Part shown: piece by piece, positions 1 through 54,488 of the stretch | Layout of the letters: every line of letters starts with the position of its first letter | Numbering within the stretch: the stretch's first letter is position 1 | Assembly: GCA_902806095.1 (NCBI GenBank) | Contig: CADCVF010000035.1 | Coordinates: 43,888-98,375 of the forward strand | DNA length: 54,488 nt | From: an uncultured Rubrobacteraceae bacterium | GTDB taxonomy: Bacteria > Actinomycetota > Rubrobacteria > Rubrobacterales > Rubrobacteraceae | Reading direction: 5' to 3' | The notes under the pieces: model-generated | What the model saw: only the letters and a program-made list of their open reading frames with translations | Databases searched by the model: none | Told to the model about the DNA's origin: nothing | Position numbers and translations under genes: made by a program

Positions 1-270
1 ATCTTCGGGAGGACGATACTGTATATGCTAGATAAAGAAGGGCCGTTAAGTACCCAGGCACTCCATCCTTTGATCCAGGAGATTCACCCTGACCTCTGCG
101 ACGATAACGTCGATCGCGTGATACACGGGGTGCGTTTTGGCAAGAAGTGGAAGCACGCGGTAAGGACCGCACAACAGCAACTGAAGAGAAACGGTTTGAT
201 CAACCTACGCGACGGGCGGTGGGTACTTGCGACTCGGGGAGTCAATCAAGGAAGCGCGTTGCGTGGCTAG
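1..270 (+). CDS. C-terminal part of a winged-helix protein (5' end outside window)
   Basis: The frame is open from the first base, so the true start probably lies upstream; the ATG at 25 is only the first in the window. The visible 89 residues are amphipathic and end in a K/R-rich helix followed by a short two-stranded turn (residues NGLIN-L-DGRWVL), the pattern of a winged helix-turn-helix such as the one at the N-terminus of Mrr-type restriction proteins. No catalytic domain is visible. Its TAG stop (268-270) overlaps the stop of a broken minus-strand gene, so the two converge. Function is unknown; DNA binding is an inference from the fold pattern. Confidence 0.5.
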   Translation: MFGRTILYMLDKEGPLSTQALHPLIQEIHPDLCDDNVDRVIHGVRFGKKWKHAVRTAQQQLKRNGLINLRDGRWVLATRGVNQGSALRG

Positions 271-472
271 GTGGGTCCCTCCTCGGAGGGAAAGATGGTG
301 AAGTCCGGGTAGTCGTCGATATCATGGTGCTCGTAGAGCGAGATCACCCCCGACTCCCGTAGTGTGACGAGTCGCTTTTCGCATGAGCCACCTTCAGCCG
401 AAACCGCTCGTTGATCATGTCGAGAAGTTCGCCTGCCGTCAGGTTGTACTCATCTTCTAAAGGATGCGGCAA
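267..472 (-). pseudogene. Frameshifted remnant of a small unknown gene
   Basis: Two protein-like stretches lie in different frames on the minus strand. The upstream part, from a possible TTG at 472, reads LPHPLEDEYNLTAGELLDMI and continues to about base 365. The downstream part reads GGSCEKRLVTLRESGVISLY and on through YPDFTIFPSEEGPT to a TAG at 267-269. Joining them needs one frame change near 360-370. Neither piece matches a family I recognise. It could also be two unrelated fragments. The stop overlaps that of the convergent plus-strand gene. Confidence 0.35.
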
Positions 473-693
473 GACCTCTCACGTTTCTACAGCCAGATAT
501 CAGCGGTTTCACTGCGTAGTATTGCCAGGATGTCGGGGTGTATGGCTCTGAGATACAAACCGCAGCCCGCAAGTATATCTTCGGGTTGGCCCGAGCTAGG
601 TAGAATGAGAGCGTATGGGAGAGCTCTTTGCTGCACCGAGGGTACTGGAGATCGGCTTCGACTCGCTCAGCGCCGCCGGGCTCTTCGTGGTGG
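473..693. other. Non-coding stretch, nothing recognised
   Basis: About 220 bases between a decayed gene and the 3' end of the HxlR-family gene. Open frames here have no ribosome-binding site and no recognisable protein pattern. I see no strong terminator or repeat. Confidence 0.4.
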
Positions 694-1377
694 CTACGCT
701 GTGGGCGGGCCGATGGCGTGCCGGTACCACGCGAGCAGGGCTTCTTTGTCCTCATCGCGCTCCCCTTCGACCCGTAGCGCCCCCGATTCCAACGCCTCCT
801 CCGGGCCAAGACGTCCCGAGGCGACCGCGAGGAAGGTCTCGGCGTCGCCTACTATTGCCAGGTCGGGGTCCGGGGCCGAGCCCTGTCTGGCCTCGACCCT
901 CTCCCCTTCCTCACCGGCCCCGACCCGCAAATGGAATGCCTCACCGTCGATACGGAACTCGTAGGTACCGGGACGGCCAACCGTGGCACCAGGTTCGAGC
1001 ATCGACCGCATTGCCACCGCGGCCCAGCCCGCCCTCAGCTCGTCATCCTCGCGTGGGACGCTCAAGTATCTCGTCCCCCAGCGCGAGAGGGCCACGATCA
1101 CCGGCTCGAGCGACCTCCCAAGCGCCGTTAGCTCGTAGACGCTCGACCCCGCGGGCGGTGGCAGTGTAGCGCGCCGGACGACCCCCTCCCCCTCGAGCGC
1201 CTTGAGCCTGTTGGCCAGGAGATTGGTTCCGACCCCCGGCAATCCCTCCAGGAGATCCTTGAACCGCTTGGGCCCAGTCGAGAGCTCGCGCACCAAGAGC
1301 AGCGTCCACCGCTCCCCAACCACGTCGAGCGCCCTGGCCACCGTGCAGTACTGACCGTAACTCCTCTTCTCGCCCAT
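694..1377 (-). CDS. HxlR-family transcriptional regulator with C-terminal SCP2-like domain
   Basis: A 227-residue protein. Residues 1-105 form the HxlR/MarR-like winged helix: the YGQYCTVARALDVVGERWT start with a Cys near residue 9, the RELSTGPKRFKDLLEGLPGV recognition region, and a wing near LPPPAGSSVYELT. Residues about 120-225 resemble an SCP2 sterol-carrier-like domain (DPDLAIVGDAETFLAVASGR), a known architecture for this family. HxlR proteins are usually repressors that sense electrophiles, thiol stress or small aldehydes through a conserved N-terminal Cys. The ATG at 1377 is preferred over the GTG at 1500, because the longer version would run across the shared promoter. It is transcribed divergently from a sigma factor gene, with a palindrome between them. 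Confidence 0.85.
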   Translation of the reverse strand: MGEKRSYGQYCTVARALDVVGERWTLLLVRELSTGPKRFKDLLEGLPGVGTNLLANRLKALEGEGVVRRATLPPPAGSSVYELTALGRSLEPVIVALSRWGTRYLSVPREDDELRAGWAAVAMRSMLEPGATVGRPGTYEFRIDGEAFHLRVGAGEEGERVEARQGSAPDPDLAIVGDAETFLAVASGRLGPEEALESGALRVEGERDEDKEALLAWYRHAIGPPTA

Positions 1378-1422
1378 CTTCAGCCTATCCTTCTTCCGAA
1401 TCTCGTTACTAATTTTCACTGT

Positions 1423-1457
1423 TTGTACTTGATAATTGTATAGTAAATAGTGTACAA
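1423..1457. promoter_or_regulatory. Palindromic operator between hxlR-like gene and sigma factor gene
   Basis: TTGTAC at 1423-1428 pairs with GTACAA at 1452-1457. Inside it, TACT (1426-1429) and AGTA (1442-1445) form a second nested pair, like the TACT-N-AGTA sites bound by YodB/HxlR-type regulators. It overlaps a plus-strand promoter (TTGATA 1429-1434, 18-base spacer, TACAAT 1453-1458). A possible minus-strand promoter also lies here (TTGTAC, 17 bases, TATCAA). Binding of the adjacent HxlR protein is inferred. Confidence 0.55.
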
Positions 1458-1518
1458 TACCACTGTGCCTAAGACAAGAGAACAAGCCAGAGAAATCCAC
1501 AGGGAAAGAGAGACTGGT

Positions 1519-2406
1519 ATGCCTACGAAGACATTGACGAGGAGTAAGACTTCAACGACGCGCGTACCGGAGAGGATCTCCGAGACCCCGGATCTCATCC
1601 CCGGCTATTTCGCCCACATCGACAAGGGCAAGCTGCTCACGCACGCTGAGGAGAAAGATCTCTCCAAGAGGGCCAAGGCAGGAGACAAGGGGGCAAGGCA
1701 GAGGCTCATCGAGAAGAACCTCAGGCTCGTCGTGAGCGTAGCCAAGAAGTACCGGGGGATGGGGCTCCCCTTCGAGGACCTCATCCAGGAGGGCAACATA
1801 GGATTGATGAAGGCCGTCGAGAAGTTCGACCCCGATAGGGGCTGGAGGTTCTCCACCTACGCCACGTGGTGGGTGAGGCAGGCCGTGCAGCGTGCCGTGG
1901 CCGACAAGGGCCGCACCATAAGGGTGCCCGTGCACATGGGGGACAAGATCCGCAAGATGGCCCGCGCCTACAACGAAATCGCTGCGGAGAAGGAGCGCGA
2001 GCCCACCGACGAGGAGGTCGCGGAACGCCTCGGGTGGACCGCGGAGCAGGTCAGGGACGTCAAGAGCGCCATGCCCGACGCCACCAGCCTCAACCAGACC
2101 CTCTCCTCCGACGGCGACAGTTCGGAGGTCGGAGAGTTGATCGAGGACGAGCTCGCTTCGGAGGTTGCTGGCACGGTTATCGGGGAGATAGAGATGGAGT
2201 GGCTAGCCGAGGCCGTCGAGAAGTTGCCCGAGCGCCATCGTAATGTCCTCATCAAGCGCTACGGCCTGGGCGACGAGCAGATGGCAACCCTTGCCCAGCT
2301 CAGCGAAGAGCTAGGGGTCTCCCGCGAGCGCGTCCGCCAGGTGCAGCGTGAAGCCGAACGCATGCTCGCCGGCGGCGAGTACGGCGCCCTCGGCGTGGCC
2401 GCTTAG
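1519..2406 (+). CDS. RNA polymerase sigma factor, sigma-70 (RpoD-like group 2)
   Basis: A 295-residue sigma factor with regions 1.2 to 4 and no region 1.1. Region 1.2 is DLIPGYFAHIDKGKLLTHAE; region 2 includes FEDLIQEGNIGLMKAVEKFD and the promoter-melting FSTYATWWVRQAV; region 3 follows as KIRKMARAYNEIAAEKE; region 4 carries LPERHRNVLIKRYGL and the helix-turn-helix LSEELGVSRERVRQVQREAE. The length fits a primary-like but non-essential group 2 factor rather than the housekeeping RpoD. The ATG at 1519 is chosen because the promoter -10 (1453-1458) puts the transcript start after the GTG at 1450. A perfect hairpin follows the stop. The divergent HxlR gene suggests stress-linked control. Confidence 0.9.
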   Translation: MPTKTLTRSKTSTTRVPERISETPDLIPGYFAHIDKGKLLTHAEEKDLSKRAKAGDKGARQRLIEKNLRLVVSVAKKYRGMGLPFEDLIQEGNIGLMKAVEKFDPDRGWRFSTYATWWVRQAVQRAVADKGRTIRVPVHMGDKIRKMARAYNEIAAEKEREPTDEEVAERLGWTAEQVRDVKSAMPDATSLNQTLSSDGDSSEVGELIEDELASEVAGTVIGEIEMEWLAEAVEKLPERHRNVLIKRYGLGDEQMATLAQLSEELGVSRERVRQVQREAERMLAGGEYGALGVAA

Positions 2407-2411
2407 GTAGC

Positions 2412-2442
2412 GGGATTTGGAAGGGTTACCCTTCCAAATCCC
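2412..2442 (+). terminator. Perfect 15-bp hairpin after the sigma factor gene
   Basis: A 15-base arm (2412-2426) is repeated as its exact reverse complement (2428-2442) around a single central base. It starts 5 bases after the sigma factor stop. No T-run follows, so it may act as a bidirectional or RNA-stabilising hairpin rather than a classical terminator. An almost identically built hairpin (GGGATTGAGGAAGG arms) occurs at 41083-41114. Confidence 0.6.
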
Positions 2443-2600
2443 GAGCTGGTCAGCACTTCAGCCAGTCAGCTTTTTGTCTGCTGTGGGCTGACTGGCCAAA
2501 GGCTTGTCGTGCGTAAGGCTCAACCCCTATGCACGACGCTGTAAAGCGATCGGTTATGAGCAAGAAGCTGAAATGCTGACTGGCTGACCAGCTGAAATGC
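2443..2600. repeat. Interspersed palindromic element, copy A
   Basis: GCTGGTCAGCA at 2445-2455 continues with CTTCAGCCAGTCAGC. Towards 2567-2600 the same words return inverted (GCTGAAATGCTGA, CTGGCTGACCAGC, TGAAATGC). The same vocabulary recurs at 8521-8643, 41115-41212 and 44236-44290. No reading frame in it looks coding. Confidence 0.7.
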
Positions 2601-2637
2601 GCGCTTTGCAAAGAGGGTGAACCTCTTTGCAAAGCGC
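2601..2637 (-). terminator. 16-bp stem hairpin downstream of the DUF3105 gene
   Basis: Arms 2601-2616 (GCGCTTTGCAAAGAGG) and 2622-2637 are perfect reverse complements with a 5-base loop. It lies 9 bases after the end of the minus-strand DUF3105 gene and may end that transcript. No clear T-run follows on the minus strand. Confidence 0.6.
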
Positions 2638-2645
2638 TTTCGCTG

Positions 2646-3239
2646 CTACAGCGTTGCGCTCGTGCCGCCGGTGCAGACGGCGCCTGGCTCGGGGGTCTGG
2701 GGGCCCTGCTGGTAGGCCTGGATAAAGCCCTCCAGGTCAGGGTCGCCTGCGCCGTCCAGGCCCACTTGCTTGCCCCAGGCCGAGGCTACCACGGGGGTGT
2801 CGTCAGACAGGTCGGGATAGGGGCTGACAAGGGTGTAGGATTCGCTCTCTGCGATGTTCCGCAGTTCATCTATCTGGTCCTGCGGGAGGTCGGGAGAGTA
2901 GGTGATCCAGACCGCGCCGTGCTCCTGGGAGTGTACGGCGTTCTCGTCGCGGACAGGTTTGTCGTAGAAGCCGCAGTTCTGCCAGACGGGGTTGTGCTCG
3001 CCCCCCGCGGGAGGATTCTGCGCGTAGTCCACCTCTTCCCCAGTGTGCTGGCCGGCCGGTCCCACATCGTAGGTCTTTACGTCGTCAGGGGCGCCGGCGC
3101 CGGACTGTTGCCTGGCGTCAAGCACCGCGAGCGCGACGAACCCCGCCACGAACGCGACGATAACCGCGCCTACGATCAGGTATGTTCTTCTGGAGCCCCC
3201 TGACCTAGTGCTCTGACGTCTTACCCTGCTCTGCGCCAA
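2646..3239 (-). CDS. DUF3105 family membrane-anchored protein
   Basis: A 197-residue protein with one membrane anchor (about residues 19-42, YLIVGAVIVAFVAGFVALAV) after a short Arg-rich cytoplasmic tail. The outside part carries the DUF3105 signature: GGEHNPVWQNCGFYDKPV, then ENAVHSQEHGAVWITYSPDL. The conserved His residues (GEH, VHS, EHGA) and two Cys suggest a metal-binding or redox surface, but no function is established for this family. The start is a TTG at 3239 preceded by AAAAGGGAAGG on the minus strand; no in-frame ATG is near. It is convergent with the sigma factor gene and followed by a strong hairpin. Confidence 0.8.
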   Translation of the reverse strand: MAQSRVRRQSTRSGGSRRTYLIVGAVIVAFVAGFVALAVLDARQQSGAGAPDDVKTYDVGPAGQHTGEEVDYAQNPPAGGEHNPVWQNCGFYDKPVRDENAVHSQEHGAVWITYSPDLPQDQIDELRNIAESESYTLVSPYPDLSDDTPVVASAWGKQVGLDGAGDPDLEGFIQAYQQGPQTPEPGAVCTGGTSATL

Positions 3240-3454
3240 GACCTTCCCTTTTCTAGCTCGCGGTGAGATCGTAGCACATGCAACCCGCTTCTCCGAGAGT
3301 CCTCAGACCGCCCGCGCCACGAGCCATACGGCTAACGCCGCGAGGGCGATCCATACGGCAGCCACCCTGCTGACCGGCCTGTCCTTGGCCTGAAGTGCCC
3401 CTTCGCGGCACTCGGCGAGGACAGGGGCGGAATCATTCTTATGCAGGATGAAGG

Positions 3455-4378
3455 TCAGTCGAGACGAGAGGGGAAGCGGAGGGTCTGGAGGGAAGCGTGA
3501 TGGTCGCCTACGTGGTCGACCTGGAGGGTGGTATGGGAGATGTCGTACTCGTGGGCGAGGAGCTCTTCGAGTTCGCGCCTGCGGGCGTGGCAGTCTTCGT
3601 GGCTGCCTACGAGGACGTGGGCTGAGAGGGCAGGGAACCCCGAGGTGATGGTCCAGATGTGGAGGTCGTGGACCTCGACTATGCCCTCGGCTGCTGCCAG
3701 CCTCCGGCCGACTTCCCCGGCGTCCAGGCCGCGGGGTGTCGCTTCGAGCAAGATGTTGGTCGAGTCTCTAAGGAGCGTCCATGAGCTGCCCAGGATCAGG
3801 AGCCCGATGGCGACGCTGATCAAGGGGTCAGCGTAGCGCCAGCCGGTGAGGATGATAACGGCTGCGGCGGCCATCGCGCCGACCGAACCGAGGGCGTCGG
3901 CGAGCACGTGGCGCAGGGCTCCCTCCACGTTCAGGCTCTCGCCACCGGACCTGTAGAGTATGGCAGCTCCTGCAGCGTTGACGAGGAGCCCGAGCGTGGC
4001 GACGGCCAGCATCGGTCCGCCGAGGACTTCCGTCGGCTCGCTGAGGCGGGCGTAGGCCTCCGCGAAGACCCAGATCGAGATCGCCACGAGCGTTACCCCG
4101 TTCGCGAGGGCTGCAAGGATCTCTGCCCTACGGTAGCCGAAGCTCCTCTCCGGTGTCGCCGGTCTCCCTGCCAACCAGGCGGCGAAGAGGGCGACACCGA
4201 GCGAGAGGTTATCCGAGAGCATATGTCCTGCGTCCGCGAGCAGGGCGAGGCTCCCCGTGAGGATTCCACCGATGATCTCCACCACCGTGAAGCTCGCCGT
4301 TAGGGCGAGCACGGCTGCGAGCGCACGGCGGTTCCCGTCCCGCACGTCCGCTGTGTGGTCGTGTCCATGATGTCCCAT
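3455..4378 (-). CDS. czcD: Cation diffusion facilitator (CzcD-like zinc/cobalt/cadmium exporter)
   Basis: A 307-residue protein of normal length for the CDF family. The N-terminus is His-rich (MGHHGHDHT). Six hydrophobic segments follow. HMLSDN in TM2 (ADAGHMLSDNLSLG) and HVLADALGS in TM5 give the HxxxD / HxxxD tetrahedral metal site. The soluble C-terminal domain (about residues 205-290) contains VHDLHIWTITSGFPALSAHV, typical of zinc-type members. It should export Zn2+ or related divalent metals in exchange for protons at the cytoplasmic membrane. ATG at 4378. It stands alone between two non-coding stretches. Confidence 0.92.
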   Translation of the reverse strand: MGHHGHDHTADVRDGNRRALAAVLALTASFTVVEIIGGILTGSLALLADAGHMLSDNLSLGVALFAAWLAGRPATPERSFGYRRAEILAALANGVTLVAISIWVFAEAYARLSEPTEVLGGPMLAVATLGLLVNAAGAAILYRSGGESLNVEGALRHVLADALGSVGAMAAAAVIILTGWRYADPLISVAIGLLILGSSWTLLRDSTNILLEATPRGLDAGEVGRRLAAAEGIVEVHDLHIWTITSGFPALSAHVLVGSHEDCHARRRELEELLAHEYDISHTTLQVDHVGDHHASLQTLRFPSRLD

Positions 4379-4508
4379 GAGGCTATTCTATCGCCCACGC
4401 TACTGAAGCAGCGCAAGTAGGATGCCGAAGGCGATCCAGGCAAAACGGTCGCACGCTGTACCCTCCAGCGGTGGATGCTTCGTCAAACACGAGAGAAGTG
4501 CCTATCGA

Positions 4509-4528
4509 CCTCGCCCGCGCGGGCGAGG
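4509..4528. repeat. 20-bp perfect GC-rich palindrome
   Basis: Bases 4509-4528 equal their own reverse complement (arms CCTCGCCCGC / GCGGGCGAGG). It lies in the 260-base gap between the CDF exporter and the small helical gene at 4642, in which I see no supported gene. It may terminate transcription from the minus-strand operon upstream of it. Confidence 0.5.
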
Positions 4529-4641
4529 CCCGCCACTTTATAGCCTGGAGGGGCGCCATCTCAGGGCTCGGCGGCGGAAGGCTGAACGAGTTGGCCGTCG
4601 CCACCGAGGCCATCATTACGGACGTCCTGCTCTCCCCCTTA

Positions 4642-4938
4642 TCAACCTTGTGCAGCGTCCCTCGGGGCAGGTTCGCGGAGGGCCTCCTTGACCTTCTCTT
4701 CTTCCCCTCCGAGGTAGAGGAAGACGTCCTGGGCAAAGCGTACGGCGTGCTCTTCGGGAAGGTTGAGACGCCGGTTTACGAGGACCGACTCAAGCTCCCT
4801 GATGGCTGCATTTGCCATCCCGACCATCGTCTCCGCCTCCCTCAGTGTCTGTTCGATCTCCTCGTCCGAGAGGCCCTGACTCCGCTTCAGTCGGTTCTGG
4901 TGTTCTTCGAGGAAGTGTATGAAGTCCCTGATGCCCAC
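4642..4938 (-). CDS. Small helical protein of unknown function after the BchB-like gene
   Basis: A 98-residue, strongly charged and mostly helical protein (DFIHFLEEHQNRLKRSQGLS, then a Glu-rich second helix and a third helix up to the Pro-rich tail). No family recognised. The start is the GTG at 4938; an in-frame TAA sits just upstream, so it cannot be longer. It begins 19 bases after the stop of the BchB-like gene on the same strand and is probably co-transcribed. It may be a helper of the NB-like complex, which is inference from position only. Confidence 0.65.
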   Translation of the reverse strand: MGIRDFIHFLEEHQNRLKRSQGLSDEEIEQTLREAETMVGMANAAIRELESVLVNRRLNLPEEHAVRFAQDVFLYLGGEEEKVKEALREPAPRDAAQG

Positions 4939-4957
4939 GAGGCAGGATTATATCGGT

Positions 4958-6394
4958 TCAGGAGCGCGACTTTAGGAAGATCTCTCGCGTCACCTCGCCC
5001 GAGCCCTGTCTGCGGGCGCGTTCTTCGGCGAGCCGGCGGGCCCGGGCCCGCAAGAACAGCGGCACCTCTGCCGCCTCTTGCAGTGCCCCGTCCGTCCACT
5101 GCATGCCGGCCTCTCCTGCGGGTTCCACCCTCGCCTTCCGCAGGGCATTGTCGAGCGCGTCGGCAAGGACGCTTGATCCGGCGTAGCCCATAAGCGGTCG
5201 CCCGACGAAGGGTCTGTCGACGACGGGTGGACAGAGGGGGAGGAAGGGCACTCCAAGAGAGTCGGCCACGTCCTGTTCCAAGTGTGTGCCGACGACCAGG
5301 TCGGGCTTCGCGGCTTCGATGCGGGCTGCGACCTCGTCGGGATCGTCCTCGACAAAAGCTCCTTCCGTGAAAGTGTGGGCGTGGAAGAGGAAGTCCCTTT
5401 CGAGGTGCGTGAGATACGTCCCGCAGGTGATGATCTCCAGCCCGACTTCGCGGGCGAGTGCGTAACCCAGACCGAGAGGGTAAGTGAAGTCCCCGAATAT
5501 GGCGACCCTGCGGTTCTGGAAGGTCTCGGGCGGTTCCAGCCGCGCATACCAGGGAAGCTTCGCCGTGCTGGCCAGCTCGGCCCAGATCGTACGCTGCACG
5601 GACTTCGGGTCGAGCTGGCACAGTTCGCCGACGGCCCGCAGGGCTGCCCCCGTTCCTGCGGCGCCGATCATCGGGGTCGTCACCCGCGGCATCCCGAACT
5701 CATCCTGGAGGTAGAGCGTCGCAGACTCCCCGACCTCCCTGTAGAGGAGCACGTTGGCCCACGCGCGCGGGAGGCGGCCAAGGTCTCCCGTGTTCGCTCC
5801 CAAAGGCACCCTGGCGTTTACCTCGACCCCGACCATGTCGAGGAGCCGCTCGGCCTCGGCGTACTCGGCCGCCGCGCCAGGACCGAATATCGGTGGCCCG
5901 AAGAGGTTGACCGTAGGATAAGGGCTCCTCTCGGGCCTGTCTTGCATCCTGGCCTGGATCAGGTCCTCCAGCGCGAGCTCCGCGGCTTCGGTCTCCCTCA
6001 TGCCCGGTTGCTCCCAGGAGAACGTCACCAGTTCGGGGTGTCTTCCTGTCCCTTCTACGTCGGGGAGAGTGGTAGCGGGGATGGTCTCCCCCGAGAGCAG
6101 GGACGTCTCCGAGCGGGCCAGGACGACGATCTCCGTCTTCGGGTGACGCCGGACGACACTAGAGAGATCGCGGACCAGGTTCCCCGGCGCCGTCGAGCTA
6201 TCGCCTCCCTCGCGAAGCGGACTGAGCGTGACCGGCGCCATCTCCCCGGTTCGCTCACGGGCACCGTATAGCGTACGGAAGTACATTTCGCCAGGCAGTG
6301 CCCTGAGCAAGGCGTGCACGCCCCCGATGCTCGCGGCCACCCTCAGGATACCGTAGCTCTGAGGTCCCTCGTAGACGCCGCGCAGGAGCTTCAC
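4958..6394 (-). CDS. BchB/ChlB-like protein (protochlorophyllide reductase subunit B homologue), divergent
   Basis: A 478-residue protein with the whole ChlB/BchB layout. It has an N-terminal domain beginning MKLLRGVYEGPQSYGILRVA, middle blocks NLFGPPIFGPG and LLYREVGESATLYLQDEFGM, then RRVAIFGDFTYPLG, GTHLEQDVADSLGVPFLPLC and the DPOR-specific C-terminal helical domain (TDGALQEAAEVPLFLRARAR). Comparing with remembered Rhodobacter BchB, the cluster ligand Asp36 is Glu36 here, and the catalytic Asp274 position falls in a Leu-Glu-Pro-Pro-Glu stretch. True reductase activity is therefore doubtful. GTG start at 6394, overlapping the stop of the BchN-like gene by 4 bases. No BchL-like ATPase is present in the window. 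Confidence 0.85.
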   Translation of the reverse strand: MKLLRGVYEGPQSYGILRVAASIGGVHALLRALPGEMYFRTLYGARERTGEMAPVTLSPLREGGDSSTAPGNLVRDLSSVVRRHPKTEIVVLARSETSLLSGETIPATTLPDVEGTGRHPELVTFSWEQPGMRETEAAELALEDLIQARMQDRPERSPYPTVNLFGPPIFGPGAAAEYAEAERLLDMVGVEVNARVPLGANTGDLGRLPRAWANVLLYREVGESATLYLQDEFGMPRVTTPMIGAAGTGAALRAVGELCQLDPKSVQRTIWAELASTAKLPWYARLEPPETFQNRRVAIFGDFTYPLGLGYALAREVGLEIITCGTYLTHLERDFLFHAHTFTEGAFVEDDPDEVAARIEAAKPDLVVGTHLEQDVADSLGVPFLPLCPPVVDRPFVGRPLMGYAGSSVLADALDNALRKARVEPAGEAGMQWTDGALQEAAEVPLFLRARARRLAEERARRQGSGEVTREIFLKSRS

Positions 6395-7722
6395 AGGTTC
6401 AGCGAGTCGAGGGTCTCCGCGCGGTCCATGGTACGCACCAGGAGTTCGAGGATGCGACGGGCGCCACCGTAGCCGTAGGGTCCGGCTTCGAGGAAATCAC
6501 GGGGCGAGCGGCACAGGTGTCCGCGGGCGACCAGTGGCAGGTGGAGGACTGGGTTGGAGATCACAACGTCAGGCCTACTCTCGTCGATCCGATTCGTCTG
6601 CCCCCTGTAGTCCGGCGAGACGACGACGTCGACGTCGGGGCCCAGGGCCTGCAGCTCGGCGGCCAGAAAGCGGCGGTCAAGCCGCGGCGCCCCGACCTCG
6701 AGCACGACGGCTCCCGCGTCGGCGAGGAAGCGGGCGAGCGGGATCTCGAACCCCGTGTCGCCGGTGAAGAAAACCCTCTTCCCCCTTATTCGGTTTCTCA
6801 GCACCCCCAGGTCCTCCCACGCAGACCTGGCCCGCACGACCTCGCTGGTCCGCGTTCCGGCTTCCTCTGCCACGTCCTGAACGAAGCGGGCCGTGCCGTC
6901 GACCCCGACGGGCATGAGGGTCTTGACCACCGTTGTCCCGCGTCTCTCGGCGGCCGTCGCCGCCGAGGTCAGGTTCGGGTCCATCACGGCCACCACCGTG
7001 CCCTCCCCAAGGGGCGGAAGCTCGCCCGCACCGGACCCCGGTACGGCCCCTGCAACCTCCACCCCGGCCCTGGAGAGTTCCGCGGCGAGTCCTTGCGCGG
7101 CCCCTGGTATGAGGGTGCCACCGAGCAACACCACGGGGCGCCCGTCATTCGAGTCCGACGCTTCGATGCCTCGTCCCAGCAGGCCTCCGAAGAGCCCACC
7201 GCGCTTCGCCGGAGAGGCCGTCTCCACGAGGTCTGAAGTCTCCCTCTTCGGGCAGAGGTTCACTAGGGCGGCGAGGACACAGTCCTCGAGGTCGGTGGAG
7301 AGGATGCCGGGGACTTCGCGGGGGGCATCGGGGTTGACCACCTCAGAGGGCAGGTCGAGCTTGCGGGCTACGAGCCTGGCCTCGAACTCGGCATCGACCC
7401 CGAGCGATTCCGCTGTTCGTCCCGCCACGAGCAGCACCAGGCTCGTTCCACGGAGTCCGGCGGCACTCTCCACGATCCGGGATGCCAGAAGGCCCTGCTG
7501 CGGTGGGTAGTCGGGGTCGATGATCGCGAAGATCACCCGCTGGTCGCGCCGGGAGGGGTGAAGGTTCGGGGATGGGGCGGCCGGCAGGCACTGGACGAGG
7601 TGCGCTTCGGCCTGAGTACCGATGACGATGACGAGCGCATCAGGAAGCCTCTCAGCCAGGCCATTTACGGCGTGCAGAGGAGGGAGAACGTCCGGTATCC
7701 CCGATTCGTTGAGGATCGTCAC
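6391..7722 (-). CDS. BchN/ChlN-like protein (protochlorophyllide reductase subunit N homologue) lacking cluster cysteines
   Basis: A 443-residue nitrogenase-like alpha-type subunit. The BchN block GTRTCAH is GTQAEAH here (Glu39), the Cys-Pro-Ser-Glu block is G-R-T-A-E-S (Arg102), and the N-terminal segment that carries the first cluster Cys is missing. An in-frame TAG four codons upstream of the GTG start (7722) shows it is not an annotation error. Later blocks remain: KRVFFTGDTGFEIPLARFLA, RPDVVISNPVLHLPLVARGH and the C-terminal GPYGYGGARRILELLVRT. AGGA lies 9 bases before the GTG. It is 63 bases after deoD and overlaps the BchB-like gene (GTGA). It probably pairs with that protein as a heterotetramer; the activity is unknown. 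Confidence 0.82.
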   Translation of the reverse strand: MTILNESGIPDVLPPLHAVNGLAERLPDALVIVIGTQAEAHLVQCLPAAPSPNLHPSRRDQRVIFAIIDPDYPPQQGLLASRIVESAAGLRGTSLVLLVAGRTAESLGVDAEFEARLVARKLDLPSEVVNPDAPREVPGILSTDLEDCVLAALVNLCPKRETSDLVETASPAKRGGLFGGLLGRGIEASDSNDGRPVVLLGGTLIPGAAQGLAAELSRAGVEVAGAVPGSGAGELPPLGEGTVVAVMDPNLTSAATAAERRGTTVVKTLMPVGVDGTARFVQDVAEEAGTRTSEVVRARSAWEDLGVLRNRIRGKRVFFTGDTGFEIPLARFLADAGAVVLEVGAPRLDRRFLAAELQALGPDVDVVVSPDYRGQTNRIDESRPDVVISNPVLHLPLVARGHLCRSPRDFLEAGPYGYGGARRILELLVRTMDRAETLDSLNL

Positions 7723-7785
7723 TCTATTTTCCTATCTAGCGGAGGTCGGTGCTTTGCCTGCTCCACCTCGTCCCCATAGGGGGTA

Positions 7786-8499
7786 CTAGTTTAAGGCGTA
7801 GAGGGTGTCTAGCGCCAGTGTCATCATATTGTCCACGGCGCTACGCAGGTCCTCGTCGCTGATCCTGACTATCTCGGCGCCGATGGTGTCGGAGACGGTC
7901 AGCAAGCATCCGGCCCTCACGCCGTGCATTGCGGCTATAGTGAAGATCACCGCGGCCTCCATCTCGACGGCGAGCACCCCGAGGTCGTCCCATAACGCCG
8001 CAGGGTCTTCGGTAGGGTCGTAGAACAGGTCGGAGCTGACTACCTGGCCGACGAAGGTCCTTCGCCCGGCGCTCTCTGCCGCGTGGTGGGCGGCGTGGAC
8101 GATGTCGAAGTGGGCCGCCGGGGCGTAGGGGACGCCGCGGGTGATCGAGGAGACCGTTCCGTCCTGCGGGGCCGCCGAGGTCACGACGATGAGATCCCCC
8201 AGACGCAGCTCCCTGCTGTACCCTCCGCAGGTCCCGACCCTGAGCAGATTCTTCGCCCCGAGCTGTATGAGCTCCTCAGCAACGATGGAGGCGCTCGGAC
8301 ACCCCATGCCCGTAGCCTGGACCGAGACCGGCTTGCCCCTGTAAGTGCCCGTATACCCGAGCATCCCACGCTCTTCTGTCACAAGCTTCGCGTCCTCGAA
8401 GAAGGTCTCGGCGATGTACCTCGCCCTCAGGGGGTCACCGGGCAAGAGAACACTCTCCGCGAAATCTCCCGGCTCCGCCCGCACGTGAACAGGGCACAT
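7786..8499 (-). CDS. deoD: Purine-nucleoside phosphorylase, DeoD type
   Basis: A 237-residue hexamer-type PNP. The phosphate-binding VLLPGDPLRARYIAE and VGTCGG segments, the nucleoside-site VEMEAA, and SDT near the C-terminus (LLTVSDTIGAE) are all present; the family uses the Asp of SDT for the purine N7. It cleaves purine (deoxy)nucleosides with phosphate to base and (deoxy)ribose-1-phosphate. The ATG at 8499 is preferred to the GTG at 8526 because AAGGGAG lies 5 bases before it. It lies downstream of deoB and deoA on the same strand, so the three form a nucleoside salvage cluster, with a repeat element between deoA and deoD. Confidence 0.93.
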   Translation of the reverse strand: MCPVHVRAEPGDFAESVLLPGDPLRARYIAETFFEDAKLVTEERGMLGYTGTYRGKPVSVQATGMGCPSASIVAEELIQLGAKNLLRVGTCGGYSRELRLGDLIVVTSAAPQDGTVSSITRGVPYAPAAHFDIVHAAHHAAESAGRRTFVGQVVSSDLFYDPTEDPAALWDDLGVLAVEMEAAVIFTIAAMHGVRAGCLLTVSDTIGAEIVRISDEDLRSAVDNMMTLALDTLYALN

Positions 8500-8520
8500 T
8501 GCGACTCCCTTCGGTCGTCT

Positions 8521-8643
8521 TAGCACTTCAGCAAATCAGCACTTCAGCACGCGCCCTGACGGGCGCTTGTCAGCTTTTCTTTGCTGAAGTGCTGACAAGC
8601 CGCCTGGCGAAGCCCGGCGGCGTGCTGAAATGCTGAAGTGCTA
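8521..8643. repeat. Interspersed palindromic element, copy B (between deoA and deoD)
   Basis: Outer arms TAGCACTTCAGCA (8521-8533) and TGCTGAAGTGCTA (8631-8643) are perfect reverse complements. Inside are CTTGTCAGC / GCTGACAAG and a GC hairpin (GCGCCC-TGAC-GGGCGC). It begins 3 bases after the deoA stop on the minus strand and could fold as one cruciform-like structure. Confidence 0.75.
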
Positions 8644-8646
8644 TTT

Positions 8647-9921
8647 TCACAGGCTATCCAGAATAACAGGGGGAGGCTCTACGGGCTCGTCGGAGACTTC
8701 GAGCGCCTTTAGGACGAGGCGTCCGGCTCGCTCCGCTTCGCGTTCGCCGTAGAGGCGGGCTACGGGTTGGCCTTCTCGGAGAGGGTCTCCTGGTTTTACG
8801 AGGATTTCGATGCCTGAGCCGGGGTCGATGCGGTCGTCCTTTCTCTTGCGGCCGGCACCTAGAGCGAGGGCTGCGTTGCCGATGTCCGATGCCCCGAAAC
8901 GGGCTACGCAGCCGCCTCGCGGGGACTTTACTTCGCTGACCTCAGCCGAGACGGGGAGGTCTTCGAGGGCATCTGCGTCGCCGCCCTGGGCCCTGACGAA
9001 CTCGCGGAACTTCTCGTAGGCCGCACCCGAGGAGAGCGCGTTTGTGACGGCGGTGGCTCCTTCGGTGATGCCCTTGAGATCGAGCAGACGGGTGGCGACG
9101 TGGTTGACCTTGCTGGCGAGGTCGTCGGGGACGGGCTCGTTCTTGAGTAGCAGGACGCTCTCGCGGATTTCCAGGGCGTTGCCGATAGCGCTCCCAAGAG
9201 GGTTGTCCATGACCGTGATCAGGGCCGACGCGTCGATGCCGAGGTCCTCGCTCAGGCGTACGAGGAGGTCGGCCAGCTCGCGGGCTTCTTCTGTCGTCTT
9301 CATGAACGCACCCGAACCGCGCTTCACGTCGTAGAGGAGGTGGCCCGCTCCCGTGGCAACCTTCTTGGAGACGATCGATGAGCCGATAAGCGGCAGAGAG
9401 TCCACCGTGCCCGTCGTGTCGCGGAGGGCGTAGATCTCTTTGTCCGCCGGCGCGAGGTCCCCAGCCTCGATTATGGCGAGCCCGACCTCCTCGACCTGGT
9501 TCCTGAACTGTTCCTCGGAGAGGCTGCACGAGAAGCCGGGGATAGACTCCAGCTTGTCTACCGTACCGCCGGTCGCACCGAGGCCGCGCCCCGAAAGCTT
9601 GGCCACGGGAGCCCCGCAGGCCGCCACAATAGGAAGCGCCGTCAGGCTCACCTTGTCCCCCACGCCGCCCGTTGAGTGCTTGTCCACGCATTCGGGGAAG
9701 GAGTAAGTCTTGCCGGATTCGGCCATCGCGCGCGTCAGGGCGAGCGTCTCCCCATAACCCATTCCCTGGATGAAGATCGCCATGAGCAGCGAGGCCATCT
9801 GGTAGTCGTGCACTTCTCCCGTGGTGTAGCCTTCCACCACGTCCCTGATGAGCCCGTCGGAGAGTTCCCCGCCGAACTTCTTGGTCTCTATAGCATCCAG
9901 TATCACGTTCCCTGAGCCCAC
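8647..9921 (-). CDS. deoA: Pyrimidine-nucleoside (thymidine) phosphorylase
   Basis: A 424-residue enzyme of the thymidine/pyrimidine-nucleoside phosphorylase family. The catalytic DKHSTGGVGDK motif sits near residue 80. The Lys/Ser phosphate site continues through SGRGLGATGGTVDKLESIPG, and DVKRGSGAFMKT follows. The C-terminal domain (residues about 345-424) is the usual alpha/beta barrel-sandwich part. It converts thymidine, deoxyuridine or uridine plus phosphate to base and sugar-1-phosphate. The GTG at 9921 has AGGGA 5 bases upstream. It follows deoB by 39 bases and feeds deoxyribose-1-phosphate to it. Confidence 0.93.
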   Translation of the reverse strand: MGSGNVILDAIETKKFGGELSDGLIRDVVEGYTTGEVHDYQMASLLMAIFIQGMGYGETLALTRAMAESGKTYSFPECVDKHSTGGVGDKVSLTALPIVAACGAPVAKLSGRGLGATGGTVDKLESIPGFSCSLSEEQFRNQVEEVGLAIIEAGDLAPADKEIYALRDTTGTVDSLPLIGSSIVSKKVATGAGHLLYDVKRGSGAFMKTTEEARELADLLVRLSEDLGIDASALITVMDNPLGSAIGNALEIRESVLLLKNEPVPDDLASKVNHVATRLLDLKGITEGATAVTNALSSGAAYEKFREFVRAQGGDADALEDLPVSAEVSEVKSPRGGCVARFGASDIGNAALALGAGRKRKDDRIDPGSGIEILVKPGDPLREGQPVARLYGEREAERAGRLVLKALEVSDEPVEPPPVILDSL

Positions 9922-9960
9922 GCGGTCCCTGCCTCGAACGAGCGTTGCCGCCTTGCCATT

Positions 9961-11154
9961 CTAGCGGGTGTGCGGATCTCCGGCTCCCTGCGCGACGCTC
10001 CTGCCTGGAAGCCCGCCTTGGTCGACCCCGAGCCATGCGGCGACGGAGGCTCCGACATCGGAGAAGCTTTCGCGAATGCCGAGGCTGTGAGGTTCACCAC
10101 CGCCGACGATAAGGAGCGGGACGCGTTCGCGGGTGTGGTCCGTTCCTTTGAAGGTCGGATCGTTGCCGTGGTCCGCGGTGATGATTGCGAGGTCTTCTGC
10201 GGTTAGTGCATCGAGCAACTCAGTGAGCCTGTCGTCGAAGCACTCGATATTTTTGGCCATACCCTCAGGGTCGCGACGGTGGCCGTATTTGGCGTCGAAG
10301 TCAACGAGGTTTGCGAAGATCAGGCCCGACTCGACTCGGCCCAGGGCGCCGAGAATTGCGTCGACTTTGGCCGAGTCGTCGGGCGGGGCGGGTAGATGCT
10401 CTGTAATGCCACGGCCGTCGAAGATGTCCCTTATCTTGCCGACGGCCATGGTCTCATAGCCTGCGTTCTTTATGCGGTCCAGATAGGTCTCCGATGGCGG
10501 GGTTATGCCGTAGTCGTGACGATTCTCGTTCTCCCGTTCGTAGGAGCCGGGTTCGCCGTGGAAGGGACGGGCGATGACGCGCTCGACCATGATCTCACCC
10601 TCCCCGATGAGCATTTCGTGGGCCTTTTGGCAAGCTTCGTATAGTTCGTCTAATGGAATAACGCTTGTATTGGCGGCGATCTGGAAGACGGAGTCGGCTG
10701 AGGTGTAGATGATCCAGGCTCCCGTCTTCTCCTGCTCAGGACCGAGCTCTTCTATGATCTGGGTCCCCGAAGCTGGCCTGTTGCCAAGGATACCGCGTCC
10801 CGTCTCGTTCTCGAAGCGTTCCAATACGTCTTCAGGAAAGCCTTCCGGGTAGGTAGGCAGCGGGTCTTCGAGTACAAGTCCCATCATCTCCCAGTGTCCT
10901 GTGAGGGTGGCCTTGGCCGCTGATAGCTCTACCATTAGCCCGTGGGAAGCCTTGGGAGACTCGGCTGGCGGCAGGCCCTCGATCTCCTCGGCATTGCCGA
11001 GCCCGAGGGCCTGGAGGTTCGGCGCCCTGAGACCGCCCACGGCCCTCGCTGTGTTCGCCAGGGTGTTGGCGTCCTGGTCGCCGAAGTCAGCGGCGTCGGG
11101 GGCGTTGCCGGCGCCGAGGCCGTCGAGCACGATCACGACCACCCTGCGTCCCAT
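9961..11154 (-). CDS. deoB: Phosphopentomutase
   Basis: A 397-residue member of the alkaline phosphatase superfamily. The metal-binding start VVIVLDGLGAGNAPDA, the phosphorylated Thr in DANTLANTARAVG, and the C-terminal metal ligands in FANLVDFDAKYGHRRD and ITADHGNDPT are present. It interconverts (deoxy)ribose-1-phosphate and -5-phosphate and so links nucleoside breakdown to the pentose phosphate pathway. The start is the ATG at 11154, because AAAGGAGG lies 3 bases upstream; the GTG at 11169 would overlap that site. First gene of the deoB-deoA-deoD series. Confidence 0.94.
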   Translation of the reverse strand: MGRRVVVIVLDGLGAGNAPDAADFGDQDANTLANTARAVGGLRAPNLQALGLGNAEEIEGLPPAESPKASHGLMVELSAAKATLTGHWEMMGLVLEDPLPTYPEGFPEDVLERFENETGRGILGNRPASGTQIIEELGPEQEKTGAWIIYTSADSVFQIAANTSVIPLDELYEACQKAHEMLIGEGEIMVERVIARPFHGEPGSYERENENRHDYGITPPSETYLDRIKNAGYETMAVGKIRDIFDGRGITEHLPAPPDDSAKVDAILGALGRVESGLIFANLVDFDAKYGHRRDPEGMAKNIECFDDRLTELLDALTAEDLAIITADHGNDPTFKGTDHTRERVPLLIVGGGEPHSLGIRESFSDVGASVAAWLGVDQGGLPGRSVAQGAGDPHTR

Positions 11155-11254
11155 CAGCCTCCTTTCCACTCCTGGATCATCTTAGCGCCTTCATCCGTTC
11201 GTCGCCTGGCTACGTAGGGTAAGTAATACTCCAGACTACGAGACGAGGAGTAGC

Positions 11255-11731
11255 ATGGGCTCTGGGAACAAGGTGCGAGAGGCGAACGTCGAGGACGTCG
11301 CTGAGATCTGCGGTCTCGTCAGGGAGCTGGCCGAGACGGTCGGCGACTCGCCGCCTTCGGAAGAAGCCATCAGGGCGCGGCTCGAGGAGCTCCTGGACGA
11401 ACCAAGGGCGCGGGTCCTCATCGCCGAGAACGAGGTCGGGATCGTGGGAGGGGCGAGCTTCTGGATCAAACCCGACCTCGCCCATGGCGACACCGTCGTC
11501 GAGGTGCCGATGCTGGTAGTCGCAGAGAGGCACAGACGGTCCGGGGTGGGCAAGCTCCTGATGGAGGAGGTGCGCAACTTCGCTTCCGAAAACGACGCAT
11601 CCCAGATCGAACTGGTCGCCACCCGCGCGAACCTGACGGCCCGCGCGTTCTACCGCTCCCTCGGCTTCGTCGAGGCCGACGTGGTCTCGCTGGAGTTCGT
11701 AGGGTCTCAGGAAGACCCGCCCGAAGAATGA
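11255..11731 (+). CDS. GNAT family N-acetyltransferase
   Basis: A 158-residue single-domain GNAT. Strand-helix order is typical: an N-terminal VREANVEDVAEICGLVRELA, the central EVPMLVVAERHRRSGVGKLL with the acetyl-CoA R-x-x-G-x-G pyrophosphate loop, and the C-terminal LVATRANLTARAFYRSLGF that ends the family fold. The acceptor substrate cannot be told. GAGGAG lies 5 bases before the ATG. It is divergent from deoB and convergent with the following membrane protein gene. Confidence 0.88.
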   Translation: MGSGNKVREANVEDVAEICGLVRELAETVGDSPPSEEAIRARLEELLDEPRARVLIAENEVGIVGGASFWIKPDLAHGDTVVEVPMLVVAERHRRSGVGKLLMEEVRNFASENDASQIELVATRANLTARAFYRSLGFVEADVVSLEFVGSQEDPPEE

Positions 11732-11749
11732 CCCTCGTGGAGGCCAGGA

Positions 11750-12289
11750 TCAGGCAACGCCCAGGAAGTAGTAAGCCGCCCCGAACACGATCCCAATGGC
11801 TGCGCAGAACAGCGCGGCCCTCAGCCTTCCGACCTCGTGTACCTCCGCGAGCCCGAGCGGCATGAGCACGAGCCCGGAGTAAGCTGCCCCCAGAGGCCCT
11901 AGCACCGGGACGGCGGCGAGGGGCAGGTAGAAGCCCAGCGGGTAAGCGAGGACCCTCCAGGTTACGACGTACCCGTGCCGGCCACCGAGGACGCCGAGAT
12001 GGTAGAGGCCGGCGAGGAGGAAGGATAGCGGAAGCGGCAGTACGACCGCTACCAGCGCGGGATAGAGTCCCCAGAAGAGCAGCCACAGGATCGCGGCAGG
12101 GAGGCCGGAGAAGATGAGGAAGAGGGCAGGCGCTCTCAAGTCCGGAATCCTTGGCAAGAGCTCGAAGAACCTGACCGGGTGCACGAGTAGCATCGCCAGC
12201 GTCCGCGCGTAGCTAGAGAAAGGCCGCGAGACGTCCCACTCGCTGGCGCCGCCCCTGATCGTGTCCCGCGTGTAGCCGCGCTTAGCCAC
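11750..12289 (-). CDS. Yip1-like multi-spanning membrane protein
   Basis: About 179 residues from the GTG at 12289. The N-terminal motif SSYARTLAMLLVHPVRFFEL followed by four or five hydrophobic segments is the pattern of bacterial Yip1/DUF1282 proteins, in which a conserved (hP)xxFF motif precedes the first membrane segment. Its role is unknown. The frame is open to 12433, but that would run into the coding start of the divergent DUF2723 gene, so a start within 12240-12290 is more likely; no strong ribosome site decides it. Confidence 0.65.
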   Translation of the reverse strand: MAKRGYTRDTIRGGASEWDVSRPFSSYARTLAMLLVHPVRFFELLPRIPDLRAPALFLIFSGLPAAILWLLFWGLYPALVAVVLPLPLSFLLAGLYHLGVLGGRHGYVVTWRVLAYPLGFYLPLAAVPVLGPLGAAYSGLVLMPLGLAEVHEVGRLRAALFCAAIGIVFGAAYYFLGVA

Positions 12290-12347
12290 GTACTGAGTAT
12301 ACAGAGGCCCATCGGGTAGGGCGGTGCACGTAGTATTCTGCCCTACG

Positions 12348-13958
12348 ATGAATCCCTCCTCTGGCGACAGGATCGGATCTCCCCGGCAGGGCTCGGCTTT
12401 GCTCGGGGGGGCTGTGGCGATCTTCGTCGGCATCCTCTACATCGGGACCCTGGCGCCGACGGTACTGCCTTACGGCGTTCCGGACACGCTCGACTCCCCG
12501 ATGCTGCAGGCCGAGGTCACGGTGCTCGGGGTCGGACATCCGACCGGCTACCCCACATACATGATGCTGACACACCTCTTCACCTACCTGCCGTTCGGGG
12601 ACCCAGCCTACCGGGTGAACCTCGCCTCCGCCGTCTACGGCGTCGCGGCGGTGTTCGTCGTGTACCTCGCAGGACTGCGGCTTGCAGGACGTGCAGTGGC
12701 AGCGGCGGCCGGGGCGCTGGCCTTAGGGCTCTCCGGGGCGTTCTGGAGCCAGGCTGTGATCGCCGAGGTCTACACCTTCGAGGCACTCCTCGTCGCGCTC
12801 GTGATCCTCTTCCTGCTCACCTGGAGAGACCGCCGCGACGCCCGATACCTGCTGCTCTGCACCTTCCTGGTAGGCCTCTCCCTTACCCACCACCTGACGA
12901 GTATTCTGCTAGTCCCCGGCGCTCTGGCCTTCGTGCTCCTTACCGACAGGCACGCGCCTTCGAGGACGGGGCTTATGCTGAAGAGCGTCGGGCTCTTTTT
13001 GCTCGGCCTCCTTCCGCTCCTCTACCTCCCGATACGGGCCCTGATGCAAGCGCCTCTGAACGAGGCTGATCCCTCGACCCCCTGGCGCTTCCTGCTACTC
13101 GTCACGGGCGGTAGTTTCGTGGCCGAGTCTTCGGAGAAGGGTAGGAATTGCAGCCCTTCGAGCCTCGCGCTTGCGGACCCCTCCACCAAACTACAGCTGC
13201 TGGGGGATCAGCTCCTCGGGCAGTACTCTCTCTTCCTGATGGTAGTCGGCGTACTGGCGGCCTCTTACCTACTCTTTACGGATCGTGCAACGGTCGTACT
13301 TCTCGGCACGCTCTTCTTCGGGTGTCTCGGGCAGGCCGCTGTTTACCTGCAGTTGGGGATCGAGGACTTCTACGTTTTCCTCATCCCCGCCTTTCTGGCT
13401 TTCGGACTGTGTATCTCGGCTGGCCTCGGAGCCTTGCTGCGGGTGGCGGAGAGCCTGGAGATCGGCTCCACTACCAGCCGCGTCCTCTTGGTTGTCCTCA
13501 TTGCCCTGCTGCTCATCGTACCGCTCGTGGGTGTGCGCGACGCCTACGCCGCGCACGACCGTAGCGAAGATTACGGAGGACGCAGGAAGATCGAGGCCGT
13601 GGCCAGCAACGTGGAGAACGGCGCGACGGTGCTGCATCATAGGAGCCCGCTCTGGTACATGGTGCTCGTCGAGCGGAGGAGGCGGGATCTCACCCTCGCG
13701 GACCCCTTCTGTACATCCTGGGACCGCCACACCGACGTAGTCTGGCCAGACCAGAGCAGCGCCGCCGAAGCCGCCGAGCGCTACGGCACTGACGACTCCA
13801 CAGGTGTGGAGGCCGCGCGGAGGGCTTCCAGGAACGGACCCGTCTATCTTCTGGCCAACGACCGTGCTCGGTTGGAAATCTTCCGAGATGCGGGCTTCGA
13901 TATGGTGCCGGTCGAGAAGAACGATTTCCTCTACGAAATCGTGCCCCGGCGCCAGTAG
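12348..13958 (+). CDS. DUF2723 membrane protein (protein O-mannosyltransferase-like)
   Basis: A 536-residue integral membrane protein of the DUF2723/TMEM260 type. The N-terminal domain shows the family signature: a Pro/Asp-containing first loop (GVPDTLDSPMLQAEVTVLG, then VGHPTGYPTY) followed by about ten membrane segments. A soluble C-terminal part (about 400-536) looks globular (LLANDRARLEIF). Related GT-C fold enzymes transfer sugars from polyprenyl carriers to proteins or lipids at the outer face. The acidic pair near the first loop could be catalytic, by analogy. ATG at 12348. It is divergent from the Yip1-like gene, 58 bases apart. Confidence 0.85.
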   Translation: MNPSSGDRIGSPRQGSALLGGAVAIFVGILYIGTLAPTVLPYGVPDTLDSPMLQAEVTVLGVGHPTGYPTYMMLTHLFTYLPFGDPAYRVNLASAVYGVAAVFVVYLAGLRLAGRAVAAAAGALALGLSGAFWSQAVIAEVYTFEALLVALVILFLLTWRDRRDARYLLLCTFLVGLSLTHHLTSILLVPGALAFVLLTDRHAPSRTGLMLKSVGLFLLGLLPLLYLPIRALMQAPLNEADPSTPWRFLLLVTGGSFVAESSEKGRNCSPSSLALADPSTKLQLLGDQLLGQYSLFLMVVGVLAASYLLFTDRATVVLLGTLFFGCLGQAAVYLQLGIEDFYVFLIPAFLAFGLCISAGLGALLRVAESLEIGSTTSRVLLVVLIALLLIVPLVGVRDAYAAHDRSEDYGGRRKIEAVASNVENGATVLHHRSPLWYMVLVERRRRDLTLADPFCTSWDRHTDVVWPDQSSAAEAAERYGTDDSTGVEAARRASRNGPVYLLANDRARLEIFRDAGFDMVPVEKNDFLYEIVPRRQ

Positions 13959-13980
13959 AGCGCGTGACCTACCCGTCTTT

Positions 13981-14205
13981 TTAGCCGAGTCCGGCTTCGC
14001 GGGCGCGGACGATGGCCTGGGCACGGTCGGCGACCTGGAGTTTGGTGAAGATATTGGAGACGTAGTTGCGTACGGTCTTCAGGCTGAAGAAGAGCTTTTC
14101 GGCGATTTATTGGTTATTGTGTCCGGCGGCGACGAGGTCCAGGATCTCGCGCTCGCGGTCAGTGAGCTCGGGGAGGATTGTGCGTTGTCGCGGGACGATT
14201 CGATA
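13981..14205 (-). pseudogene. Broken LuxR/NarL-type response regulator C-terminal fragment
   Basis: On the minus strand, LPELTDREREILDLVAAGHN is followed by NQ, a TAA stop (14107-14109), and then IAEKLFFSLKTVRNYVSNIF and the rest of a LuxR-type HTH ending AREAGLG and TAA (13981-13983). The stop falls exactly where family members have Glu (N-x-E-I-A), so a GAA to TAA change explains it. The receiver domain is absent upstream, where the vapBC promoter now lies. It is a dead remnant, not a small gene. Confidence 0.85.
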
Positions 14206-14268
14206 AGTATGTCAAGGGAGCCCTGTGTCCCGACGGCAGAGGCACGGGTCCCGAAGTTTGGGAACCGA

Positions 14269-14318
14269 TTGAGAACGGAGCGGACGCACTTTACAATACA
14301 CATCAGGAGGTGTATTGT
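14269..14318 (+). promoter_or_regulatory. vapBC promoter and palindromic operator
   Basis: TTGAGA (14269-14274), a 17-base spacer and TACAAT (14292-14297) form a near-consensus promoter. ACAATACAC (14293-14301) and GTGTATTGT (14310-14318) are perfect arms with an 8-base spacer. The palindrome covers the -10 and the AGGAGG ribosome site, so a VapBC complex bound there would block both transcription and translation start. Confidence 0.8.
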
Positions 14319-14319
14319 T

Positions 14320-14520
14320 ATGCGCACGAACATCGTGCTTGACGACGAGCTGGTTGAGGAGGCGTTCCGGCACTCGGATGCGAAGACGAAGCGGGAGTTG
14401 GTTGACCAGGCCTTGCGGGAGTTCGTCGAGAACCGCAAGCGCAGGGACATCCGGGAGTTGCGGGGGAAGATCACGTTCCATCCCGGCTACGACTACAAAG
14501 CGTTACGCGAAGGGAAGTAG
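14320..14520 (+). CDS. vapB: VapB-type antitoxin (ribbon-helix-helix)
   Basis: A 66-residue antitoxin. MRTNIVLDDELVEEAFRHSD is the ribbon-helix-helix DNA-binding half; the helical ELVDQALREFVENRKRRDIR dimerises; the tail GKITFHPGYDYKALREGK would wrap the toxin. AGGAGG lies 9 bases before the ATG. It is expected to bind VapC and to repress its own promoter through the palindrome at 14293-14318. The toxin gene follows with only two bases between. Confidence 0.88.
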   Translation: MRTNIVLDDELVEEAFRHSDAKTKRELVDQALREFVENRKRRDIRELRGKITFHPGYDYKALREGK

Positions 14521-14522
14521 CC

Positions 14523-14921
14523 CTGTACCTGGTAGACACCTCGGTGTGGATCGATTACCTGGCGGGGACGGAGACGGAGGCCACGGGACGCTTCGCGGAG
14601 TTATTGAACCGGGGTTACGTGGTAGGACTCACGAGCGTCGTGTACCAGGAGATCGTCCAAGGCGTCTCTTCGCGGCGGGAGTTCGAGCAAACATCCGAGT
14701 ACTTGGGCTCCCAGACCTTCTACCATCCGCAGGATTCCGTCGGGAGCTACCGGGAGGCAGCGCGCATGTACTTCGACTGTCGCCGCGCGGGAATAACCAT
14801 CCGTAGCTCCACAGATTGCCTCGTCGCCCGCGTAGCTATCGAGCACGGCCTGATGCTGCTCCACGACGACCGGGACTTCGAGGCTATGGCCAGCGTGGTC
14901 CCAGACCTAGCGCTCGCCTGA
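14523..14921 (+). CDS. vapC: VapC-type PIN-domain ribonuclease toxin with probable CTG start
   Basis: A 132-residue PIN domain. The catalytic acids are at the start (LYLVDTSVWIDYLAG, Asp5), in the middle (VVYQEIVQG, Glu), and near the end (SSTDCLVARVAIEHG, Asp, and LHDDRDFEAMA, Asp/Asp). VapC toxins cut tRNA or rRNA with Mg2+ or Mn2+. The only start keeping the first catalytic Asp is CTG at 14523, with GAAGGGAAG 5 bases ahead; the GTG at 14544 would lose it. Translation is probably coupled to vapB, whose stop is 2 bases upstream. Confidence 0.85.
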   Translation: MYLVDTSVWIDYLAGTETEATGRFAELLNRGYVVGLTSVVYQEIVQGVSSRREFEQTSEYLGSQTFYHPQDSVGSYREAARMYFDCRRAGITIRSSTDCLVARVAIEHGLMLLHDDRDFEAMASVVPDLALA

Positions 14922-15117
14922 GGCCGGCGCTTCGGCGCGCCGAGGTTGAGGGATGGAGGCAGGCCGGTGTCGGACACCGTGATCGAAGACCGCAGGTTGG
15001 CTCTGCCGAGTCCGTGACTACCCTTTGGAGGCGGCGCGCATGGTGTCGGTGCTGGTGTACCAAGAAGCATAGACATCGCCAGATGTTGCGGCCGGCGGTA
15101 ACGGCCGTCCGATCATC

Positions 15118-15123
15118 TATAAT
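15118..15123 (+). promoter_or_regulatory. Consensus -10 box upstream of acnA
   Basis: TATAAT 45 bases before the acnA ATG. No good -35 lies at 16-18 bases; a GC-rich hairpin-like stretch (GGCCGGCGGTAACGGCC) is there instead. An activator or extended contacts may be needed. Confidence 0.45.
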
Positions 15124-15168
15124 CAGGTTGCATCAAGCCTGAGAATTCTGGAAAGAGGTTGAGACTAC

Positions 15169-18114
15169 ATGGCGAACGATCCTTTCAGCGCGCGCAAGAA
15201 GCAATCCACCGGCTCGCAAGAGGTAGAACTCTTCAGCCTCGAAACGCTGGACGAACAGGCAGACGGAGACGTCTTCTCCCTTCCGTTCTCCATCAGGGTG
15301 ATGCTGGAGTCGCTCCTGCGCAACGCCGGTGGAAAGTTCGTCTCGCGGGAGGACGTCGAAGCATTGGCTTCCTGGCCTGATTCGGTCGGCGACGAGCTTG
15401 CTTATCTGCCTGCCAGGGTCGTCATGCAGGACTTCACCGGGGTACCTGCTGTAGTCGACCTTGCGGCGATGCGGAGCGCGATGGAGAACGTGGGCGGAGA
15501 TCCAGGGAAGATCAACCCGCTCGTTCCGACCGACCTGGTTATCGACCACTCGGTCCAGGTCGACGCTTTCGGATCTCCGGCTGCCCTCCAGTTCAACGCC
15601 GAGCGCGAGTTCGAACGCAACCGCGAGCGCTACGAGTTTCTTAAGTGGGGCCAGCAGGCCTTCGATAACTTCTCGGTCGTCCCGCCAGCCACAGGTATCA
15701 TCCACCAGGTCAACCTTGAGTACCTGGCTAAGGGTGTGATCGTGAAAGATGGAGTGGCGATGCCGGATACGCTCGTCGGCACTGACAGCCACACCACCAT
15801 GATCAACGGTCTCGGCGTGCTCGGCTGGGGTGTCGGGGGCATCGAGGCCGAGGCCGTCACCCTGGGCCAGCCCTACTACATGCTCGTCCCCGAGGTGATC
15901 GGCTTCAAGCTTACCGGCGCCCTCAGGGAGGGTGTCACGGCCACGGACCTTGTACTGACCGTCACCCAGATGCTTCGCTCCCACGGCGTGGTGGGCAAGT
16001 TCGTGGAGTTCTACGGTGAGGGACTCAGCAAGCTCTCTCTACCCGACCGGGCCACCATCGCGAACATGTCCCCCGAGTTCGGGGCGACGTGCACGTTCTT
16101 CCCCGTTGACATCGAGACGCTTCGCTACCTGCGCGGGACGGGCCGCGACGAGGAGCTCGTCGGGCTGGTCGAGGCTTACAGCAAGGAGCAGGGCCTCTGG
16201 CGTACGGACGAGACGCCCGAGCCGCGCTTCTCGGAGACGTTGGATCTCGACCTGGAGTCGGTCGAGGCGAGTCTCGCCGGCCCGCGGCGCCCGCAGGACA
16301 GGGTCGCTCTCGACGACATGCAGCCTTCCTTCAGGCAGGCGCTGGCCGAGATGGTGGACCCCGACCACCCGCTCCTCGGGAACGGTTACGAGGACACTTA
16401 CGATCGTGCCGACGAAGAATCCTTCCCCGCGAGCGACACCCCGAACCCCGACATACTCGGCGCCCGCCGTGGGCCCAACGAGGCTGAGGGCAAGGAGGGC
16501 GGTGCTGTCTCCAAGGGTGAGAGCCACACCGCGGACGACACTGAGTCTTTCCCCGCGAGCGACACCCCTGCAGGCGCATCTGGTGTGAGCAATGAGGATG
16601 GAGGAGACCCCACGTCAGGCGGCGAGCCCGAGAACGGCAAGACGCAGGCCGAGCCTTCGGGCGCTATTACCGTTACGGTCGACGGAGAGGAACTCTATCT
16701 CAGGCACGGCTCCGCCGTGATCGCCGCCATAACCAGCTGCACCAACACCTCCAATCCTTCCGTAATGATGGGTGCCGGACTCCTGGCAAAAAAGGCCGTC
16801 GAGAGGGGGCTCTCCGTCGCGCCGCACGTCAAGACAAGCCTCGCGCCCGGGTCCAAGGTCGTCACGGAGTACCTGCAAACCTCGGGACTCCTGGATCCCC
16901 TGGAGCAATTGAGGTTCGACGTCGTCGGCTACGGGTGCACGACGTGTATAGGTAACTCAGGTCCGCTTGCCGAGGAGATCTCCGCCGCCGTAGAGGAGAA
17001 CGACCTCGTGGTCGCGGCCGTTCTCTCGGGCAACAGGAACTTCGAGGGTCGCATCAACCCCGACGTCCGTGCGAACTACCTGGCCTCTCCGCCGCTAGTC
17101 GTCGCCTACGCCCTGGCAGGCACGGTGGACATAGACCTCTCGAAGGACCCGATAGGCGAGGACAATGGTGGCAACCCCGTGTATCTCCAGGACATCTGGC
17201 CTTCACAGGAGGAGGTGGCAAGGGAGATCGAGAACGCCCTCGACCCCAACATCTACAAGGAACAGTACGCTAACGTGTACACGGGCAACGAGCAGTGGAA
17301 CGACGTGGAAGTGCCTAGCGGCGACCTCTACGAATGGGACCCCGACTCGACCTACATCCAGGAGCCCTCGTTCTTCAAGGACATGGGCCCCGAGCCCGAA
17401 GACCTGGAGGACATAGAGGGCGCACGCGTCCTCGTGAGAGTCGGGGACTCTGTGACCACCGACCACATCTCACCCGCCGGCGCCATCCCCTCGAAGATGC
17501 CGGCTGGGCAGTACCTGATACAGAAGGGCGTGGATCCGCGCGACTTCAACTCCTACGGCTCCAGGCGCGGCAACCACGAGGTCATGGTGCGCGGTACGTT
17601 CGGCAACATCAGGCTCCGCAACCAGCTCGTGGACAAAGAGGGCGGCTACACCCTCCAATTCCCTGACGGCGAAGAGACCACAATCTACGAGGCGAGCCTG
17701 AAGTACGAAGAGGAAGACGTGCCCCTCGTGGTGCTCGCCGGTAAAGAATACGGCTCAGGCTCGTCGCGCGACTGGGCTGCGAAGGGCTCGTTCCTGCTCG
17801 GGGTACGGGCCGTTATCGCCGAGAGCTTCGAGCGCATCCACCGCTCGAACCTGATCGGCATGGGCGTCCTCCCGCTACAGTACGCAGAAGGCGAGAGCGC
17901 AGAATCCCTAGGATTGAGCGGACACGAGTCCTTCGCCATCGCCGGCCTCGCCGGCCTCGAGCCCGGCAAGCAGTTGACCGTGAAGGTCAAGGGCGACAAT
18001 GGCGAAGAGAAGGAGTTCGAGGTAATGGCGCGGGTGGACTCCCCGGTCGAGGTCGAGTATCTCCGTAACGGCGGCATCTTGCAGACCGTCCTGCGCCAGA
18101 TGCTCGGAGAGTAG
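15169..18114 (+). CDS. acnA: Aconitate hydratase A with a ~100-residue acidic insert
   Basis: A 981-residue AcnA/IRP1-type aconitase that interconverts citrate and isocitrate in the TCA cycle. The [4Fe-4S] ligands are Cys524 ([10 protein letters not shown]) and Cys590/Cys593 ([10 protein letters not shown]). [12 protein letters not shown]-type [12 protein letters not shown] and the swivelling C-terminal domain are intact. Between domains, residues about 400-498 are an acidic, Pro/Ser/Gly-rich insert. It holds two copies of an ESFPASDTP motif (415-425 and 457-467), making the protein longer than the usual 890-940. GAAAGAGG lies 9 bases before the ATG. It starts a plus-strand run with the next two genes. 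Confidence 0.95.
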
Positions 18115-18137
18115 TGCCCGGAATAGGAAGGAAGCCC

Positions 18138-19094
18138 ATGCCCGAGAAGGTCCTGGTTACCCGTGAGATACCGTCCGCCGGGCTCCGCGTCCTAGAAGGG
18201 TTCGATGTCGCGGTGCTCTCAGAGGGGCCGCCCGAGCGCGGCGAGCTTCTCGAAGCTGTCCGCGGCGTGGCCGGCATCCTCTCCACCGTCACAGAGACGG
18301 TGGACACGGAGTTGATGGACGCGGCTGGCGGAGACCTCAGGGTCATCGCCAACATGGCCGTAGGCTACGACAATGTAGACCTCGACGCCGCCGGGGAGCG
18401 GGGCGTCGTGGTGACCAACACCCCCGAGGTCCTGAACGAGACGACCGCCGATACCGCCTTCATGCTGTTGCTCGCGGCGGCCAGGAGACTCGGCGAGGCT
18501 GAGCGTCTCCTGCGCTCCGGCGGGTGGGACGCCTGGGGACCGATGCAGCTCACGGGTCCCGACGTCTGGGGCAAGAAGCTCGGGGTCGTAGGGTTCGGCA
18601 GGATCGGACAGGCCCTAGCCCACCGCGCCCGGGGATTCGACATGGAGGTCCTGTACCACGACCAGTACAGGAACGAAAGCGCAGAGCAAGAGACCGGGGC
18701 GCAGTACCTCGAGCTCGAGGAGCTGCTCGAAACCGCTGACTTCATCTCCGTCCACACCCCGCTCACGCCCGAGACCAGGCACCTGATAGGTCCGGGGGAG
18801 CTGGACCTCATGAAACCCACAGCCATCCTCGTCAACTCTTCGCGCGGTCCCGTGGTCGACGAAGCGGCTCTCGCTGATGCGCTGGAGCAGGGAAGCATCT
18901 TCGCCGCAGGCCTCGACGTGTATGAGGAGGAGCCTGAGGTGCACCCCAAGCTCCTGGAGCTCGAGAACGTCGTCCTCGCTCCGCACATCGGCAGTGCCTC
19001 CATCGAGACCCGCGACAAGATGGCCGTCCTCGCAGCGGAGAACCTGGTCGCGGTGCTGCGCGGTGAGGATCCAACAACGCCGGTAGATGCCTAG
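18138..19094 (+). CDS. D-2-hydroxyacid dehydrogenase (glyoxylate/hydroxypyruvate reductase-like)
   Basis: A 318-residue two-domain NAD(P)-dependent dehydrogenase. The Rossmann motif is GVVGFGRIGQALAHRA (about 147-162), and the catalytic triad is Arg in NSSRGPVVDE, Glu in YEEEPEVHP and His in APHIGSAS. Closest in pattern to GyaR-type glyoxylate reductases, though hydroxypyruvate or other 2-ketoacids are possible. The ATG at 18138 has AGGAAGGAAG ahead; a GTG at 18114 would overlap the acnA stop. Its place 23 bases after acnA suggests co-transcription and a link to glyoxylate or organic-acid metabolism. Confidence 0.9.
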   Translation: MPEKVLVTREIPSAGLRVLEGFDVAVLSEGPPERGELLEAVRGVAGILSTVTETVDTELMDAAGGDLRVIANMAVGYDNVDLDAAGERGVVVTNTPEVLNETTADTAFMLLLAAARRLGEAERLLRSGGWDAWGPMQLTGPDVWGKKLGVVGFGRIGQALAHRARGFDMEVLYHDQYRNESAEQETGAQYLELEELLETADFISVHTPLTPETRHLIGPGELDLMKPTAILVNSSRGPVVDEAALADALEQGSIFAAGLDVYEEEPEVHPKLLELENVVLAPHIGSASIETRDKMAVLAAENLVAVLRGEDPTTPVDA

Positions 19095-19106
19095 ACGCTC
19101 CAGGCC

Positions 19107-20012
19107 ATGACCGGAGGGCCGGTACGCGACCGGTGGGCCGAGTGGCTGCTGGAGCGGCGCCACGGTGGAGACCCTGAAGACCTGAAGACCACTATGGACT
19201 TCCTCGCGCCCGTGCGCGACCGGGTACTCCGGAACGCTGCTCTTATGGGCGGCGAGACGCTGCTCGACGTAGGGGCTGGCGACGGCCTTATTGCCTTCGG
19301 CGCACTTGAACTCCTCGGGGAAGGCGGTCATGTTATCTTCAGCGACATCTCCAGGGACTTGCTCGACCATAGCCGCTCGCTCGCCCGGCAGATGGGCGTG
19401 CTCGACCGGTGCGAGTTCGTACACGCATCGGCCGACGACCTCTCCGTACTGGAGGAAGCCTCCATCGACGTGGTGACTACCCGCTCGGTGCTCATCTACG
19501 TGAAAAACAAGCGGCGGACCTTCGAGGAGTTCCACCGCGTCCTCAAGCCGGGTGGGCGACTATCGATCTTCGAGCCGATCAACCGCTTCAACACCGTTGA
19601 CTGGTCTTCCGAGTCGGGTATCTATTTGGGGCATGACGTGACGCCGGTGAAGGATCTTGCCGTGCGAGTTCAGGCTATTTACGAGCGTATCCAGCCGAGG
19701 GAAACCGATCCGATGCTGGACTTCGACGAGCGAGATCTTCTTGCACACTCCGAGGAAGCCGGCTTCGGGGGGGTCCACCTCGAGTACGAAGCCAACATCA
19801 CGCACGGCAACCCCTACCTCTCTGAAGGTCGCGGCTGGGAGACCCTGCTCAAGACCTCTGGGAACCCCAAAATACCCACGCTTGAGGAGGCGATGAACGA
19901 GGCGTTGACGGCGGAGGAGATCGAAGGCTTCACCGCCCACCTCCGCCCGCTGGTGGAGCGTAACGAGGGCAAGGGGATGTCGGCGCACGCTTACCTCTGG
20001 GCCGTAAAGTAG
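19107..20012 (+). CDS. Class I SAM-dependent methyltransferase
   Basis: A 301-residue methyltransferase. Motif I is LLDVGAGDGLIAFG (about residues 52-65), the acidic ribose-binding Asp follows strand 2 (VIFSDISRDLLDHS), motif II is SIDVVTTRSVLIYV, and HRVLKPGGRLSIFEPI is the usual post-motif segment. A C-terminal extension of about 120 residues probably forms the acceptor pocket. The substrate is unknown. It starts 12 bases after the dehydrogenase gene with no strong Shine-Dalgarno, so it is likely translated from the same message. Confidence 0.87.
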   Translation: MTGGPVRDRWAEWLLERRHGGDPEDLKTTMDFLAPVRDRVLRNAALMGGETLLDVGAGDGLIAFGALELLGEGGHVIFSDISRDLLDHSRSLARQMGVLDRCEFVHASADDLSVLEEASIDVVTTRSVLIYVKNKRRTFEEFHRVLKPGGRLSIFEPINRFNTVDWSSESGIYLGHDVTPVKDLAVRVQAIYERIQPRETDPMLDFDERDLLAHSEEAGFGGVHLEYEANITHGNPYLSEGRGWETLLKTSGNPKIPTLEEAMNEALTAEEIEGFTAHLRPLVERNEGKGMSAHAYLWAVK

Positions 20013-20024
20013 GAGGAGATTACG

Positions 20025-20228
20025 ATGAAATGTAGCTTGTCCGTCTTCCTACTCGGCGGCCGCCCGTGTTTTCTCCGCCGGGCTTCCGGCGTCCGATCGT
20101 TCGTCCGGTGGGACGCCGCATGCTGCTTCCAACAACTCCAGCAGACCAATTGTCATCCACAGGCGCCACCACCGGGAGTGCTTCACTCGTCTCTTCCCAA
20201 CTTCCATGCCTGGCAGTGTAGCCTGTGA
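20025..20228 (+). CDS. Possible small Cys-containing peptide gene
   Basis: A 67-residue frame starting at an ATG with a strong AGGAGGAG 6 bases upstream. The peptide is rich in Cys, Arg, Pro and Gln (MKCSLSVFLLGG start) and matches nothing I know. The ribosome site is the only argument; the amino-acid make-up is poor for a folded protein. It may be a decayed gene whose start survived. Confidence 0.3.
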   Translation: MKCSLSVFLLGGRPCFLRRASGVRSFVRWDAACCFQQLQQTNCHPQAPPPGVLHSSLPNFHAWQCSL

Positions 20229-20252
20229 CCTTCAGGGAAGATCGCGAGGCTG

Positions 20253-20948
20253 TCAGTCGTTCCTGACGAAGATCGAACGCGCCAGCGGGTCCCCAAGGGC
20301 GTAGACCTCCGCCTCCTCATCCTCGACTACCACGACACCGTCCAGTTCCCGCACCTCCCTGACCCTCAACCACCTCCCTGGGACGAGGTTGCGATCGCCG
20401 AGGTAGTCGAGCATCGCGGCATCCTCGTCCCTGACCTTGGAGATGCGGACTCGCCGCCCCGCGACGACCTGGCTCAAAGCCATGGAGTCGTCCACCTCTA
20501 GACTACCCTCAGCCGAAGGGATGGGGTCCCCATGCGGGTCGTGGTCCGGATGCCCCAACAACTCCGCCAGACGCTCGGTGAATCCGTCTGAGACGGCGTG
20601 CTCCAGCCGCTCGGCCTCGTCGTGTACCTCCTGCCAATCGTAACCGAGGTGCTCGAGCAGGAAGGTCTCGATCAGACGGTGCCGCCGTACCAGCCTTAAT
20701 GCTTCTTCTCGTCCACGCTCGGTGAGCGTCGCCCCCCTGTAACGCTCGTACCTGACGAGGCCCATCTCCTGTAACCTCGCGAACATGTTGGAGACCGAGG
20801 CCGGCGAGACGGAGAGCCGCGCCGCCACACCCTTGGTCGAGGCGGTGCCCCCCGAGTCCACAGCAAGCTCCCAAACAGCCTTCAAGTAATCCCCGACCGA
20901 AGAAGAGGGGGAACGAGTCTCCGACAGGTCGTTCATCTCATTGCTCAT
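20253..20948 (-). CDS. DtxR/MntR/IdeR-family metal-dependent repressor
   Basis: A 231-residue, three-domain regulator. The winged helix is residues about 15-75 (VGDYLKAVWELAVDSGGT, then KGVAARLSVSPASVSNMFARL). The metal-binding and dimerisation domain contains HRLIETFLLEHLGYDWQEVH and DEAERLEHAVSD, with the His/Glu ligands of the family. An SH3-like FeoA domain closes the protein (about 155-231). It should bind DNA when loaded with Mn2+ or Fe2+. It is divergent from a ZIP transporter gene whose promoter carries a DtxR-like box (21016-21034). ATG at 20948; a second ATG four codons in is also possible. Confidence 0.9.
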   Translation of the reverse strand: MSNEMNDLSETRSPSSSVGDYLKAVWELAVDSGGTASTKGVAARLSVSPASVSNMFARLQEMGLVRYERYRGATLTERGREEALRLVRRHRLIETFLLEHLGYDWQEVHDEAERLEHAVSDGFTERLAELLGHPDHDPHGDPIPSAEGSLEVDDSMALSQVVAGRRVRISKVRDEDAAMLDYLGDRNLVPGRWLRVREVRELDGVVVVEDEEAEVYALGDPLARSIFVRND

Positions 20949-20986
20949 ATTAGACGATGCAAATACTTTGGCAAGAGCAACCCGCC

Positions 20987-21034
20987 TTGACTATTCACTG
21001 TGTCTCAATATAAGATTAGGCAGGGCTAAACTCA
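20987..21034 (+). promoter_or_regulatory. Promoter with DtxR/IdeR-type box ahead of the ZIP transporter
   Basis: TTGACT (20987-20992), 16 bases, TATAAG (21009-21014). Directly after it, 21016-21034 matches the 19-base IdeR/DtxR consensus at 15 of 19 positions by eye (TTAGGCAGGGCTAAACTCA). Its place over the transcript start fits repression by the divergent DtxR-type protein when metal is plentiful. Confidence 0.7.
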
Positions 21035-21051
21035 ATACGATGGAGGTTTTC

Positions 21052-21150
21052 ATGAGTGGACGGACAGACGCAATGTCAACAGGTGTGGAGGTTGTGCCTG
21101 CGTATATCGTTGGAAGTAATGGGGGGTACGAAAGTAGGTTCGGCAAGTGA
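21052..21150 (+). CDS. Short upstream peptide overlapping the ZIP transporter start
   Basis: A 32-codon frame ([20 protein letters not shown], then [12 protein letters not shown]) starting at an ATG with ATGGAGG about 6 bases ahead. Its TGA overlaps the GTG start of the ZIP gene (GTGA). That arrangement would couple transporter translation to this peptide. No known family; it may be a leader peptide rather than a functional protein. Confidence 0.45.
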
Positions 21151-21956
21151 TCGGGGTTCTAACCGGGATGTCCCCCGTCTTGCAGGCGTTTCTTGCGACG
21201 ATGTTCACGTGGGGTATGACGGCTGCGGGGGCGGCACTTGTGTTCGGGACCAAGAACGTGCCGCGCAAGTTGTTGGATGCCATGCTCGGGTTCGCGGCTG
21301 GGGTCATGATCGCGGCGAGCTTCTGGTCGCTTCTGGCTCCGGCCATAGATCTGTCGGAGGGTGGGTCGTTGCCGGTGTGGGTACCGCCGGTCATCGGATT
21401 CCTGGCGGGGGGGATCTTCCTGCGGCTCCTGGATCTGCTGTTGCCGCACCTGCACCCCGGCATGAAGTTGTCCGAGGCGGAGGGCATCCACACGAGCTGG
21501 CGCCGCAGCGTGCTGCTGGTTTCCGCCATCACCCTGCACAACATCCCGGAGGGGCTGGCGATCGGCGTGGCTTTCGGGGCTGTCGCCGCCGGCATAGACG
21601 GCGCCTCTTTGGGCGCGGCCGTCGCACTGGCCGTCGGCATCGGGTTGCAGAACTTCCCCGAGGGTACGGCCGTCTCTATGCCCTTGAGGCGTGAGGGGAT
21701 TGGCCGGGGCAGGAGCTTCTTCTACGGGCAGCTCTCCGCGGTGGTCGAGCCGTTCGCGGCCATCATCGGGGCGGCTGCGGTCGTCCTCGCCAAACCGATA
21801 CTGCCCTATGCTCTGGCGTTCGCCGCTGGGGCCATGATCTTCGTCGTCGCCGAAGAGCTCATCCCTGAGGCGAAACGCGGCAGCCCCGACATCGCCGCCC
21901 TCGCCCTCATGGTCGGCTTCGCTGTCATGATGACCCTGGACGTCGCGCTCAGTTAA
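21147..21956 (+). CDS. ZIP-family divalent metal transporter (ZupT/GufA-like)
   Basis: A 269-residue membrane protein with about eight hydrophobic segments. The two family metal motifs are present: [15 protein letters not shown] in TM4 and [14 protein letters not shown] in TM5, whose His/Asn/Glu residues form the binuclear site. ZIP proteins import Zn2+, Mn2+ or Fe2+. The start may be GTG 21147 (coupled to the upstream peptide) or ATG 21168 ([17 protein letters not shown]), the usual N-terminus of the family. The divergent DtxR-type regulator and box suggest Mn or Fe uptake. Confidence 0.9.
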
Positions 21957-22337
21957 AGCTCACCTACCTGCCGGTCGCCGTCATGTACGGTGTGGCACCA
22001 GTTAACGGTGGTAGGGAGGCAAGTGCCTGCAATGGTCTAAACGTAGGCCGATTGCCGCGGGCTGGCTTTGCACCTAAAGTCGCCTCAAGCGAAGAGTCTT
22101 GGTTCGACTTCGTCCTGTTAACCAAAAGTCCCTTCTGAACCAAGAGTCGACTCTATTGCTAAGGCGCGGTGAGCTAAGAAGCGCCAGCAGGAAGAGCAAT
22201 CTTCGTAGCCGCCGCCAAAAATCCGAAAAATAGTCTATATGGAGTATGCGCTAGGTGGCACCTGAATGCTACCGTGGTGGCGCTGTGCAACACGGTGGGG
22301 CTGACGAGCCCCACCCCCTTGCGGGAGGAGAGAAGAA
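21957..22337. other. Gene-free region holding the left inverted cluster of GACTTTTGGTTC-like boxes
   Basis: No supported gene. On the minus strand there are boxes at 22137-22148, 22119-22130 and 22070-22081; on the plus strand there is one at 22094-22105. The outer 22 bases (22064-22085) match the reverse complement of 22845-22866 with one mismatch. A strong GGGAGGAG ribosome site at the right end belongs to the broken secreted-protein gene. Confidence 0.6.
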
Positions 22338-22684
22338 ATGTTGAGGAAGATACTAGCGGCACTGGTGGCCGCAGCGATGCTGGCAGCGATGATGGCTATG
22401 TCTGGAGTGGCCCTGGCCCAGGGCGGCGACGTGTGTGAGCGATAAGGGCGAGACCAAGGTCGATTAGGGCCCCAGCAACTGCTTCTCTGACTCCACCTCC
22501 AGGGCGGTGGCGGTAAAGGACAGTGATGCGCGCGGCAGATAACAGTAAGTCGACGGCAATCAACGACAGCGTGGCGCTAGCGGAAGATGACAGCGAGGCA
22601 ACGGCCACCAACGGCAGCAGGGCGGTCGCGGATAATAACTGCACCGCCACGGCGCAGAACGGCGAACAGGTGAGTTGCCCATAG
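22338..22684 (+). pseudogene. Broken secreted repeat protein gene
   Basis: MLRKILAALVAAAMLAAMMA, with SGVALA following, is a clear signal peptide after GGGAGGAG. It runs into a stop at once. Continuing needs a +1 shift near 22430 (SDKGETKVD, a TAG, then GPSNCFSDSTSRAVAVKDSD) and a second shift near 22540. The last frame reads NSKSTAINDSVALAEDDSEA, then ATNGSRAVADNNCTATAQNG, ending EQVSCP and TAG at 22682-22684. The whole resembles a small exported protein of Ser/Asn/Ala repeats. Two frameshifts and a nonsense codon make it dead, unless the bases are misread. Confidence 0.7.
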
Positions 22685-22756
22685 CCCTGGGACCGTGGCG
22701 CTACGGGCCACAAGGCTCTAAAGTGGAGCAGCGTCCCCTACAGACGAGTAGGAGCT

Positions 22757-22795
22757 AGAAGGGTCGGCTCGTAAAGGGTCGGCCCTTCTTCTTGC
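22757..22795 (+). terminator. Hairpin AGAAGGG...CCCTTCT followed by a T-rich tail
   Basis: Arms 22757-22763 and 22783-22789 are reverse complements, with TCTTGCCC after them. It lies 70 bases past the broken secreted-protein gene and before the boxes of the MFS gene. Confidence 0.5.
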
Positions 22796-22810
22796 CCTTA
22801 TTCACCTGTA

Positions 22811-22882
22811 GACTTTTGGTTCAGGAGTCGGGCTTCTGGTTCCAAGGCGACTTTAGGTGCAAGGCCCCGCGTGCTCTATACT
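22811..22882 (+). promoter_or_regulatory. Three DosR-like boxes and -10 upstream of the MFS gene
   Basis: GACTTTTGGTTC (22811-22822), GGCTTCTGGTTC (22831-22842) and GACTTTAGGTGC (22849-22860) are spaced 20 and 18 bases apart. TATACT (22877-22882) follows 16 bases after the last. The boxes resemble half-sites of DosR/DevR-type NarL-family regulators, and their position fits an activator covering the -35. Confidence 0.55.
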
Positions 22883-22891
22883 GCCGCCGAG

Positions 22892-24250
22892 ATGAGAGAG
22901 AGGAGGTTATCCGGCGGAAAGGCCTCGAGGCTGGCGGTCTATTCCTGGATCCTCTACGACTTCTCGAACACCATCTTTTCGGTCACCATCCTCTCCTTTT
23001 ACTTCCCGCTCTGGGTCGAGGAGCAGGTAGGAAGTGGAGGTCTCATCTCGGGGGCCGGGCTCGTCAACTCGGCGACGGCCGTCTCCGCGCTTTTCGTCGT
23101 ACTCACGGCGCCCGTTCTCGGGGCCGTAGCCGACCTCAGGCAGCGGCGGGTGCCTTACCTGATCCTGCTTACCCTCATCGCGGTCGCGCTGACCGCCGTG
23201 TTGGACGTGGCCGGCGGGGTCGTGGTGGGGCTTGCGCTCTTCGTCGCGGCCGAACTCGCCTACCAGTCTGCACTTGTCTTCTACAACGCGTTGTTGCCCG
23301 TCGTCTCGGCGGGGCGTGGGGCCGGCAGGATCAGCGGCTACGGCACAGCAGCAGGCTACATCGGTACCATCCTCGGCCTGGTCGTACTGACGTACTTCGT
23401 CGAGAACGGAGAGGCGGTGCGTCCGCTGCTCGGGCCTTTTGGGGGATGGCTCGAGACCGGTGACGAAGTCTATTCCAACGCTTTCGTGCCCACGGCTGTC
23501 ATCTACCTCGTTTTCTCCCTGCCCGCTTTCTTCCTCGTGCCCGACCCGGCGGTGCGGGCGCGGCGGCCCGTGGCCCTCGGGGCAGCCTACCGCGACGTGG
23601 TCAGCACCGTGAGGAACATGCGCGCTTATGCGGGGGTGGGGACGTTCATCGTGGCTACCGTCCTGTACACCGACGCGGCGAATACGGCCATCGCAAACAT
23701 GGCGCTCTACGGTAGGGTGGTCTTCGAGATGGACGGCACACAGGTCAGGAATCTGCTCCTTTTCTCCACGGTCTTCGCCGTGGCCGGCTCGGCCGGCTTC
23801 GGCCTCCTGACGGACAGGGTAGGGCCCAAGAGATCGCTCGTCGGCGTACTGGTTCTGTGGCTCGTCGCCATCGTGCTTACTGCCTCGGCCCTGGGAGCGT
23901 GGATGCTCTTTCTCGCAGGACCCATCGTTGGGGTCGCGCTAGGAGGAATGTGGACCGTGGGGCGGGTGATGCTCGTCGCGCTCTCGCCGCCCGAGAAGCT
24001 CGGGGAGTTCTTCGGGCTCTTCTCCCTCGCCGGGAAGGTCTCAGCGGTCTTCGGACCCGCGCTCACGGCCGTGCTGCTCTTCGTCTTCGGGGGCGGCGCC
24101 TACGGCTACAGGGTCTCCATAGGCTCTCTCGCCATCATAATGGCCGCCGGCCTGTTCTTCCTCCTCCGCGTCCCCGACGCCCGTCCGGAACGCAACGTCG
24201 ACGAGTTCGCCCCGAAGACGGGCACCACCCTTGATTCGCCGGCCCCGTGA
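22892..24250 (+). CDS. MFS transporter, Atg22/UMF1-like
   Basis: A 452-residue carrier with 12 hydrophobic segments. The start SRLAVYSWILYDFSNTIFSV is the signature of the Atg22/UMF1 group. The loop after TM2 holds the MFS Asp/Arg pattern (GAVADLRQRRVPY), and a second one lies in the other half (GLLTDRVGPKRSLVG). Yeast Atg22 exports amino acids from the vacuole; bacterial substrates are unknown. It lies just before nagA and a macrodomain gene, so a sugar or cell-wall-derived substrate is possible. ATG 22892 is chosen; GTG 22871 is an alternative, but the -10 at 22877 makes that unlikely. Confidence 0.85.
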   Translation: MRERRLSGGKASRLAVYSWILYDFSNTIFSVTILSFYFPLWVEEQVGSGGLISGAGLVNSATAVSALFVVLTAPVLGAVADLRQRRVPYLILLTLIAVALTAVLDVAGGVVVGLALFVAAELAYQSALVFYNALLPVVSAGRGAGRISGYGTAAGYIGTILGLVVLTYFVENGEAVRPLLGPFGGWLETGDEVYSNAFVPTAVIYLVFSLPAFFLVPDPAVRARRPVALGAAYRDVVSTVRNMRAYAGVGTFIVATVLYTDAANTAIANMALYGRVVFEMDGTQVRNLLLFSTVFAVAGSAGFGLLTDRVGPKRSLVGVLVLWLVAIVLTASALGAWMLFLAGPIVGVALGGMWTVGRVMLVALSPPEKLGEFFGLFSLAGKVSAVFGPALTAVLLFVFGGGAYGYRVSIGSLAIIMAAGLFFLLRVPDARPERNVDEFAPKTGTTLDSPAP

Positions 24251-24286
24251 GCGGAAGATGTACGCCATGAGGAGGCAGAACACAGC

Positions 24287-25438
24287 ATGAGGCTCGTCGC
24301 ACTGCGGGGCCGGATCGTTACAGACTACGAGGTCTGGCCAGATGGCACGGTCCTCCTCGGTGAAGGGTCCATCGCTGACGTGAGCCCTGACGACTCTCTC
24401 GTCGCCGAAGCGGATGAGGTCCACGATCACCCTGAGTCCCTGATCCTGCCGGGCTTCGTGGACCTGCAGGTGAACGGGGCCTTCGGTGTCGACGTAGCCT
24501 CAGAGACTGAGCGTCTGCCCGAACTCTCCGAAGCCCTGCTCTCGACGGGGACCACCTCATACCTGCCCACGGTCATCTCGTCACCCGAGGGCGTCTACGA
24601 GGAGGCCCTGCCGACGATCGGTGTCGCGGGGACCCCGAACGGGGCAGAGGTGCTAGGCGTCCACCTCGAAGGACCTTTTATAAGTTTGGAGAAGAGGGGC
24701 GCGCACGCCGCGGCCCACGTCGCAAGGCCAGATACGGAGTTGCTCGCCCGCCTCCTGGATCTCGGGCCGGTGCGTATGATCACGCTCGCCCCCGAGGTCG
24801 AGGGCGCCCACAGGCTAGCTGTCCTCGCCGCGAACCGCGGGGTAGTGGTCTCGGCCGGCCACTCCGACGTCGCCTTCGAACCGGCCTACGAAGCTCTGGA
24901 TGGGCAGATCTCCGGCGTCACGCACCTCTTCAACGGGATGAGTGCGATGCACCACCGTGAGCCGGGGCTGCCAGGGGCCGCCTTCGCACACCCGAGGGCC
25001 GTGTGCGGCCTGATCGCCGATGGGCTCCATGTCCATCCCGAGATGGTCGGGCTCGCCTTCCGTATGCTCGGTCCTGACCGCCTCTGCCTCGTCACCGACG
25101 CCATAGCCGCCGCGGGAATGGAAGACGGAGAATATCATCTGGCTACGCGCACCGTGTACGCCGACGGCGGCGTCCCGAGGCTTGGGAGCGGGTCACTCGC
25201 CGGAAGCGTGCTGACCATGAGAGAGGCCTTTATGAACATCCTTGCCTTCACCGGCTGCACCGTCCCCGAGGCCGCCCGCATGACCTCTACCTCCCCGGCA
25301 AAGCTCATCGGCGAGGGCCGCCGCAAGGGCCGCCTCGCTCCCGGCTACGACGCCGACGTTACGGTCATGACGCCAGACCTCTCCGTTGAGACGGTATGGA
25401 GGGGTGGCAAGCGGGCCTACTCCTGGGAGGGCGCGTGA
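24287..25438 (+). CDS. nagA: N-acetylglucosamine-6-phosphate deacetylase
   Basis: A 383-residue amidohydrolase. The metal and substrate residues are visible: LPGFVDLQVNGAFGVD, LGVHLEGPFIS (Glu), VVSAGHSDVAF (His), GVTHLFNGMSAM (His), LIADGLHVHP, and the catalytic Asp in LVTDAIAAAGM. It removes acetate from GlcNAc-6-phosphate to give glucosamine-6-phosphate, a step of amino-sugar and cell-wall recycling. GGAGG lies 11 bases before the ATG. Its stop overlaps the macrodomain gene start by 4 bases. Confidence 0.94.
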   Translation: MRLVALRGRIVTDYEVWPDGTVLLGEGSIADVSPDDSLVAEADEVHDHPESLILPGFVDLQVNGAFGVDVASETERLPELSEALLSTGTTSYLPTVISSPEGVYEEALPTIGVAGTPNGAEVLGVHLEGPFISLEKRGAHAAAHVARPDTELLARLLDLGPVRMITLAPEVEGAHRLAVLAANRGVVVSAGHSDVAFEPAYEALDGQISGVTHLFNGMSAMHHREPGLPGAAFAHPRAVCGLIADGLHVHPEMVGLAFRMLGPDRLCLVTDAIAAAGMEDGEYHLATRTVYADGGVPRLGSGSLAGSVLTMREAFMNILAFTGCTVPEAARMTSTSPAKLIGEGRRKGRLAPGYDADVTVMTPDLSVETVWRGGKRAYSWEGA

Positions 25439-25965
25439 GACGGGCGTTTGGAGCCGTTGCGGTCGAGTGCGTCATGGGAGACGTAACCTCCCAGGACGAC
25501 GTTGAGGCCGTAGTCAACGCGGCGAACGCGCGGCTCGAGCCCGGCGGCGGGGTCGCAGGGGCGATCCACCGCGCCGCCGGACCGGCTCTCGCTGAGGAAG
25601 CCAGGCCGCTCGGCCCCATAAAGCCTGGCGAGGCCGTCATAACCAGTGCGCACGGACTTCCTAACCGTTACATCGTCCATACCCTGGGGCCGGTCTACGG
25701 CCAGGACCGTCCCGAAGCCGAGCTTCTAGCGGCCTGCTACCGCAACACGCTCGCGCTCGCCGAGGAGAACAGGATAGAGTCCATCGCCTTCCCCGCCATC
25801 TCGACGGGGATCTTCGGCTACCCGGTAGAGGAGGCGGCAAGGGTGGCGCTAGGGACGGTGCGAGACAAAGCGGATAGGCTCGAACGGGTGCGCCTCATAA
25901 GGTTCGTCCTCTTCGGTGAGAGTGACTTCGAAGTCCACGAGAAAGTCCTCTCCGGGCTGCCGTAA
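25435..25965 (+). CDS. Macrodomain protein (ADP-ribose or O-acetyl-ADP-ribose hydrolase-like)
   Basis: A 176-residue single macrodomain. The signature is clear: VECVMGDVT, the VVNAANARLEPGGGVAGAIH loop that clamps ADP-ribose, IVHTLGPVYG, and SIAFPAISTGIFGYPVEEAA. The family binds ADP-ribose and many members hydrolyse O-acetyl-ADP-ribose or ADP-ribosyl bonds. The GTG at 25435 is used because GGGAGG precedes it and it overlaps the nagA TGA (GTGA). The tight coupling with a deacetylase suggests handling of acetylated or ADP-ribosylated metabolites, as an inference. Confidence 0.92.
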   Translation: MRRAFGAVAVECVMGDVTSQDDVEAVVNAANARLEPGGGVAGAIHRAAGPALAEEARPLGPIKPGEAVITSAHGLPNRYIVHTLGPVYGQDRPEAELLAACYRNTLALAEENRIESIAFPAISTGIFGYPVEEAARVALGTVRDKADRLERVRLIRFVLFGESDFEVHEKVLSGLP

Positions 25966-26199
25966 AGTTGGCGTACACGGCCAGAAGAGGGGGTGTATGA
26001 TGCCGGCCTCATCTCGTCGCACCTCCCGGCCGACGATCCTCATGTCCTGTGACGATGCCCAGAACGGTAGGCGTGCGTCCCTGCGTGAACGATCTTTACT
26101 CTCGCGTACAACCATGGCCGGGTGCCTTCTCGGGGAAGGAGGGCGATAGTGTACTCGACCCTTCTGGGTTCGCGCCGTTGGCACCGTGTAGTTCGTGTT

Positions 26200-26221
26200 A
26201 CATACCTAGATTATGGTATGT
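26200..26221. promoter_or_regulatory. Operator-like palindrome upstream of the flavoprotein gene
   Basis: ACATACC (26200-26206) and GGTATGT (26215-26221) are perfect arms with an 8-base AT-rich spacer. TTGGCA at 26178-26183 and TACATA at 26199-26204 could be the promoter, though with only a 15-base gap. The binding protein is not known. Confidence 0.45.
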
Positions 26222-26275
26222 TTCATGATGGCATCCGTGCAACGCAACGAGGAGGGCACCGATGGAGCTCAGATC

Positions 26276-27466
26276 GTGAAATCCGCGGTCGTAGATGAGA
26301 GGGAAACCCGGGCCCACGTACCGCTTCTGGTGATCGGGGCCGGACCGTACGGGCTCGCCACCGCCGCATGCGCCAAGCACGCCGGTATCGAGCAGCTCGT
26401 AGTCGGGAAGCCGATGGCCTTTTGGCGCGAGAACATGCCGGCCGGCATGTTCTTACGCTCCGGCCCCGACTGGCACCTCGATGCCGCCGGCGTGCACACC
26501 TTCATGGCGTACCTCGCTGAACGTGGGATAGATCCCTCGGAGGTCGATCCTATCCCGGTCGCGCTGTTCCTCGATTACGTCGATTGGTTCGAGGAGCGGG
26601 CTGACATCGACGTGTCGCCGGACCTGGTGCGGGATCTCTCGAAATCCAACGGACGCTTCGAGGCGACGCTGGAGAGCGGCCGGCGCGTCGGCACCGACGC
26701 CGTGGTCGCCGCCCCTGGCATCTCCCACTTCACGGTCATCCCAGAGTGGGTCGAGCAGAGCCTCTCACCGGAGCGCTGGACGCACACCTGTCATCTGGTT
26801 CGGTTCGGCCAGCTCCGCGGGAAGCGGGTAATGATCGTCGGCGGGCGCCAGAGCGCCTTCGAGTGGGCTGCCCTGCTCGCCGACGGCGACGCCGAGGAGG
26901 TCCACGTCGTCTACCGTCACGACACGCCGGAGTTCACCGCCTCCGACTGGCACTTCGTCGACGGGCTGATGGACCTTACCGCCACCGTGCCCGGCTGGTT
27001 CAGGCACCTCCCTGCCGAGGAGCGCGAGACCGTAATCAAGAGATTCTGGGCCGAGGGCAGGCTAAAGCTGGAGCCGTGGCTCACCCCTCGCCTTGACAAA
27101 CCTTCCGTCCACCGCTGGCCGCACGCGTCGGTGGCGGCGTGCGAGGAGGTCCCCGGCGTTGGGATCAAAGCGGAACTCTCGGACGGCACGCACCTCGAGG
27201 TCGACCACGTCGTCCTGGCGACCGGCTACAAGCCGGACATGAGGGAGGTGCCCTACCTGGCCGGGGTCGTGGACGACATGGAACTCGTCGACGGGTTCCC
27301 GGTCCTGGACGAGCACTTCCAATCGAGCGTGTCCGGACTATTCGTGACCGGTTTCCCGGCTACGCGAGACTTCGGGCCTTTCTTCGGCTTCGTGCGCGGT
27401 TGCCCCGTGGCAGCCGAGCTCACCACTGCGGGTTTAGAAGAGGCGATCGGCCGGGCACCAGCTTAG
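26276..27466 (+). CDS. FAD-dependent oxidoreductase (flavin-containing monooxygenase-like)
   Basis: About 396 residues. The N-terminal FAD site is LLVIGAGPYGLATAACAKHA, an NADPH-binding GGRQSAFEWAALLA lies in the middle (KRVMIVGG), and the second FAD contact is VDHVVLATGYKPDM. The pair of Rossmann folds and the ATGYKPD motif fit the pyr_redox_3 / FMO and ornithine-hydroxylase-like group. The substrate is unknown. The start could be GTG 26276 (GGAG 8 bases ahead) or an ATG at 26213-26228. A palindromic operator overlaps the upstream region. It is convergent with the acyl-CoA dehydrogenase gene. Confidence 0.82.
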   Translation: MKSAVVDERETRAHVPLLVIGAGPYGLATAACAKHAGIEQLVVGKPMAFWRENMPAGMFLRSGPDWHLDAAGVHTFMAYLAERGIDPSEVDPIPVALFLDYVDWFEERADIDVSPDLVRDLSKSNGRFEATLESGRRVGTDAVVAAPGISHFTVIPEWVEQSLSPERWTHTCHLVRFGQLRGKRVMIVGGRQSAFEWAALLADGDAEEVHVVYRHDTPEFTASDWHFVDGLMDLTATVPGWFRHLPAEERETVIKRFWAEGRLKLEPWLTPRLDKPSVHRWPHASVAACEEVPGVGIKAELSDGTHLEVDHVVLATGYKPDMREVPYLAGVVDDMELVDGFPVLDEHFQSSVSGLFVTGFPATRDFGPFFGFVRGCPVAAELTTAGLEEAIGRAPA

Positions 27467-27585
27467 GTCGAACCCTCGATCCTTCCCCGGTCGGGAGGCT
27501 TTCGGCTTGGATTCGCGGAACACCCCAGCGTCAGGAGGGTGATGTCGTTCCTTGAGGCGGGGGTCCCGAACATCTCGCCTCGAGA

Positions 27586-28773
27586 TCAGAACGACCTCGG
27601 GAGTCCGAGGACGTGCTCGGCGACGTAAGAGAGGATGAGGTTCGTCGAGATCGGGGCGACCTGGTAGAGTCGCGTCTCGCGGAACTTGCGCTCTAAGTCG
27701 TACTCGGCGTCGAAGCCATAGCCGCCAAAGGTCTGCAGGGCAGCGTTGGCCGCCTCCCACGAGGCGTCGGCGGCCAGTAGCTTCGCCAGGTTAGCCTCGG
27801 CGCCACACGGCTCTGCCCGGTCGAAGAGGGAGGCCGCCTTCTCCACCATGAGCGAAGCGGCCTCGACGTTCGCGTAAGCCCTTGCTATGGGGAACTGGAC
27901 TCCCTGGTTCTCGCCGATCCTGCGTCCGAAAACCTCGCGCTCTCCGGCGCGTTCCGTGGCCTTCTCGACAAACCACCTGCCGTCGCCCACGCACTCCGCG
28001 GCGATGAGGATACGCTCGGCGTTCATGCCGTCGATGATGTAGCGGAAACCCTCTCCCTCTTCACCGATAAGGTTCTCTGCAGGAAGTCGCAACCCATCGA
28101 AGAACAGCTCGCTGGTCGCGTTGTTCATCATCACCCGCCTTGGCTTTACGGTGAGGCCTTCGGCTTTCTTCAGGTCCACTAGGAAGACGGAGAGGCCGTC
28201 GGAGCGTTTTTCGACCTCATCGACGGGTGTTGTGCGGGCTAGCAGGATCATGAGGTCAGACTGCTCGACCCTGGAGATGTAGATCTTGCGCCCATTCACT
28301 ACGTAATGGTCGCCCTCGCGCGTTGCGCGCGTCCGTATGGACGTGGTATCGGTCCCCGCTTCCGGCTCGGTGACGGCGAAGGCCTGCAGCCTTAGATCTC
28401 CCCTGGCTATCTTCGGCAGGTACTCCTTCTTTTGCTCTTCGGAGCCGTGCCTGAGGAGTGTGCCCATGGTGTACATCTGGGCGTGGGCCGGGCCAGCGTT
28501 GGCTCCACTCCGGTTGACCTCCCCGAGGATCGCGCACCCCGCCGAGAGGTCGAGGCCCATTCCATCGTACTCCTCCGGTATTAGCGCGCCGAGGTAACCG
28601 GCCACGGTCATCGCCTGGACGAACTCCTCAGGATAGCGGCGTCCGGCGTCGAGATCACGCCAGTACTCGTTCGGGAAGCGGGAGCATACCTCCCTGACTC
28701 CCCGAAGCAGATCCTCGTGCGACTCTGTCAAGAGGAGGGGTTCAATGAGGTGGGCGCCAGGGCCTGGTAGCAT
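27586..28773 (-). CDS. Acyl-CoA dehydrogenase
   Basis: A 395-residue flavoenzyme. The N-terminal helical domain includes GYLGALIPEEYDGMGLDLSA. The FAD-binding loop AFAVTEPEAGTDTTSIRTRA, the middle strand ISRVEQSD and the C-terminal QTFGGYGFDAEYDLERKFRE are family signatures. The catalytic Glu position near FGGYGFD-x-E is plausible but not certain. It oxidises acyl-CoA to enoyl-CoA with electrons going to ETF. Divergent, 69 bases away, are genes for a MaoC-type hydratase, a DUF35 protein and a thiolase-like enzyme, so all four may act on one acyl-CoA degradation route. Confidence 0.92.
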   Translation of the reverse strand: MLPGPGAHLIEPLLLTESHEDLLRGVREVCSRFPNEYWRDLDAGRRYPEEFVQAMTVAGYLGALIPEEYDGMGLDLSAGCAILGEVNRSGANAGPAHAQMYTMGTLLRHGSEEQKKEYLPKIARGDLRLQAFAVTEPEAGTDTTSIRTRATREGDHYVVNGRKIYISRVEQSDLMILLARTTPVDEVEKRSDGLSVFLVDLKKAEGLTVKPRRVMMNNATSELFFDGLRLPAENLIGEEGEGFRYIIDGMNAERILIAAECVGDGRWFVEKATERAGEREVFGRRIGENQGVQFPIARAYANVEAASLMVEKAASLFDRAEPCGAEANLAKLLAADASWEAANAALQTFGGYGFDAEYDLERKFRETRLYQVAPISTNLILSYVAEHVLGLPRSF

Positions 28774-28842
28774 TCCGGGCCTGTCTGCGAGACGATGACC
28801 ACGAAATCGACTTTACCACAACCGGAATTCAGGGAGAGTGGC

Positions 28843-29343
28843 ATGGCGATCAAAGAAGGGTGGCGGGGACGCTTTTTCGAGGACTTCGAGGTTGGTGACG
28901 TCTACGAGCACCCCCTTGGTCGCACAGTGACGACCACCGACAACCTGTGGTTTACGCTCCTTACGCAGAATACGGCCCCGATCCACGTGGACCACGCCTA
29001 CGCAGCCATGACCGAGTTCGGCCGTCCTCTGGTCGACTCTACCTTTACCGTCGCCCTGGTGACGGGCCAGAGCGTCACGGACATCTCCCAGAACGTCTTC
29101 GCCAACCTCGGGTGGGATGAGATCCGGCTCCCCGCTCCCGTCTTCGAGGGGGATACGATCTACTCCAGAAGCGAGGTCATCGAGAAGCGCGGGTCGCGCT
29201 CACGGTCGGGCGTCGGCATCGTGACGGTGCGAACCACGGGCTACAACCAGGAGGGTAAGACGGTCATCACCTTCTTGCGAACGGTCATGGTCTACAGGCG
29301 GGGCCACGCACCCGAAGTACCACGTCCCGCTCCCGAGGCATAA
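28843..29343 (+). CDS. MaoC-like enoyl-CoA hydratase (hot-dog fold)
   Basis: About 166 residues from the ATG at 28843, which has AGGGAGAG 5 bases ahead; the ATG at 28795 lacks a ribosome site. The hot-dog signature is FFEDFEVGDVYEHPLGRTVT, with the hydratase pair Asp and His in NTAPIHVDHAYAAMTEFGRP. LPAPVFEGDTIYSRSEVIEK is the second conserved block. It should add water across an enoyl-CoA double bond, following the divergent acyl-CoA dehydrogenase. Confidence 0.9.
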   Translation: MAIKEGWRGRFFEDFEVGDVYEHPLGRTVTTTDNLWFTLLTQNTAPIHVDHAYAAMTEFGRPLVDSTFTVALVTGQSVTDISQNVFANLGWDEIRLPAPVFEGDTIYSRSEVIEKRGSRSRSGVGIVTVRTTGYNQEGKTVITFLRTVMVYRRGHAPEVPRPAPEA

Positions 29344-29373
29344 TGGGCTGGATGAATCCGGAAGCTGGGTAGG

Positions 29374-29757
29374 ATGCATCAGGAAGCTGGCGAACCACCG
29401 GCTGGGGTCTACCGGCGCCACCTGGAGTCGGGCAGGCTCGGCTTCCAGCGCTGCGCCGGTTGTGGTGCTGCGGTCTTCTACCCGCGCGTTGTCTGCCCCG
29501 TCTGCGGGAGCGCCGATCTCACCTGGGAGACTAGCTCGGGCCGGGGGATAGTCTACGCGACGACGGCCGTGTACAGGCGGGAAGGCGACCCATACAGCGT
29601 AGTCCTCGTCGACCTCGAAGAGGGCTTCAGGATGATGAGCCGCGTCGAAAGCGCGCCTGCGGAGGAAGTTGAAATCGGGGCGAGGGTGACGCTAAGGGTA
29701 GACCACGAAGGCGATGAGCCTATTCCGGTCTTCGTGCTGAGAGACGAGGAACGATGA
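29374..29757 (+). CDS. DUF35 zinc-ribbon/OB-fold protein
   Basis: A 127-residue member of the DUF35 (ChsH2/YbaJ-like) family. An N-terminal helix is followed by a zinc ribbon with CAGC and CPVC, then an OB fold (GRGIVYATTAVYRREGDPYS, VVLVDLEEGFRMMSRVE). In steroid side-chain degradation such proteins partner MaoC-type hydratases or Ltp-type aldolases and help bind acyl-CoA. Its stop overlaps the ATG of the thiolase-like gene (ATGA), which strongly suggests the two products work together. Confidence 0.88.
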   Translation: MHQEAGEPPAGVYRRHLESGRLGFQRCAGCGAAVFYPRVVCPVCGSADLTWETSSGRGIVYATTAVYRREGDPYSVVLVDLEEGFRMMSRVESAPAEEVEIGARVTLRVDHEGDEPIPVFVLRDEER

Positions 29758-30902
29758 GCCTCAGGGGGAAGGTGGCCGTCGTCGGGGTCGCTGAGTCTGA
29801 ACTTGGGGAGGTTGGGACAGGGTTCACACCCCTGGATCTCATCGGGCAGGCTACCCACCGCGCCCTGGAGGACGCAGGCCTCGGCAAGTCTGATGTGGAC
29901 GGCCTGTTCTCGGCCTCGGCCTACTATCATATGCCTACTCTTTCAGTCGGCGAGTATCTTGGTATAAGACCCCGTTACTCGGACGCGACGAGCATGGGCG
30001 GCTCCTCGTTCGTCTCCCACCTCTTTCACGCCGCCGCCGCTATAGACGCGGGGCTCTGCGAGGTCGCCCTCATAACCTACGGCTCGACGCAGCTATCGGG
30101 TGGGGGACGCCTCGTCACAGGCTCGGAGGCCGACCCCTACGAGGCTCCTTACAATCCCCGCTACCCCGTCAGCATGTACGCCCTGGCCGCATCCCGCCAC
30201 ATGCACGAGTACGGCACCACGCGCGAGCAACTGGCCGAGGTCGCCGTCGCCGCCAGAGGGTGGGCGAAGCTCAACCCGAAAGCGTTCATGCGCGAAGATC
30301 TCACCGTCGAGGAAGTACTCTCCTCGCGCATGGTCTCCTCACCTCTAAGCGTCAGGGATTGCTGTCTCGTTACAGACGGGGGCGGGGCGGCGATCGTAAC
30401 GAGCGCCGAACGGGCCAGGGATCTCGAAGTGACGCCCGTCTACCTGCTGGGGGCCGGTGAGGCCCACTGGCACCGCAACATAAGCCAGATGCCGGACCTC
30501 ACGGTCTCGGCCGCCGCCGAGTCGGGGCCGCGGGCCTACGAGATGGCCGGTGTAGGACCCGAAGACGTCGACGCTGCAATGCTCTACGACGCGTTCACCA
30601 TAAACACCGTGTTGTTCCTGGAAGACCTGGGATTCTGCGAGAAAGGGGAGGGAGGGGTCTTCGTCTCGGGGGGTAGGATCTCACCGGGAGGGGAGCTCGC
30701 CGTCAACACCAGCGGGGGCGGCCTCTCGTACAACCACCCTGGCATGTACGGACTACTCCTGATCGTCGAGGCCGTGCGACAGCTCCGCGGGGAATGCGGC
30801 GACCGCCAGGTGCCGTACGCTAACATCGCCCTCGTCCACGGAAACGGGGGCGTACTCTCGAGCCAGGTGACCGCCATCCTGGGCTCCGAGAGCACGCTCT
30901 GA
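29754..30902 (+). CDS. Thiolase-like protein (Ltp2/SCP-x type) without the usual active-site Cys
   Basis: A 382-residue thiolase-fold protein. The region that normally holds the first catalytic Cys (CATGSSA-like) reads SMGGSSFVSHLF here. Near the C-terminus are NTSGGGLSYNHPGMYGLL and IALVHGNGGVLSSQ in place of the canonical C-x-G block. These changes match Ltp2-type retro-aldolases, which cleave hydroxyacyl-CoAs using Tyr residues and need a DUF35 partner, exactly the upstream overlapping gene. A normal thiolytic cleavage is therefore unlikely. The start ATG overlaps the DUF35 stop by 4 bases. Confidence 0.82.
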   Translation: MSLRGKVAVVGVAESELGEVGTGFTPLDLIGQATHRALEDAGLGKSDVDGLFSASAYYHMPTLSVGEYLGIRPRYSDATSMGGSSFVSHLFHAAAAIDAGLCEVALITYGSTQLSGGGRLVTGSEADPYEAPYNPRYPVSMYALAASRHMHEYGTTREQLAEVAVAARGWAKLNPKAFMREDLTVEEVLSSRMVSSPLSVRDCCLVTDGGGAAIVTSAERARDLEVTPVYLLGAGEAHWHRNISQMPDLTVSAAAESGPRAYEMAGVGPEDVDAAMLYDAFTINTVLFLEDLGFCEKGEGGVFVSGGRISPGGELAVNTSGGGLSYNHPGMYGLLLIVEAVRQLRGECGDRQVPYANIALVHGNGGVLSSQVTAILGSESTL

Positions 30903-30996
30903 ACGGTGCTACTGCCGGCATGGAGGCAGGATCTTAAGAGAGGATTAAACTGCGGCGTCCGTCGCTCGCCTCCTCTGGAGACGTCAGCCGGCGTGA

Positions 30997-31008
30997 TAGA
31001 ATCCCACT
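30997..31008 (+). promoter_or_regulatory. -10 box placed for a leaderless msrB transcript
   Basis: TAGAAT (30997-31002) ends 6 bases before the msrB ATG, so transcription would begin at the A of ATG. No Shine-Dalgarno is seen ahead of the start. The same geometry occurs at 37961-37973 (TACAAT) and, with 7 bases, at 48577-48590. Confidence 0.55.
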
Positions 31009-31425
31009 ATGACTGATACGCCAAAGAAGATACAGAAGACGGAAGAACAGTGGCAGGACCAGCTCACCTCCGAGCAGTACCGCATCACGCGGCTGAAGGG
31101 TACAGAGCGGCCCTTCAGCGGTGAGTACTACGACAACAAGGAGGAGGGTGTCTACCGCTGTGTGGCGTGCGGGACGCCACTCTTCACGTCGGATACCAAG
31201 TACGATTCAGGTACGGGCTGGCCAAGCTTCTGGCGGCCACTCGACGAAGCGAACGTCGAGACGGAGGAGGACCGCAGCCTCTTCATGCGGCGCACCGAGG
31301 TACACTGCGCCGTCTGCGGCGCCCACCAGGGACACGTATTCGAGGACGGGCCGGCCCCTACAGGCCAGCGCTACTGCATCAACTCTGCCGCTCTTCGCTT
31401 CGACCCCGAAGCCGCAGCGGAGTAG
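31009..31425 (+). CDS. msrB: Peptide methionine-(R)-S-oxide reductase
   Basis: A 138-residue MsrB of usual length. Two CxxC pairs (CVAC, CAVC) hold the structural zinc. The substrate site is SGTGWPSFWRPL, and the catalytic Cys is in GQRYCINSAALRF. It repairs methionine-R-sulfoxide in proteins using thioredoxin. It appears to be leaderless: no ribosome-binding site, and a -10 box ends 6 bases before the ATG. A strong terminator follows. The photolyase gene next to it adds to a damage-repair pair. Confidence 0.95.
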   Translation: MTDTPKKIQKTEEQWQDQLTSEQYRITRLKGTERPFSGEYYDNKEEGVYRCVACGTPLFTSDTKYDSGTGWPSFWRPLDEANVETEEDRSLFMRRTEVHCAVCGAHQGHVFEDGPAPTGQRYCINSAALRFDPEAAAE

Positions 31426-31440
31426 GTTCCAGGCTGTAGC

Positions 31441-31478
31441 GACGCCCCTTACCGCCCGTAGGGGCGTCATTGTGTTTT
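31441..31478 (+). terminator. Intrinsic terminator after msrB
   Basis: GACGCCCCT (31441-31449) and AGGGGCGTC (31460-31468) form a 9-base-pair GC-rich stem followed by ATTGTGTTTT. Confidence 0.85.
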
Positions 31479-31547
31479 CTGATCCATCCGGAGACACCGG
31501 CTTCCTCTATGCTTGCTTCCGAACAAGAACTCCGGGGGTAAGTACGG

Positions 31548-32930
31548 ATGGCGACGCAGAAGATACAGAGAGAGCGCGTACAGAACCTGAACGAAGCGGG
31601 CGTGAGGGAAGGGGATTACGTCCTGTACTGGATGCAGTCCTCCCAGCGCGCTGAACAGAACCACGCACTCGAATACGCCGTGCAGCGGGCGAACGATCTG
31701 GACCGGCGCCTGCTCGTTGTGTTCGGCCTCACCGAGGACTACCCCGAGGCCAACCTCCGCCATTACGCGTTCATGCTGGAAGGGCTGAAGGACACCGAAA
31801 AAGCCCTCCAAAAGCGGGGTATCAAGATGGTCGTCCGCAAGGGCTCCCCCGATGAGGTAGCCCTCGATGTGGGCGAAAACGCCTCCCTCATCGTCACCGA
31901 TCGCGGCTACATGCGCCCGCAGAAGAAGTGGCGCGAGCAGGTCGCCAGAGAGGCGAGTTGCCTCGTGACACAGGTCGAGTCCGACGTGATCGTACCCGTC
32001 GAGCTCGTTTCGGGCAAGCAGGAGCACGCGGCGAGGACGCTCAGGCCCAGGCTCCAGGAATACCTCGATGACTTCCTGGTCGGGCTCACACCGACAAAGA
32101 TCTCGAAGCAGTCGCTGAACATGAAGGCTGAAGGCCTCGACCTATCGGACACAGAGAAGGTCCTCGACGGTATGGACCTCGACAGCAGCGTGGACGCCCT
32201 GAGTCACCTGTACAGGGGCGGAACCTCCGAGGCAAAAAAGATGTTCCGCCACTTTCTGAAAGATGGCCTCAGCGACTACGTCGAACACCGCAACCAGCCG
32301 CAGACCGACGACGTCTCGCACATGAGCAAGTACCTACACTTCGGGCATATTTCCCCGATCTGGCTGGTCCTCGAAGTCCGAAAGGCCGACTCGAAAAAGG
32401 ACAACATCGAATCCTTCGTCGAAGAGCTGGTCGTGAGGCGTGAGCTGTCCATGAACTTCGTCTTCTACACCCCAGATTACGACTCGTACTCGAACCTCCC
32501 TGACTGGGCGAAGAAGACGCTCGAAGAGCACAGGGACGACGAGCGGGAGCACACTTACACCAGGGTGCAGCTGGAGAACGCCGAGACGCACGACGAGTAC
32601 TGGAACGCGGCGATGAAGGAGATGGTCCACACCGGCTACATGCACAACTACATGCGCATGTACTGGGGGAAGAAGGTCCTGGAGTGGTCCAACACGCCGG
32701 AGCACGCCTACAGGACCGTCCTCTACCTCAACAACAAGTACTTCCTCGACGGGCGCGACCCGAACTCCTTCGCCAACGTCGCCTGGGTCTTCGGCCAGCA
32801 CGACCGCGGCTGGCCCGAACGCGAGGTCTACGGCAAGGTCCGCTATATGTCAGCAAGCGGCCTCGAGCGCAAAACGAAGCCCGAACAGTACGTCGAGAAG
32901 GTCGAGAAGAGGATCGGTGCTTCGGGCTAA
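31548..32930 (+). CDS. phr: Class II deoxyribodipyrimidine photolyase
   Basis: A 460-residue photolyase. The N-terminal alpha/beta domain starts YVLYWMQSSQRAEQNHALEY, and the FAD-binding helical domain carries the class II hallmarks ELVVRRELSMNFVFYTPDYD and DPNSFANVAWVFGQHDRGWP, then EREVYGKVRYMS. It repairs cyclobutane pyrimidine dimers with light, through the Trp electron-transfer chain. ATG at 31548 with a weak GGGGGTAAG ahead. It fits a sun- and radiation-exposed lifestyle. It ends 28 bases from the convergent fumarase beta gene. Confidence 0.95.
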   Translation: MATQKIQRERVQNLNEAGVREGDYVLYWMQSSQRAEQNHALEYAVQRANDLDRRLLVVFGLTEDYPEANLRHYAFMLEGLKDTEKALQKRGIKMVVRKGSPDEVALDVGENASLIVTDRGYMRPQKKWREQVAREASCLVTQVESDVIVPVELVSGKQEHAARTLRPRLQEYLDDFLVGLTPTKISKQSLNMKAEGLDLSDTEKVLDGMDLDSSVDALSHLYRGGTSEAKKMFRHFLKDGLSDYVEHRNQPQTDDVSHMSKYLHFGHISPIWLVLEVRKADSKKDNIESFVEELVVRRELSMNFVFYTPDYDSYSNLPDWAKKTLEEHRDDEREHTYTRVQLENAETHDEYWNAAMKEMVHTGYMHNYMRMYWGKKVLEWSNTPEHAYRTVLYLNNKYFLDGRDPNSFANVAWVFGQHDRGWPEREVYGKVRYMSASGLERKTKPEQYVEKVEKRIGASG

Positions 32931-32958
32931 CACCTGACTCTGTTTCCTGAAACATCTT

Positions 32959-33516
32959 TCACCGACGCCAACGCTCCCTGCCCTCGCGGTAAAGGTCGCC
33001 GCCGTAGAGGTCGTTGACGACCACTACCGGGAATTCTTCGACGAAGAGGCGGTGTACCGCCTCCGCCCCGAGGTCTTCGTAAGCGACGACCTCGGCTTCT
33101 TTCACGCAGTCAGCCAGCAGCGCCGCCGTGCCCTCGACGGCCCCGAAGTACACGCAGCCGTGCTCCCTCATGGACTCGATCACCGCCTCGGAGCGCGCTC
33201 CCTTGCCGACCATTCCCCTCAAGCCGCGTTCGATCAGGAGCGGCGCGTAGGGGTCCATCCTCGACGCGGTCGTCGGCCCGGCAGGTCCCAACGCGCGACC
33301 AGGACGCGCTGGGGCTGGGCCCGAGTAGTACACGATGTTACCTTCCGGGTCCAGGGGCAACGGTTCACCGGCCTCTATCGCCCTTTTCATCCTGGCGTGG
33401 GCCGCGTCGCGGGCAATGTAGATCACCCCGTTGAGACGGACGATGTCTCCCGTCCTCAGAGGCTCTAGCTCCTCCCTGGAGAGCGGCGCTTCCAGCCTGA
33501 TGGGCGCGGGACTCAC
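32959..33516 (-). CDS. Class I fumarate hydratase, beta (C-terminal) subunit
   Basis: A 185-residue subunit resembling TtdB / the C-terminal domain of FumA. RTGDIVRLNGVIYIARDAAH and KRAIEAGEPLPLDPEGNIVY lead into YYSGPAPARPGRALGPAGPT and TTASRMDPYAPLLIERGL, the family's substrate loop. It works with the alpha subunit to hydrate fumarate to malate in the TCA cycle; L-tartrate dehydratase is an alternative assignment by family. The GTG start at 33516 overlaps the alpha stop (GTGA). Confidence 0.92.
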   Translation of the reverse strand: MSPAPIRLEAPLSREELEPLRTGDIVRLNGVIYIARDAAHARMKRAIEAGEPLPLDPEGNIVYYSGPAPARPGRALGPAGPTTASRMDPYAPLLIERGLRGMVGKGARSEAVIESMREHGCVYFGAVEGTAALLADCVKEAEVVAYEDLGAEAVHRLFVEEFPVVVVNDLYGGDLYREGRERWRR

Positions 33517-34382
33517 AGCTCGGCCGAGGCTGTGCGGTGGGAGTGGCAGTCGAGGTTGACGGCGACGGGAAAGGCTGCGATGTGGGTCGGGAAGCTCTCG
33601 ATGTGGACCGCAAGGGCCGTCTGCGTGCCGCCGTAGCCGGCAGGCCCGATGCCCGTGGCGTTGATCTCGTCGAGTAGCTCGCGTTCGAGGACGGCCAATT
33701 CGGGATCGGGGTTCGGCTCTCCGGAAGGACGGGTAAGCGCCCTTTTGGCGAGCATTGCCGCCTTCTCGAACGGGCCGCCGATACCGACCCCGACAGTGAG
33801 CGGCGGGCTCGCGTTGGGACCAGCCCTCTCGATGGTCTCGACAACAAACCGCTTCATCGCAGGGAGGCCCTCCGCTGGGGTGAGCATCTTGAGGGCGCTC
33901 ATGTTGTCGCAGCCAGCGCCCTTGACGAGCATCGTGAGCTTCAGAATATCTTCTGGGGCCGGTTCGTAGTAGACGACGGCCGGGGTGTTGTCGCCCGTGT
34001 TCGTCCGGTCTATGGGACTCCTGACTATAGATTTTCTGAGGTAGCCCTCCTCGTAGCCGCGGCGGACGCCCTCGTCTATTGCGGCCCCGATCTCACCTCC
34101 TGTGATCCTGACTTCGCTCCCAAGCTCGACGAAGAAGACCGCGTATCCCGTATCTTGGCAGAAGGCGATGCAGCGTTCGCGGGCGACCTCGGCGTTCTCG
34201 AGGAGGCGTTCGATCACCTCCCTCCCCAGCGGCGATTCTTCATCGGCGAGTGCCCGGCGGAGGGCCGAGAGGTGCTCCTGCGGCAACCGCGTGTTCGCCT
34301 CGATGCACAACTCGCGCACCGCTTCGGTGACTGAACTGGCTGCTATCTCGCGCAACGTCTCGTCCTCAACTTCATCACGCAA
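33513..34382 (-). CDS. Class I fumarate hydratase, alpha (N-terminal) subunit
   Basis: A 289-residue iron-sulfur subunit (FumA N-terminal / TtdA type). The three [4Fe-4S] Cys are in RCIAFCQDTGY, LVKGAGCDNMSAL and PVAVNLDCHSHR. GVGIGGPFEKAAMLAKRAL is the usual glycine-rich block. It forms an oxygen-sensitive fumarase with the overlapping beta gene, next to the aconitase and PEPCK of this region. The start is uncertain: TTG at 34382, or TTG at 34355 with GAGG ahead. No strong ribosome site is visible. Confidence 0.92.
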   Translation of the reverse strand: MRDEVEDETLREIAASSVTEAVRELCIEANTRLPQEHLSALRRALADEESPLGREVIERLLENAEVARERCIAFCQDTGYAVFFVELGSEVRITGGEIGAAIDEGVRRGYEEGYLRKSIVRSPIDRTNTGDNTPAVVYYEPAPEDILKLTMLVKGAGCDNMSALKMLTPAEGLPAMKRFVVETIERAGPNASPPLTVGVGIGGPFEKAAMLAKRALTRPSGEPNPDPELAVLERELLDEINATGIGPAGYGGTQTALAVHIESFPTHIAAFPVAVNLDCHSHRTASAEL

Positions 34383-34415
34383 AGGTTAGCATCGGAGGCA
34401 CCCGAATATCGCTGT

Positions 34416-34641
34416 TCCGGTGCAGATTTGCCAGGGGCGCAGTTCTCGTAACGCCTTTCGTAACGATCGGGGACGTTCGTACGCTAGGGTGTTGATGCCA
34501 CAGCGGGTCTCGCCGCCCTCCGCTACGGGTGGCCTGTGAGGTGGCGACGCACGGAGTGAGACGTGAGACAATTGTTCTGCAGATTCCCAGTAGGGAGCTT
34601 TTCGTAACGCTTTTCGTAACGTCTGGGAGACGTTCGCCGAC
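34416..34641 (+). repeat. Direct duplication of a promoter-like segment upstream of the RsbU-like operon
   Basis: Two related blocks of about 70 bases (34416-34482 and 34573-34637) both contain a GCAGATT stretch, then TCGTAACG-C-YTTTCGTAACG, then GGGGACGTTCG or GGGAGACGTTCG. The CGTAACG word repeats at a 12-base period within each block (34448-34466 and 34604-34622 approximately). The second block ends in a 17-base palindrome (AACGTCT-GGG-AGACGTT, 34618-34634). Confidence 0.7.
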
Positions 34642-34647
34642 TAAAAT
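34642..34647 (+). promoter_or_regulatory. -10 box of the partner-switching operon
   Basis: TAAAAT 18 bases before the AUG of the RsbU-like gene, directly after the second CGTAACG repeat pair and the AACGTCT palindrome. No TTGACA-like -35 is seen at the right distance, so the repeats probably bind an activator that replaces it. Confidence 0.5.
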
Positions 34648-34665
34648 CAGGGGTGAGGAGGTCAG

Positions 34666-35844
34666 ATGACGACACAAGAGAGAAACAGACAGGGTTTCTG
34701 GCAAAGTCTCTTCGGGCGTGACGGGAGGCAAGAGACCCCCGACGAGGAGATCCCCGAGCTCGTCGTGGAGGCTCCCAGTCAGGAGCCAGGGCCCGAGGTG
34801 GAGATAGCACCCAACGACCCCATCGTGGCTTACTTTGCAAGCACCTCTGGGGTGGTCGAGATCGACAAGCTCGACCTCGATTCGCCTGCTCTGAGGGCCA
34901 TGAAAGAGGCCGACATCAAGGTTGTCGTGCCACTCGTTAGCCAGGGCGAGTTGATCGGGCTCCTCAACCTGGGGCCGCGCCTCTCCCAGCAGGAGTACTC
35001 GGCCGACGACAGGAAGCTACTCAACGACCTCGCTACCCAGACCGCGCCGGCCGTGCAGGTCGCCCAACTCGTCCGCCAGCAACAGCAACAGGCCCAGGAG
35101 CGCGAGCGCATCGAGCAGGAGCTCAGGGTCGCGCGTCTGATCCAACAGACCCTTCTCCCCAAACACGTGCCAGACCTGCCTGGCTACCAGCTTGCGGCCT
35201 ACTATCAGCCTGCGCGCGAGGTAGGCGGCGACTTCTACGACTTCCTGGAGCTCGACAACGGCCACTTTGGCCTCGTCGTCGGCGACGTGACGGACAAGGG
35301 CGTGCCTGCGGCCCTGGTGATGGCGACGACCCGCACCATGCTCCGCGCCTCCGCCCAACGCCTCGATTCGCCGGGCGAGGTGCTCGAGAGTGTAAACGAC
35401 GTGATCGTCCCAGACATACCGCCCAACATGTTCATCACCTGCCTCTACGCTATCCTAGACCCCGCGACAGGCCTTCTGCGCTACGCCAACGCCGGCCATG
35501 ACCTGCCATACAGGCGCAGGACCGCCGGTGGCGACGCGGAGGAGCTAAGGGCGACGGGGATGCCGCTCGGACTGCTGCCTGGCATGAGTTACGAAGAGAA
35601 GGAGATAGTGCTGGAGAGGGGCGATTCCGTGCTGTTCTACAGCGACGGCCTGGTCGAGGCCCACGATCCGCAGCGGGACATGTTCGGCTTCCCGCGGTTG
35701 CAGGGACTCGTCGGGGCGCACCGCTTGGATGGGCCGGCGATGGTGAACTTCCTCCTCTCCGAGCTTTCGCGCTTTACCGGCGACGAATGGGAACAGGAGG
35801 ACGATATCACCCTTGTCACCCTGGACAGATCGGAGACGGCATGA
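34666..35844 (+). CDS. RsbU-like PP2C serine phosphatase with GAF-like N-terminal part
   Basis: A 392-residue protein. Residues about 50-135 look like a shortened GAF domain (VVVPLVSQGELIGLLNLGPR), linked by a Gln-rich coiled coil (RQQQQQAQERERIEQELRVA) to a PP2C phosphatase (SpoIIE type). The phosphatase has Asp metal ligands in REVGGDFYDFL, VGDVTDKGVPAAL and EDDITLVTLD. It should dephosphorylate the STAS antagonists encoded downstream and so start a partner switch. AGGAGG lies 5 bases before the ATG. The stop overlaps the kinase gene (ATGA). Confidence 0.92.
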   Translation: MTTQERNRQGFWQSLFGRDGRQETPDEEIPELVVEAPSQEPGPEVEIAPNDPIVAYFASTSGVVEIDKLDLDSPALRAMKEADIKVVVPLVSQGELIGLLNLGPRLSQQEYSADDRKLLNDLATQTAPAVQVAQLVRQQQQQAQERERIEQELRVARLIQQTLLPKHVPDLPGYQLAAYYQPAREVGGDFYDFLELDNGHFGLVVGDVTDKGVPAALVMATTRTMLRASAQRLDSPGEVLESVNDVIVPDIPPNMFITCLYAILDPATGLLRYANAGHDLPYRRRTAGGDAEELRATGMPLGLLPGMSYEEKEIVLERGDSVLFYSDGLVEAHDPQRDMFGFPRLQGLVGAHRLDGPAMVNFLLSELSRFTGDEWEQEDDITLVTLDRSETA

Positions 35845-36317
35845 CCGACCCCAAGCCAGCGCGGACGGATGCCAACATCCGGAGAACCCTGGCCGATTTT
35901 TCCGTGCCCAGCGAGCCAGGAAACGAGCGGTTGGCGATGGAGACCGTCGCCGAGACGGTCAGGGATCTCGACATTCGTGGGGAGAATCTGGAGCGGCTCA
36001 AGACCGCAGTGGCCGAGGCGACGATGAATGCCATGGAACACGGCAACAAGTACAGATCGGAGGTACCTGTAGAGATAATGGTCCTCGTTGAGGATCGGGA
36101 CCTCATGGTGCGCATAACCGATAGTGGCAGTGGACCACCACCGGCCCAGGCCGGGGATGTGCCGGATCTGGAGGCGAAGTTGGAAGGTATGCAGACGGCC
36201 AGAGGATGGGGACTTTTCCTTATCAAGAGCATGGTCGACGAGATGAACATCACCGGTGACGACGGGCACCACACCATCGAACTGGTCGTTCATCTAGGAG
36301 CGGAAGGAGGCAAGTGA
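35841..36317 (+). CDS. RsbW-like anti-sigma factor / serine kinase
   Basis: A 158-residue HATPase_c protein. The N-box is EATMNAMEHGN (about 60-70), the G1 box is ITDSGSGPPP and the G2 box is RGWGLFLIKSMVDE. Such proteins bind a sigma factor and phosphorylate STAS proteins on Ser or Thr. The target sigma factor is not encoded in this operon; it may be elsewhere. The start ATG overlaps the phosphatase stop, and the TGA overlaps the next ATG by one base (TGATG). Confidence 0.9.
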   Translation: MTDPKPARTDANIRRTLADFSVPSEPGNERLAMETVAETVRDLDIRGENLERLKTAVAEATMNAMEHGNKYRSEVPVEIMVLVEDRDLMVRITDSGSGPPPAQAGDVPDLEAKLEGMQTARGWGLFLIKSMVDEMNITGDDGHHTIELVVHLGAEGGK

Positions 36318-36673
36318 TGGCCGTGCGTCATCTCAACGTAGAGGTTCGCCTGGAACCGGGCGTCGCCGTGCTCGACCTGATGGGCGAGATCAACGGCTTC
36401 GCCGAAGAGGCCCTGAACGCCGCTTACGCGGAGGCCGAGGCCAAGGAGACGAATACGATTCTGCTCAACTTCGAGGGGGTGGACTACATCAACTCGACCG
36501 GGATAGCCCTGATCGTCGGCCTGCTCGCCAGGGCGCGCGCGTCTCATCGGCGCCTGCTTGCCTGCAACCTGAGCGAGCATTACGTGGAGATCTTCAACAT
36601 CACGCGCCTCTCTGACTTCATGAGCGTCTTCCCCGACGAAGAGAGCGCCGTCGTAGAGGCTTCGGTGTCCTGA
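36317..36673 (+). CDS. STAS-domain anti-sigma factor antagonist 1
   Basis: A 118-residue STAS protein. The fold starts VRHLNVEVRLEPGVAVLDLM and the phospho-acceptor loop is VDYINSTGIALIVGLL, with Ser in the N-S-T-G motif. The kinase encoded just upstream would phosphorylate it there, and the RsbU-like phosphatase would remove the phosphate. AAGGAGG lies 6 bases ahead. A second STAS gene follows with a 91-base gap. Confidence 0.9.
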   Translation: MAVRHLNVEVRLEPGVAVLDLMGEINGFAEEALNAAYAEAEAKETNTILLNFEGVDYINSTGIALIVGLLARARASHRRLLACNLSEHYVEIFNITRLSDFMSVFPDEESAVVEASVS

Positions 36674-36764
36674 GATGGAAGACGAACCTCTGAGCGGTTC
36701 GCTCCATAGCCTGCGCGGCGAGTATGAGGGAATAAGGGAGATCTACCAGACAAGGAGGAACGAG

Positions 36765-37124
36765 ATGCCCGAAGCCCAGGTGAAGATGAACGTCAGGGGC
36801 GCAGGCGAGAAGGCCAGCATCATAGACGTACAGGGGGAGCTCACCGCGTTCGCCGAGGGAGTGTTGATGGACGCTTACAACCAGGCCAGCGATGGGCAGG
36901 TACGTGCGATCATCCTGAACTTCGAGGACCTCGAGTACATGAACAGTAGCGGCATCGGACTCCTGGTCACGCTGCTCATCCGTATCAACCGCGAGAAGCA
37001 ACAACTGCTTACCTACGGCCTCAGCGATCACTACAGGAGTATCTTCCAGATCACGCGCCTCGATGACGCCATCGCCATCCATGATTCGGAAGAGGAGGCC
37101 GTGAGGGCCGCGAACTCGGCATAG
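36765..37124 (+). CDS. STAS-domain anti-sigma factor antagonist 2
   Basis: A 119-residue STAS protein similar to the previous one (AFAEGVLMDAYNQAS, LEYMNSSGIGLLVTLL, DHYRSIFQITRLDDAIAIHD). The phospho-Ser is expected in M-N-S-S-G. The ATG at 36765 has AAGGAGG 7 bases before it and matches the paralogue's length; the ATG at 36675 would add 30 residues without a ribosome site. Two antagonists for one kinase suggest two inputs or a duplication. Confidence 0.9.
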   Translation: MPEAQVKMNVRGAGEKASIIDVQGELTAFAEGVLMDAYNQASDGQVRAIILNFEDLEYMNSSGIGLLVTLLIRINREKQQLLTYGLSDHYRSIFQITRLDDAIAIHDSEEEAVRAANSA

Positions 37125-37163
37125 AGCCGTGTCGACGAAACGCCCACTGAAGGGAGGCACACG

Positions 37164-37937
37164 ATGACCGAGCAGACTCCGCAAGACGAGACCAGAGAGG
37201 AGGAGAAGCAGAGACGCGAGCCCCGCGACGCCGCCTACTGGGCCCACTACGCCGAGACACTCAAGGTCACCGGCGTGGCCGAGGGCGCGACGAACATCAA
37301 CGTCGAGGGCCGCAGGGCTGTCGGTCCTTTGCAAGGTTTCGGAAAGCTGTGGCAGAAGACCTACAGGGTCAGCCTCGAGGACGCCGAGGTTACGCCCGTC
37401 GAGGTCATCAAGACCTGGAAAGAGAATTACAAGGACTTCTGGCCCGAGGGGAACCTCTTCTACGCGCCGCTTGCAGGCATCACACCAGGCGAGGTCGCCC
37501 TTATTTCCGGCTCGCTGCCTGGCGGCGTCAAGCTCTCGACGGGTGTGATGGTCCTCTACGCCGACGACGAATCCTTCTCCCTGATGACCCCTGAGGGGCA
37601 CCCGTTCTCGGGTTGGATCACCTTCAGCTCTTTCGAGGAGGAGGGTGCCACCGTCGCACAGGCCCAGGTTCTGATGCGCGCCAACGATCCTCTCTACGAG
37701 CTTGGCCTCCGCATGGGCGGCCACAAAATGGAAGACGAGATGTGGCGCAAGACCCTGGAGAATCTTGCCGCCCATTTCGGCGTCCACGAGCCGGTCGAGA
37801 CGAACCTCCTCTGCGTCGACCCCAGGCTCCAGTGGAGCCACTACCGGAACATCTGGCACAACGCCGGCATACGTTCGGCCCTCTACTCGATCACGGCCCC
37901 TCTCCGCTGGCGCCGCAACCGCGTGAGACAGGACTAG
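37164..37937 (+). CDS. Conserved protein of unknown function (DUF1990-like)
   Basis: A 257-residue soluble protein with a charged N-terminal tail (EEEKQRREP) and a globular body: GFGKLWQKTYRVSLEDAEVT, FWPEGNLFYAPLAGITPGEV, LPGGVKLSTGVMVLYADDES, FSLMTPEGHPFSGWITFSSF. These suggest a lipid- or small-molecule-binding beta-barrel of the SRPBCC/DUF1990 kind, with low certainty. GGGAGG lies 6 bases before the ATG. It follows the STAS genes by 39 bases and may belong to the stress operon. Confidence 0.7.
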   Translation: MTEQTPQDETREEEKQRREPRDAAYWAHYAETLKVTGVAEGATNINVEGRRAVGPLQGFGKLWQKTYRVSLEDAEVTPVEVIKTWKENYKDFWPEGNLFYAPLAGITPGEVALISGSLPGGVKLSTGVMVLYADDESFSLMTPEGHPFSGWITFSSFEEEGATVAQAQVLMRANDPLYELGLRMGGHKMEDEMWRKTLENLAAHFGVHEPVETNLLCVDPRLQWSHYRNIWHNAGIRSALYSITAPLRWRRNRVRQD

Positions 37938-37960
37938 CCGCGAACTCTGGAGTCGCAGTC

Positions 37961-37972
37961 TACAATCAGGGT
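37961..37972 (+). promoter_or_regulatory. -10 box placed for a leaderless phytoene-desaturase-like transcript
   Basis: TACAAT (37961-37966) ends 6 bases before the GTG at 37973, the same geometry as msrB. No Shine-Dalgarno is seen. Confidence 0.5.
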
Positions 37973-39400
37973 GTGGACGCGGTAGGGACATACGATGCCG
38001 TCGTCGTCGGCTCGGGCCCCAACGGGCTCGCAGCGGCGATTGAGCTAGCCCAGAACGGACGGCATGTCGCCGTGCTCGAGGGCCGAAGCACCATCGGCGG
38101 GGGCATGAGGTCGGCGGAGATCACGCTTCCAGGCTTCGTTCACGACCTTGGCTCCGCGATACACCCTCTGGGCTACGCCTCGCCGTTCTTCCGCTCGCTG
38201 CCGCTCGAAGAGCACGGCCTGGAATGGATCCACCCGCCTGTCCCGCTCGCCCACCCGTTCGACGGCGGTACGGTGGCTGTACTGGAGCGTTCGATCGCGG
38301 CGACGGCCGCCGCGCTCGGCCCCGACGCCGCGGCCTATCGCCGGCTGATGGAGCCTATCTCCGCTGACGCCGGCAGGATAGCTGACTTCTTCGTCGGCAG
38401 GCCGAGCTTTCTAAGGCATCCCCTGGCGCTTGCGTCCTCCGGCATATGGTCCCTGCGGGACGCTCGTACCCTGGCCGAACGCGTGTTCGAGGGCGAGATG
38501 GCCAGGGGTCTTCTCGCCGGCAACGCTGCGCACTCCTTTTTGCGGCTGGATCGTCCACCGAGCGCTATGTTCGGGTTGATGCTCGGGACGCTTGGCCACG
38601 CTTTCGGCTGGCCTTTCCCCAAAGGGGGCTCGCAGGCGCTCGCAGACGCCCTCGCATCCTACCTCGCGTCTCTGGGGGGTGAGATCTACACGGACGCGGC
38701 AATACGTTCGGTCGAAGACGTGCCGCGAACCCGCGCGGTACTCTTCGACGTGACACCGCGCCAGCTCCTCGACATCGCAGGGGAGCACTTTACCGAAGGT
38801 TATAACAGTGCCCTCAAGCGCTACCGCTACGGCCCTGGCATCTTCAAGGTTGACTTCGCGCTTGATGGGCCGGTGCCGTGGGAGGCAGAGGGTTGCAGGC
38901 AGGCCGGAACCGTCCACCTCGGCGGCACGTTCGACGAGGTCGCGGCGGGGGAGGGCGCCGTGTCGCGCGGGGAGCACCCCGAGAGGCCGTTCATCCTGCT
39001 CGCCCAGCAGAGCCTCTTCGATCAGACGCGCGCCCCCGAAGGCAAGCACACCGTCTGGGCCTATTGCCACGTCCCGAACGGCTCGACCTTCGACATGACC
39101 GAGAGGATCGAGGCGCAGATAGAGCGCTTCGCCCCAGGTTTCAGGGATCTTATCCTGGCGAAGAGTGTCGCGGGGACGGCCGATCTCGAACGGTGGAACC
39201 CCAACCTCGTAGGCGGTGATATCAACGGCGGGTACATGGACCTCAGGCAGCTCTTCACCAGGCCCATGCCCCGGATCAACCCCTACTCGACCCCTGCCAG
39301 CGGCCTCTACATCTGCTCCTCATCGACGCCACCGGGTGGGGGTGTGCATGGCATGTGCGGCTACCTGGCGGCCCGTGTAGCCTTACGCTACCTCGAGTAA
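37973..39400 (+). CDS. Phytoene-desaturase-like NAD(P)/FAD oxidoreductase (PYROXD2 type)
   Basis: A 475-residue flavoprotein. The dinucleotide site is AVVVGSGPNGLAAAIELAQN followed by GGGMRSAEITLPGFVHDLGS. The C-terminal motif SSSTPPGGGVHGMCGYLAA matches the CrtI/PYROXD2 group. Many members near stress genes in actinobacteria act on unknown isoprenoid or lipid substrates. The start is GTG 37973: it lies just before the FAD motif and 6 bases after TACAAT. Longer frames run back into the DUF1990-like gene without support. Confidence 0.87.
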   Translation: MDAVGTYDAVVVGSGPNGLAAAIELAQNGRHVAVLEGRSTIGGGMRSAEITLPGFVHDLGSAIHPLGYASPFFRSLPLEEHGLEWIHPPVPLAHPFDGGTVAVLERSIAATAAALGPDAAAYRRLMEPISADAGRIADFFVGRPSFLRHPLALASSGIWSLRDARTLAERVFEGEMARGLLAGNAAHSFLRLDRPPSAMFGLMLGTLGHAFGWPFPKGGSQALADALASYLASLGGEIYTDAAIRSVEDVPRTRAVLFDVTPRQLLDIAGEHFTEGYNSALKRYRYGPGIFKVDFALDGPVPWEAEGCRQAGTVHLGGTFDEVAAGEGAVSRGEHPERPFILLAQQSLFDQTRAPEGKHTVWAYCHVPNGSTFDMTERIEAQIERFAPGFRDLILAKSVAGTADLERWNPNLVGGDINGGYMDLRQLFTRPMPRINPYSTPASGLYICSSSTPPGGGVHGMCGYLAARVALRYLE

Positions 39401-39421
39401 CGGGGCGGGAAGGAGGTCCCG

Positions 39422-39643
39422 ACGCAGACCCAGGACACAGCCGCCGGCGACCGCAAGGGTTCAGTTAGAAAGACTCTCGAGACCTTCTCCTCTAAACTGC
39501 GCGAGGAGACGGACCTCGACTGGCTTGGTGAGGAGCTGGTCTCGGTGGTGAAGGAGACGATGCAGCCGCAACACGCCTCGCTGTGGTTGAGGCCGTTGGC
39601 GGGTAGGCTGGAACGACTTGAAGGCGAGGCAAACAGTGTTTGA
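39422..39643 (+). pseudogene. C-terminal remnant of a membrane sensor-like protein with an ACG at the start position
   Basis: A 73-residue frame, TQTQDTAAGDRKGSVRKTLE, then TFSSKLREETDLDWLGEELV, then VKETMQPQHASLWLRP. It matches the conserved tail found at the end of multi-TM sensor-like proteins (LRDEVDL...VV-x-x-TMQP-x-H-x-SLWLRP). No ATG, GTG or TTG lies upstream in frame, only a perfect AAGGAGG followed 5 bases later by ACG, as if an ATG had mutated. The rest of the protein is missing. It overlaps the start of the next gene. Confidence 0.6.
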
Positions 39644-41090
39644 GGTTGTCGTGATCGGCGGCGGGCCGGCCGGCGTAACAGCGGCCCTGCGCGCCCGCGA
39701 GCTTGGCGCCACCGTCGCGCTTATCGAACGCGGGCACATGGGGGGCATCTGTACGAACGATGGCTGCGTCCCTACCCGCGTTCTCGCCAGGGCCGCGCGT
39801 TTGGTGCGCGATGCGGAGCAGTTCGCCGACTTTGGTCTCGAGGGTGAGCCGCCCGCAGTGAATTTCGTTCGGCTGTTGAGCCGTACGGAGGACGTCGTAC
39901 ACAAGGTTCACCAAAAGAAGCAGCTGCTGGACCATCTCGAAGCCGCGGACGTACGCGTGTTCGACGGGATTGGCGACGCCCGCTTTCTCGATAGTCACAC
40001 CCTCGCACTCGGCAACGGAAGCAGCGTGCAAGGCGAGAAGTTCATACTGTGCGTGGGCGGCCACGCGCGTAGGATCCCCTTGCCTGGTGGCGAATACGCC
40101 CTGACCCACAGTGATGTCTGGACGATGAAGGTGCTGCCAGAGTCAGTCGCCGTGGTAGGCGGCGCTGCAACGGGTTGCCAACTTGCTTCGGTATTTGCAG
40201 CTTTCGGCTCGCGGGTGCGGTTGCTGGAGGTCTCGCCGCGCATCCTGGCAGCCGAGGATGAGGCCGTATCGGAAGGAGTCGCCGAGGCGTTCGGGCACCG
40301 GGGGATCGAGATCGTTACCGGAATCGGAGGGATCGAAAAGATCGAGAGAGAGAACGGGAGCCTCAGCCTGTTCTATGCCAAGAACGATGAAGCACACATG
40401 CTCGCCGCGGAAACCATCGTGTTCGCAGTTGGCTGGCCTGGAAACGTGGAGGGGTTGAACCTGGAGGCCGTAGGCGTGGAGACCAGACGTGGCGGCTACG
40501 TGGTCGTGGACGACTCCCTGAGGACTAGCGCTCCTCACGTCTTCGCCGCCGGGGACATAACGGGGCGCATGATGCTGGTGCAGAGCGCCACCAACGAGGG
40601 GAACCACGCCGCCGAACAAACCGTGCTTGGCGGGGAACATGGTTACCGGCACACTATCGTGCCGCACGGCAGCTTCACCGACCCAGAGTACGCCAGCGTT
40701 GGCCTCACCGAAAATCGGGTTCGCAGCGAAGGGCACGACTACGCCGTGGCTGTCGTCCCTTACTCTGAACTGGATCGCGGTGTCGTCGACGGGCACACGG
40801 AGGGCTTCTGCAAGCTCCTCGTTGACCGCCCTTCGCGGCGCATCCTAGGCGCGCACATCGTTGGGGAGCAGGCCGTCGAGGTGGTTCAGATCGTGGCGAC
40901 GGCCATGCGGGCCGGGATGCCCGTGGAACAGCTGGCGGATGTAGAGTTCGCCTACCCCACCTTTACAGCCATAGTGGGGATTGCGGCCCGCCGGATCCTC
41001 CGCGAACTTGGCCTTGTGGCCGTCTCGCCGCAGTGGGGCATACCAGAACGTACACTCGGGACCGAATGGGAACACAGCGATAGGGATTGA
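39618..41090 (+). CDS. Mercuric-reductase-like / dihydrolipoamide-dehydrogenase-family flavoprotein
   Basis: A 490-residue class I pyridine nucleotide-disulfide oxidoreductase. The FAD site is EVVVIGGGPAGVTAALRARE, the redox pair is GGICTNDGCVPTRVL, and NAD binding follows in VAVVGGAATGCQLASVFAAF. The dimerisation domain ends FAYPTFTAIVGIAARRI. It lacks the MerA-type C-terminal Cys pair and HMA domain, so mercury reduction is unlikely; quinone or other disulfide reduction is possible. The start may be TTG 39618 or GTG 39636. Its last codons lie inside a strong hairpin (41083-41114). Confidence 0.85.
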   Translation: MKARQTVFEVVVIGGGPAGVTAALRARELGATVALIERGHMGGICTNDGCVPTRVLARAARLVRDAEQFADFGLEGEPPAVNFVRLLSRTEDVVHKVHQKKQLLDHLEAADVRVFDGIGDARFLDSHTLALGNGSSVQGEKFILCVGGHARRIPLPGGEYALTHSDVWTMKVLPESVAVVGGAATGCQLASVFAAFGSRVRLLEVSPRILAAEDEAVSEGVAEAFGHRGIEIVTGIGGIEKIERENGSLSLFYAKNDEAHMLAAETIVFAVGWPGNVEGLNLEAVGVETRRGGYVVVDDSLRTSAPHVFAAGDITGRMMLVQSATNEGNHAAEQTVLGGEHGYRHTIVPHGSFTDPEYASVGLTENRVRSEGHDYAVAVVPYSELDRGVVDGHTEGFCKLLVDRPSRRILGAHIVGEQAVEVVQIVATAMRAGMPVEQLADVEFAYPTFTAIVGIAARRILRELGLVAVSPQWGIPERTLGTEWEHSDRD

Positions 41091-41212
41091 GGAAGGGTTT
41101 CCTTCCTCAATCCCTGCTGGTCAGCATTTCAGCTTTCGCATGTGCACGCCCCTGCTGACATGCTGAAAGCGAAGCCCGAAGGGCCTAGCGTGCTGACCAG
41201 CTGACATGCTAA
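41083..41212. repeat. Hairpin plus interspersed palindromic element, copy C
   Basis: A 14-base stem (41083-41096 / 41101-41114) overlaps the flavoprotein stop codon. Then GCTGGTCAGCA (41116-41126) pairs with TGCTGACCAGC (41191-41201), and ATTTCAGCTTTCG-like words pair with TGCTGAAAGCGAA. The element ends 3 bases before the stop of the convergent BTAD regulator gene, so it fills the whole gap and may terminate both genes. Confidence 0.8.
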
Positions 41213-41215
41213 TAC

Positions 41216-44128
41216 CTACCACTCTACTAACTTCCAGATCTCCGGCTGTAACTCGTCTCTCTCGCCTATCTCGGCGAAGAGTTCGACGGCCCGCTTGAGG
41301 TGTGCCATCGACTCTTGTTCGCGGCCCACTGCGTGAAGCATGTCAGCCAGGTTGTTGTGTAGCGCGGCCTCCCTATGCCTGTCCCCCGAGGCTATGCACA
41401 ACGCAAGGGCGGTCTCGGCGAGCCTCAGGGCTTCGTCCGGCTCCCCGCCGTGTTCGCGGGCGAGGGCCAGGTTGTTGAGGGCTGCCACCTTCGCGTCCGA
41501 GTCTCCGAGCGCCTCCGCGAGATCCAGGCTCTCCTCGAGATGGCGGAGCGCCGCGTTCTGGTCGCCGGATTTGCCGGCCAGGATGCCTAGCATGTTGTGG
41601 GCCTGGGCCAGGGATCTAGTATCGTCCGTGCCTTCGGCCAGCTCCAGCGCCCTGCTGGCGAAGCCGGTAGCCTCGTCACGATCGTCCTGGCCGTGGGAGA
41701 GCAGGCTCCAGTCGGCGTAGAGCCGGGCGAGCCAACCCGCGGCCCCGCCTTCCGGCTCTCCCAACGCTTCGAGGGCGGATTCGTAATGGCTCCTGGCGAG
41801 ATCCCGCTCCCCCCTGCGGGCGTGGACGTTGCCGATCTTGTGTTCGAGTATGGAAAGGCCGCCCTGGTCTGCCGAGGAGGCCGCCGCTTCGTAGCTCGAG
41901 AGCGCAGCACCGTACTCGCCGGCGCGGGTCCGCAGGTCTCCTATCGCCTCGTGCAGCGTCGTGGCGTCGGGGTGTCCGAGCGCGAGCGCCTCCTCGTAGT
42001 GGGTGATGGCGTCGCTGTTGGCGTGCAGGCTCCGCGCGTAGTCGCCTGCCAGCCGATGGTATTGTGCGGCCGCCTGGTCCTGCCCAGCCAGCCTGTGGTG
42101 GCGGGCTATCTGGCCCGCGAGGGAATCTACTTCGCGCCCGCGAGCCTGCGCTGCAAGCGCGACGGCGGCTCGACGGTGCAGGAGACGCTTGCGGGCCAGG
42201 CTGGTCTCCTCGTAGACCAGTGTTCGCAACTTGTCGTGGTCGAAGTCGTAGGCAGGGGCCCCTCCTACGGCGCTACCGACCTCCCGGATCAGACCTCGCG
42301 ACGTCAGCTCTTCGATGGCGGCCAACGTCTCTTCTTCGCTCCTACCGCTGGCCGCCCTGACGGTGTCGAAGTCGAACGACCGTCCGACAACAGCGGCGGC
42401 GGCGAGCACCTGCCCCGCCGTCTCACCGACCGTAAGGAGGCGGGTCCTGAGGAGGTCCTGCACTCCTCCTGGTAGCGTCCAGGCTTCGTCCCCAGGGTCC
42501 AGCCCGCCCTTCTCGATGGCCGTCAGATACTCCGTCAGAAAGAGCGGCAGGCCCTCGGTCTCGTCGCTGAGCCGCGAGCCTAGCATCCCTGCGCCTGGCA
42601 AGGCGTGCCCGACCAGCTCCTCGACGGAGGCCTGGCCCAACCTCTCCAGGGTAAGGGTCATCGACCTCCCTGACCTCCTGGTCTCCGCCAGCAGTTCTCG
42701 CAAACGGTGCCCCTCCTCTGTGCGCCAGGTGAGGAGCACGAAGAGTGGCTTGTCGTCGAGCCGCCGCACCAGGTAGGTGAGCAGGCTCAGAGAGGCGTCG
42801 TCTGCCCAGTGCAGGTCGTCGAGAAAGAGGACACCAGGAGGAGGACCGCCTAGGACCTTGAGCAAGACTCTGACGACTTCCCCGAAGAAGCGACTCCTGG
42901 CGCCCGGCGTGTCGAGCGGCGGGGCCGGCGGCGAGTCAGGGGAGAGGTCAGGCAACAGGCGTGCCGCCTCCTGCAGGGAGCCTGTCGGCATACCCTTCAG
43001 GCGATCTGTGCCCCCCCGACCGAGGGTGGCGGAGAGACCCTCGACGAATGGCCCGTAGGCCAGGTTCTTCTCGCCCGCGTAGCAGCGCGCGGTGACTGCT
43101 GTCGCACCCGCGGCACTGACATTGGCCACGAACTCCTCGGCGAGCCTGGTCTTGCCGATACCAGCCTCCCCTTCGACGACAACGACGTGGCCTCCGTCTC
43201 CGACCGACCTGTACGACCCGAGCAGCGCCTCCCACTCCGGATCTCGGCCCACTAGCGGGTTGTCGGGTGAGCGAGGCACGTCGCGCGTCTTCTCGACGGG
43301 GAGCTCGGTAGAAGCCCCCGGCTCTCGCCGGGCAGGCGACCGATACTCTGCGAGGGCCGGTCGTGGCGGGAGATAATTCTCCTGGATCGCCCTGTAGAGC
43401 AGGGTGGTCTCTTCGAGCGGGGCTACGCTCAGTTCCTGGCCGAGGACCCTGACGCACTCCCTGTACTGGCGCAGGGCTGCGGCACGCTGATCGGACCAGG
43501 CGTAGAGCGCCATGAGCAGCCTGTGGGCAGGCTCGTGCAAAGTGTCCATAGCCAGCCGGCGCCTGGCGTGGACGATCGCCGCCTCCCACTCGCCGAGTGC
43601 CCCGCGACCACGCGCGAGTCTCTCCAGCGCCCCCGCAAGCTCCCTGCGCAGGCTCTCGGACTGGAAAAACTGCCAGTCGTCGAAGGCGACGCTGTCGCGC
43701 AGGCCGAAGCCAGCCATGAAATCGTCGCGGTACAGCGTTACTGCCTCCGTCAGCGGGGGCATGCACTCGGGGCACACCTCGGATTCAGGATGCCCGTGCC
43801 CTTTGCACTCCTCGAGAAGGTCATGAAAGCGGGTTACATCAACCCGGATAGCGTCGTTGGCAAGCTCCACGCTGTCCCTGTCGGCGCGCAACCAACCCTC
43901 CGCACGCGCCTTCCCCAACGACGAAAGGGTTCGACGCAGGGCGGCGCGGGCGCGACTCTGGTTGTACTCGGGCCAGAGCAGTCCGGCGAGCGCGTCTCGG
44001 GTGTGGCTTTGTTTCGTGACGGCCAGGTATGCGGCGAGGGCTATAGCCTTGCGCGTGTCGACCTCGACAGGCACGCCGTCATGTTCGATTCGCGGCGCAC
44101 CGAGCAATGCTATCGTCGTTCGGAACAC
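41216..44128 (-). CDS. BTAD/SARP-type regulator with ATPase and TPR domains
   Basis: A 970-residue multidomain regulator. Residues 1-100 are an OmpR-like winged helix and 101-250 a BTAD domain, including a CPEC pair (119-122). Residues about 290-560 are an AAA/NB-ARC-like ATPase with Walker A GEAGIGKT (320-327) and Walker B VLFLDDLHWADD. The C-terminal third (about 660-960) is TPR repeats (LAQAHNMLGILAGKSGDQNA, VAALNNLALAREHGGEPDEA). Such AfsR/LuxR-like ATPases act as ATP-dependent activators responding to ligands or partners. GTG at 44128 with AGGAGA 8 bases ahead; promoter TTGCGA-N17-CATAAT upstream. Confidence 0.92.
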   Translation of the reverse strand: MFRTTIALLGAPRIEHDGVPVEVDTRKAIALAAYLAVTKQSHTRDALAGLLWPEYNQSRARAALRRTLSSLGKARAEGWLRADRDSVELANDAIRVDVTRFHDLLEECKGHGHPESEVCPECMPPLTEAVTLYRDDFMAGFGLRDSVAFDDWQFFQSESLRRELAGALERLARGRGALGEWEAAIVHARRRLAMDTLHEPAHRLLMALYAWSDQRAAALRQYRECVRVLGQELSVAPLEETTLLYRAIQENYLPPRPALAEYRSPARREPGASTELPVEKTRDVPRSPDNPLVGRDPEWEALLGSYRSVGDGGHVVVVEGEAGIGKTRLAEEFVANVSAAGATAVTARCYAGEKNLAYGPFVEGLSATLGRGGTDRLKGMPTGSLQEAARLLPDLSPDSPPAPPLDTPGARSRFFGEVVRVLLKVLGGPPPGVLFLDDLHWADDASLSLLTYLVRRLDDKPLFVLLTWRTEEGHRLRELLAETRRSGRSMTLTLERLGQASVEELVGHALPGAGMLGSRLSDETEGLPLFLTEYLTAIEKGGLDPGDEAWTLPGGVQDLLRTRLLTVGETAGQVLAAAAVVGRSFDFDTVRAASGRSEEETLAAIEELTSRGLIREVGSAVGGAPAYDFDHDKLRTLVYEETSLARKRLLHRRAAVALAAQARGREVDSLAGQIARHHRLAGQDQAAAQYHRLAGDYARSLHANSDAITHYEEALALGHPDATTLHEAIGDLRTRAGEYGAALSSYEAAASSADQGGLSILEHKIGNVHARRGERDLARSHYESALEALGEPEGGAAGWLARLYADWSLLSHGQDDRDEATGFASRALELAEGTDDTRSLAQAHNMLGILAGKSGDQNAALRHLEESLDLAEALGDSDAKVAALNNLALAREHGGEPDEALRLAETALALCIASGDRHREAALHNNLADMLHAVGREQESMAHLKRAVELFAEIGERDELQPEIWKLVEW

Positions 44129-44160
44129 GACCTCATCTCCTGATACGCTGCGACGACGAT

Positions 44161-44189
44161 ATTATGCCCCCGCTACCACAGTATCGCAA
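44161..44189 (-). promoter_or_regulatory. Promoter of the BTAD regulator gene
   Basis: On the minus strand TTGCGA (44189-44184), 17 bases, CATAAT (44166-44161), lying 33-61 bases before the GTG. Confidence 0.6.
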
Positions 44190-44485
44190 CGATTTCCGCG
44201 CGAGGAGGAGAGTCGTAACGCTATAAGCATTCCAGCACGCTTCGGGCCTTCGGCCCTCGCTGGTCAGCATTTCAGCTAGTCAGCTTTACATTTTCGCTGA
44301 GAGCGTGTCGCTTACAGGCGAATGCGAGCCTCGCGGTAGGTCGATACGTCTGTAGATAGATTCCGGGAGGGATAGATCTGGGACGGTAACCCATATTATC
44401 CAGAGATAGTTCTACCGCATGGCTAGACGAGAAAGCGCCAGATACGATGACCTGGCGCCTTCCCTTTCACGAGTGGTACCTCGCC
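44190..44485. other. Gene-free region with repeat copy D and the transketolase terminator
   Basis: It contains GTCGTAACGC at 44212-44221 (the CGTAACG word also found before the RsbU-like gene). A short hairpin (GGGCC-TTC-GGCCC, 44244-44256) follows, then GCTGGTCAGCA (44259-44269) and TTTCAGCTAGTCAGC. The rest, 44300-44430, shows no gene. A GCGCCAG / CTGGCGC hairpin (44435-44441 / 44452-44458) follows the end of the transketolase gene. Confidence 0.6.
44434..44459 (-). terminator. Hairpin terminator of the transketolase gene
   Basis: GGCGCCAG and CTGGCGC arms around a 10-base loop, followed by a TTTCTC tail on the minus strand, 27 bases past the stop. Confidence 0.65.
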
Positions 44486-46360
44486 CTAGCCGTTGGCCAG
44501 CTTGCGCACGGCGTCGGCTATGTGGTTCGCGCTAATGCCTGCCGCGTCCATAAGTTCTTCGGACTTGCCAGAGCCTGGCATGATCTCTACGGCGAGGTGC
44601 TCGAAATGGATGGGATCGGCCTCCTCGGAGAGCGCGGAGAGGACGGCCTCGCCAAGGCCGCCTTCCGGCCAGTGGTCCTCGACAGCGACTACGTTACCCC
44701 CTGTTGCCTTGGCCGCCGCGCGCAGCGACTCGCCGTCTATGGGCTTGATGGAGTAGGCGTCTATGATGCGGACGGTAATGCCGCTCTGTTGCAACTCGTC
44801 TGCCGCCTTTATGGCTTCGTGGACCGTTATGCCCGTCGCGACCACGGTAGCCGCGTCGTCTTCGGAGGAGCGCACTATCTTGCTGCCGCCGATAGGGAAT
44901 GGTTCTGAAGCGTCGTAGATCACGGGTGTCTTCGGGCGCAGTGTCCTCAGGAAGACGATGCCCTCTGTGTCGGCCATCTCGGCGACGAGCCTGGCGGTCT
45001 GGTTGGCGTCGCAGGGCTGGAGCACGGTCGAGCCGTGCACGGCCCGCATCATCGCCAGGTCCTCGAGGGCCATCTGTGATGGGCCGTCTTCCCCGATGGA
45101 GACGCCAGCGTGCGAGCCGGAGAGACATATGTTGGCCCCGGAGATCGCGGCCATCCTGATAAAGTCGTAGGCGCGGGTGAAGAAGGCGGCGAAGCTCGAG
45201 GCGAATGGGACCCTGTGGCGTACGCTCATCCCCACGGCCGCCGAGACCATTTGCTGCTCGGCGATGAACATCTCGAAGTAGCGCCCGGGATAATCCTCGG
45301 CGAACTCCTCGGACTTGGTGGAGTTGCTGACCTCGCCGTCGAGGGCGACTACGTCTTCCCTGGCGCCACCCAGTGCCTTGAGGGCGGCGCCGTAGGCCCC
45401 ACGGGTCGCCTCCTCTTCCCCGACCTCCCAGGTCGGCAGCTCCAGCCTGCCGGTCAGACCTGCGGTGAAGTTCTCGCCCGAGCCAGGGTCGGGTTTGCGT
45501 ACCTCGACCAGCAAGTCGTCGGTGCTTCCGAGTTCATCCAGCGCCGCCTGCTCCTGGTCAGCCCCGACGGGCTTGCCGTGCATGCCGTCTACGTCTTCGA
45601 GGAACGAGACCCCGCGCCCCTTCTTCGTCTTCGCGACGATCAAGGTCGGCGCATCGGTATGTTCCAGCGCGTCTGCATAAGCCTGGTCGATCTGTTCGGG
45701 GTCGTGGCCGTCGATCTGGATCGCATTCCACCCAAAAGCCTCGGCGCGGGCGACGTAGTCGTCGCCGTTCCAGCCGTCCATCGTCTCCCTGGTCTGGCCG
45801 AGGCGGTTCATGTCCAGGATGGCGATGAGGTTGTCGAGCTTGTAGTAAGAGGCGTGCTGGAAGGCCTCCCACATCGAGCCCTCAGCCATCTCGGAGTCAC
45901 CGCAGAGCACCCAGACCCGGTAGGATAGCTTGTCCAGGTACTTGCCGGCCAGCGCCACCCCGACGCCTATCGGGAGTCCTTGCCCAAGAGAGCCCGTCGC
46001 CACGTCGACCCATGGGATCTGGGGCGTCGGGTGCCCTTGCAGGCGGCTGTGGAACGTACGGAAGGTCATGAGCTCTTCGTCTGAGATCGCGCCCGCCGCC
46101 TTGTACGCCGAGTAGAGCAGCGGGGAGGCGTGGCCCTTGGAGAAGATCAGGTGGTCGTTGTTGGGATTGTCAGGGTCGTCGAAGTCGTAGCGGAGGTACT
46201 TGCTCATCAACACGGCGATGAGGTCGGCTGCCGACATGGACGAGGTGGGATGCCCCGATCCAGCGCCGGAGCTCGAGCGGACACTGTCGACCCTCAGCTG
46301 CTGCGCGAGATCGTGCCACTGCCCGGCCCCCGCCGTATCCTGGTTGATCTGTTGCGTCAC
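44486..46360 (-). CDS. tkt: Transketolase
   Basis: A 624-residue transketolase. The N-terminal half holds the thiamine diphosphate site: SGAGSGHPTSSMSAADLIAV, FSKGHASPLLYSAY, ATGSLGQGLPIGVGVA, and the Mg/ThDP Gly-Asp-Ser-Glu motif in VLCGDSEMAEGSMWEAF. The middle part has FIAEQQMVSAAVGMSV and SHAGVSIGEDGPSQMALEDL. It transfers two-carbon units in the non-oxidative pentose phosphate pathway, which also receives deoxyribose-5-phosphate from the deo genes. The GTG at 46360 is 6 bases from AGGAGG; the GTG at 46363 is only 3 bases from it. Confidence 0.94.
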   Translation of the reverse strand: MTQQINQDTAGAGQWHDLAQQLRVDSVRSSSGAGSGHPTSSMSAADLIAVLMSKYLRYDFDDPDNPNNDHLIFSKGHASPLLYSAYKAAGAISDEELMTFRTFHSRLQGHPTPQIPWVDVATGSLGQGLPIGVGVALAGKYLDKLSYRVWVLCGDSEMAEGSMWEAFQHASYYKLDNLIAILDMNRLGQTRETMDGWNGDDYVARAEAFGWNAIQIDGHDPEQIDQAYADALEHTDAPTLIVAKTKKGRGVSFLEDVDGMHGKPVGADQEQAALDELGSTDDLLVEVRKPDPGSGENFTAGLTGRLELPTWEVGEEEATRGAYGAALKALGGAREDVVALDGEVSNSTKSEEFAEDYPGRYFEMFIAEQQMVSAAVGMSVRHRVPFASSFAAFFTRAYDFIRMAAISGANICLSGSHAGVSIGEDGPSQMALEDLAMMRAVHGSTVLQPCDANQTARLVAEMADTEGIVFLRTLRPKTPVIYDASEPFPIGGSKIVRSSEDDAATVVATGITVHEAIKAADELQQSGITVRIIDAYSIKPIDGESLRAAAKATGGNVVAVEDHWPEGGLGEAVLSALSEEADPIHFEHLAVEIMPGSGKSEELMDAAGISANHIADAVRKLANG

Positions 46361-46485
46361 CACTTACCTCCTCGGCAGAATCGCAATGCAGGCAGATAGT
46401 ACTCCTCCTACCCCGCGCTGACTATTCGGAAACTGTCCTGGTGCCTCTGGCGTTGGCCGTGCAGACGGGGACTCACGGGCTTTGT

Positions 46486-46491
46486 TAGAAT
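46486..46491 (+). promoter_or_regulatory. -10 box upstream of pckA
   Basis: TAGAAT preceded by TTGT, 73 bases before the ATG. No clear -35. Confidence 0.35.
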
Positions 46492-46564
46492 CCCTGGGGC
46501 GAGAGGAAAAGGATCCTGACCGTCCGTTCTACGCGTCGGGTTCGACAGGGCGAAAGGGAGAACT

Positions 46565-48166
<1,602 letters not shown>

Positions 48167-48332
48167 AAGGCATCAGCGAGAAGGCTGAGATCCTGGTGTT
48201 GATGGCATGGAGCAGAGGTGGATAAGCTCGGAAGTGGGGTATACGGGACGGTGAGGAGGCATCGACTGGTCCAAAACCAACGAAGCGCTCGGGTTATGTG
48301 GGATTAGAAGGCATCCAGAGAACGGGAGAGAG

Positions 48333-48482
48333 ATGTTTCTGCGGATAGACAAGCTACAGATAGAGCTGCCGAGGCCAGCGCAGGCGGACCCGGAGTCGGC
48401 GGGTGTCGTGCAGGAGCTGATGGGCGGCAAGTTCGGCGAGATGTCCACCCTGGTATACCCCCAGGAGTGCAAAAAACCTTGA
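48333..48482 (+). pseudogene. Truncated manganese catalase (N-terminal 40 residues)
   Basis: MFLRIDKLQIELPRPAQADP, then ESAGVVQELMGGKFGEMSTL, is the N-terminus of a non-haem manganese catalase, with GGGAGAGAG ahead of the ATG. At about base 48452 homology stops and the frame ends at a TGA after VYPQECKKP. A real Mn catalase is about 280-300 residues and needs downstream Glu/His ligands. The following 105 bases are unlike catalase. The break lies just before a run of mobile-element-like genes. Confidence 0.85.
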
Positions 48483-48589
48483 ACTCAGGTTCCACGCCTC
48501 GCTGATCGAGGGCAGCGCCGAGCGACTGGCGTTGGAGAGGACCTGAGTAGCATACTTTAAACGATGTTGCATCTGGTATCATAAATGCT

Positions 48590-49233
48590 ATGCACGTGGC
48601 GCAGAAGTTCGAGCACCTGCTAGACACTCACCGGCGGCCAGACGGGAGTAGGTGGACGGGCCAGCAACTCGACGAGGCGACGGGCGGCGTGGTTAGCCGT
48701 TCTTACGTGACCAACCTCCGCAAGGGCAGGATAGAGAACCCCGGCTACGAGAAGTGAAGGCTATCGCTAAGGCGATGGGTTTCGCACCGGAGGTGTGGTT
48801 CGACAATGGCATATGCGAGGGGCGATCCATAGGACAGGCCGAAGAGTCGCGCGGCGTAGCCGGTCGGCTTGAGCACCTGTTCGAGGTGGTCAGGAACCCC
48901 AAGACAGGGGAGCCTTACACGAATGGCGAGGTTGCTCGCATGACGCTTGGGGATCTCTCGGAGGAGGAGGTGGAAAGGATAAGGACCGGTGTCATCAGTG
49001 ACCCGACTGTGGGCCAGGTTGCGGCGCTGGCGAGCGCCTTCGGTGTGGCGACCTCCTACCTCATGAACCGGGGGGAACGTTGGCTACTCGATGGAGAGCT
49101 GGTGCACGCGCTTCGGGATGAGGACGTGCGAGACATAACCCGCGAGAGCGCACGGCTCTCGGACAGAGAGCGGCGGCTGGTGCTGGGGATCGTGCGGCAG
49201 TTTGGGGACCAAGGGACCGCTGCTAGCGGTTAG
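48590..49233 (+). pseudogene. Tandem-HTH (EspR-like) regulator split by a frameshift
   Basis: The first frame (48590-48757, 55 residues) starts MHVAQKFEHLLDTHRRPDGS and ends GRIENPGYEK. The second (GTG 48754 to 49233, 159 residues) begins KAIAKAMGFAPEVWFDNG and completes the same HTH helix, then carries a second domain of the same plan (RLEHLFEVVRNPKTGEPYTN ... SDPTVGQVAALASAFGVATS). This double HTH is like mycobacterial EspR. The two frames overlap as GTGA. Loss of one base near 48754, or a programmed shift, would explain it. TATCAT (48577-48582) ends 7 bases before the ATG. Confidence 0.7.
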
Positions 49234-49307
49234 AATTGGCTAGAGCTTAGAGAGAGGAGGCGCGGCGCGGGCTGCTCCGCCAGAGTTTCGAGCCTGCGCC
49301 ACACTAC

Positions 49308-50276
49308 ATGGATAGCTTACCAGACCAACACATCGATTCTCTGCCAAAACATAACCGGGAAGACGCTTATTGGCAGATTAGTACGGTCTGTTATCTTCGT
49401 GGCCAAGGGTGGGAGGACGAGGAAATAGTCAACAAGGCGCGATTCGATTCGGTCGAAGACATGTACTTCCGGCTGAAGCGCTGGGGGTTTGCGGGTTTGT
49501 TGCCGCCAGAGAGACAAGAGGAACTCCCCAAGCCGACAGCTTTCGGCGCAGAACCCAAGCAAAGATCGCGTGGTTCGGGGCCGTACGAAGAAATGCCGGG
49601 CGCTAGTGGCGCAGCAGATTTGTTCGGTGAGATGCTAGACGAACTGAGGGGAACCGTCAGGCTCGTGGAAGACCTCTCACTGGGCTACCAGGGGAAGCGT
49701 TTCGTTGGTATGTACACTTTTGAGGGCGATTGGACTTTACCGCGAAGCAGCTATTCTGTGCAGCGGTGGCAAGAGTTATGTAGGCAATACGGCCAGGACC
49801 CCAACGTAGAAAGCTTCTCCATATCTGGCGTGACCAGCAACCACCCTACTGAAGCAGGCCCTTATCCGCCACGCGAGGTGGTGGTGCTTATAGCTGCATA
49901 TGCGCTTACGGGTCGGCCCATAGAGCCACTCTTGAAGGTGCTGTACCCAGGCCATTCGGAGGCGGACATTGAGGACATAAACAAGCGTCGCTACGAAACA
50001 CAATTTTCAGGCGGTTCACGTGACGGCTTGCTACGCACCGCCCAGCAGTTCGCTGCTGCCGTATACGGGCGGAAGGTTGGCAAAGGCTCTCCTCGTGAGG
50101 AGTCTGCACGTGAGTCTGCACGTGAGCACTTGCTCGCCTGTCACATAACTAAGCGCCGAGAGGCTGGCCTCACTGATGAGGAAATACGCCAAGAGATTCT
50201 CGATAGTGGGCGCGAGCTTAGTAATGAAGACTTCGCCCGGTTAGCAAAATTAGAGCGCAGGTTCCCAACCACTTAG
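49308..50276 (+). CDS. Unknown protein of the mobile-element module
   Basis: A 322-residue soluble protein, not recognised. The N-terminal 70 residues (YWQISTVCYLRGQGWEDEEI ... FDSVEDMYFRLKRWG) look like a helix-turn-helix. A Gly/Pro/Ser-rich linker leads to a helical C-terminal half (ECHL-type charged helices, LACHITKRREAGLTDEEIRQ, EILDSGRELSNEDFARLAKL). That last part resembles a second small HTH of the kind that scans sequences. It may be a regulator or replication accessory. Its base use is less GC-biased than that of the chromosomal genes. ATG 49308 without a close ribosome site. Confidence 0.6.
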   Translation: MDSLPDQHIDSLPKHNREDAYWQISTVCYLRGQGWEDEEIVNKARFDSVEDMYFRLKRWGFAGLLPPERQEELPKPTAFGAEPKQRSRGSGPYEEMPGASGAADLFGEMLDELRGTVRLVEDLSLGYQGKRFVGMYTFEGDWTLPRSSYSVQRWQELCRQYGQDPNVESFSISGVTSNHPTEAGPYPPREVVVLIAAYALTGRPIEPLLKVLYPGHSEADIEDINKRRYETQFSGGSRDGLLRTAQQFAAAVYGRKVGKGSPREESARESAREHLLACHITKRREAGLTDEEIRQEILDSGRELSNEDFARLAKLERRFPTT

Positions 50277-50322
50277 CTAACTAAATACCCATTTCCCCGT
50301 TGCTGTATATCTCCTTGCAGAG

Positions 50323-50487
50323 ATGGATACAGCAACGGACAGTCGGTACCGCGAAACCTCAGAGCGTCTAGCTCTCCTGCTCATCGCCCAACCTCGAGAG
50401 GGTTGGAAGGAGGAGTTCGAGGAGTTGATTCGCCATGAGGTCGAGCGGCTGGCGCTGCCGACTGGCGAACAGGAGCGCGATGAGTAG
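50323..50487 (+). CDS. Small acidic helical protein, mobile-element module
   Basis: A 54-residue protein (MDTATDSRYRETSERLALLL ... FEELIRHEVERLALPTGEQE). Two amphipathic helices rich in Glu and Arg. No family recognised. Its TAG lies inside the start of the next gene (overlap of 8 bases), a pattern typical of phage early operons. Confidence 0.5.
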   Translation: MDTATDSRYRETSERLALLLIAQPREGWKEEFEELIRHEVERLALPTGEQERDE

Positions 50488-50662
50488 CGCTCGCATCGTT
50501 TATCGGCCGCGGGAGGATGCTAGCGCCGAAGCGGAGCTGTCTGCGCTCGTCAACGTCTACATGTTCGTGCTCAACAGTAAACCTGCTGGCATGACCAATA
50601 CCCACAGCACGAGCGTTAGATACACGGAGGGGGTGAATGATGTAGAGCGGCAACCCGATTGA
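50480..50662 (+). CDS. Small protein of unknown function, mobile-element module
   Basis: A 60-residue protein (SSARIVYRPREDASAEAELS, then ALVNVYMFVLNSKPAGMTNT). The ATG at 50480 overlaps the previous stop. It has the look of small conserved actinophage proteins. Function unknown. Confidence 0.5.
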   Translation: MSSARIVYRPREDASAEAELSALVNVYMFVLNSKPAGMTNTHSTSVRYTEGVNDVERQPD

Positions 50663-50709
50663 CGATCAGCAATTGTTATCACCAATTCACGAAAGTTGAG
50701 GACTCGAGA

Positions 50710-51150
50710 ATGATGGAAATAGGCTTCGCGCCGAAAGAGATTATTCCGCAAGAGGTGTGCCGGATGGAGGTTCTTTCGGCCGAAACGGCAGACACCTACG
50801 GGCCGCAGATCGGCCTGAAACTCAAGGTCGTGGGAGGAGAGCACGACGGCCACACTTTCATGGACTACGCCAACCGCGACGAGGACACCGGCCAGATCAA
50901 GCAGGGCTCAAAAGCCTGGTCGATCTTCGAAGCTTGTCTAGGCCAGGACTTCCACAAGCGCCAAGGCGTCTCGCTCGAGAGCCTAATCGGAAAGCAGTTC
51001 ATGGGCCAGGTCACACAGACCAGGACCGGAAGCCGCAACAAGGTCGAACACGGCACCGTAGGACCTGTCCCGCCGGAGGGAGTCAAGACGACTCCGAAGC
51101 CGGATAACAATGACGATGAAGACGACATGTTTGCAGACTTGCCGTTTTGA
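50710..51150 (+). CDS. Possible single-stranded DNA-binding-like protein with SSB-type acidic tip
   Basis: A 146-residue protein. The body (EIGFAPKEIIPQEVCRMEVL, IGLKLKVVGGEHDGHTFMDY, QFMGQVTQTRTGSRNKVEHG) suggests an OB-like beta barrel, as in phage DUF669-type proteins. The tail is a spacer of Pro/Thr/Asp ending DDEDDMFADLPF, like the acidic D-D-x-x-P-F tip by which SSB proteins recruit replication partners. It sits directly before the primase-helicase gene. ATG 50710 (a second ATG follows at 50713), with GAGGA about 8 bases ahead. The DNA-binding role is inferred. Confidence 0.65.
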   Translation: MMEIGFAPKEIIPQEVCRMEVLSAETADTYGPQIGLKLKVVGGEHDGHTFMDYANRDEDTGQIKQGSKAWSIFEACLGQDFHKRQGVSLESLIGKQFMGQVTQTRTGSRNKVEHGTVGPVPPEGVKTTPKPDNNDDEDDMFADLPF

Positions 51151-51208
51151 AGGAGGCAGGCAACGGGGAGGACTTCGCGTCCTCCCCGCACCTTGAGGAC
51201 TCGCACCC

Positions 51209-53503
51209 ATGGTAGCAGACACACTCAACATGAGGGACCTTAGACAGTGGTTGTGCTGGCGCATCGAGGAGCGCGACGGCAAGCCAACAAAGGTACCTTA
51301 CGACCCGAGGACGGGCGAGAAGGCCGAGAGCACAAACCCGAAAACTTGGACGCGCTATGAGAAGGCCGTAAGCGTCTGTAAAAAGCACGGCTACGATGGT
51401 ATAGGTTTTGTGTTCACTCCCGAGGATGATCTATGCGGCGTGGACCTTGATAAGTGTCGGGACCCAGCCACCGGAGAGATAGAGGGCTGGGCACAAGAGA
51501 TAATAGAGGAGCTCAACTCCTACACCGAGATAAGCCCGTCCGGGAGAGGCGTTCATATTCTCGTGAGAGGAAAGCTGCCGGCCGGTCGTAACCGTAAGGG
51601 ACGGTTTGAGGCTTACGACCGCGGACGGTACTTCACTATTACTGGCGAACACCTGTCGGGCTCGCCACAGGGCATAGAGAGCCGCCAGGACAGGCTACTG
51701 GCTGTTGTTCGGCGCGTGTTCGGAGAAGAGAGTGCTAACGGCCACACGAAACCTCTAGGGGTTGCTGAGGTAGTGGACACCGGTCTCTCCGATAGCGAGA
51801 TAATCAGGAAGGCCCTTGCCGCTTCCAATGGGGAGAGGTTCTCCCGGCTATGGTCCGGAGACACGAGCGGCTACGGCTCCCACTCCGAGGCAGACCTGGC
51901 GCTATGTGGGATGCTGGCGTTCTGGGCGGGGGGAGACGATGCGAGGATAGACGCTCTGTTCGGTCAATCCGGGCTCTACCGCAAGAAGTGGGACCGTAAG
52001 GATTACCGCGACAGAACAATCACCGAAGCCCTGAGCGGTAAGACGGAGTTCTACGAGGCTCCCAGGACAGTGAAGCTCGCGGACGGTACGGAGCGCAAGA
52101 TAGAGGACCTCCAGCCGGAGGAGATAGGAAAGCTCCTCTCCGGCGTCGAGCCCGAAGAGGTTTCCTGGCTGTGGCCCTCGTGGCTGGCATTAGGAAAGCT
52201 GGCCCTCGTGGACGGCGATCCCGGGCTCGGCAAGAGCGCCATGACCCTGGACCTCGCAGCACGCGTGTCCATCGGCGAGACGTTCCCCGACGGCGCCGGG
52301 TGTGAACCTGGCGGCGTGGTCCTCCTCTCCGCGGAGGACGGGCTCGCGGACACGATACGACCGCGCTTGGACGCCGCCGGAGCCGACACCTCGAAGATAC
52401 TCGCGCTCGCCACCGTGCCTGACGAGAACGGCCATGACCGGTTGCTCTCTATCCCGGAGGACCTGGCACTCATCGAGAAGGGAATACGGCGCGTAGGAGC
52501 CCGCCTTGTGGTTGTGGACCCGCTTATGGCATTTCTCTCCGGCGACACGAACAGCCACCGCGATCAGGACGTAAGGCGTGCTCTGGCACCGCTTGCAGGG
52601 CTGGCGGAGCGGACCGGGGCAGCCGTACTGGTCATACGCCACTTGAACAAGGCCGCTGCCAACAATCCTTTGTATCGGGGCGGAGGGTCCATCGGCATCA
52701 TCGGGGCGGCTCGTATGGCGTTTGTGGTCGGCAAGGACCCGCGAGACGAGAACCGCCGTGTGCTAGCGTCCACGAAGAATAACCTCGCGATGCCGGCAGC
52801 GAGCTTGATGTTTGGGCTTGAAGAAGCCGAGAGCGGTTCCGTCAGAGTCAACTGGCTCGGGCAGTCTGAGGTGTCGGCTAAGGACCTTCTCGCCACACCA
52901 CAGGACCAAGAGCATGCCGATGCCCGGAGTGAAGCTGTCGAGTTCCTCAACGAGGTTCTTGCTGATGGTCCCGTAGCAGCCAGCCAGGTCAAGGAGGAGG
53001 CCGAAGACGCCGGAATTTCGGAACGCACGCTGGCGCGGGCGAAGAAGATAGTAGGGGTAATGAGCTACCGGGAGGGCAAGACCGGCGAGCGCGGAAAAGG
53101 TCAGTGGCTCTGGAAACTGCCGGTGGTGGACCTGTTAGATGACGCCATTAAGGATGCCACGATGCTGATTAAGGATGCCAATGGGTGCCAAAACAATAAC
53201 GGTGGCATCCTTAATCACACAGAGAGTAACGAAGATGCTGAATCCCGCATATATAAGCCAGATTCTTTAAGGATGCCAACTACCGAAGAAGAGAACACTA
53301 AGGGTGCCAACCTGATTAAGGATGCCAGGGTGCCAACGGTGGGCGAGGTTGGCACCCTTAACCATGATGAGGCCCTGGCGATTAAGGATACCAACGGGGG
53401 CAGCCTTAAAGTATGCATCCACAACCTGAACCCGGACGCTTGCAAGCTCTGTAACGGCTACGTGCGGCGGCTCATCGAGAGCCAGGAAGGGAGTGCAAAT
53501 TGA
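51209..53503 (+). CDS. Replication protein: archaeo-eukaryotic-type primase fused to RepA/RecA-like helicase
   Basis: A 764-residue replication protein. The N-terminal half fits the primase-polymerase fold: LCWRIEERDGKPTKVPYDPR, an acidic G-V-D-L-D-K-C (77-83), SPSGRGVHI (109-117), and GRYFTITGEH. The C-terminal ATPase has Walker A GDPGLGKS (336-343) and Walker B LVVVDPLMA (433-441), then a helix-turn-helix-like ASQVKEEAEDAGISERTLAR. From about residue 640 the sequence is low-complexity, with repeated IKDA words. This is the DNA of the repeat array at 53148-53409. Such proteins start replication in phages and plasmids. ATG 51209; GAGGA 10 bases ahead. Confidence 0.87.
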   Translation: MVADTLNMRDLRQWLCWRIEERDGKPTKVPYDPRTGEKAESTNPKTWTRYEKAVSVCKKHGYDGIGFVFTPEDDLCGVDLDKCRDPATGEIEGWAQEIIEELNSYTEISPSGRGVHILVRGKLPAGRNRKGRFEAYDRGRYFTITGEHLSGSPQGIESRQDRLLAVVRRVFGEESANGHTKPLGVAEVVDTGLSDSEIIRKALAASNGERFSRLWSGDTSGYGSHSEADLALCGMLAFWAGGDDARIDALFGQSGLYRKKWDRKDYRDRTITEALSGKTEFYEAPRTVKLADGTERKIEDLQPEEIGKLLSGVEPEEVSWLWPSWLALGKLALVDGDPGLGKSAMTLDLAARVSIGETFPDGAGCEPGGVVLLSAEDGLADTIRPRLDAAGADTSKILALATVPDENGHDRLLSIPEDLALIEKGIRRVGARLVVVDPLMAFLSGDTNSHRDQDVRRALAPLAGLAERTGAAVLVIRHLNKAAANNPLYRGGGSIGIIGAARMAFVVGKDPRDENRRVLASTKNNLAMPAASLMFGLEEAESGSVRVNWLGQSEVSAKDLLATPQDQEHADARSEAVEFLNEVLADGPVAASQVKEEAEDAGISERTLARAKKIVGVMSYREGKTGERGKGQWLWKLPVVDLLDDAIKDATMLIKDANGCQNNNGGILNHTESNEDAESRIYKPDSLRMPTTEEENTKGANLIKDARVPTVGEVGTLNHDEALAIKDTNGGSLKVCIHNLNPDACKLCNGYVRRLIESQEGSAN
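53148..53409. repeat. Iteron-like array (TTAAGGRTGCCAA) inside the 3' end of the primase-helicase gene
   Basis: Copies on the plus strand: 53148-53159, 53169-53181, 53267-53279, 53298-53310, 53316-53327, 53382-53394, and half-copies (GGGTGCCAA) at 53183-53191 and 53328-53336. Inverted copies: 53203-53214, 53349-53361 and a weaker one at 53399-53409. An AT-rich stretch (GCATATATAAGC) lies at about 53247-53258. Copies occur in more than one reading frame, so the repeat is at DNA level. This looks like a replication origin. Confidence 0.75.
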
Positions 53504-53763
53504 GTCTCCAACGCCTCATTGTCACCTTCAAGCCCGAAGAACTCGTGCTGCACGCCCTCTACAAAACGCAGGACGGCCCCAACCCAGGCACGAAGGCACG
53601 CCACAGGGAGGTTACAGGGCTCACCAGGACCGGCCTAACGCAAGCTTTAGAGGCCCTCGAGGGCGGCGCCGAGTGCGTAGGTACTTCGGGGTTCACCACA
53701 AGGGAGGATGCTCTTTTGGTCGCGATCTCACCAGATGCAGACAAGCTAGCGAAGGGAGCCTAG
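53500..53763 (+). CDS. Small helix-turn-helix-like protein, mobile-element module
   Basis: An 87-residue protein (RLIVTFKPEELVLHALYKTQ, then REVTGLTRTGLTQALEALEG). The segment VTGLTRTGLTQALEALEGGA looks like the recognition helix of a small winged helix. TTG start at 53500, overlapping the primase-helicase stop (TTGA), with AGGGAG 6 bases ahead. It could be a repressor or replication cofactor. Unknown. Confidence 0.55.
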   Translation: MSLQRLIVTFKPEELVLHALYKTQDGPNPGTKARHREVTGLTRTGLTQALEALEGGAECVGTSGFTTREDALLVAISPDADKLAKGA

Positions 53764-54029
53764 TGGATGTAGCACGTACCGAAGCGGCGGATGCTGAGCT
53801 GGCCCGTATGATCGAGCGCCGCTCCCGCAAGGGCGAGGTAGACCCCGACGAACTCGAGCCCTTCTACATGGAGAGCGTGCGCCGGTACAACGCCCACAGG
53901 CGCGAGGAGATGAGGGCGGCATGGTGTGAACACCACCAAGGGCAGGCCGTCCGCCTGAGGGCGGTCCTGGAGTTCCTTATCAGGGAGCATGAGCGGAACG
54001 CAGAGAAGTACCTACCGAAAGGAGCTTGA
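53763..54029 (+). CDS. Small charged helical protein, mobile-element module
   Basis: An 88-residue protein (VARTEAADAELARMIERRSR, then EPFYMESVRRYNAHRREEMR). Highly charged, helical. GTG start at 53763, overlapping the previous TAG by one base, with GAAGGGAG 5 bases ahead. Not recognised. Confidence 0.5.
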   Translation: MDVARTEAADAELARMIERRSRKGEVDPDELEPFYMESVRRYNAHRREEMRAAWCEHHQGQAVRLRAVLEFLIREHERNAEKYLPKGA

Positions 54030-54030
54030 G

Positions 54031-54177
54031 ATGAGCAGGCGGAAATCGACCAAGAAGGTGAGGGCGCGGCGCCGCTCCCTCAAGAACGTAAAGCCGCGGC
54101 GCCAGATGAACGGCAGGAAGGCAGGCGCGACCGATAGGGGCAGGGTCAAGGGCATGGGCATAGGGGGATGGGCATGA
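54031..54177 (+). CDS. Very basic 48-residue protein
   Basis: MSRRKSTKKVRARRRSLKNV, then a further basic stretch (RRQMNGRKAGATDRGRVKG). Its charge suggests nucleic-acid binding or simply packaging. AAAGGAG lies about 6 bases before the ATG. Its TGA overlaps the next ATG (ATGA). Confidence 0.5.
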   Translation: MSRRKSTKKVRARRRSLKNVKPRRQMNGRKAGATDRGRVKGMGIGGWA

Positions 54178-54347
54178 GTGAAAACCTCGCCGACCAAGTG
54201 ATCAGGCCGAGCTACGAACAAACCGTGGGCTCTATCAGGCACTCGGGAGTGCGCGATATCCTGCGCCACGCCCAGCAGGTCGAGGATGAGATAACCGAGC
54301 AGCGCTCCATAGGAGTCACCGCTCACGTGCATTCGGGGGTCTCCTAA
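54174..54347 (+). CDS. Small protein of unknown function, mobile-element module
   Basis: A 57-residue protein (MSENLADQVIRPSYEQTVGS, then HAQQVEDEITEQRSIGVTAH). Starts inside the previous stop and ends with TAA overlapping the next ATG by one base. Not recognised. Confidence 0.5.
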   Translation: MSENLADQVIRPSYEQTVGSIRHSGVRDILRHAQQVEDEITEQRSIGVTAHVHSGVS

Positions 54348-54488
54348 TGGCACACCTCTACAAGAGAGCAGCTAACCATTGGAAAACGGGCCGACAGTTT
54401 GGCCGTAGGGAGCCCGAGCAAGAGGAGGAGTATCAACCCCTCCAGAAGACCGGGACGCCCCGGTCCTTGAAGGACATCATCAAAGCCA
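54347..54488 (+). CDS. 5' part of an unknown gene running off the window
   Basis: At least 47 residues (MAHLYKRAANHWKTGRQFGR, then REPEQEEEYQPLQKTGTPRS), cut by the window edge. The ATG overlaps the previous TAA. The gene context is a compact phage-like early operon. Function unknown. Confidence 0.45.
   Translation, partial: MAHLYKRAANHWKTGRQFGRREPEQEEEYQPLQKTGTPRSLKDIIKA

Follow-up and report, generated by a model that had tools for sequence, protein, structure and literature searches.

A cluster-less BchN/BchB-like gene pair conserved in a predicted nucleoside-salvage operon of the Rubrobacteraceae

Metal clusters are the defining feature of the nitrogenase superfamily, and a locus in a Rubrobacteraceae genome raises the question of what a gene pair of this superfamily does when none of its cluster ligands is in place. 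We analyzed a window of 54,488 nucleotides (the whole stretch of DNA under study) from contig C35 of Rubrobacteraceae genome G000. Three consecutive genes occupy positions 4642-7722 of the minus strand: N, encoding a cluster-less BchN-like protein of 443 aa (6391..7722); B, encoding a cluster-less BchB-like protein of 478 aa (4958..6394), the reading frame of which overlaps that of N by 4 bp; and S, a family-specific third gene encoding a protein of 98 aa (4642..4938) that is predicted to form three helices. The in-frame stop that an earlier note on this DNA had placed just upstream of N was read directly as a TAG four codons 5' of the start. At 4471-4640 of the plus strand is a convergent gene remnant, the intact form of which (about 119 aa, belonging to no Pfam family) lies downstream of S in several relatives (for example, at 8042-8401 of locus L050). 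Also on the plus strand of the window are a PIN-domain toxin-like gene (approximately 14310-14921) preceded by a short VapB-like open reading frame, likely a toxin-antitoxin pair, and an aconitase gene (15169-18114) with a long low-complexity insert in the middle of the protein, at about residues 350-510, with a repeated ESFPASDTP motif.

N and B were recognized in the earlier note as relatives of the DPOR N and B subunits, the B-specific C-terminal domain included, and profile searches agreed. N matched the DPOR_bchN model (TIGR01279) with an E-value of 8.5e-63, and B matched the BchB models with E-values of 1.1e-132 (NF002789) and 6.1e-80; all of these matches fell under the equivalog cut-offs. 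B also matched PF00148 (2.7e-45) and retained the C-terminal PCP_red domain (PF08369, 1e-8; 4976..5098, minus strand) at 35.5 bits, above the cut-off of 32.5. The top matches of both proteins among solved structures were DPOR chains, and neither nitrogenase, NifEN nor COR (BchYZ) was the best sequence match for N or B, their matches being far weaker than those of BchN and BchB. When the AlphaFold2 monomer of N (mean pLDDT 82) was compared with known structures, the best matches were all DPOR N chains, with Z-scores of 33-38, and the group ranking after them (nitrogenase and NifEN chains) did not exceed 27. N is predicted from this model to have the DPOR N fold. Fold, length, the pairing of N and B genes, and PCP_red are common to the proteins studied here and DPOR NB (BchN-BchB or ChlN-ChlB; PDB 2xdq, 3aek, and 8vqh). 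In contrast to DPOR NB, N and B of the Rubrobacteraceae are without the Cys3Asp ligands, Asp274, the pocket segment, BchL, and BchM, and they lie in a different operon. Approximately half of the columns that are invariant among DPOR-type references were kept (31 kept and 31 wholly lost in N, 29 kept and 32 wholly lost in B). In 4 genomes of the window's own genus (loci L009, L011, L014, and L016), B ends near residue 420, without PCP_red, and S is retained.

The [4Fe-4S] cluster of DPOR is held by 3 Cys of N and 1 Asp of B (PMC7948495, PMC5443842). All four ligands were substituted in every Rubrobacteraceae member with data (up to 30 genomes in 13 genera). Alignment to DPOR bore out the replacement of the second and third Cys of N by Glu39 (7606..7608, minus strand; Glu or Asp in 26/26 sequences) and Arg102 (7417..7419, minus strand; Arg in 23/27, otherwise His, Leu, or Trp), and of the Asp ligand of B, at BchB Asp36, by Glu36 (6287..6289, minus strand; Glu in 30/30). 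The first Cys was another matter. The earlier note had the N-terminal segment with this residue missing from N; however, the DPOR segment (E)VFCGL aligns with DVLPPL, such that the segment is present and the Cys is substituted, by Pro14 in the window (7681..7683, minus strand) and by Ser, Pro, His, or Ala across the family. What N lacks at its N-terminus is only the 20 or so variable residues preceding this segment. A further substitution, absent from the earlier note, affects the "extra" Cys95 of BchB, the position of which is taken by Glu96 in B (6107..6109, minus strand; Glu or Asp in 30/30). Two new invariant Arg of B complete a set of charged residues at or adjoining the old ligand positions: Arg94, two residues before the Cys95 position (6113..6115, minus strand), and Arg31, five residues before the Asp36 position (6302..6304, minus strand). 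At the cluster site, the family alignments showed no other conserved Cys in place of the lost ones, and no conserved His or Cys had been gained there. Conserved Cys sit elsewhere, namely N-C404 (29/29), B-C259 (30/30), and B-C388 (28/30).

The substrate site has been altered as well. The absence of an Asp at the position of the BchB proton donor, Asp274, held on alignment: B has Pro288 there (5531..5533, minus strand), and the family has Pro, Ser, Arg, Val, Thr, or Ala at this variable position but never Asp. The backbone of BchB Gly409-Leu410 may hydrogen-bond the propionate of the substrate (PMC4157233). The segment of BchB that makes this contact, WVHPL-MGLEEHL, which holds residues 408-410 of R. 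capsulatus, is deleted throughout the family, with the junction in B at 5150..5161 of the minus strand.

Genes for the electron donor and for chlorophyll synthesis were sought beyond the window, in 39 family genomes. No BchL-like gene is found in the window, in agreement with the earlier note, and the genome-wide search for such a partner was likewise negative: BchL (TIGR01281) reached at best 33.6 bits against a cut-off of 345 and BchM at best 60 bits against 158.9, in searches whose cut-offs were each passed by 1 of 14 named control genomes. Searches of the 39 genomes with the NifH/BchL Pfam model found no NifH-like Fe protein, the best match (43.8 bits) being ParA-like, and the N-B-S operon contains no dedicated reductase. 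A CobN/BchH-type chelatase is present in most family genomes; it was undetected in G009, G021, G029, and G019, which are 96-99% complete and all carry N, B, and S. Rubrobacter genomes have been reported to carry no bacteriochlorophyll genes besides B and N (PMC7901476), whose presence there is described as no sign of phototrophy (PMC7901476, PMC9561532). The absence of the ligands, of BchL, and of BchM together argues against the hint of actinobacterial photosynthesis that has been drawn in print from Rubrobacter BchB and BchN.

N and B occur in 13 genera of Rubrobacteraceae, and no pair with these features was found outside the family in a sample of 396 genomes of the phylum. S was present in 34 of these 396 genomes, all of them Rubrobacteraceae; the five family genomes from which it was missing are fragmentary and are also the ones without N and B. 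The 98-residue helical gene to which the earlier note had drawn attention is a conserved third gene co-occurring with N and B, and its product was modeled by AlphaFold2 as a three-helix bundle (monomer, pLDDT 89.3). No Pfam or NCBIfam family matched S above the cut-off. Homology of S to PDB proteins was considered and rejected, as the matches were weak and of a generic helical-bundle kind (at best E 0.013 by sequence and E 0.068 by Foldseek, the latter to mite allergens). All three genes are under purifying selection. The Nei-Gojobori dN/dS ratios were 0.16 for N, 0.21 for B, and 0.36 for S in one pair of genomes and 0.16, 0.18, and 0.16, respectively, in another, and the family alignments had a mean column identity of 61-71%. 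In the complete genome of Rubrobacter marinus (L058, G030), apparent frameshifts interrupt deoD as well as N; these may be sequencing errors.

The neighbors of the trio are genes of nucleoside phosphorolysis. Directly upstream of N on the minus strand is a deoD-type purine-nucleoside phosphorylase gene (7786..8526; NF004489, 252 bits, cut-off 230), preceded in turn by a deoA-type pyrimidine/thymidine phosphorylase gene (8647..9921; TIGR02644, 465.5 bits, cut-off 409) and a deoB phosphopentomutase gene (9961..11169; TIGR01696, 430 bits, cut-off 341), which belongs to the same operon in G000 but not in every genus. The order deoA-deoD-N-B-S, on one strand, was found in 28/28 loci showing all five genes, with 38-118 bp between deoD and N. 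Since this order is kept in all 28 loci, the N-B-S trio is placed in the nucleoside-salvage operon, as its predicted distal part; what the earlier note had only as a neighboring salvage cluster is a conserved context. DeoB, adjacent in the window, lies kilobases away in several genera, which indicates that the linkage of deoA-deoD-N-B-S is tighter than general gene order. A Na+ nucleoside transporter gene (PF07662, 265 bits) adjoins deoB in some genera. DeoD is a single-copy gene in G000 and nearly all relatives (the one second copy, 53% identical, is in G017), and family genomes without N are also without a clear deoD. The phosphorylases and the mutase are those of known Deo-type nucleoside catabolism operons (deoA, deoB, deoD), from which the Rubrobacteraceae operon differs in ending with N-B-S. 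We hold a nucleoside role of N-B-S, as read from gene order, with moderate confidence; gene order can also mirror co-regulation without common biochemistry.

Rubrobacter homologues of BchB and BchN have been published (Gupta and Khadka 2016, Photosynth Res 127:201, known here via citing papers); these are the same genes, of the same family, as N and B. The direction argued there, as relayed by PMC7203096, is that Rubrobacter holds an ancestral, pre-photosynthetic form. In the papers that we read, we found no description of the substituted cluster ligands, the deleted pocket segment, the S gene, or the association with deoA-deoD; the conserved S and the deoA-deoD linkage are new here. In our tree, the Rubrobacteraceae N and B formed one clade outside the photosynthetic DPOR sequences used, on a stem of 1.23 substitutions per site; the tree is small and unrooted, without COR and nitrogenase outgroups and without deep DPOR sampling. 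This placement agrees with an ancestral N/B that never carried a cluster. However, every DPOR sequence used has the ligands intact, as do the actinobacterial L-N-B sets of genomes G040 and G223, and a long stem is expected after a change of function. Because all other members keep the ligands, their loss is the simpler history, although from thin sampling, and we regard the never-clustered ancestor as quite improbable.

The two actinobacterial sets are BchL/N/B-like relatives from genomes without detected CobN/BchH; they differ from the Rubrobacteraceae in that an L protein is present and the Cys and Asp ligands are intact. The set of G223 (L085, 7106-10632) is a complete L-N-B set beside genes recognized by eye as cytochrome c biogenesis-like, and it is possibly a DPOR-like system outside chlorophyll synthesis. 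The set of G040 (L073, 7096-10375) is more divergent, has a B without PCP_red, and stands beside a methyltransferase gene and a gene for an Fe-S membrane protein.

Taken together, the loss of all ligands throughout the family, the lack of BchL, and the conservation of the genes lend good support to the cluster-free reading of NB given in the earlier note, and the N-B complex is likely both cluster-free and non-redox. N and B would descend from a DPOR-type (BchNB-like) ancestor, with the [4Fe-4S] cluster and the partnership with the L protein gone. Where N meets B, the former cluster site would have become a charged one, made up of B-Glu36, B-Glu/Asp96, and N-Glu/Asp39 with B-Arg31, B-Arg94, and usually N-Arg102, which probably form a network of salt bridges and so keep the interface together. 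The remodeled interface cleft may bind a small ligand other than protochlorophyllide. The models cover monomers of N and S, and it is from the alignment that we read both the cleft and the salt bridges. S would probably join N and B in a stable N-B(-S) complex that may bind, sense, or channel a substrate or product of deoA/deoD/deoB phosphorolysis, or scaffold those enzymes; ligand binding, sensing, or scaffolding by N-B with S as a third subunit is our guess. The account that we tentatively favor, at somewhat under even chances, is a cluster-free, non-redox N-B(-S) complex of DPOR descent that serves nucleoside phosphorolysis through a remodeled cleft and a small ligand. A version that says more, and which we hold with less confidence, is that a metal-free heteromer of the nitrogenase superfamily has become an accessory of phosphorolysis, its Fe-S site turned into a salt-bridge interface, its porphyrin cleft fitted to a nucleoside-related ligand, and S added as a new subunit.

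Other explanations must be weighed against this one. The carboxylates at the old cluster site could hold a metal, and the invariant N-C404 and B-C259 could bind something not recognized here. N-B would then have a center of iron or another metal, at B-E36, B-E/D96, and N-E/D39 or at N-C404, B-C259, and B-C388, and would act on a substrate related to nucleosides by redox or hydrolytic chemistry. Three conserved carboxylates on former cluster or near-cluster positions, together with the three conserved Cys, speak for such a center, which we nevertheless consider unlikely, given that the site has gained neither His nor Cys, that no reductase accompanies the genes, and that the new invariant Arg beside the carboxylates are a better fit to salt bridges. 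The earlier note had proposed a complex that binds, carries, or senses a tetrapyrrole without redox chemistry. Its DPOR ancestry and the chelatase of most family genomes would suit that role, and it is possible; it is disfavored, and rather less probable than a metal center, by the deletion of the segment with Gly409-Leu410 and the loss of Asp274, by the four near-complete genomes that have N, B, and S and no detected chelatase, and by conserved neighbors that are nucleoside genes rather than tetrapyrrole genes. Least probable of all, at a very small chance, is that N and B are decaying relicts of a lost chlorophyll pathway, a view already disfavored. The lost catalytic residues, and the loss of PCP_red from B in four genomes of the window's genus, are what decay could leave behind; purifying selection, the column identity of 61-71%, the unvarying order of the genes, and the conservation of S as an additional gene are against it.

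If the preferred reading of N-B(-S) as a cluster-free complex is true, a conserved, selected branch without clusters in a non-photosynthetic family of soil bacteria would mean that the fold of this superfamily is reusable without metal clusters. It would also offer a link to the recycling of nucleosides that can be tested, in a group some species of which tolerate radiation and desiccation.
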